DNA of 25,046 nt, from the IMG/VR virus record IMGVR_UViG_3300031834_000043, positions 1-25,046 of that record, one strand, 5' to 3'. How positions within the stretch are numbered: the first letter of the stretch is position 1; the number at the start of each line of letters is the position of its first letter. The translations under genes were made by a program, and so were the position numbers. This document shows, in pieces, positions 1 to 25,046 of the stretch. The notes beneath the pieces are model-generated. The model saw only the letters and a list, made by a program, of their open reading frames with translations. It did no database searches and was not told the origin of the DNA. The DNA comes from a virus.

Positions 1-26
1 TGAAGAATTAAGAAGGAGTGATACTG

Positions 27-197
27 ATGAGTAATACTGGTATAATGTGCATATACTTAAGCCCTAAGCGATGGTATAGGGTGCAAATTAAATATAAAGG
101 AAAGATTGTTGAAGGTGGAACATTTAGAGAGCTAAGTGCTGCAAAGAAAAAATTAAAAGAACTTAACAAAATATATCCAAGAAATATTTATAGGTGA
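27..197 (+). CDS. 56-aa small basic protein, arm/AP2-like DNA-binding candidate
   Basis: A short ORF begins at an ATG preceded by a strong Shine-Dalgarno (AAGGAG, bases 13-18) at good spacing, and ends 4 bp before the ligase start. The 56-aa product is Lys/Arg-rich. After a short N-terminus it has a beta-hairpin-like stretch (WYRVQIKYKGKIVEGGTF, residues 16-33), then a helix-like ELSAAKKKLKELNKIY. A strand-strand-strand-helix layout with an R-V-Q-I-K-Y-K-G core resembles AP2-type or phage-integrase arm-type DNA-binding domains, so nucleic-acid binding is plausible, but this is inference from pattern only. It is the first of three co-directional plus-strand genes. Its start and Shine-Dalgarno are convincing; its function is not known. 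Confidence 0.7.
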   Translation: MSNTGIMCIYLSPKRWYRVQIKYKGKIVEGGTFRELSAAKKKLKELNKIYPRNIYR

Positions 198-201
198 GAA
201 G

Positions 202-1266
202 ATGACTACAACGACGCTATATAAAGTAACTGCTACTGGAGCACTACAAGTTTGGCAAGTAACTAGGCACCCTGTGTCTGCTTCATTAGAAATTATGTAT
301 GGCCAGTTAAATGGTCAAATGCAACATCAGTGGGAAGACATCTATACTAACCTGTCAGGGCGGTCATTAGCAGAACAAGTTGAACTCCGTGCAGATTCTC
401 GTATTAACAAGCAGTTAGATAAAGGTTATTGCTATACTATTGAAGAAGCTCAACAAAGTATAGGACTCAATGCTAATAAAATGATAAGACCTATGTTAGC
501 CCAGCAGTATAAAAATAGGCCAGTAGACCACACTAAGTGCCTTATTCAGTATAAATATAATGGACATAGATGCTTAATCACCAATACTGGAGATGGTGTA
601 ATGCTGGCATATAGTAGGAATGGTAAACCTATTAATAGTATACCCCACATTCTGAAGTCCTTAGAGCATATTGGTGAAGGTGTTACCCTTGATGGCGAAT
701 TGTACCTCCATGATACGGCAATACAGGATGCTGGTAGTCTAATAAGAAAAACCCAACCAGGCAGTGAAAAATTAGAATTTATTTGCTATGATATAGTAGA
801 TAATGCTCCATATGAATATAGGCTAGAGAAAATATGTGGGTTAGCTGACTATAAGTATATTAAAGTCGCCCCTACTAAGTATGGAAATAGGGTGCAGAAC
901 CTTAATGAAGAACTTAACGAAGCATTAGTGTTAGGTTATGAAGGTTTAATACTTAGGCAAGGAGAATTTGGTTATGAAGCCGGTAAACGAAGTGCATCTC
1001 TCATCAAAGTAAAACAGTGGCTTGACGAGGAATTCCGAGTTATAGAGATTTATCCATCTAAAGATGGTTGGGCTGTACTATTATGCATTACAGATAAAGG
1101 TAGAATTTTTAGGGTATCGGCACCTGGAACTATGCAAGAGAAAACTAAAGTATTACTAGAGACATATAAATATATTGGAGAATGGGTTAATGTTGAGTTT
1201 TATGACTGGACTAATGACGGTATACCCTTCCACCCCGTAGCTCGTTACTGGAGATCACATGAGTAA
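202..1266 (+). CDS. ATP-dependent DNA ligase
   Basis: This enzyme seals nicks in DNA during phage replication and repair through a ligase-AMP intermediate. The nucleotidyltransferase motifs are clear. Motif I is KYNGHR (residues 118-123, catalytic Lys118), motif III is LDGELY (163-168), motif IIIa is around FICYDIVDN (193-201), motif IV is EGLILR (247-252) and motif V is LIKVK (267-271). An OB-fold-like C-terminus follows, ending near residue 354. Residues 1-80 form a separate N-terminal domain (LYKVT..., W44, K70-LDKGY) of the WGR-like type seen in some phage ligases. Motif I has Asn where most family members have Asp (KxDGxR). A Shine-Dalgarno (AGGTGA) lies just before the ATG, 4 bp after the previous gene. 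The 3' end overlaps the next gene by 8 bp, which suggests coupled translation. Family assignment is secure. Confidence 0.95.
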   Translation: MTTTTLYKVTATGALQVWQVTRHPVSASLEIMYGQLNGQMQHQWEDIYTNLSGRSLAEQVELRADSRINKQLDKGYCYTIEEAQQSIGLNANKMIRPMLAQQYKNRPVDHTKCLIQYKYNGHRCLITNTGDGVMLAYSRNGKPINSIPHILKSLEHIGEGVTLDGELYLHDTAIQDAGSLIRKTQPGSEKLEFICYDIVDNAPYEYRLEKICGLADYKYIKVAPTKYGNRVQNLNEELNEALVLGYEGLILRQGEFGYEAGKRSASLIKVKQWLDEEFRVIEIYPSKDGWAVLLCITDKGRIFRVSAPGTMQEKTKVLLETYKYIGEWVNVEFYDWTNDGIPFHPVARYWRSHE

Positions 1267-1555
1267 TTGTATCTATAAAAATAAAGTCCCACCTCGTGGA
1301 GATAGTATATCTTTGATAATAGAAGGACTTGAGAAAGAAACTGAGAAAGCTTTTCTTATACTGTATCAAAATAAACAATACTGGATACCAAAGTCACAAA
1401 CAGTATCAGTGCATATTGCCACTAAAGATAAAGAACATGATATTATAGTTATAAGTAAGTGGATTGCAGATACCAAAGGTCTTAAAGAAGAAACCCCTGA
1501 AGAGCTAATGTCTCCAAGGGTTATAGAGTTTATAGACGATGACTTACCTTTTTAA
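1259..1555 (+). CDS. 98-aa WIPKSQ-domain protein with SSB-like acidic C-terminal tip
   Basis: The gene starts inside the end of the ligase gene (ATGAGTAA overlap) behind a TGGAG ribosome site. The product has a small beta-rich core with YWIPKSQ at residues 41-47 and KWIADTKGL at 67-75. That pairing is found in a small domain common in phage and plasmid proteins of unknown role. The C-terminus is acidic and ends in EFIDDDLPF, very close to the DDDIPF tip by which bacterial single-stranded DNA-binding protein recruits replication and repair partners. No OB-fold is evident, so it is probably not an SSB itself. It may borrow or compete for SSB-tip-binding host proteins; that is inference. Its stop codon overlaps the stop of the convergent minus-strand gene. 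Confidence 0.85.
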   Translation: MSNCIYKNKVPPRGDSISLIIEGLEKETEKAFLILYQNKQYWIPKSQTVSVHIATKDKEHDIIVISKWIADTKGLKEETPEELMSPRVIEFIDDDLPF

Positions 1556-3978
1556 GGCGATCTAGTATGTAGCGTTAGTGCATCGAGAATTTTACTTATA
1601 GATTTTCCTTGTACTAACTCTGCTACATGTGGGTCAACATATTTACCCAGTATACCACGACTTACATCTTGGTATGCTTGCCGGAAATCAGCAGCACCTT
1701 TCGCTAATTTAGGATATACTTGAGCTTGCTGCTCATACGCTCTAGTAAACAAGCGTGGATCTCCTAATCTTTTACCAGACATGTTTAAAAAACCAGTATG
1801 CTTTGGCCACTTTTTAAGATATAATTCTAACTTAGCCGCTTCCATTGGTGTTATACCCCGTGTATTTTGGGGCTGTAGTAACTTACCAGTTAAAGTTTCT
1901 TTATTCTCCATTTCTGATGGATGTAAACCAAGTCCACCTAACTGAGAACCTGCTTGTTCCCGGTTCTCCATCTTACCAATTTTACTTAATCTATCAATAA
2001 GAACCATTTCTGGTTTAGTTAGTGCTTTGTCTTCAGACTTAAACCTATATGGATCAGTAGCTTCTCTATGATTAGCCCATTTAATGGGGTCAAATCTACC
2101 ATAAGTATCAGTACCATGTTCAATCAATGTTCTAGTCAACATGTTTTGGGTATCTAGTTTTTTCCATTCAGCCAAACCAGCCGTACCTCTTTGTTTCAAC
2201 ACCCCTTTATCAACAGCATTTTCTAATGTAAGAAGCATAGGTTTTAATGCTGCAATTTTTTGTCTAGCTAGTGCTTTATTCTCAGTAGCTAAATATGCAC
2301 TATCTAGTTCATCCTTTAACTGGCTTTTTAAATCTTTAAATTGCGCACCAGTAATATTCAAAGGCAAAAATGTACCTACCGCTGTTCTTCTAGGTATCAT
2401 AAGTTCATCAAACTTATTACCAAAATCAGTAACCATTCTAGCTAGTGTTTTATCATCAGCAGTAGCATTAGGTTTTACTGCACGATTTTGATACTGTCTA
2501 GTATGCCCATTAATAAATGACTTATCAGTCAAATCAAAAACACCCGTAGTATTAGCTTCTATTTCATTATACCTTTGCCCAATAGTATCATGGATCTGTT
2601 TAAGATCAGCTGGAGTCATGTTATCTATAGATTCCTTAGGTAAACCAGTTGCGGCATTCCATGCAGTTCTATTAGAAGCAATGGCATTCTTCATAACTTG
2701 TGTTTTAATGGGGTTACTAAACTTGTCTGAATTTGCCATAGCCGATTCAAAGGCTTGTGTTTCCTGATCACCATGTACCATTCCAGGTAAATCTTTACGC
2801 CCAGCAAGATAACTTGTCTTAAGAAGTTCTTGTTTATAGGGATCATTTTCATGATAGTTATGTGCGCGGGTTAGCCATGGAGCTATTTTGTTACCAATCA
2901 TAGTACCAGCTATAGATGATAACGCTGAACCTCCAATAGAGTTATCGTAATGTGCAGCACCTTCAGCAGCACCAAGTAACCCAGAGCCAATATACTGCCC
3001 AGTATTACCCATTAATGCAGATTTTTCTCCTGGCAGTTTAACTACATTAGCTTTATGTATGGCTTTTTCTAAAATAGGTTGGGCCCATTCTACTTGTGCT
3101 TTTCTTCCTACAGTACCAGTGCCTCTTTTAACTGCTTCAATAGCTGGATGTGTTATGGTAGGTAAATATGTACTAGAAAAGTTGCCTACAGTGGGGCTAA
3201 CATCTGCTAGTGCATTAGCTCCTTTAACAACTAAAGATTTGCCCTGCTTAATACCTTCACCAATAACTTTAGCAGGAACGTCGGCAATAAGTTGCCCAAT
3301 TTTATTTGTTGCGGGACCACCATATAAACCAGTAAGCATATAGGGTAAAGATGCCCCAAGACCTCCTGGTATACCTTTATTCTCACTAAAAGCCTGCATT
3401 AACTTGGATTCTTCAGCCTGTTCTTTAGCAAGTTTGTCTATTTTAGCTTCTACAGCATTAAAAGGTTTTAGGCCAACTAAATCAGGATGCTCTATACCCC
3501 ACACGGCTGTGATAGGTTCTGCTATATGTAACCCTATATTTTGTAGCCCAGCCCCTAACTTAGATATTTCTCTACCAGCACCAACATTGAACTTACTGGG
3601 TTTTACTCCACCAAATAGTCCACTGGCTGCTGCAATGGGGCCTAAGAATGGTATATCACTTGAGCTAAATGCTGGTAAGTCCTTAGCCATTTTGATAGCA
3701 GCTTTTTCTTCTGGTGACTTAGTAAAATAGTCAAGACCACGCTGCAATTGGTTTTCATAACCAGCCAACTCTTGGCGTTTAGCAGTCTCAGCCTCTACTA
3801 CTGCTTCATTACCATGGGACATACCTTCATGTTGGTTCTGAGCAAACATGCTATTAGATCCTGCTGGCTTTGTCAGTTGAAGTAGTTCTTCATCACTATA
3901 ATCTGAAGTAGGTTGCACTTTAGGTTTAATAGTAGGCCGAGCTAACTTCAAAAGTTCTTCATCAGTATAGGCTGTCAT
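1552..3978 (-). CDS. Large internal virion / DNA-ejection protein (808 aa)
   Basis: The product is 808 aa, mostly helical, with Ala/Gly-rich hydrophobic stretches (for example LGASLPYMLTGLYGG near 207-221 and IGSGLLGAAEGAAHY near 330-344). Such stretches suit a protein that leaves the capsid and inserts in or crosses the host envelope. The N-terminus carries two copies of a short repeat, YTDEELLKL (residues 4-12) and YSDEELLQL (27-35). Size, composition and position at the distal end of the late operon match the large ejection proteins of podoviruses (role of T7 gp16 or P22 gp16/gp20). No lytic transglycosylase or peptidase motif was recognised. Its ATG overlaps the stop of the upstream gene (ATGA). 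Its own stop lies in a TTAA shared with the convergent 98-aa gene. The ejection role is inferred from context. Confidence 0.8.
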   Translation of the reverse strand: MTAYTDEELLKLARPTIKPKVQPTSDYSDEELLQLTKPAGSNSMFAQNQHEGMSHGNEAVVEAETAKRQELAGYENQLQRGLDYFTKSPEEKAAIKMAKDLPAFSSSDIPFLGPIAAASGLFGGVKPSKFNVGAGREISKLGAGLQNIGLHIAEPITAVWGIEHPDLVGLKPFNAVEAKIDKLAKEQAEESKLMQAFSENKGIPGGLGASLPYMLTGLYGGPATNKIGQLIADVPAKVIGEGIKQGKSLVVKGANALADVSPTVGNFSSTYLPTITHPAIEAVKRGTGTVGRKAQVEWAQPILEKAIHKANVVKLPGEKSALMGNTGQYIGSGLLGAAEGAAHYDNSIGGSALSSIAGTMIGNKIAPWLTRAHNYHENDPYKQELLKTSYLAGRKDLPGMVHGDQETQAFESAMANSDKFSNPIKTQVMKNAIASNRTAWNAATGLPKESIDNMTPADLKQIHDTIGQRYNEIEANTTGVFDLTDKSFINGHTRQYQNRAVKPNATADDKTLARMVTDFGNKFDELMIPRRTAVGTFLPLNITGAQFKDLKSQLKDELDSAYLATENKALARQKIAALKPMLLTLENAVDKGVLKQRGTAGLAEWKKLDTQNMLTRTLIEHGTDTYGRFDPIKWANHREATDPYRFKSEDKALTKPEMVLIDRLSKIGKMENREQAGSQLGGLGLHPSEMENKETLTGKLLQPQNTRGITPMEAAKLELYLKKWPKHTGFLNMSGKRLGDPRLFTRAYEQQAQVYPKLAKGAADFRQAYQDVSRGILGKYVDPHVAELVQGKSISKILDALTLHTRSP

Positions 3979-5345
3979 TTTATAAGCCCCCGCTCTTTAG
4001 CCATTCTATATGCTTCTTCTTGAGATAACCTAGGTTTACCATTTATGAAACTTTCATTGTTAAGGGGTTCATATTTGGGTTGTCCATTTATATTCCCTCT
4101 GAATATAGTTTTAATTCCATCTGGCATATCAAAGGTATCCCCAATATTTTGACCTGTGGGTAATTTTACACCAGTGGCTACTTTAGCTACAAAAGGTTCC
4201 TTTAATGGTTTAGATGCAGGACTAGGTCCGGCTGCACCAGCATTTTCTTGATTCTGACTATATTTTCCAGGTAATCCAGGACCAGCGCGTACAGTAGCGC
4301 TACTGATCAGGTCATCTATATATTTAAGTTTAGTTTGAACAGCTTCAGCCTTAGAACCCCATGAGGGAATAGCTGCATTAGCTTTTTCTTCTGCTTCAGC
4401 ATAACTAAACCCTTGACCAGATAATAAATGAATGATAGCAATTTTAGCGGCAGAAGCATGCGCATCATATACTTGCTTACTAGCAGACTTTAATGTAGTA
4501 CCAACATCTTTAGCTATGTCCAAAGGTACTTTAGATAAAATATCAGCACCCCAGTCACTCGGATTCTTACTAATATCTAAATTAGCTCCACGTAAAGATT
4601 GCTCAATACCTTTGCGCGCATTAGTCAATGACCCAACCAACATACCAGTTTTACCTTGATCTTCTGTAACAGCTACTGGATGCTGTATAAGTTCACCAGT
4701 TTTTATATTAATGGTAGCTGGTACATTAGGATCATAACCCCAAGCAATTTTCTGTTCTTTTGTAGCAGGTTGCATTTGCGTATTATCACCAGTAAATATA
4801 TTCATACTGCCAGCTTTCTTAAGTTCCGCAGCTTTCGCGGCAAACTCAGGTGTTCCCAACTTTAAATGTGGATACATATCAACTACTTCACGGATTAAAT
4901 TTGGCTCTTCACGCAAAGCCGCAGTTTCTTGAGCTTTACCTAAGTCTGTAATACCACTCAAGCCCCTTTGTACTAACAAAGGATTCTTAGTATTTATTAA
5001 TGCGCGTAGGCCACCAAGGTGTTTCTTTATATCGGGGTTAGTCTCGGACTCGTACTGAGCATCTATAGCGGGTTTATAGGCATCTACCAGTTCCTGGGTA
5101 GCTTGCTTTTGCTGATACTTTTCAAGTTTATTAGATAGATAACTACTTGCAAGGTTACCCAGTATTCCTTTTAACACACCGCCTCCGCCCTGTTGTGGTG
5201 CTTGAACAGAAGTATCGGGCAACTGCATATTTGGAGCAGGAGGTAACTGGGGTATTCCGGTTTGTCCTCTATTTTGATTTTGACTAAGGAAGGCCAACAT
5301 TGTGGCTAACCCACGTGTATTATCGGTGTAATCTTCCTCAGCCAT
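3975..5345 (-). CDS. Putative DNA-ejection (internal virion) protein, 456 aa
   Basis: A 456-aa soluble-looking protein. Residues 30-56 are Pro/Gln/Gly-rich and low complexity, followed by helical segments. Residues about 290-350 (AKIAIIHLLSGQGFSYAE, then a Pro, then a long helix with YIDDLI) match the pattern of a helical domain seen in podoviral DNA-transfer proteins, where a G-x-x-F/Y-x-x-x-E core precedes a conserved Pro. The gene sits between a Gly/Ala-rich protein (8-bp overlap ATGGCTGA) and the 808-aa ejection protein (ATGA overlap). The three are therefore likely co-translated and co-packaged. The assignment rests on domain pattern and gene order; the exact role inside the particle is not known. 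Confidence 0.75.
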   Translation of the reverse strand: MAEEDYTDNTRGLATMLAFLSQNQNRGQTGIPQLPPAPNMQLPDTSVQAPQQGGGGVLKGILGNLASSYLSNKLEKYQQKQATQELVDAYKPAIDAQYESETNPDIKKHLGGLRALINTKNPLLVQRGLSGITDLGKAQETAALREEPNLIREVVDMYPHLKLGTPEFAAKAAELKKAGSMNIFTGDNTQMQPATKEQKIAWGYDPNVPATINIKTGELIQHPVAVTEDQGKTGMLVGSLTNARKGIEQSLRGANLDISKNPSDWGADILSKVPLDIAKDVGTTLKSASKQVYDAHASAAKIAIIHLLSGQGFSYAEAEEKANAAIPSWGSKAEAVQTKLKYIDDLISSATVRAGPGLPGKYSQNQENAGAAGPSPASKPLKEPFVAKVATGVKLPTGQNIGDTFDMPDGIKTIFRGNINGQPKYEPLNNESFINGKPRLSQEEAYRMAKERGLIK

Positions 5346-6057
5346 TGCTCTGCCCCATTAATTGTTTCATCAAGTCCATCATATCAGGATTTTTAGATCC
5401 ACCACCTTGTCCTTTCGACATTATGGACTGCATCAACTGTGCCGCGCCTTGTTCACCTTGGACTCCAGTGGGTTGTGGAGTAGAAGCTCCTAGACCAGAC
5501 TTTTTACTCTTACTAAGTAATGCACCTATCGCTGCTAAATCACCACCACCACCACCACCACCACCACCACCACCACCCTCTCCTCCACCACCGCTATTCT
5601 TACCCAAAAGTCCACTTAATAAGCCCCCAGTATTTGCAGCTTCTGTTCCTGCAGCCGCGGCTGGAGCAGCACTAGCAGAGCCACCACCCCAAGTTCCTGG
5701 AAAACCATAAGCTCCAATACCTGTACCAGCTGCCGCATTACCTGCTGTGCCAAGAGTTCCAGTTCCCCCTAAGTTTGCTGCTTGCAAAGCACTAGATAAA
5801 CCAGAACCACCAGTACCCGCTAACCCAGCTGCTTCTGGAGTTACAGCAGATGCCATAGTTGGTATTGCTGCGCCAACAGAACCAGCTAATCCAGAACTTG
5901 CCCCTGCTCCTGAAAGTCCTCCCATTGCAGTACCAGAACCTGCTACTGGAGCACCGATTCCTAAAGCACCCATTAATGAACTAGCGCCACCTGCTACTGC
6001 GCCACCTAGTGCCGATGCGGCACTTCCAATCGCTGCTGCCACTGCTGCAAAACTCAT
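5338..6057 (-). CDS. Gly/Ala-rich virion protein with a 12-residue polyglycine tract
   Basis: This 239-aa protein is made largely of Gly, Ala and Ser. The N-terminal 35 residues are small and hydrophobic and could insert in a membrane. Residues 161-172 are twelve consecutive glycines encoded by twelve identical GGT codons, a perfect trinucleotide repeat at 5541-5576. The C-terminus is more ordinary and helical, with MMDLMKQLM. Composition and location suggest a small ejection/internal virion protein (position of T7 gp14-type proteins), but no specific family motif is visible. It overlaps its neighbours by 4 bp upstream (ATGA) and 8 bp downstream. The composition is unusual enough that homology searches will be dominated by low complexity. 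Confidence 0.75.
   Translation of the reverse strand: MSFAAVAAAIGSAASALGGAVAGGASSLMGALGIGAPVAGSGTAMGGLSGAGASSGLAGSVGAAIPTMASAVTPEAAGLAGTGGSGLSSALQAANLGGTGTLGTAGNAAAGTGIGAYGFPGTWGGGSASAAPAAAAGTEAANTGGLLSGLLGKNSGGGGEGGGGGGGGGGGGDLAAIGALLSKSKKSGLGASTPQPTGVQGEQGAAQLMQSIMSKGQGGGSKNPDMMDLMKQLMGQSNG
5541..5576. repeat. Perfect (CAC)12 trinucleotide microsatellite
   Basis: Twelve uninterrupted CAC units on the plus strand read as GGT glycine codons in the Gly/Ala-rich virion gene. A pure trinucleotide run of this length is prone to slippage in replication. Changes would stay in frame and alter only the length of the polyglycine linker. Confidence 0.95.
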
Positions 6058-6467
6058 AATATCACCTCTAATTGTGCTTGATACTCTTCAAATGTATCAC
6101 TAACTAAATGTTTTTCAATATTGGATATACCAATCTTATCTGATTTGTGGACAGTAATATAAATAGTATCTTCTAAAGCATACCCAGCCCGTTTAGTTCC
6201 AGCAGGACTATTAAAAACCATACCTTCATTAAGTGTTATAGGCTCGTTATCATCATTAGTGGTAACACATAAGGATCCTTTAGCCACAATATTAATACAT
6301 TCAAAATTATGAATTTTACCAGTAAGAACAACACCCTTGGCAATATACAATGCTCTTACATATACACCAGGAATTTGAAAGTGCTTAACAGGTAATTCAA
6401 TACATTCAAAATTATTGGCAATAAATTTTTCAAGATTAATAATCTTGTCAACCATAGGCATATTCAT
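6054..6467 (-). CDS. Cupin-fold phage structural/assembly-associated protein
   Basis: The 137-aa product has the small cupin-like pattern found among podoviral structural genes. It contains IPGVYVRALYIAKG (28-41), LTGKIHNFECINIVAKG (48-64), a stretch with NSPAGTKRAGYALEDT (86-101), then IYITVH and a C-terminal helix with EEYQ. The family is known from phage late operons as a beta-barrel of unclear role. Whether it binds metal cannot be decided: His53 is present but a full cupin metal set is not obvious. It starts in an ATGA overlap behind a GGTGGA ribosome site and ends in another ATGA overlap with the Gly/Ala-rich gene. Fold call is fairly sure, function unknown. Confidence 0.8.
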   Translation of the reverse strand: MNMPMVDKIINLEKFIANNFECIELPVKHFQIPGVYVRALYIAKGVVLTGKIHNFECINIVAKGSLCVTTNDDNEPITLNEGMVFNSPAGTKRAGYALEDTIYITVHKSDKIGISNIEKHLVSDTFEEYQAQLEVIL

Positions 6468-7363
6468 AATAATCCACCACCTTTACTTTTACCGCTAGAA
6501 TTACCAGTTCCAAAACCCGAACTTGACCCATATCCAGTATCACTACTACTACCTTGACTAAGAACAGTTGGTCTGCCAATCGCATTTTGATATTGCTGCA
6601 TACCCATCCAAGGTGCATTGGCAGCATTAAATTGTCCCATGCCATATCCTTGCACGTTACCAGTTGAACCTATGCCTTGATTAATAGTTCCTTGGTATTG
6701 ACCCAACAGACCAGACATTAATTGTTGCCTGGCAAGATTACTGGCATCTGCTTGTTGAGCTATACCTAACCTATTCTGTAGGGCAGTATCGTAGGTATTA
6801 AAACCCATTTGATTTTCAGCACTAGTTAATTGCTGATTACCCAATGTTCGCATCAAAGCGTCCTCTGTACCTTGACGACTACCACCAGACATTCCTGCTG
6901 CTGCGGCTTTGGCATCAATCGTAGCTGAATTTAATGCTTGTGCATTGGCCTCATTTTGTTGCATAGATTCTTTTAATGGGCCTAGATAGCTATTACCCAT
7001 TCCCATCATTTGATTATAAACTCTTTGAGTTTGGCTAGGTGCATTTTGAGATTGCTGCAATGACTGCATAAGCTGTTTGCCAATATCCAAACCCCCATAT
7101 GCCCCTCCCTGCATATTTTTTTGGTTGGCAATAGCAGCATTCTGTGCCTGTTGATTTTGGAAATTAACAGCACCAGGAACCATCTTTTGACTTGTGGCAT
7201 TAGTACCACCAAATAAATTTTGTGCACTACCCCACATTTGCTGTAGTGCAGCTAATTGTTCGGGACTAATAAATTGATTGAATTGACTACTGGCAGCATT
7301 TTGGTACTTACCAGTCATTGAGTACATATTGTTTGCATTATTGCCTGAGCTTGACCCACTCAT
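6464..7363 (-). CDS. Gln/Asn/Gly/Ser-rich virion protein, ejection type
   Basis: A 299-aa protein rich in Q, N, G, S and M. A central segment with AAAAGMSGGSRQGTEDALM (residues about 153-171) and helices on either side matches the pattern seen in podoviral internal/structural proteins. The C-terminal 30 residues are a Ser/Gly low-complexity tail. It lies upstream of the cupin gene (4-bp ATGA overlap) and 11 bp after the GNAT-like gene. The ribosome site is AAGG about 10 nt before the ATG. It likely belongs to the particle, possibly as an ejection protein, but there is no catalytic or membrane motif to fix a role. Confidence 0.75.
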   Translation of the reverse strand: MSGSSSGNNANNMYSMTGKYQNAASSQFNQFISPEQLAALQQMWGSAQNLFGGTNATSQKMVPGAVNFQNQQAQNAAIANQKNMQGGAYGGLDIGKQLMQSLQQSQNAPSQTQRVYNQMMGMGNSYLGPLKESMQQNEANAQALNSATIDAKAAAAGMSGGSRQGTEDALMRTLGNQQLTSAENQMGFNTYDTALQNRLGIAQQADASNLARQQLMSGLLGQYQGTINQGIGSTGNVQGYGMGQFNAANAPWMGMQQYQNAIGRPTVLSQGSSSDTGYGSSSGFGTGNSSGKSKGGGLL

Positions 7364-7374
7364 AATTTTATACC

Positions 7375-7824
7375 TTAATGTAATTTACAAGTTATCACGG
7401 TATGAACTTCATTAAAGCCCCGTGTCTGTAGCAATCTAAGCCATCCATCACGAACAGCCAATCCTCGAAGTTCCGTGCAATTGAAATGCTTCGCCAAGTG
7501 CTTCATCATTTCTAACCATTCATCGCCCCATTCAACTAGCTTATTGCCGCCAAATATTGGGATTAGTAATGACCGAAGTCCACTGTCATAGGTTACAATT
7601 TCTGCTGTGGTCACAGCAATAATTTGCTTATTCTCATATATCGCCACTAACAATGAATTGCCATTGAAAGCTTTTTGTCTAATTGTTTCTTCTGTAAATT
7701 CATTATTGCTTACTTCAACCACTCGCATCAAATGAGGAAGCATTTCTTCCCACTTACTTTCAATCATTGCAGGATGAATAATCTCTATATGGTAATTATC
7801 TGTCTTAACTGTATTATCGTACAT
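7375..7824 (-). CDS. GNAT-like acyltransferase-fold protein of the virion module
   Basis: The 149-aa product follows the GNAT layout: an N-terminal alpha/beta portion, a beta-strand LLVAIYENKQIIAVTTAEIV (58-77), and a C-terminal RGLAVRDGWLRLLQTRGF (120-137) that mirrors the R-GR-GW-x-x-x-L-x-x-x-GF ending common in phage GNAT-like proteins. Such proteins recur in podoviral structural operons and may act in assembly or as virion components; whether this copy is catalytic is unclear because the canonical acetyl-CoA loop (Q/RxxGxG/A) is not evident. The ATG directly abuts the stop of the upstream fibre-like gene. Fold call moderate, role unknown. Confidence 0.75.
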   Translation of the reverse strand: MYDNTVKTDNYHIEIIHPAMIESKWEEMLPHLMRVVEVSNNEFTEETIRQKAFNGNSLLVAIYENKQIIAVTTAEIVTYDSGLRSLLIPIFGGNKLVEWGDEWLEMMKHLAKHFNCTELRGLAVRDGWLRLLQTRGFNEVHTVITCKLH

Positions 7825-8382
7825 TTATTCTACCGCAAATGATCTTGCATTAAGTACCACTGGAGTAGCAGGTATCTCTATAGGTCTAGTTACCACTGTA
7901 GTTACTGTTAGCTTAGCATTGTTATTAAATGATTCAATTCCTTGAATATATACAACGGGTAATTCACACCATACTGTAGTGTGCATTACCACATTCCCTG
8001 TTAACTGAAAGAATATTAACTGAGTTTTATCTGCGTCATTCTGATAAAGTATCTTGTCTCCAGTTGCATAATCTTTCAATATCCTAGATATGTCAAGACC
8101 ATTATTAGTAGATAATGACATGCAAATACGAGTAACCAATGGGCCACTTGCATTATTAAAAGATACAGCACCTGTAGGTGGAGCAACAATAGTTACATTT
8201 GTTTTAAAAATATATTCAAAAGGCACAATTAGTGTATATTGTGCTTGCAACAATCTAGCCACATCAGTTTCTAACTGCTTAAGCCGCATGGAGATAGTAG
8301 CAAAGTTATTATAAATTCGTGTTAAGTATCTATATAGATACTCAGACAATTTTTCCTCTGTGCCTATAGGTACTGATTCCAT
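7825..8382 (-). CDS. Fibre-like structural protein with N-terminal coiled coil
   Basis: A 185-aa protein. Residues about 9-47 show heptad spacing typical of a coiled coil (LSEYLYRYLTRIYNNF, then MRLKQLETDVARLLQ). The rest is beta-rich and Val/Thr/Asn-rich with no charge clusters, as in small trimeric fibre or spike proteins. It starts in a TAATG overlap with the metallopeptidase-like gene, and the next gene begins on the base after its stop. A head or tail fibre is a reasonable guess. No receptor-binding or enzymatic signature is visible, so the specific role is not assigned. Confidence 0.6.
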   Translation of the reverse strand: MESVPIGTEEKLSEYLYRYLTRIYNNFATISMRLKQLETDVARLLQAQYTLIVPFEYIFKTNVTIVAPPTGAVSFNNASGPLVTRICMSLSTNNGLDISRILKDYATGDKILYQNDADKTQLIFFQLTGNVVMHTTVWCELPVVYIQGIESFNNNAKLTVTTVVTRPIEIPATPVVLNARSFAVE

Positions 8383-9398
8383 TACTTTTCCTTACCAAAC
8401 ATATCTTCCCAACTAAATCCACCCATTTTAATAGTATCTAGTGGGGATACCTCGTTAAGCTGACGCTCTGAATAACCCGACCTAGTTCCACTCATACGGG
8501 CTAATATTTCACCTAAGTCTTTGTAATATAATCCGTGCGCTGGTTTTCTAACCTGATCATAAAGTCTATGAAGTTTTTCTCTTAAATAAACACGGTCTGT
8601 CATATTAGGTTCATAGTCATGAATTAACTGTTGTAGAGCTACTTGACGTTTGGGATCTTCTTCATATTTATTATATAACTTATTTTTAAAAGCATATAGT
8701 TCATTTTGACTTCTAGTCTTAAATAACTTTGCAGTAGATTCTGAAAATTGAGACTGATTTGCGCCTTTTTGTATAGGCTTATATGCTGCTTGTGCATGAG
8801 TCAGTTCATGCATCAATATATCCAATGCACTCTCTGGAGAAGTGTGCTCTACATCAATCTGACCGGATGTGGTTCTAAATAAACCGCTATCTTGTTGTGC
8901 TGGTTTTATTAAAGTTCTTAAAAACTCCTGCCCCTCCGCAGCGTTATTACGCATAAATGCTGGATGATCTAAGGCCTCCATAAGAGAAACCCGTCCACCA
9001 GTATCAAGATTAACCTTAGCGTTAATGTCTGGTATCTCCCCATGCATCTGTATTTTACCAGCAGTATTCTTCCATGGGTACATCTTAAACCTATCCCATA
9101 CCTCTGATAGTGGAGCTCCCTTCTTAAGCTGACTGAGGGCTTTATCAGCTAACTTTTCACTATAATCAGGCATACCTTTTAATAATAATGTACCAGCACC
9201 TCCAGCGCCAAATCCACTATTTGCTATATCTTGTGGCGTACTGCCTTGTTGTAACCACGGCATAGCTTCAGTTCCAGCACGTTCAACACCTTGCTTTAGA
9301 TTAGCAATATCTCCACGCGCACGTTCTCCAACTAATCCAGTATTAAGTGTATTATAGGATTCTTTTATATGAGATAGTAAATCATTTAAGTATGACAT
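8382..9398 (-). CDS. HExxH metallopeptidase-like virion-module protein (LPD23-like)
   Basis: A 338-aa protein with a clear zinc-peptidase signature HELTH at residues 197-201 inside ILMHELTHAQAAY. About 95 residues later GEILARM (296-302) supplies a glutamate placed like the third zinc ligand of gluzincins. Upstream, FKMYPWKNTAGKIQMHGEI (104-122) matches the W/Y-x-x-x-G-K-x-x-x-E-I pattern that precedes this domain in large polyvalent proteins of phages and plasmids (LPD23-type). It lies in the structural operon between the propeller-like and fibre-like proteins, joined by TAATG overlaps on both sides. It could process virion proteins or act on the host at entry. Peptidase activity is inferred from motif only; the substrate is unknown. 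Confidence 0.75.
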   Translation of the reverse strand: MSYLNDLLSHIKESYNTLNTGLVGERARGDIANLKQGVERAGTEAMPWLQQGSTPQDIANSGFGAGGAGTLLLKGMPDYSEKLADKALSQLKKGAPLSEVWDRFKMYPWKNTAGKIQMHGEIPDINAKVNLDTGGRVSLMEALDHPAFMRNNAAEGQEFLRTLIKPAQQDSGLFRTTSGQIDVEHTSPESALDILMHELTHAQAAYKPIQKGANQSQFSESTAKLFKTRSQNELYAFKNKLYNKYEEDPKRQVALQQLIHDYEPNMTDRVYLREKLHRLYDQVRKPAHGLYYKDLGEILARMSGTRSGYSERQLNEVSPLDTIKMGGFSWEDMFGKEK

Positions 9399-10963
9399 TA
9401 CCGCTGCCCATTCAATACATATTCAATATCCATCCCTGAATAAGAAAATTGTGAATTGTTATATGATTGTATTCTCCAGGAGTGCAGCATACCTGTTGTC
9501 CTAACTTCTATCTTTCTGTCAGTGTTGGGTGTAAATATTTTTGATATGTCCCATCTAACTGAAGCACCTAAAGCATATTGTGAACCAAATGTAATAAGAA
9601 CTGATCCATTTGATCTAATATGTGGAAACACTCTCAATATGGTTGTGACTTCACGTTGGTCTGTAAGTTGGGCTGACACACGCTCAACGAATGTATCTGT
9701 TTCATTATCATTGTCAACAATCTGCATATTATAAATAGTACTAGTTGGTTCTTCTATACCAACAATTCCTTGAGCAAATGGAGATGAAGAATCAAAATTC
9801 CAAGGTATTAATGCGTTTAACCAGGTATTAGTCAATTTAATCCACTGACTAGATGAAAAACTAACCAAGCCATAAATTAATGAAGTTATAGCATTATCAA
9901 TGTCCCTAATTGACATTTTTTGATCAACATAATTATATACAAAAGCTATATTTGGAAAGGTACTACCAATTGAAGGAACACAAAACCAAACTTCTTTATT
10001 TGAATGGTCAACTACTGCATAGGATTTATAAAAATAAGTTGGATCAATAGAACCTTCTATTTTTGTGCGTACTAATCTATGTGCTATAGACTGCACTGTG
10101 TTACCATCATTTATAAGTATATCATCCTTGGATAAAAAGATATGTTTACCATAAATATCAACTACACAGTTCTTGGTTAATAAACCTTGATTAGATGCTA
10201 ATGATCTTGCAGACCAAATAAATTCACCACCTACATAAGATAGAATAGTAATGCCATCCTCTGAATACAAACAGAAGTCATCTCGCATTGATAAGCCATC
10301 AACTAATATGCCAGAATTGCCAAGTATAGATGCTTGCCCCGCTATTGATGATAGATCAAGTGTATCCCAGGTATAGGGTAATCCATTGTTATCAGCAGGA
10401 TGCGACCAACGATAGTTATTTGGTAATTTAACACCACCTTCAGTCATATTAATGGCAAACAAAAAGTTCTTATGTGCCCTCATTACACTGCAATGATAAT
10501 CCTTTTGCTTCCATGTCTCTGTTGGACTAAATTGCAAAGGAGCCATCTTGGTTGAACCGCTTGCCTGTGGCCAATATTCAGGCTGATGCTGAACATTATT
10601 AAATATTGGTATATTGCCCAATAAGCAATCTGTCCAATGAAACTGTGCACCTGCAAGCATTTCAGCATATCCAGCTACTGAGGATATATTAAACCATGTT
10701 CCACCATCATAAGCATAGATTGCTGTTAATCCAGCAACAACAAAGAAATAGGTTGGAGCTGCATTAACAAATAGTATCTTTGCTCCATGAAAAGAAACTG
10801 GGCATGTGGACATAGCCGCACCAAAATTGAATGAGAATATTTTGCCATTCTTTAAGCGGAAGTCATTACCATTAGTAAACCAATTTGGATCAAGATCACA
10901 AGGCTCCAGATCGAAGTTTACACCTGCATCACCAGCTAATTTAAGAGTTAGTAATTCTTGCAT
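9398..10963 (-). CDS. Beta-propeller-like stabilisation/tail protein (P22 gp10-like role)
   Basis: A protein of about 521 aa, beta-rich throughout. An N-terminal GVNFDLEPCDLDPN is followed by NDFRLKNGKIFSF. That pattern is typical of podoviral packaged-DNA stabilisation or tail-hub proteins, with repeated strands and an internal WSHPADN...YTWDTL segment. It lacks membrane segments. The start is taken as the ATG at 10961-10963 with GGAA upstream; a TTG two codons earlier (10969) is possible. Either start overlaps the preceding four-Cys gene. The stop shares a TAATG with the metallopeptidase-like gene. Order (adaptor, fibre, four-Cys protein, this protein) supports a tail/portal-neck role, but the exact family was not confirmed. 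Confidence 0.7.
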   Translation of the reverse strand: MQELLTLKLAGDAGVNFDLEPCDLDPNWFTNGNDFRLKNGKIFSFNFGAAMSTCPVSFHGAKILFVNAAPTYFFVVAGLTAIYAYDGGTWFNISSVAGYAEMLAGAQFHWTDCLLGNIPIFNNVQHQPEYWPQASGSTKMAPLQFSPTETWKQKDYHCSVMRAHKNFLFAINMTEGGVKLPNNYRWSHPADNNGLPYTWDTLDLSSIAGQASILGNSGILVDGLSMRDDFCLYSEDGITILSYVGGEFIWSARSLASNQGLLTKNCVVDIYGKHIFLSKDDILINDGNTVQSIAHRLVRTKIEGSIDPTYFYKSYAVVDHSNKEVWFCVPSIGSTFPNIAFVYNYVDQKMSIRDIDNAITSLIYGLVSFSSSQWIKLTNTWLNALIPWNFDSSSPFAQGIVGIEEPTSTIYNMQIVDNDNETDTFVERVSAQLTDQREVTTILRVFPHIRSNGSVLITFGSQYALGASVRWDISKIFTPNTDRKIEVRTTGMLHSWRIQSYNNSQFSYSGMDIEYVLNGQR

Positions 10964-11243
10964 TTTCAATTCCAGTAGATATTACTTTAATAGCAAAATC
11001 TTGTTTTTCTAGTGTGGTATCTCTCAATGATGCAACTGCCATGTTTACACCTCTGGTCATTTGAGAGTTCTCAACTAGAAGTATCGGCAACCATTCAAAG
11101 ATCGAGCATCGCCATTCATCAACGATCTGATCGGAGGTTGGCAATTTACCGGAAAGTAAAGTGTAAGCGCGACAGCGATAAATAACATTATTTTCGGCAC
11201 GTTCACATTCTTTCCCCAGTGGGCATTCTAGTTTTACTTCCAT
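10941..11243 (-). CDS. Four-cysteine conserved phage protein, putative zinc-binding
   Basis: The 100-aa product has Cys7, Cys13, Cys24 and Cys46 in the context CPLGKEC, YRCRAY and EWRCSIFEWLPILLVEN. After this comes TRGVNMAVASLRD, which resembles a conserved Ala-Val-x-S-x-R-x motif. The pattern is familiar from small proteins next to tail genes in many tailed phages. The four cysteines could hold a metal. It starts in a TAATG overlap with the collar-type fibre gene and overlaps the start of the propeller-like gene. Role is unknown; a structural or assembly function is suggested only by position. Confidence 0.7.
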   Translation of the reverse strand: MEVKLECPLGKECERAENNVIYRCRAYTLLSGKLPTSDQIVDEWRCSIFEWLPILLVENSQMTRGVNMAVASLRDTTLEKQDFAIKVISTGIENARITNS

Positions 11244-11965
11244 TAGTTCTTACTACACACAATAGTATCAAGATAAAAAGGTGTCCAATTCACCGCACCT
11301 GTATTAGCAAGTGTAGGGCCACTATGCGTATGAGGCACACTTTGATTGCCAATAGTTCCAGAAGGTGTATGTCCACCAGCAGGCTGAGTTGCTATTTGAG
11401 TCTGGTTTGTTACTGCGGCATACGAAACTGTATTCTGATCTAAACCATCAAAAGATGCTGTCATTGAATGTGAATGATCTGGTACAGGATTCATAGTCAA
11501 CGTATGTGTATGGTTAACACTATTTGTCGTAGTAGTAAATGGGTGTGTATGGGTAGGTACTGTATTATTAATAATTGGTGACATAGATCCACCACTACCT
11601 CCTCCATTTGTACTTACTACCCGCAACATATGATTCGCCCAAGTATGCACTTGAGTCCATCCAGCGGGTGCTGTTGCCTGTGCAAATACCATTCTAGTTC
11701 CCGCAGGAAACTGCCCAGAAGTGATCCTGGAATCGAGCGCATTTAATTGAGTTTGAATCGCACTAGTAACACCAACTAGAAAATTAAGTTCTGTTTCCTT
11801 GGCTGTAATTGGAATAGCGAAACCTTGACCTGCTACACCAGGAAATTGCAGTTTAAGTACAGACTTAATTAACTGGAGATGTTGATAGCCTTGTGATTGG
11901 CTATCTGTACCAGCTGGATTACTTGCAACTAACCCCGATATTGTGGTTGAACTTTCTAATGACAC
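11243..11965 (-). CDS. Tail fibre with phage collar-like C-terminus and HxH motifs
   Basis: A 240-aa fibre. The N-terminus (NPAGTDSQSQGYQHLQLIKS, 16-35) is a typical virion-attachment segment of phage fibres. The middle PAGTRMVFAQATAPAGW (87-103) matches the tail-collar domain. Four H-x-H pairs follow (139/141, 152/154, 164/166, 212/214), as in trimeric short tail fibres that thread metal ions along the trimer axis (T4 gp12 type). It ends in WTPFYLDTIVCSKN, the usual C-terminal strand of the family. The start codon is GTG, supported by AAGGTAGG five bases upstream. It probably binds the host surface. Ending in TAATG, it is coupled to the four-Cys gene. Family call is strong; receptor unknown. 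Confidence 0.85.
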   Translation of the reverse strand: MSLESSTTISGLVASNPAGTDSQSQGYQHLQLIKSVLKLQFPGVAGQGFAIPITAKETELNFLVGVTSAIQTQLNALDSRITSGQFPAGTRMVFAQATAPAGWTQVHTWANHMLRVVSTNGGGSGGSMSPIINNTVPTHTHPFTTTTNSVNHTHTLTMNPVPDHSHSMTASFDGLDQNTVSYAAVTNQTQIATQPAGGHTPSGTIGNQSVPHTHSGPTLANTGAVNWTPFYLDTIVCSKN

Positions 11966-11966
11966 G

Positions 11967-12608
11967 TTAACCTACCTTTGTATAAATTGGATTCCCGCTC
12001 CAAGTGGCGCGATCATTCAATAGTGTAATTTCATCAAGAGATTGCTTAAACCGAGCATCCCACAACGCAGCTGACTCTCCATCTTTAGCAAAACTATTAA
12101 TCTCAGTTAATAATCCAAAAATATAGCAATCAGGATTATTATTAGATAACCAATTATTTACAGCAGATTTTGTTAATGCAGGAACGCTTCTAAAGTAATT
12201 TATTTCAAGTATATAAGTGGATGTATCTGTATTAACAGGAACAGGCCATATCTCAATATAACCTGAAATAATACAATAAGCTGCATACGCGGAATTATTG
12301 TTCCTGAGATTAGCCATCTGTTCAGGATTAACTAAACTAAGTGTACTGCTATAGGTTAATAATTCCTTTTGCGTTATTCTTATAGATCGCTCTGATAAAA
12401 AATCATCTGGTAATGTGTATCTATTAGGATATTTAGTAGTTGTATCAATAAGCGTGTAGGCTGTTGATGACATTTTTTGTGTCAATAAAGCCCTATTAAC
12501 CCTGGATTCTACTACCCTAAGAAAGTTATCCATATTCGATACAATAGGTACACTACTAGCACGATCAGCATAACTCAATGCTACATCAATAACTTTTTGA
12601 TAATCCAT
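11967..12608 (-). CDS. Head-tail adaptor (SU10-adaptor-like)
   Basis: A 213-aa protein with an N-terminal helix bundle (ALSYADRASSVPIV, then NFLRVVESRVNRALLTQKM), a beta segment YTLPDDFLSERSIRI, then INYFRSVPALT. It finishes with NNWLSNNNPDCYIFGLLTEI and a final helix (LWDARFKQSLDEI). The order of these blocks, including the Tyr-rich strand before the N-W-L and P-D-x-Y-x-x-x-L motifs, fits the adaptor that docks beneath the portal ring in SU10-like and related podoviruses. It matches the SU10-type capsid gene nearby. ATG with AAGGA six bases upstream. It lies between a small beta-rich protein and the collar-type fibre. Confident as to class. Confidence 0.8.
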   Translation of the reverse strand: MDYQKVIDVALSYADRASSVPIVSNMDNFLRVVESRVNRALLTQKMSSTAYTLIDTTTKYPNRYTLPDDFLSERSIRITQKELLTYSSTLSLVNPEQMANLRNNNSAYAAYCIISGYIEIWPVPVNTDTSTYILEINYFRSVPALTKSAVNNWLSNNNPDCYIFGLLTEINSFAKDGESAALWDARFKQSLDEITLLNDRATWSGNPIYTKVG

Positions 12609-12610
12609 CT

Positions 12611-12916
12611 TTATTCCTTAATCCAAACAACATTTTCACCAATACTAAAAACCCAAATACCTTTTGATATTTCTAACCAACCATCAGAAGATGTATTAAC
12701 TTGTATTACTGAATTACCAGATACAATCAAAGCTGATCTTACAATTATACCATTAGAACTTAAATTAACTTGAGTACAAGGTGCTCCTTGTGGAGTTTTA
12801 TAAATAACTACTGCACCAACTAAACAAGTATTATTTTGTACTACAGAATCACCTTGCAAAGTAACCGCGCCAACATCACTAAAAGGAACATCACAATATA
12901 CTGATACTGCATACAT
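12611..12916 (-). CDS. Small beta-rich structural protein, unknown
   Basis: A 101-aa, low-charge, beta-rich product (many V, T, N, S) ending in GENVVWIKE. AGGGG stands eight bases before the ATG. It is packed between the large receptor-binding-type fibre (11 bp upstream) and the adaptor (2 bp downstream). It is not recognised. Composition suggests a surface beta-sandwich or fibre-associated protein. No motif supports anything more specific. Confidence 0.65.
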   Translation of the reverse strand: MYAVSVYCDVPFSDVGAVTLQGDSVVQNNTCLVGAVVIYKTPQGAPCTQVNLSSNGIIVRSALIVSGNSVIQVNTSSDGWLEISKGIWVFSIGENVVWIKE

Positions 12917-12927
12917 CGTATTATCCC

Positions 12928-14328
12928 CTAGAAATCACAATTAATAACTACTTTGGAGGTACCAGTAGGATTGAATGCTGTAGAATTACCTGCTACCAAT
13001 CCAGATGCTACCGTTACGTCAAGATCGGTGCTATTAACTGAAACATGACCTATTCCAATAACCGTTGCAGCCACAGGAGTATAAGAGGAATTAACTAAAT
13101 TATAAGTTGATGTTGCACCAGTTAGCGCTATATCACTGGCAGGTCTCATTGTAGGCACTGTGTGTGGAAAAGAGGTACGAGCTTTTATAGTCTGATAAGC
13201 CATACCTGTAACCCTACAAGCTGTATTAATTACTTGGCAATACCGTTGACACATTGAAAGATATGCGCCATAATCTAAATGATTAAATTCTGTTGCAATG
13301 CTACCTTTCTCCAACTGAACACCAGTTATGCGGAGTATAGCGCTAGTTGTTCCTACTAATGACAAAGCGCCAGTAGCAGAAACAAAATTGCCAGTCTGCC
13401 AAGTGCCATTTGCTGGAGCTGAAAAGGTAACTCCTGCTCCTAAACTAAAATTTACTGAAATACCAACTGTATTTGGTGCTATATTCCAATTTCCACTTTG
13501 ATTGCCAGGTACAGTAATTGTTTGGTATTCCCAGGTATTAATGGCATTGATAACATAGGAAAAAGGAAAACTACGATCAGCTGGATTATTTGTAAAACTG
13601 CCACCATAAGTTCCAGCAATAGTAGACTGTACCCAAAATGAAAGTGTAATAGTACTAGCATCAGATGTCCCAAATGCTAAATCATTTATATTTGTCCCTT
13701 CAATACGTTGCCCCACAGCAAAGAAATCACTAGCCGCTACCGTATAAGCCGATAATGATACCAGGGTTAAAAGGTTAGTGAACCCAGGAAAATTAGTGGC
13801 ATTACCTTGATTAATCGAAAATTTAGAAGCTAACGACAAAGCACTATGCCATCTATCTAAAGAATATGTATTGGTTATTGTTGGTATTATTGTTGCACCA
13901 TCATTTCTTTGGTCAACTTTCATAGCACCATTAATAATGCGATTCTTAAATGAGTTAGCTTGTACACCTGTACAATTTACAAGATTGCCCGTTAATGGTA
14001 TTCCTAAATCACCACCCTGGAATACGGCTTTACCCGCTGGATACGTGCAGATTACATCTTTTGTCCCTGCACTAAAACTAACCTTAGCACCACTTGCAGA
14101 TGAATCTAAAACAGTATTCCTTGATAATAAAGTTCCTGCTAATGTATAAGTACCTATACCTACTTCCCATTCGCCTAAACTTCTATGAATTATGGCATAG
14201 TGTGTAGTATTGGCATTACCTATTACTGAAAAAGCATGATACTTAGTTACAGCACCCAACAACGTAGCACTACCCGTACCAACAACTGATGTAGTTTCTT
14301 TTACTCTGTCTTTTAGTACAAGCGTCAT
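12928..14328 (-). CDS. Receptor-binding / tail fibre protein with jelly-roll-like module
   Basis: The 466-aa product starts with a particle-anchoring segment seen in phage fibre proteins (LKDRVKETTSVVGTG, then YAIIHRSLGEWEVGIGTY, and CTYPAGKA near 90-97). Then comes NRIINGAMKVDQRNDGA (128-144) with SLDRW, leading into a carbohydrate-binding-like beta-sandwich. This ends with ITGVQLEKGSIATEFNHLDYGAYLSMCQRYC (from about 333), a signature of many receptor-binding proteins. The C-terminal 100 residues are a separate Thr/Val-rich domain, probably the tip. It lies upstream of the adaptor. The likely task is recognition of host surface sugars. No diversity-generating repeat was seen next to it. Confidence 0.85.
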   Translation of the reverse strand: MTLVLKDRVKETTSVVGTGSATLLGAVTKYHAFSVIGNANTTHYAIIHRSLGEWEVGIGTYTLAGTLLSRNTVLDSSASGAKVSFSAGTKDVICTYPAGKAVFQGGDLGIPLTGNLVNCTGVQANSFKNRIINGAMKVDQRNDGATIIPTITNTYSLDRWHSALSLASKFSINQGNATNFPGFTNLLTLVSLSAYTVAASDFFAVGQRIEGTNINDLAFGTSDASTITLSFWVQSTIAGTYGGSFTNNPADRSFPFSYVINAINTWEYQTITVPGNQSGNWNIAPNTVGISVNFSLGAGVTFSAPANGTWQTGNFVSATGALSLVGTTSAILRITGVQLEKGSIATEFNHLDYGAYLSMCQRYCQVINTACRVTGMAYQTIKARTSFPHTVPTMRPASDIALTGATSTYNLVNSSYTPVAATVIGIGHVSVNSTDLDVTVASGLVAGNSTAFNPTGTSKVVINCDF

Positions 14329-14338
14329 GGGAGTATCC

Positions 14339-14725
14339 TTATGTTGGTTGATGTGATGTATATGTTAATGAAGGATAATTCAATGTATTGCCAATGAATA
14401 TAGTCTGTCCACTCGTTTCATTTGTAACCCATAATACATTATCATTAATGCTGTCACAGAAAGCAAAACTCATTCCTGCGCCGCCTCCAGATACTGCGGC
14501 ATTTGTATCTTGCTTACCAGAAGCAGTAGTTAAAACTCTTGCTGCTCCAGAAGCACCTGTTATAGTAAAATCACTTGATCCCAGTACGACATGTGATAGT
14601 GTATTAGCTACTACCGTTGCATATGGATCATTCGCGGAATACGTTGAAATAAGTCGTACTTCATTACATTTATTCTTTATTTCAAGTAGACCATTATCTA
14701 AAACTAAAATATTTGCCCATTTCAT
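14339..14725 (-). CDS. Conserved small phage structural protein (beta-rich)
   Basis: A 128-aa protein opening with MKWANILVLDNGLLEIKN, then RLISTYSANDPYATVV and a Gly/Ala-rich stretch, ending in a short strand with SLTYTS. The sequence W-A-x-x-x-L-D-x-x-L-x-x-I-K near the start followed by L-I-S-x-Y is familiar from small phage proteins found beside capsid and tail genes, whose role is undetermined. It starts in an ATGA overlap with the two-TM gene and precedes the receptor-binding fibre by 10 bp. A minor structural or decoration role is likely but not shown. Confidence 0.65.
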   Translation of the reverse strand: MKWANILVLDNGLLEIKNKCNEVRLISTYSANDPYATVVANTLSHVVLGSSDFTITGASGAARVLTTASGKQDTNAAVSGGGAGMSFAFCDSINDNVLWVTNETSGQTIFIGNTLNYPSLTYTSHQPT

Positions 14726-14925
14726 TTTTCTTCCCCATTTTTACCATGAGAGACATATCCACTAATTACACCGATTATATAAATCATTAGATCAAAAATC
14801 ATTTTTTTAGAGTCATCTGGAGAACTTCCTATTTCCCCATAACTTAAATACCATAATGTACCTAATAGCGAGGCACAGAACGTGCCTGTTAGCATTATAA
14901 TAATTATACCATTTACATATTTCAT
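14722..14925 (-). CDS. Two-transmembrane small protein, holin candidate
   Basis: A 67-aa membrane protein with two hydrophobic helices, about residues 6-27 (GIIIIMLTGTFCASLLGTLWYL) and 43-58 (IFDLMIYIIGVISGYV). They are separated by a short polar loop, and a charged tail HGKNGEEK follows. Two TM helices and a charged C-terminus suit class II-type holins, which make the membrane hole for lysis. No endolysin or spanin gene is visible beside it, so the lysis role is tentative; another small virion membrane protein is possible. Start overlaps TAATG with the PASTA/CBM-like gene and the stop overlaps ATGA with the next gene, so it is translated as part of this run. Confidence 0.65.
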   Translation of the reverse strand: MKYVNGIIIIMLTGTFCASLLGTLWYLSYGEIGSSPDDSKKMIFDLMIYIIGVISGYVSHGKNGEEK

Positions 14926-15683
14926 TACATCATATCTTGGCGCTTCAATGATATGTTATCAAGTAAGAAAGATGAGCCATTTCCTTCTAATATTACCCTT
15001 ATCACTATATCAAGCTCAGTTGGATATAGTATAGTATCAAATGCTCCAGGACCACTTATTGTATGTGCAAAATATTTATAAGGTTGAGTTATCGTACCAA
15101 CAATAAATCTAGCATTGTTCCCTGCCCCAGCATTCCAACCTGCTATACTAGCGCCAACTTTAAATGCTTTATTTAAACCTGTTGGAGATATATTAATTTG
15201 CTGCAATAATCCAGCGTATGTATCAGCAGATAGACATCTAAAATACGCTTGTCCAGAGTTCCAAACTACCTGTGATGGAGAGATAGATAAATCTGTCCAT
15301 CCTGATAAATCAGTTGTAAATCCACCATTTACTACCAACTCAGGGAATGGTCCAAATAGAACATTAACAACAGTTCCATGTGATACGGTTGTAGCTGCTA
15401 CTGGACTTTGAGAAGTAGCTAAAGCACTCGTATCACCAAATGCTTGAATACCTAAACCAGCAGTAGACAATGTAGTAGTGGCAGGGCCAAGTCCCATACC
15501 CACAACACTAGGAACACTAATATCTACAACAGCCTTACCTATACCAACTGTATTAAGAATGTTATCCCGCCTATCAGGATTACCAAAAGTAAAGTAATTG
15601 ACACAGCGTTTAAAATTGGCAGGTACAAGTTCTCTAAGTGTTCTATGATGTAAATTTGCCCCTGCCCCTTTCTTATAAGCCAT
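14925..15683 (-). CDS. PASTA-like plus carbohydrate-binding-like decoration/fibre protein
   Basis: A 252-aa protein with two recognisable parts after a basic N-terminus. Residues 57-110 match the PASTA pattern: VPSVVGMGLGPAT, a helix ending TAGL, then SQSPVAATTVSHGTVVNVLF. Residues 115-247 look like a family 4/9-type carbohydrate-binding beta-sandwich, opening with ELVVNGGFTTDLSGWT and closing with FLLDNISLKR. PASTA domains bind peptidoglycan fragments or serve as structural spacers in bacterial proteins. Here it is probably a surface-displayed virion module. It is the last and largest of four PASTA-like genes after the capsid gene. Surface binding is inference. Confidence 0.75.
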   Translation of the reverse strand: MAYKKGAGANLHHRTLRELVPANFKRCVNYFTFGNPDRRDNILNTVGIGKAVVDISVPSVVGMGLGPATTTLSTAGLGIQAFGDTSALATSQSPVAATTVSHGTVVNVLFGPFPELVVNGGFTTDLSGWTDLSISPSQVVWNSGQAYFRCLSADTYAGLLQQINISPTGLNKAFKVGASIAGWNAGAGNNARFIVGTITQPYKYFAHTISGPGAFDTILYPTELDIVIRVILEGNGSSFLLDNISLKRQDMM

Positions 15684-15692
15684 GTCAGTTCC

Positions 15693-16091
15693 TTATGATG
15701 TTAGTGTTAGTAATACAGTTTGATGTAGTTGAGTTTTAGCCGCTGCTGCTGGACTCTGTATAGTAACATTACCTGTAGTCAATGTTACCTTACCAACTGC
15801 CAATCCTTGAGCATTTAGTGTCGCGGTTGCAGCTGCCAATGATGAACCTACTACGTTGGCTACAGTTATTGGTATACAATAAGCACAGTTATCAACCAGA
15901 CCTTCTGGTGTAACAGTATCGTGTCCAGCTTGCCATGCAATATTATATGCACTACCAGAAGGATGTGGATTAGTTCCAGCACCTGTTACAAGTGATTCTC
16001 TACCTTCACACCATGCACGTGCAAGTTCATCTTTTGCTGTCTTTATATCAGTGTGGTTATTGGCCGCACTATGTTTAAATTCACCTGGCAT
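15693..16091 (-). CDS. RMF/CrpP-like motif fused to a PASTA-like domain
   Basis: A 132-aa protein with two parts. Residues 19-58 (AKDELARAWCEGRESLVTG, then NPHPSGSAYNIAWQAGH) follow the A-x-x-x-G-x-x-A...G...NP...W-x-x-G pattern of the small ribosome-modulation-factor/CrpP-like motif often found in phage proteins. Residues 75-132 are PASTA-like (VANVVGSSLAAATATLNAQGL, then QSPAAAA and VLLTLTS). The PASTA part closely resembles that of the 83-aa protein at 16872-17123, sharing VTLTTG and the C-terminal TLTS. The function of the combination is not known; it is probably a virion-associated protein by position. Confidence 0.7.
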   Translation of the reverse strand: MPGEFKHSAANNHTDIKTAKDELARAWCEGRESLVTGAGTNPHPSGSAYNIAWQAGHDTVTPEGLVDNCAYCIPITVANVVGSSLAAATATLNAQGLAVGKVTLTTGNVTIQSPAAAAKTQLHQTVLLTLTS

Positions 16092-16100
16092 AATACACCT

Positions 16101-16439
16101 CTAATGTTTGCCTTGTACCATACACATTTTACCTTCAGTTGATTTTAGAAATCGAGCTATTTCATTAGCTGAAATATCTGCATTACGATTATCTAAATCA
16201 TAACCATCACGTTTTGCTTTTTCATATAAATTCATAGGGATACTAGCAACCAGTCGTCCCCATGTTCCTTCATTACTTCTTGCACCCAAATCCATAATAG
16301 AACCAGGATTTTTACGAAGTTCAGCGTTACGTGCAAGAATCGTGTCCTCTGATGGTTGTGTCTGTTTATGAGCTATTTCATCAATATGATTTAAAAACTC
16401 GGATTTAATAACACCATCATAATGAACTTCTTCACTCAT
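16101..16439 (-). CDS. Conserved hypothetical phage protein (112 aa)
   Basis: The product is a soluble, charged, helical protein. Central features are ILARNAELRKNPGSIMDL and GRLVASIPMNLYEKAKRDGYDL; the end is IARFLKSTEGKMCMVQGK. The N-A-E-L-R-K-N-P block and the final I-x-x-F-L-x-S-x-x-G pattern recur in phage proteins of unknown role located near capsid genes. The start is placed at the ATG 16437-16439 because AGGTGG sits five bases before it; a GTG three codons further up lies in that ribosome site and is less likely. Unlike its neighbours on both sides it has no PASTA domain. Not otherwise recognised. Confidence 0.7.
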   Translation of the reverse strand: MSEEVHYDGVIKSEFLNHIDEIAHKQTQPSEDTILARNAELRKNPGSIMDLGARSNEGTWGRLVASIPMNLYEKAKRDGYDLDNRNADISANEIARFLKSTEGKMCMVQGKH

Positions 16440-16441
16440 TA

Positions 16442-16684
16442 TTACCACCTATCCATATTAACTATGACAGTGGAGCCTTTACCAACTGAAGCTGCTGCGG
16501 CTGGGACTTGACTTGCTACTCCAGGAGCAACTGCTATGCCACCACTTAGAGCACCACCAAGCGCATTGCTATAAAGTATACCTTGTGGTACTAAGCCTGC
16601 TGTACGACAAGATGACTCAACAGCGGCTCCAGCTAAACCAAATAGATCTGGTACTGTTGCTAATGTATCAAATGCACTGGCCAT
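16442..16684 (-). CDS. Single-PASTA-domain small protein (80 aa)
   Basis: Almost the whole 80-aa protein is one PASTA-like domain: VPDLFGLAGAAVESSCRTAGL (11-31), a loop, then VASQVPAAAASVGKGSTVIVNM (56-77). Among the four in this cassette this copy is closest to the bacterial consensus (V-P-D-L-x-G, A-G-L, Q-x-P-A, V-x-x-G-S-x-V). There is no signal peptide or membrane segment, so it is made in the cytoplasm and probably joins the particle. It lies 2 bp from both neighbours. Binding to peptidoglycan or a capsid-decorating role are both possible; neither is shown. Confidence 0.75.
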   Translation of the reverse strand: MASAFDTLATVPDLFGLAGAAVESSCRTAGLVPQGILYSNALGGALSGGIAVAPGVASQVPAAAASVGKGSTVIVNMDRW

Positions 16685-16686
16685 AA

Positions 16687-16863
16687 TTACACCGGAACAA
16701 TATAAGCATATAAATTACTAACTTCCGCTGGTGTAGCCAGACCAACATCTTGAGGATCAATCTGTCCTTTGGAAAGATTAATTGTTACTGCTGATATATT
16801 CCGAACCTCAATAAAGTCAGTTGGTTTTTTAATAGGTTTAGTTGTTTCTGTTGATGCTGCCAT
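16687..16863 (-). CDS. 58-aa conserved small phage protein
   Basis: The start is an ATG with AGG eight bases upstream; the stop lies 2 bp before the next ATG. The product begins with a Thr/Lys-rich leader, then FIEVRNISAVTINLSKGQI and LATPAEVSNLYAYIV. The V-x-N-I-S-x-x-x-I-N-L-S-x-G core followed by a G-x-A-T-x-A-E motif is familiar from small phage proteins next to capsid genes. It fits exactly between the two PASTA-like genes at 16442 and 16872 and is on the same strand, so it is very likely real. Function unknown. Confidence 0.7.
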   Translation of the reverse strand: MAASTETTKPIKKPTDFIEVRNISAVTINLSKGQIDPQDVGLATPAEVSNLYAYIVPV

Positions 16864-16871
16864 TTTTATAC

Positions 16872-17123
16872 CTATGATGTTAATGTCATTGCTACAGCAT
16901 TACCATCCAGGTTCCAAGTTCCCCCTAATGGATTCTGTCTAGTAACTACACCAGTTGTCAATGTAACTACCCCCTTTACCAAACCAACTGTTGTAATTGC
17001 TGTTGCAGCGTTTGATTCAGTCATACCAATAATATCAGGAGTTAATACCCGTCCTGCTTGTTGATGGTATGTAGGTACTGAAATATAAATTTCATACCCT
17101 GTACTATCTTTTATACCTGCCAT
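16872..17123 (-). CDS. Single-PASTA-domain small protein (83 aa)
   Basis: After a short N-terminal strand region with YEIYISVPTY, residues 27-83 form a PASTA-like domain: LTPDIIGMTESNAATAITTVGL, then VTLTTGVVTRQNPLGG and VAMTLTS. It is first of the small genes after the major capsid gene and so may be made in large amount. Its PASTA part is clearly related to that of the 132-aa protein at 15693-16091. No export signal is present. A capsid decoration or head-fibre role is attractive but inferred. Confidence 0.7.
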   Translation of the reverse strand: MAGIKDSTGYEIYISVPTYHQQAGRVLTPDIIGMTESNAATAITTVGLVKGVVTLTTGVVTRQNPLGGTWNLDGNAVAMTLTS

Positions 17124-17219
17124 TTACTTATCCTCATTTCTGTGTATTAAATAGTATAACCATGTAAAAATAACGAACACGGTTATACCAGATAATATTG
17201 CATTATCAAATTGATCCAC
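17124..17219 (-). CDS. Possible 31-aa single-TM peptide, GTG start
   Basis: Between the capsid stop and the first PASTA gene lies a GTG-initiated ORF. Its stop codon directly abuts the next ATG (TAAATG), the tight junction typical of this operon. The product has one hydrophobic helix (AILSGITVFVIFTWLYYLI) and a short charged tail HRNEDK. There is no good ribosome site before the GTG, so translation would need coupling to the capsid stop 2 bp away. If real, it is a tiny membrane peptide of unknown role. Confidence 0.35.
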   Translation of the reverse strand: MDQFDNAILSGITVFVIFTWLYYLIHRNEDK

Positions 17220-17221
17220 AA

Positions 17222-18256
17222 TTATGCAGTAACAGCCAATAATGGGTTAATGTCACCTATAATGCCATGTGATTTCTCAGTATTACAAATCAAAGTCCAA
17301 TCAACAGACATTTGTTTTCTTTCTGATAAACCAGTTCTTGCCAAATCTTCTGTACGATAACCTTTAAGATAGGATAGCGCCAAGTAAGTTGGATCAATGA
17401 TAAATACATCATAGCATTGAGTTGAACCAGAATCCACGTGACTTTGTTGAAGACGATTTGGAACTAATTTCAAAGTACCAAAATCTGTTACAAATACATT
17501 CACAGAACCAAGGGCAGTTGCTTGTTCAGAAGATTTGCCTTGATCACTCATAAGAGTAGCAACACGCGCGGAAGAAGTGAACAGGTATTCAGAAAATTTA
17601 CGAATGACACCAGGGCCTGACATCATAATAGTAGCATCGCCACCTTGTTGATAAACTGATTGAACAGTGTCACGAACAAGTGTTTCAGTTAATGCTCTGG
17701 CTGCTGTAGGTGTACGAGCAACTGTTAAACCAGTAGATGTGCTAAAACCACCTGCTGTTCCCCCTGCTGCTGCATTGGTTACCAACCAAGAAGGAAGGCC
17801 ACCTGCTTTACCCGCGACGGTATTGCCGTCATCAGATACAGATGCTTGATTGACCAATGCGATAGCATCAACGTCACGGCGTAACTCTTGCTGTCTACGC
17901 ATGACTTGGTAAGAAGTTTCACGAGTTCTACCAATTACATCAGAAACATCTGCTCTGAATGATACTTGGACTACTTTTTGGGAAATCTGATGGTGGTTAC
18001 CAACGCGAGCACCCAATACAGTATTATTACCAGAGGCATCAGCGCCATCAACAACAGCATTAGAGATATTTGGTGGTGATAAGGCATCGAGTGTCCATTC
18101 CTTATATTCTTGTTTTGATGATTCAGTACCGATAGCATCAGTCAAAGGTAATGGAATTTTTGAAATATCCCAAATCTGATTCATGACATCTTCACGAATT
18201 AAACCACCACGACCAACTGCTTTTAAATCTGCTGAATCAAGATTTGTACTTGACAT
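17222..18256 (-). CDS. Major capsid protein, SU10/DUF5309 type
   Basis: The 344-aa product forms the icosahedral shell. Diagnostic stretches near the N-terminus are REDVMNQIWDISKIPLPLTDAIG followed by YKEWTLDAL. Then comes QKVVQVSFRADVSDVIGR with the long spine-helix-like RQQELRRDVDAIALVNQ, and later a P-domain with MSGPGVIRKFSEYL. These match the HK97-fold capsid class of SU10-like podoviruses (DUF5309). The start is set at the ATG 18254-18256, preceded by GGAG at seven bases; a TTG four codons upstream overlaps that ribosome site and is rejected. It follows the scaffold gene after a 168-bp leader, the longest gap inside the operon apart from the terL-portal interval, which may help its high expression. 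Confidence 0.9.
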   Translation of the reverse strand: MSSTNLDSADLKAVGRGGLIREDVMNQIWDISKIPLPLTDAIGTESSKQEYKEWTLDALSPPNISNAVVDGADASGNNTVLGARVGNHHQISQKVVQVSFRADVSDVIGRTRETSYQVMRRQQELRRDVDAIALVNQASVSDDGNTVAGKAGGLPSWLVTNAAAGGTAGGFSTSTGLTVARTPTAARALTETLVRDTVQSVYQQGGDATIMMSGPGVIRKFSEYLFTSSARVATLMSDQGKSSEQATALGSVNVFVTDFGTLKLVPNRLQQSHVDSGSTQCYDVFIIDPTYLALSYLKGYRTEDLARTGLSERKQMSVDWTLICNTEKSHGIIGDINPLLAVTA

Positions 18257-18424
18257 GATTTTCTCCAATTTACAAAATTAAATTTGCTCAAATGAGCGGT
18301 CTATTTTGCAATTTACTGTTTATCTCAGTATTGGATAAATTCATAATTACTTAGATGCTTGCTAAATTAGTTCATCTAGTTGTAGGAATATCGTACTTAT
18401 TAAAAATAAATTTGCTTATTCTCT
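18257..18424 (-). promoter_or_regulatory. 168-bp leader upstream of the capsid gene with two hairpins
   Basis: No gene is visible here. Two inverted repeats stand out: TAGATG at 18352-18357 with CATCTA at 18373-18378 (15-nt loop containing a smaller CTAA/TTAG), and the palindrome GCTCAAATGAGC at 18286-18297, about 30 bases before the capsid start. In a tightly packed operon this gap suggests an mRNA leader, processing site or internal promoter. I could not find a convincing -35/-10 pair, and neither hairpin has a terminator-like T run. Confidence 0.45.
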
Positions 18425-19522
18425 TTAACTATTGTTTAAGAATAGTTCTGCCACAGCATCACGCTGGGCTTCCTTCTGTGCATAACCTTTTGTTTCTTTA
18501 GCAACTTTGGTAAGTCTTTCTAATTTACTTTGAGTCTTAACTCCAGAACCAGTAGGTTTAATAAATTTTGCCACCTTCTTTTCGATCTTATTTGAAGCCA
18601 CTTGCTTACCTTGTCTATACCGCTGGGCATCCTTTAAAACTTCTATAATTCGAGCATCACGAATTTCTGCAAATTCTTCTTTGCTGAAACCATAAGTTTC
18701 ATTACAAAAAGTTTGCATACTAGTCAATGCCTTAGTTAGAATTTTCTTATCAGTCCATTGTGGGTTATTCTCAATAACCTTTTCTACTTGAGCTTGAACA
18801 AAACTTGCTACATTTTGTTGAAACTCACCATTCATCTTCATAGCTTCATCGGAAACAACTGTTTTTATGGCAGCTTTAATCTTTTCAATTTCAGAAGTTC
18901 TAATATTATAGTCCTGAACCAATGCTGCATATTCAGCAGGATTCTGATACCGTAGTGAGTTCCAATCTATGCCTTGATACTCTTTTGTCATAGAGTCCTC
19001 AAGATATTCTGTTAACGCTTCTGCATCTTTTAACTTCTTTCCATATTCGCTTAAAACTTGTTGTTTAACTGAGTCTAATTGTTTGCGTTCTTCCGCTATT
19101 GCCTTACTCTTATTAGTATTGCTTTTGTTACTTTGATACCCCGCAACTAAATCAGATAATGGAACAGTAGATGTTTTACCATCTATCTTTACATTAACTC
19201 CAGCAAAATCACCTTTATCATCTAGTACCACTTGCTTTTCATCTAAACCAAGTGTTGTTGCCCAAGTTACTTCACCTTCACCAGCATTAGTTTCGTCAAC
19301 CTCAACTGGTTCAGTTTCTTCTCCTTCTACTTCTTCACCATCTTCATCTATGTATGCTTCTGGTTCTTCTTTCTTTTCAGGTTTAGATTCTGACTTAGCG
19401 GCAACATCTGTTGCACCCATTAATCCAGAAAGTAAATCTGTAACTTTATCCACTGCATTTCTTGACGCTTCGCCGGGGCGGGTTTCGCCTTCGGTGGAAG
19501 TAGTCGTTTCTAATTCAGCCAT
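18425..19522 (-). CDS. Capsid scaffold protein
   Basis: A 365-aa, highly charged, helical protein located directly before the capsid gene, the usual place of the assembly scaffold. The N-terminal third is very acidic (PEKKEEPEAYIDEDGEEVEG region, then ETEPVEVDE). The middle is long coiled-coil helix, and the C-terminus is Lys-rich (NKIEKKVAKFIKPTG, then ERLTKVAKETKG), as expected for the part that contacts coat protein. The start is placed at the ATG 19520-19522 with GGTGGA seven bases upstream; an ATG five codons earlier lacks a ribosome site. It overlaps the previous gene by 8 bp (ATGGCTGA). Role from composition and position. Confidence 0.85.
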   Translation of the reverse strand: MAELETTTSTEGETRPGEASRNAVDKVTDLLSGLMGATDVAAKSESKPEKKEEPEAYIDEDGEEVEGEETEPVEVDETNAGEGEVTWATTLGLDEKQVVLDDKGDFAGVNVKIDGKTSTVPLSDLVAGYQSNKSNTNKSKAIAEERKQLDSVKQQVLSEYGKKLKDAEALTEYLEDSMTKEYQGIDWNSLRYQNPAEYAALVQDYNIRTSEIEKIKAAIKTVVSDEAMKMNGEFQQNVASFVQAQVEKVIENNPQWTDKKILTKALTSMQTFCNETYGFSKEEFAEIRDARIIEVLKDAQRYRQGKQVASNKIEKKVAKFIKPTGSGVKTQSKLERLTKVAKETKGYAQKEAQRDAVAELFLNNS

Positions 19523-19793
19523 TATCTGTTCCACCATTAGTTTTTAGTTGTTGTGCCGCATATTTACCATTTTCAATATCTGCATGTATTTTATCAGATA
19601 GTATATCAAGTGCTATTCTTACATTTAATATTTCTCGTAACTCCAATATGTTAGCTGACATAAAGTCTGAAAATAAATCTGAATAAGCCTGATCTAAATA
19701 GGATTTCAAATACATATTGTAAGCAGATTGCGCCTTGTTACCAACATTAGTCTGCTCTTGTAAAGTCATATCATTATCAATAGTTTCATTCAT
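19515..19793 (-). CDS. Small helical protein between portal and scaffold
   Basis: The 92-aa product is alpha-helical: KAQSAYNMYLKSYLDQAY, LELREILNVRIALDILSDKI and ADIENGKYAAQQL. This pattern recurs in phages with a similar portal-scaffold order, where no function is established. The start is set at ATG 19791-19793 behind GGTGGGG, overlapping the portal stop (ATGAATGA); a GTG three codons upstream falls in that ribosome site. The end overlaps the scaffold start by 8 bp. Probably an assembly protein by location only. Confidence 0.7.
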   Translation of the reverse strand: MNETIDNDMTLQEQTNVGNKAQSAYNMYLKSYLDQAYSDLFSDFMSANILELREILNVRIALDILSDKIHADIENGKYAAQQLKTNGGTDNG

Positions 19794-21984
19794 TTGCCCC
19801 ACCTTCTGATTCTTCCTCTAATTCTACTGTTTGTTGTGCAGCCAAGAAGTTTTCTTTTTCATCTTGATTAGCTTTCGCTTCAAGTTCAACTAATTTTAAT
19901 GCAGAATCCGTATGTAACTTATCATAATCAAAATCTAACTGATCTTGTTTATCTTTTCGAGCACTAACACCAGTTGTTAACCACTTAGCACTTTCTAATT
20001 GATGCTTAAGATGTGCTATCTCAGTATCAAGTTTTAATTTCTCTAAAGCATGATTATGCTTTGCAAAATCTACCATTGCTTTAAGCGTAACATTCTTTTG
20101 TTCAGCTTCGGCAGTAGTGGTGGCAGACTTAGCCAGTTCTGCTTGTTGCCGCATTTGTTCAATGGACATTTGTTCTTGTTTCTGCTGTTCTTCCTGAGAT
20201 TTTTGACCAGCTTGTTGCGTAGCTTGTTGACCTTCTGGACTATCAGGATTAACAAAATACTTACTTGCACCATTAAGCCCAGCAAATTTACACGCATCAT
20301 CTAAGGTGGCATATATCTTAGAAGGATTGCAAAGCGCTTGGCCCGGCATACCCATTATCTTTTCTTGCATTGCCATAATGTTTTGTAGTGCAGCTTGTTT
20401 TGCTCTAGTATCACCTGATCCTGTGCCAACTCTAACACTACTTTTAACTCTAGGAATCCAACTAGAGGGATTAACTTTTACCCACTCGCCCCGAAAGTTG
20501 AAATCTTCCGCTACGTCAAAGTGTTTCATTGCAAGGTCACGAATCTTGCACATAAGTGGTTTAATACCTGTTTCACAGATAACACGAATAATAAGACCAA
20601 CTAATTCTTCCTGTGCGTTCATCATACGATCAACGCCCTCTGAACCTACACGATCACCTATATGCTCAGGACTAGCATTACCTTCTGGAGACACGCCCAC
20701 ACGTCCGGCGCGTACTCTATCAAGATAAGTCATCATTTCAAAACCAGCTTGACCAACAGGAGGTGTGACTAACACTTCCAAAGCATCAAGGCGCTTCATC
20801 CTATACTTCGCACCAGGGCGACTTGTTAACAAGTCATCTATGTTAACTTGACCTTCAACAACCTTCATTATTTGGTTATTTTGAAGGTATATATTATCCA
20901 TAATGTTTCGTATAAGAGCAGTCTTATTATCTTGAACTTGCTTTAATCTGTCATAGATTGATATGCCTTGATATTTATGGGACATGAGAATTGCTGTCGT
21001 AGAAATCCAAGGATTATCTTCAACTTCCATAATCTCAAGTATATCAGTAACAGGTTGGACGCCAGCGGTTGTTACTTTTAGCAGTTCAGCAAAACCGTCA
21101 CCATTACGGTCACAACGTAAAAAGCATTCTCCAATCTCAACAAGTTTGGAGGACACATCATCAGGGAATGTAACGGGGATTAACGTGGGTTCATTCTGCA
21201 TATAGAAACGATAAGCAGAACGAATTAAATCAGTTGCTGGTAACTTCTCTATTATCTTTTCGTCGAAGCCTTCTTCTCGAAGATCCGAAACAGACTTGGT
21301 AACAATATGAGCCGAGAAGCGGGCGTTCGAGAGATCAATAGAGTTATGCTGGCTGCTAACTCTGAATTGCTCCGGTGGTACTGGGTCAATACAGATTTTA
21401 CCAGATTTTTTAGTAATTGAAATCTTAACATCATACTCTGTTTGTAACTGTCCATTGTTATCAATAAATTCATTTTGAGTCATTTTCATTAATTCAACTT
21501 CTTTATCTGCCAAAAGCATTTGAAGTTGAACTTCATTTAACCCAGTATATTCCTCATAAGTAATATCCTCATTATCTTCATAATATACCTTAAGTACGCC
21601 ATTACGCTGCATTAACGCATCTTTAACAAATTGGTGAATTAGAATAAACCCATTGTTCTTCTTCATTAGAATATCATAGACATATTCTGATTCTAATTCG
21701 GCTTGCTTGGTATCTTGCTCATTCACTGCATCAAATACAACAATCTCATTGTTCTGTGTGAATGACTTCATTATTTGTGGGATTATCCACTCTATGGCAT
21801 CCGCTACATCGGTAGATGTTATCTGACTTCTACCAACAACCTCAGAACCATTAGGCAAACCTAAATAATACGCAAGTGGATCCCTCAAGAATGTGGGACT
21901 TGATGCTGTTACATTAGCATTACTCAACTCATTGGTTACAATGACTTGAATCTGCATATCTGTTAACTTAGGTCTTTTTGCCAT
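19786..21984 (-). CDS. Portal protein
   Basis: A 732-aa protein forming the dodecameric DNA channel at the capsid vertex. Recognisable points are the early GRSQITSTDVADAIEWIIPQ (51-70), typical of podoviral portals. The central ISITKKSGKICIDPVPPEQF, RCDRNGDGFAELLKVT and IYDRLKQVQDNKTALIRNIMDN follow, then NASPEHIGDRVGSEGVDRMMNAQE. The last 150 residues are a Gln/Glu/Lys-rich coiled coil (QQKQEQMSIEQM and onward), which could form the barrel or contact packaged DNA. Length fits P22/SU10-type portals. The 5' end overlaps a 54-aa gene by 22 bp. Strong call from sequence pattern and gene order. Confidence 0.92.
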   Translation of the reverse strand: MAKRPKLTDMQIQVIVTNELSNANVTASSPTFLRDPLAYYLGLPNGSEVVGRSQITSTDVADAIEWIIPQIMKSFTQNNEIVVFDAVNEQDTKQAELESEYVYDILMKKNNGFILIHQFVKDALMQRNGVLKVYYEDNEDITYEEYTGLNEVQLQMLLADKEVELMKMTQNEFIDNNGQLQTEYDVKISITKKSGKICIDPVPPEQFRVSSQHNSIDLSNARFSAHIVTKSVSDLREEGFDEKIIEKLPATDLIRSAYRFYMQNEPTLIPVTFPDDVSSKLVEIGECFLRCDRNGDGFAELLKVTTAGVQPVTDILEIMEVEDNPWISTTAILMSHKYQGISIYDRLKQVQDNKTALIRNIMDNIYLQNNQIMKVVEGQVNIDDLLTSRPGAKYRMKRLDALEVLVTPPVGQAGFEMMTYLDRVRAGRVGVSPEGNASPEHIGDRVGSEGVDRMMNAQEELVGLIIRVICETGIKPLMCKIRDLAMKHFDVAEDFNFRGEWVKVNPSSWIPRVKSSVRVGTGSGDTRAKQAALQNIMAMQEKIMGMPGQALCNPSKIYATLDDACKFAGLNGASKYFVNPDSPEGQQATQQAGQKSQEEQQKQEQMSIEQMRQQAELAKSATTTAEAEQKNVTLKAMVDFAKHNHALEKLKLDTEIAHLKHQLESAKWLTTGVSARKDKQDQLDFDYDKLHTDSALKLVELEAKANQDEKENFLAAQQTVELEEESEGGANE

Positions 21985-22127
21985 TTTATTTTGCCATTTA
22001 ATATAACTAATTTCTTATTAAAAAACATTCTTTCAATAAAATATGTAGGGCCAAAACCTATTGCAAATAGCCCATTACCAATATTAATCCAATACCTACC
22101 AGTCCAACATCTTGTAAAATGTATCAT
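21963..22127 (-). CDS. 54-aa conserved small protein upstream of portal
   Basis: An ATG with TGAGGA about eight bases upstream opens a 54-aa frame that runs 22 bp into the portal gene. The product is rich in aromatic and basic residues: FTRCWTGRYWINIGNGLFAI, then FGPTYFIERMFFNKK and a basic end. The series G-x-G-L-x-x-I-G-F-G-P followed by E-R and a strand-like end is reminiscent of small phage proteins sometimes found before portal genes. Good ribosome site and coding look support it. Function unknown. Confidence 0.7.
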   Translation of the reverse strand: MIHFTRCWTGRYWINIGNGLFAIGFGPTYFIERMFFNKKLVILNGKIKWQKDLS

Positions 22128-22142
22128 TATAATATCCTCACC

Positions 22143-22230
22143 ATATTATTAAGAAGGGGGTTCCTGTCAGGACGGTGGGTACCTAACAAGAACACGGCCT
22201 ATCGTGGCCATAACCACACGATTCATTTAT
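22143..22230 (-). other. GC-rich hairpin-prone block with two nano-ORFs
   Basis: Within an AT-rich interval this block is GC-rich and contains short inverted repeats: TCCTGTCAGGA (22162-22172), GGCC at 22197-22200 and 22206-22209 around TATCGT, and ATCGTG (22201-22206) with CACGAT (22217-22222). Two minus-strand nano-ORFs cross it. One of 19 aa (22167-22226, ATG directly after the previous stop) ends VRYPPS. One of 22 aa (22127-22195, GTG start) contains GTHRPDRN and ends in TAATG at the 54-aa gene. Neither has a good ribosome site, so I list the block rather than genes. Confidence 0.4.
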
Positions 22231-22382
22231 ATCTTAGTGTAAATATCTATTCTAGTGAATATAATATCTTCGGGATTCTTCACATCATAAATTATAATTG
22301 TGAATTTACCTTCTGTTTTTCTTAATTTTCTTAGATTATTATTACAATATTCCAACAACATTGTTGATAATAATTTCAGCAT
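22227..22382 (-). CDS. 51-aa hypothetical protein
   Basis: The start is in TAATG, shared with the stop of the 23-aa ORF before it, and AAGG lies about seven bases upstream. The product is MLKLLSTMLLEYCNNN, a basic patch RKLRK, then strands FTIIIYDV and DIIFTRIDIY. It is not recognised. A second in-frame ATG at 22361 would give 44 aa but sits in a hairpin-forming sequence and lacks a ribosome site. The tight junction and ribosome site support the longer form. Confidence 0.5.
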   Translation of the reverse strand: MLKLLSTMLLEYCNNNLRKLRKTEGKFTIIIYDVKNPEDIIFTRIDIYTKI

Positions 22383-22453
22383 TAGCAACCTTTGTCTTTC
22401 TTAGGCATAGGTGGCATTCTTGGTTTGTTTTTCGATTTATTCTTCATGGTCAT
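22382..22453 (-). CDS. Possible 23-aa basic peptide
   Basis: A short frame with ATG preceded by GAAGG at good spacing codes for a Lys/Pro/Met-rich peptide ending KKDKGC. It overlaps the end of the upstream 49-aa gene by 17 bp and the next gene by 1 bp (TAATG). Signals are good, but the length is close to what chance gives, so the call is weak. No function can be suggested beyond possible nucleic-acid or acidic-partner binding from its charge. Confidence 0.35.
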   Translation of the reverse strand: MTMKNKSKNKPRMPPMPKKDKGC

Positions 22454-22586
22454 TTTTACCTTCGCCGTATAGTTCATTATAATAATCGTCTGCTCCAGAA
22501 CAGACCTTGCACAAAGACCAAGCAATAAAGGCTATTATCACGGTCACTACTACTACTACAATCAATGTAATCGTTTCATTAGTCAT
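22437..22586 (-). CDS. 49-aa single-transmembrane protein
   Basis: The product has a strongly hydrophobic helix at residues 6-25 (ITLIVVVVVTVIIAFIAWSL), then CKVC (26-29) and an acidic, Tyr-containing tail ADDYYNELYGEGKNDHEE. It starts 2 bp after the stop of the 53-aa gene. It is a clear integral-membrane peptide; the acidic tail would likely stay in the cytoplasm or face the periplasm depending on orientation, which cannot be settled. It could be part of a lysis system or a host-membrane modifier. Not recognised as a known family. Confidence 0.6.
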   Translation of the reverse strand: MTNETITLIVVVVVTVIIAFIAWSLCKVCSGADDYYNELYGEGKNDHEE

Positions 22587-22588
22587 AA

Positions 22589-22750
22589 TCACTTTTTCTT
22601 CTTTGGTGCTCGTGAGGTTGATTTACCAAACTGCTCTTTATAACCAGAGGCATAAATAGCATCTGCTTGCGCTACTGCTTGCCTACGAGTGGGGTATACC
22701 TTACCGGTTGTTCCCCATTGCCACCCGCCTTGAACCTTATGTACTGGCAT
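22589..22750 (-). CDS. 53-aa conserved small phage protein following terL
   Basis: The product is MPVHKVQGGWQWGTTGKVYP, TRRQAVAQADAIYASGY, then a basic Lys-rich tail. The pattern H-K-V-x-G-G-[WY]-x-W-G-x-[ST]-G-K-V-Y-P-T-R-x-x-A...A-I-[YF]-A-S-G-Y is well known among tailed phages as a tiny conserved protein of unknown role near the packaging genes. An AGGTAGAG ribosome site precedes the ATG. It sits 40 bp after the terL stop. The gene shares the higher GC content of the terminase region. High confidence that it is real. Confidence 0.8.
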   Translation of the reverse strand: MPVHKVQGGWQWGTTGKVYPTRRQAVAQADAIYASGYKEQFGKSTSRAPKKKK

Positions 22751-22790
22751 TATCTCTACCTATTACCCTATCAAAACATAACATAAACAG

Positions 22791-24239
22791 TCATATTATA
22801 CCCTTATCATGCTGTGAATAGTCTATAGGTACTTCTCCATAGCCACCTATTACTCTAGCACCACCGACAGCTCCTAAGAAAAGGTACTGACACGCATCGC
22901 CAGCGTGTGAATATTTACCCTTGTCAGGTTTATCCTGATACCGATCTTCACCAGCCACCTGCAATCTTTTATACTTATAACCCCCACCACATGCCTTCCT
23001 GAGCGTTGGTGCTCCGGGGGTAATCCGAAAGGCGGGCTTACCACTAAAGTCTAGCCGCTGCATATAGTCTGCAACAACCTCTCGTCTGATGGTAAAATCG
23101 TTAGTGTAGGTCGGAAACGCATTAACCTTCTGTTGACTAAGTATCATGAAAGGTGTTTGTTCATCTGTCTGCGACCTACCCTCACCAGCGGGGTCAGCAT
23201 AAATCTCTACATTCTTAAACTGTATGTACGTTGTAGATAACTTCTGATGCAGTAACTTCCCAAAGTTCACAGCCCCCATGTCAAATGTACACAGCTCATC
23301 AAAGATAACCATACCACCACTCGGGGTTATCTGGCCAAAGATAGCTGCGGGCGTCAACCCAAAGTCTATTCCTAAGTACAATACCAACGTAGGGTCGGGC
23401 TTATAATAGTTAGGGTCATAGTGAACATCATCCTTATACTCAGGCCATACAGGTTTCCCATCCATAACGAAACCATAAAGCCCATGCACATAGACATTTA
23501 TCCACTCTTTATCTTTACCGGGCATCATATTCTCATAATACCCTTTACGCAAATGCCCTTTATTCTCAGCTTCCTTACTAACCCCGGACGGCTGGTGGTA
23601 GACACTATGGTTAGTCGGCTTCTTAACCTCAAAGAGAGTATAGTACCAATGGTCTGAGTCCGGAGGGTTGGTATCAAGGATAACCCCACACCATGTAGGT
23701 TCATAGAGCCTACGACAATTCTCATCGTCAACCCCAAAGAGTGGATCAGTGGAGTCTAATACTGTCTTGGGATACCTACCACAACGTCCTTGCAACATCT
23801 CAAATATAGACCTCGGCACTTCCTTTGCTTCGTTGATAAACCCACCTGTAACCTCTAACGACAGCAACTTCTTTACGTCCTTAGGCCGATCGAGCGCACG
23901 AAACAACCACTCAATATGAACCACAGTCCCATCATTCTGCACTTGGACCATAGTAAACTTCATATTCTGGGCAGACCACTTACCTACAAACTCGGGGATC
24001 CACTCATGGAAGGTAACTATAGTCGTGTCGATTAGTTCCCTATATGTATTTCTTATAATAACCCACCGAGTTCTCCTTACCCCCTCAGCATCCGGAAGCT
24101 GCTTATGTGAGCGGATAAGAAGGTCAGCAATACACCCAACACTCTTGCCACTACCAATTGGGCCTATAACAGTTTTTACGAAACTATCATCTAAGTGAAA
24201 CCTCCTCAAAGTCTTAGATGGTTTGTAAACTACGTCCAT
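22791..24239 (-). CDS. terL: Terminase large subunit
   Basis: The 482-aa motor ATPase and nuclease packages DNA into the prohead. In the ATPase part, Walker A is GPIGSGKS (26-33) and the Walker B region is GGFINEAKEV (132-141); LDTNPP (188-193) is in the expected coupling-motif region. In the RNase H-like nuclease, the acidic residues are Asp292 in LGIDFGLTPA, Asp349 in YADPAGEG and Asp448 in SHAGDACQYL. All key residues are present and length is normal. It follows terS by 8 bp. GC content is visibly higher than in the structural genes (one hand-counted 60-base row, 23581-23640, is 52% against 27% for a portal row), suggesting a separate origin of the packaging module. Confidence 0.95.
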   Translation of the reverse strand: MDVVYKPSKTLRRFHLDDSFVKTVIGPIGSGKSVGCIADLLIRSHKQLPDAEGVRRTRWVIIRNTYRELIDTTIVTFHEWIPEFVGKWSAQNMKFTMVQVQNDGTVVHIEWLFRALDRPKDVKKLLSLEVTGGFINEAKEVPRSIFEMLQGRCGRYPKTVLDSTDPLFGVDDENCRRLYEPTWCGVILDTNPPDSDHWYYTLFEVKKPTNHSVYHQPSGVSKEAENKGHLRKGYYENMMPGKDKEWINVYVHGLYGFVMDGKPVWPEYKDDVHYDPNYYKPDPTLVLYLGIDFGLTPAAIFGQITPSGGMVIFDELCTFDMGAVNFGKLLHQKLSTTYIQFKNVEIYADPAGEGRSQTDEQTPFMILSQQKVNAFPTYTNDFTIRREVVADYMQRLDFSGKPAFRITPGAPTLRKACGGGYKYKRLQVAGEDRYQDKPDKGKYSHAGDACQYLFLGAVGGARVIGGYGEVPIDYSQHDKGII

Positions 24240-24247
24240 TGACTACG

Positions 24248-24622
24248 TTAGTCCGCCATGTTCACGGTAAAGCTAAAGTTCTTACCAGCCCCACCATTCT
24301 CATCAGCATTAGCCCACAACGCAGCTCTAGTCTTCAAGTAGGTGATAGTGGCGGGCACACCATTTTTCTCAGACATTTGCTTAAATAAAGCCTTAACAGC
24401 AATCGCCTTGGCCAGAGATTCCCCCCGATCATAGGCAGCATGGAACATCTCCGCATCTACTGGAGCATTACCTAGCTGGGTTTCGGATACGTTAAATATA
24501 GCAAGAACTTCTTTTTCTGATAAACCAGCAGCAGCTTCTTCTATAATCTTAAGAGAATACTCATCAAAGATCGTAAGACCTTCTGGAAGAACTGCATAAG
24601 GATTAAATTGGTCCATACTCAT
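24248..24622 (-). CDS. terS: Terminase small subunit (putative)
   Basis: A 124-aa protein directly before terL, the usual place for the DNA-recognition subunit. Residues about 22-50 form a helix-turn-helix-like unit (KIIEEAAAGLSEKEVLAIFNV). Then follows FHAAYDRGESLAKAIAVKALF and ATITYLKTRAALW (91-103), which matches the oligomerisation helices of TerS proteins. The C-terminus with NFSFTV is a short strand. It is the first gene of the leftward operon, about 50 bases after a good promoter. An ATG two codons in is an alternative start. No strong ribosome site is seen: AAGAG lies nine bases before the first ATG. Confidence 0.85.
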   Translation of the reverse strand: MSMDQFNPYAVLPEGLTIFDEYSLKIIEEAAAGLSEKEVLAIFNVSETQLGNAPVDAEMFHAAYDRGESLAKAIAVKALFKQMSEKNGVPATITYLKTRAALWANADENGGAGKNFSFTVNMAD

Positions 24623-24661
24623 GGAGGTATACTCTTGTTTCGGATTTATGTTTGTCGGTTA

Positions 24662-24678
24662 AGTTTGTTACACAAACT
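24662..24678. repeat. Perfect inverted repeat at the late promoter, operator candidate
   Basis: AGTTTG (24662-24667), spacer TTACA, CAAACT (24673-24678) is a perfect 6-bp dyad. It overlaps the downstream half of the -10 box and the predicted start site of the leftward promoter, where a bound repressor would block transcription. Confidence 0.6.
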
Positions 24679-24704
24679 ATAACACAGTTTCGATAAATTG
24701 TAAA
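24676..24704 (-). promoter_or_regulatory. Leftward sigma70 promoter for the terS late operon
   Basis: On the minus strand, -35 TTTACA (24699-24704, 5 of 6) and -10 TATAGT (24676-24681, 5 of 6) are separated by exactly 17 bases. The -10 is preceded by TGT, an extended -10. The predicted start near 24669 leaves a leader of about 47 bases to the terS ATG. It is the best promoter seen for the minus-strand genes. Confidence 0.7.
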
Positions 24705-24723
24705 GTTATTTTTACGTGACTTT

Positions 24724-24752
24724 TTGATTAAGATTATAATTTAAGTTATAAA
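24724..24752 (+). promoter_or_regulatory. Weaker rightward promoter candidate
   Basis: Plus strand TTGATT (24724-24729, 4 of 6) and TATAAA (24747-24752, 5 of 6) are 17 bases apart. In such AT-rich DNA a match of this quality can arise by chance, and no gene follows immediately. Confidence 0.35.
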
Positions 24753-24770
24753 AACCAAAAATACAAAATT

Positions 24771-24860
24771 CTATGGGGTGTCCTATGACAATGCCCGTCT
24801 GCCTAAGCCCCCCGCCTTTCGCTGTGGTGGTTATCTGTACGCAACCGCTGCGACCTTGTT
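24771..24860. other. GC-rich island upstream of terS, possible packaging site
   Basis: 52 of 90 bases are G or C, while the AT-rich run 24901-24960 has 7 of 60. It carries a GCCCCCCGC run and an imperfect stem (GTGGTT with AACCGC, 24826-24848). No gene is credible in it. Its place just outside the terminase genes suits a pac or cos site, but this is inference. Confidence 0.35.
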
Positions 24861-24863
24861 TGT

Positions 24864-24877
24864 TATGTTATAACATA
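24864..24877. repeat. 14-bp perfect palindrome TATGTTATAACATA
   Basis: A perfect palindrome between the two strong promoters. Its core TGTTATAACA contains an extended -10-like TGTTATAAC in both directions. It may be an operator or a cruciform-forming site. Confidence 0.6.
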
Positions 24878-24953
24878 TCGTCGATCGTAACTCGTTGTTT
24901 TTATTACTGTTTTATTTATTTATTAATTAAATGCTGTTTAATTAAAATAAAAG

Positions 24954-24981
24954 TTTACTTTTATAATTTATGTGTTATAAT
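24954..24981 (+). promoter_or_regulatory. Strong rightward extended -10 promoter
   Basis: Plus strand TTTACT (24954-24959, 4 of 6) and a consensus TATAAT (24976-24981) with 16-base spacing, and TGT just before the -10. The predicted start is near 24988. It faces out of the window and likely drives the early genes. Confidence 0.65.
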
Positions 24982-24999
24982 TTAATCGTACTTTAAATT

Positions 25000-25034
25000 T
25001 AGTACATGTTCTTTAACAATTTGGTGTAGTACAT
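25000..25034. repeat. Direct repeat TAGTACAT x2
   Basis: TAGTACAT occurs at 25000-25007 and 25027-25034, flanking the boxA-like element at a 27-base start-to-start distance. The left copy also pairs with GTACT at 24989-24993 as a GTACT/AGTAC dyad. It may be a protein-binding site; its short length leaves chance possible. Confidence 0.45.
25007..25022 (+). promoter_or_regulatory. boxA-like antitermination element
   Basis: TGTTCTTTAACAA (25007-25019), followed by TTT, differs in one position from the Escherichia coli rRNA leader boxA core TGCTCTTTAACAA. As RNA it would bind NusB/NusE. It lies about 20 bases downstream of the predicted start of the rightward promoter, in the sense orientation, exactly where such an element would work. 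Confidence 0.6.
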
Positions 25035-25046
25035 AATAGCTTTAGT

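Follow-up and report, generated by a model that had tools for sequence, protein, structure and literature searches.

Metallopeptidase (MPTase) domains occur in polyvalent proteins, large polypeptides that each join 2 to 15 disparate domains. According to the survey by Iyer et al. (2017; PMC5512222), a main role proposed for these peptidases is autoprocessing, with P1 DdrB as the model, and an effector role is offered as well. The described module closest to the gene considered here pairs LPD23 (PF18838) with a zincin MPTase (PMC5512222). It is contained in gp60 of Pseudomonas phage H66 (a PLxRFG protein with relatives in F116), a multidomain protein of 3787 aa in which it reads HELQHAIQ ... 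GEVEAR; the visible part of the record note on the H66 giant relative says 'verified by mass spectrometry as part ...'. The module is also found free-standing, as in gp3 of EBPR podovirus 3 (AEI70965.1), an LPD23-MPTase of 335 aa. Precedents for the loading and ejection of proteins and for cleavage in the host come from the P1 Dar proteins and the T4 internal proteins (PMC9024508 and PMC5512222). The N-termini of P1 DarB and T4 IPIII serve as loading signals for injected cargo, and in DarB a reporter is targeted to the capsid by the first 30 residues (PMC9024508).

Here, we consider P0001, a gene in a virus record of 25,046 bases that was analysed over its whole length (the window) and that encodes an SU10-type portal (Pfam E=1.9e-159) and major capsid protein (2.8e-65). 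The initial annotation had described a free-standing protein of the structural operon with HELTH at residues 197–201 and a distal glutamate in GEILAR. Both motifs are present as described in the 338-aa minus-strand open reading frame (ORF), the glutamate being E297, and the gene does stand alone in the virion operon, directly after the gene for the nozzle protein (Table 1), whose family profile matches solved chains named nozzle (E=3.8e-47 and 1.2e-46). P0001 shares with the LPD23-zincin module the order of an LPD23-like segment followed by HExxH ... Y..GE..AR...R, a clear profile match, and a setting among virion genes. It differs in having one enzyme domain, in lacking HExQHxxQxxEGF, and in giving no direct LPD23 Pfam match; unlike P0001, EBPR podovirus 3 gp3 retains HEIQHAVQRKEGW. 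Polyvalent proteins carry several domains in one large polypeptide, whereas P0001 represents one of these domains standing alone. By sequence and model, we place P0001 in the zincin/LPD23 module of giant phage proteins, as a divergent, free-standing member. Our preferred explanation, which the analysis makes moderately probable, is that P0001 is a zinc protease effector carried in the virion and injected, with a modular loading tag, that would cut a host protein and travel as optional cargo.

Table 1. Positions in the window of P0001, its sequence features, its neighbours, and the gene junctions
Feature	Position	Strand	Remark
P0001 CDS, free-standing LPD23-type zincin metallopeptidase	8382..9398	minus	338 aa, ATG start
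N-terminal tag 1 of P0001, residues 1-75	9174..9398	minus	recurs in proteins with other C-terminal domains
LPD23-like segment of P0001, residues 81-125 (W101, E121, I122, D124)	9024..9158	minus	profile alignment
Zincin metallopeptidase core of P0001, residues 126-320	8439..9023	minus	profile alignment and AlphaFold
H145 of P0001	8964..8966	minus	His in 77/78 relatives at that column
HELTH of P0001, residues 197-201	8796..8810	minus	by homology, two zinc ligands and general base
GEILAR of P0001, residues 296-301	8496..8513	minus	E297 the third zinc ligand by homology
Nozzle (tail) protein, upstream neighbour of P0001	9398..10969	minus	PHROG 3287, E=9.1e-85
Downstream neighbour of P0001	7825..8382	minus	homologue directly after nozzle gene in L005
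TAATG stop-start junction, nozzle/P0001, left insert edge	9396..9400	minus	
TAATG stop-start junction, P0001/next gene, right insert edge	8380..8384	minus	

An HExxH motif arises by chance in 1.62% of 20,000 shuffles of P0001, and P0001 is the only stop-to-stop ORF of at least 50 aa in the window that contains one. Conservation is more decisive than this frequency for judging the motif real. Two contigs carry copies of P0001 that are 98% identical, and more distant homologues are present in L009 and L016 (~30% identity, HELGH and TEVASR) and in L090 (26% identity, HELDH and YEQSAR). H197, E198, H201, Y291, E297, R301, and R306 are conserved down to ~26% identity. The initial annotation had read the motifs as those of a zinc peptidase and had named homologues without H197, H201, and E297 as the finding that would count against this; in the homologues of ~26–30% identity these three residues are conserved and, with E198 and R301, identical.

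The connection to the known family runs through L034 and L048, known-type relatives that are joined to the P0001 profile at 1.6e-09 (hhalign). Their Pfam matches to LPD23 (PF18838) fall below the cut-off (L034, 0.0012; L048, 0.0049), as do that of L090 (0.063) and a match of L048 to DUF6782, a 'putative metallopeptidase family'. L034 matches 40 phage records, including Pseudomonas phage AF, EBPR podovirus 3 gp3, and H66/F116 proteins. A family scan seeded by L034-type relatives gave at least 453 confirmed stretches, the best 80 of which were used for a profile. These 80 LPD23-MPTases were retrieved with two degenerate motif patterns, and their conservation is partly by construction because the patterns include parts of the conserved motifs; P0001, for its part, fails to match the first pattern. 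With P0001 excluded, the profile was searched among 4800 ORFs and their reversed and three-fold shuffled copies. It matches residues 81–320 of P0001 with E=4.5e-12 (best decoy, 2.7), L090 with E=7.1e-18, and L009 with E=1.3e-08. The kinship with domains of large polyvalent proteins that had been proposed at the outset is thus borne out by this match, with which hhalign and viral structure models agree.

Among these best 80 of at least 453, HExxH is present in every member, with no variation at the positions of H197, E198, and H201 (80/80); the columns of Y291, G296, E297, R301, and R306 are invariant in the 72 aligned members. P0001 retains G94, W101, E121, I122, D124, H145, H197, E198, H201, G212, Y291, G296, E297, A300, R301, R306, and P319. 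The trimmed alignment omits the C-terminal part of L009, L090, and EBPR gp3, whose conserved glutamate was seen separately. Free-standing forms are common, since 45 of the 64 complete stop-to-stop ORFs within the best 80 are at most 480 aa long. P0001 departs from the family in the flank HExQHxxQxxEGFxxGG, a feature read off the 80 proteins in the present analysis; apart from the retained G212, it has T200, A204, K207, P208, I209, and A213 in this stretch. Because all predicted ligands are retained, we treat the loss as divergence, but activity could differ or be lost because this flank is missing. Searched directly, P0001 has no Pfam family at E<=1, and PF18838 has no match anywhere in the window. 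The only direct matches to other collections, each taken as chance, were RIIA lysis inhibitor in PHROGs (E=0.11), a polyketide synthase among PDB sequences (0.26), and XopG in NCBIfam (12.6 bits against a cut-off of 150). By tblastn, P0001 has no match in phages or plasmids, nor do L009 ORF A, L090, and L092 in phages, and a pattern search of genome contigs gave 6 matches, of which 0 were confirmed. L046 (cluster 57) was dropped as a candidate peptidase, its two cluster-mates being without HExxH.

An AlphaFold model of P0001 built from 66 sequences, with an input alignment anchored by our own family alignment, has a pLDDT of 73.8 and a pTM of 0.66; an earlier model from 6 sequences (pLDDT 37) was set aside. 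By ten-residue blocks, pLDDT is 81–95 for residues 71–210, 82–84 for the blocks with the E297 helix, and 45–64 for the tag (residues 1–70). HELTH lies in a predicted helix spanning residues 188–206 and E297 in one spanning 295–306. A search of viral models returned F8TUW9 (E=4.5e-11), which by its same length is probably EBPR podovirus 3 gp3, and several 'large polyvalent protein associated domain' proteins. Every Foldseek match in the PDB is weak (E>=0.46), and VIA rows from rank 8 onward include clearly unrelated proteins, so no PDB family is claimed. Many of the PDB structure matches are zinc peptidases, and the zincin core has a weak fold-level likeness to IrrE/PprI (the best match, Z 5.4 over 99 residues with an rmsd of 4.0), CapP (4.5), and ArdC (3.9); the 66-row family profile matches IrrE chains with E=0.0046. 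Because this likeness is too weak, and because lethal factor chains reach comparable scores (Z 4.1), we do not claim membership in these groups.

Compared with L005, in which the nozzle is 91% identical, P0001 is an exact one-gene insert between two TAATG junctions. The comparison set holds 84 nozzle loci (80 from IMG/VR, the window, and three phage records, several of them near-identical), with the recurrent order nozzle, fibre-like, 149-aa protein, Gly/Ser/Asn-rich protein, and internal proteins; with 244 genes in the 84 loci, the fibre-like cluster is broad enough that it could hide an insert. The slot after the nozzle is uninformative in 9 of the 84, including L006, which carries a small protein. 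Of the 75 informative loci, 61 have no called gene of at least 60 aa before the next core gene, although a slot counted as empty may hold smaller genes because the caller keeps ORFs of at least 60 aa; in the Ss1 record, for instance, this slot has an annotated gene of 180 bases. Eight loci have an unrelated small protein, three have P0001, and three have something else, which in one case (L009) begins like the usual next gene. The P0001 carriers are the window, L003, and L004, three near-identical phages, and P0001 is not a core virion gene. A recognisable LPD23-MPTase is present in 7 of the 84 nozzle loci, within the stretches examined, many of which are incomplete. A further slot, between the genes for the 149-aa and Gly/Ser/Asn-rich proteins, is empty in 52 of 57 informative loci and holds cargo-like genes in L090 (metallopeptidase) and L092 (ART-like), and still other cargo-like genes are positioned after the last internal protein. 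Beyond these loci, 37 free-standing relatives (one being the L048 locus) have 70 neighbours, of which 56 were scanned against PHROGs. These include portal families (5, 4, and 3), terminase large subunit (4), and scaffold (3), together with many families without known function and single non-virion matches such as a DNA methyltransferase.

Several other genes of this region are worth recording. A small protein with the motif KLP/KMPNH..TFS..S.Y occurs in 10 loci, in 9 of them directly after the nozzle in the slot that P0001 occupies (for example L006:5598-5990, L017:2731-3159, and L027:6217-7089, the last with an extra C-terminal stretch). In the clustered set, 64 loci conserve the 149-aa protein (window 7375-7824); by eye it resembles an acetyltransferase, and a search for acetyltransferase or GNAT support in Pfam and PDB gave none. 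The last internal protein of the window (1552-3978, 808 aa) has no SLT domain found by Pfam, and in its L004 counterpart (11196-13700) an SLT transglycosylase domain occupies the N-terminus (E=1.2e-07), a difference between near-identical phages. The protein at window 5338-6057 has a long glycine run that is longer in L004 (whole protein 244 aa vs 239 in the window and L003), suggesting a length-variable repeat. An accessory protein of 256–263 aa, glycosyltransferase-like by eye, follows the Gly/Ser/Asn-rich gene in L046 (6826-7593), L074, and L075, and small proteins with repeated PASTA-like phrases (by eye) lie near the capsid gene (window 15693-16091 and 16872-17123).

The N-terminal tag of P0001 (tag 1) recurs in L017 (phmmer E=2.8e-07), in L009 (phmmer 0.0015), and in L092 (by profile, 1.9e-04). 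Behind it stand the metallopeptidase in P0001, a domain without assignment in L017, and an ART-like domain in L009 (and, weakly, L092). The independently found L137 carries tag 1 (1.5e-09) in front of a canonical LPD23-MPTase, which is encoded between the portal and scaffold genes. A second tag (MTLEEIVN...) is present at 16 loci, 14 with a complete ORF longer than the tag and some on contigs already in the nozzle set. Its partners are the metallopeptidase, ART-like domains, and one unrelated domain, and in 15 of the 16 no more than 20 bases separate the start of the gene from an internal-protein gene. Tag 3 is found with PcfJ-like (Pfam 3.4e-11, L075), ART-like, and other domains. The ART labels rest on sub-threshold Pfam matches, likeness to L009, or motif reading by eye. 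Tags 2 and 3 share a core (hhalign E=2.2e-08), and a single common tag family was rejected, as tag 1 does not align to either (hhalign E 0.04–0.1). Within the phage collection, the L137 tag has no match at E<=1 and the L017 protein has a single 33-residue match (0.02). A short leader motif in the first 12 residues is a lead only. It is present in 17 of 17 distinct cargo N-termini, a circular count because the motif was made from them, and elsewhere in 14/28 first internal, 6/23 small internal, 1/29 second internal, and 23/930 other proteins; the definition is post hoc, many of the rows share kinship, and an earlier version gave 66/1223. Among outside relatives it occurs in 1 of the 37 free-standing forms (the L048 locus) and 0 of 19 large ones, and it is not in the 456-aa internal protein of the window. 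The first internal proteins of L031, L039, L043, L062, and L090, part of the 14/28 and picked out post hoc, start with an IxDLL-type leader like the cargo genes.

In the explanation that we prefer, P0001 would be an active zinc endopeptidase synthesised late, alongside the head and tail proteins, its translation probably being coupled, as the TAATG junctions suggest. Its N-terminal ~75 residues would load it into the virion, and it would enter the host together with the DNA and the ejection proteins. H197, H201, and E297 of the C-terminal core would hold zinc, with E198 as the base, and a host protein would be cleaved early in infection. The steps of loading, ejection, and host cleavage follow the Dar and internal-protein precedents, and injection with the DNA is suggested by context, namely the late operon and tag sharing. 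We regard P0001 as optional cargo because most related phages are without it at the slot and some have another gene there, and this patchy presence favours an effector over a maturation enzyme.

Maturation of the phage's own virion proteins, one role offered in the initial annotation, is disfavoured, since most relatives that have this virion module lack the gene. More broadly, P0001 could process virion or co-packaged cargo proteins in trans, by maturation or tag removal, and not a host protein. The autoprocessing role proposed from P1 DdrB points this way, as does the metallopeptidase gene that adjoins the tag-1 genes in L009 and L017. A maturation protease should, however, be core and conserved with the virion module, and neither the 3 of 75 slots with P0001 nor the 7 of 84 loci with an LPD23-MPTase fits this; moreover, tagged cargo without an MPTase in the stretch examined is found in L035 (ART-PolyVal E=0.053) and in L030, L051, and L069 (ART-like by eye). 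We judge processing in trans unlikely.

P0001 is tied to the virion by gene position, and no PHROG places it there, so it might be expressed late yet stay unpackaged and work in the producing cell, perhaps in superinfection exclusion or late takeover; the tag common to other cargo-like genes in virion modules makes this decidedly improbable. A lysis or envelope-breaching enzyme that aids passage of DNA through the cell wall might be expected next to the nozzle gene, and the SLT domain in L004 is in keeping with such a function, but the relatives of P0001 are LPD23-MPTases and no peptidoglycan-peptidase family was matched in Pfam, PHROGs, or NCBIfam, which leaves this role very improbable. Lastly, loss of the HExQHxxQxxEGF flank could mark P0001 as the decayed remnant of a domain from a polyvalent protein, no longer active. 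Every predicted ligand is retained, though, and the frame is open in three contigs (7 synonymous and 5–6 nonsynonymous codon changes and a one-residue indel, too few for a selection test), so we give this reading the slightest of chances.

If the injected-effector explanation is correct, phages of this kind offer a readable list of the enzymes that they choose to inject, and the constant tags predict which uncharacterised genes are cargo. Reporter fusions would allow a direct test of a ~75-residue tag that loads a podovirus virion. The protease form would make a compact and tractable case of a domain that is often embedded in polypeptides longer than 1000 residues.

Overall, the enzyme family of P0001 is ordinary and already known; the setting in which it would be delivered is what makes it interesting, and the tag-swapping cargo set is the newer part. 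In the literature searched, which covered few subscription papers, we found no description of tag-swapped cargo in the SU10-type phage group. By role, tag 1 is putatively like the N-termini of P1 DarB and T4 IPIII. We tentatively suggest, as a possibility that falls short of being probable, that SU10-type podoviruses have a polymorphic injected-effector system, in which tags on optional virion-operon genes are recombined with LPD23-zincin, ART-like, PcfJ-like, and other domains, P0001 being the tag-1 protease form. Such a system would resemble the polymorphic toxins, which swap warheads behind a constant trafficking region.

Follow-up and report, generated by a model that had tools for sequence, protein, structure and literature searches.

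A putative modular surface-display cassette with four PASTA-domain genes beside the capsid gene of an uncultured short-tailed phage

The stretch of DNA analysed here (the window, 25,046 bases) is the record of an uncultured virus, a short-tailed phage whose capsid protein is of the SU10/LUZ24 type. Its late genes are on the minus strand in the podovirus order of small terminase, large terminase, portal, scaffold and major capsid protein. After the capsid gene come the block described below, the head–tail adaptor gene (phrog_2941), tail-fibre-like genes, one of them at 12928–14328 (phrog_4492, 3.4e-38), and the gene of a stabilisation/nozzle protein (phrog_3287); the SU10_MCP, portal, adaptor and stabilisation proteins follow one another as in a LUZ24/SU10-type podovirus structural module. 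The major capsid protein is of the SU10_MCP type (17222..18268, minus strand; Pfam PF17236, 2.8e-65; phrog_1328, 1.6e-60), and the ATG at 18256 is probably the true start of its gene. Among annotated capsid proteins, the nearest relative is that of a Thiohalocapsa phage (38% identity), and others belong to Rhizobium phages, Methylophilales phage Venkman, Sinorhizobium phage phiM5 and LUZ24-type Pseudomonas phages. The hosts of these isolated relatives are Gram-negative bacteria.

Directly downstream of the capsid gene, and on the same strand, we found four PASTA genes (A to D) interleaved with two genes that lack this domain. Gene A (16872..17123) encodes a protein of 83 aa with a single PASTA domain at ~16878–17048 (PF03793, 4.2e-5), and its orthologue in the relative L006 is 60% identical. 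It is followed by a 58-aa protein of the 'LSKGQIDPQDVGLATPAEV' type without PASTA (16687..16863), which gave no match in family searches and was recognized from its homologues in position and sequence, being kept also in L006, L007, L008, L012 and L050. Gene B (16442..16684; 80 aa) has a single PASTA domain of a long-hairpin subtype at ~16454–16660 (6.5e-4). Next to it lies the gene of a 115-aa phrog_3982 protein (16101..16448; 1.5e-7), which is conserved at the same position in LUZ24-type podoviruses, with positional counterparts in the Thiohalocapsa phage, Venkman, RHph_N3_2, phiM5, Bjorn and phiGT1. In gene C (15693..16091; 132 aa), an N-terminal module termed N2 (15876–16037) precedes the PASTA domain (15699–15869; 9.7e-8). 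Gene D (14925..15683; 252 aa) consists of a motif module termed N1 (15531–15617), PASTA (15351–15521; 6.9e-5) and a C-terminal domain (14928–15350). A known carbohydrate-binding module was considered for this last domain; Pfam gave no match of such kind, and the model is unreliable there (pLDDT <50). Neither an export signal nor a transmembrane stretch was visible by eye in the four PASTA proteins, and none of them has a kinase or transpeptidase domain by Pfam.

The first-pass annotation had described four PASTA-like proteins at this site, and all four open reading frames are indeed present, each with one Pfam PASTA domain. Against the curated PF03793 cut-off of 23.2 bits, C (32.3 bits), A (23.9) and D (23.2) scored at or over the threshold, whereas B (20.1) narrowly missed it, which a 13-residue insert in its hairpin probably explains. 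A six-frame search of the window returned exactly these four PASTA matches and no other, and the four proteins aligned with one another in BLASTP (41% identity for C–D and 34% for A–C over the PASTA part). PHROGs contained no PASTA family for A–D. A profile made from 18 phage PASTA domains matched PknB in the PDB (1.9e-8), and a phage-PASTA HMM gave no match below E 0.01 on reversed or shuffled sequences. Structure prediction had been named in that annotation as a check of the fold, and AlphaFold models of C and D, built with alignments of relatives, returned PASTA structures: in both, one helix lies on a three-stranded sheet, with a pLDDT over the PASTA part of ~83–89 for C (74 for the model) and 94–98 for D, and the best 29 Foldseek matches of each in the PDB are PASTA-containing chains (PBP1, PBP2x, PknB, PrkC and PonA2). 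Because the control sequences were silent, and because of the PknB profile match and the matches to PASTA folds, we concluded that the homology of A–D to PASTA is real and no effect of the composition of their T/S/A/G-rich sequences.

The distribution of these genes was examined among relatives collected by capsid-protein searches, which together with the window and the Thiohalocapsa phage made up 143 loci, 98 of them with distinct 3′ ends of the capsid gene. In these 98 representative loci, every one of the 65 PASTA matches was located on the strand of the capsid gene and 0–5 kb downstream of it; there was none elsewhere, although about as much upstream sequence was covered by the search. At least one PASTA gene was present in 44 of the 79 assessable loci (one gene in 39, two in 2 and four in 3), the four-gene set being that of the window, L006 and L007. 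The remaining 35 had no PASTA gene, and the capsid protein of some of these was 60–70% identical. The remark of the earlier annotation that four genes for this fold are unusual is thus borne out by these counts; having four is uncommon but not confined to the window, and the position of the slot is constant. No match was obtained by tblastn of C, a two-PASTA protein and an N1–PASTA protein against 50,697 phage records, and among isolated phages there are therefore no close relatives of these proteins. In a tree of the PASTA domains, which are short, so that support values were not relied on, each window gene paired with its L006 counterpart, the B-type domains formed a separate group with those of L006, L007, L009, L046, L066 and L070, and the PASTA domains carried on N1 and on N2 were intermixed.

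Two N-terminal modules, N1 and N2, recur among the relatives. N1 has ~35 residues (KRNVNxFTxGNPDRxxxVLNTVGIGK). It stands in front of PASTA in D and in dozens of relatives, and in most of the PASTA-bearing ones the set consists of just a 90-aa N1–PASTA protein that lacks a tip. The same module is followed by large unrelated domains matching phrog_5939 ('tail protein') in L046, L066 and L070, by another domain in L008, and in L007 by a seven-bladed propeller (PF10282, 5.2e-30) and then two PASTA domains and leucine-rich repeats (LRR). N2 has ~55 residues (AYCEGRxAxxxGxxxNPHxxGsxxxxAWxxGH...DCCA), and it is joined to one PASTA domain in C, two in L008 and L066 and three in L100. Elsewhere the domains on N2 are of other kinds: PKD in L045 (PKD_4, 5.8e-6) and, by sequence, in L044 and L049; a He_PIG Ig domain in L060 (1.2e-6) and, by sequence, in L133; and other beta-type domains in L040, L046, L052 and L070. 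N2 also stands alone in many relatives, including the Thiohalocapsa phage, and in L043, L048 and L071 a domain is inserted within it. A match to phrog_8757 ('virion structural protein') was considered as proof of a virion-bound N2 and set aside, since it sits in the inserted domain and not in N2. We also observed a weak likeness of N2 to RMF (PF04957), both by sequence and in predicted shape. Weak Pfam matches occurred in 6 of 16 N2 members (best 2.3e-4), and those inspected singly all stayed under the cut-off of 27.9 bits (C 13.8, L044 16.8, L045 19.0, L060 13.1). By Foldseek, protein C weakly matched the hibernating-ribosome chain 9iot_y (E 6.7; TM 0.60 by target; rmsd 1.7 over 39 columns).

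Comparison of close relatives indicates, at the level of sequence, that the modules are recombined at their borders. Between the window and L006 the capsid proteins are 86% identical and the PASTA domains of D 51%, whereas the DNA of D past the end of PASTA is nearly identical over the rest of the L006 stretch, with a sharp breakpoint at the end of the PASTA domain. This breakpoint lies ~110 bases from the end of the L006 contig, so that a chimeric assembly is possible, although two genomes with shared sequence would also make an assembly break at this point. N1 and PASTA alleles occurred in all four combinations among 30 single N1–PASTA genes with two main N1 types. L014 and L011 are 99% identical in the capsid protein but 62% in the DNA of N1, whereas for L014 and L030 the two identities are 93% and 95%. 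The virus of L005 and L074 is that of the window (99.9% and 99.4% DNA identity), and both were left out as independent support for recombination.

We consider it reasonably probable that a LUZ24/SU10-type podovirus lineage has a modular cassette for display on the virion surface, of which A–D make up the part with PASTA domains; they would probably serve the particle as interchangeable surface attachments, not as a cell-wall sensor. The slot of this cassette would be the interval between the major capsid gene and the head–tail adaptor gene. From their place in the chain, N1 and N2 are candidate anchors to the particle (head shell or neck), and the C-terminal domain may face outward. PASTA, single or in tandem, could act in the manner of the Ig-type domains of T4 Hoc, either as a spacer or as a weak adhesion domain of broad specificity; such weak adhesion would tune where the particle sticks, with no specific sensing of peptidoglycan. 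In D, the PASTA domain may serve as the stalk for a further exchangeable tip.

A virion-surface role of A–D is probable because of the synteny, the lack of visible export signals, the swapping with PKD and Ig-type domains and the notes on the phiM5 particle proteome. In phiM5, both proteins encoded right after the capsid gene, phiM5_13 and the GDSL hydrolase phiM5_14, carry the annotation 'detected in phage particle proteome'. We considered these two as homologues of N1, N2 or PASTA and found no such similarity, hence they are analogues by position only. Two observations run against the display reading: N1 varies even where capsid proteins are 99% identical, unlike what one would expect of a pure capsid anchor, and no known anchor module is present in A and B. 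More tentatively, and as something that may well fall short of the facts, we propose that PASTA is a 'variable domain' of the virion surface, where RMF-like or N1 bases carry one to three PASTA domains or have these replaced, through recombination where modules meet, by PKD, Ig, propeller or LRR domains; each phage would thereby gain a changeable set of adhesins that is independent of its tail fibre.

A possible alternative, although we would not expect it to be the correct one, is that the cassette encodes tail-proximal appendages, comprising an adaptor, branch proteins and receptor-binding tips, with D-type proteins as short tail fibres or spikes having a PASTA stalk. It amounts to the display reading with a different site on the particle. 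The N1 siblings that match phrog_5939 are consistent with it, as are the slot running into the tail-fibre gene at 12928–14328 and the C-terminal domain of D, which looks exchanged by recombination in the way of receptor-binding tips. However, in most PASTA-bearing relatives the N1–PASTA protein has no tip, and N2 proteins often have no further domain.

Small single-domain proteins encoded right after the capsid gene are commonly cement proteins, and A and B are little more than PASTA. It could thus be argued that the PASTA proteins merely stabilise the shell, with no ligand or adhesive role. We regard this as unlikely, since more than a third of the assessable loci (35 of 79), some with capsid proteins 60–70% identical, do without a PASTA gene, the number of such genes ranges from 0 to 4, and swaps for unrelated folds would be hard to tolerate in a load-bearing cement.

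The earlier annotation had suggested head decorations or fibres on the virion that touch muropeptides or cell debris through PASTA. The homology to PknB is in its favour, as is the fact that PrkC, PknB and PBP2x use their PASTA domains to bind muropeptide, lipid II or beta-lactam (PMC3601408, PMC6428115). However, the mean charged fraction of the phage domains is 5%, against 16–24% in three PknB/PrkC stretches. Arginine is missing from 35 of 59 phage PASTA domains, and 11 have neither arginine nor lysine. No column holds a conserved arginine, and a positive charge is kept in at most about one-third of the sequences per column, whereas PrkC needs Arg500 for DAP muropeptide (PMC3601408). PASTA is also interchangeable with PKD and Ig domains on N2. 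Finally, the isolated relatives infect Gram-negative hosts, in which an outer membrane covers the peptidoglycan; therefore peptidoglycan would not be the first surface met. On this indirect evidence, peptidoglycan binding by the phage PASTA domains is not supported, and we hold the muropeptide reading to be very unlikely; what stands of the proposed virion-surface set is the PASTA fold, the site next to the capsid gene and a probable surface role, and not the contact with muropeptides.

It is still more improbable that C and its siblings are intracellular factors, with an RMF-like N2 acting on host ribosomes and the PASTA or PKD fusion serving inside the cell, since the RMF and 9iot_y matches that would speak for this are set against the fusion of N2 to extracellular-type domains (PKD, He_PIG, PASTA), its location in a late structural operon adjoining the capsid gene and the domains inserted within it.

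The display of exchangeable Ig-like domains on phage heads is already known and has been tied to adhesion to mucus and surfaces. If the display reading is true, the folds used for display would widen beyond the Ig-like ones, PASTA would no longer be tied to cell-wall sensing, and the search for such systems in uncultured viruses would gain two testable tags, the candidate attachment modules N1 and the RMF-like N2. A viral PASTA match should also not be taken automatically for a peptidoglycan binder.

Compared with known PASTA proteins, those of the phages share the fold and a detectable sequence homology with the PknB/PrkC kinases and PBP2x/PBP1. They differ from these in not being membrane proteins, in being encoded in virus structural operons and in having mostly single domains with a shortened hairpin, almost no charge and no conserved arginine. 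The best BFVD matches of protein C are likewise phage PASTA proteins, entered as 'PASTA_pknB domain containing protein' of uncultured Caudovirales phages (A0A6J5NY54, A0A6J5KNS9 and others); these are annotated by name alone. N2 may share a two-helix shape with RMF (PF04957) and RMF-like phage proteins, and its glycine/aromatic pattern is similar, but the RMF scores inspected are under the Pfam cut-off and N2 is fused to extracellular-type domains. phiM5_13 and phiM5_14 occupy the same site, with a homologous capsid gene on one side and the tubular tail A gene on the other, and unlike the window proteins bear no PASTA, N1 or N2 similarity.

For gut phages, PKD, BACON and Ig-like domains have been shown to be displayed as phage adhesins (PMC13370021). 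The closest parallel is T4 Hoc, in which a conserved capsid-binding domain is combined with variable Ig-like domains, and of which a version in phage PG7 is fused to a GDSL lipase (PMC10385173). Phages with two or more Hoc genes are on record, as are fusions to enzymes, and a role in the clustering and dispersal of particles has been proposed (PMC10385173). Hoc attaches mostly by its C-terminal domain and is Ig-like, whereas here the candidate anchors are N-terminal and unrelated in sequence, the displayed domains are mostly PASTA, and the system is known from sequence; a match of the Hoc capsid-binding kind was absent from C and D in Pfam and PHROGs. Our search of the open-access literature found no relevant paper on PASTA in virions, and as far as we found, the cassette would be a modular display system of the Hoc kind, built with a fold for which this role had not been described before. 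As in Hoc, a conserved module is combined with a variable number of exchangeable beta-rich domains, N2 being joined to one to three PASTA domains, PKD or He_PIG.

When the capsid gene was compared across the related loci gathered by capsid-protein searches, we observed that the capsid-gene match in L070 (5327-6878) was ~1.55 kb long, which is ~0.5 kb more than in relatives, and this greater length suggests an insertion.

Another of these loci, L007, encodes a 931-aa protein (4498-7293) that carries, in addition to N1, the N-terminal motif module of gene D, a seven-bladed propeller and two PASTA domains as well as leucine-rich repeats. The variable slot downstream of the capsid gene also holds ORFs that read as pectate lyase-like in L007 (+4381 to +5799 after the capsid gene) and L008 (+4445 to +5788), both with an apparent signal peptide.

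In the window itself, D is directly followed by a 67-aa ORF (14722-14925) having two hydrophobic stretches and judged holin-like by eye. The ORF at 5338-6057 is rich in glycine and alanine, includes a long stretch of consecutive glycines and has a GC content raised to 49%, and an ORF read as ATP-dependent DNA ligase-like (202-1266) is on the + strand, opposite to the structural genes.

In L024, L027, L030, L031, L034, L035, L038 and L041, standalone proteins corresponding to N2, the RMF-like N-terminal module of gene C, were found on the upstream side of the capsid gene as well, at a distance of 4.7-5.7 kb; in the same eight loci, the downstream slot contains N1-PASTA only. The N2 proteins of L043, L048 and L071 have a ~100-residue domain apparently inserted between both halves of the module, and in L043 and L048 this domain matches phrog_8757, annotated as 'virion structural protein'.
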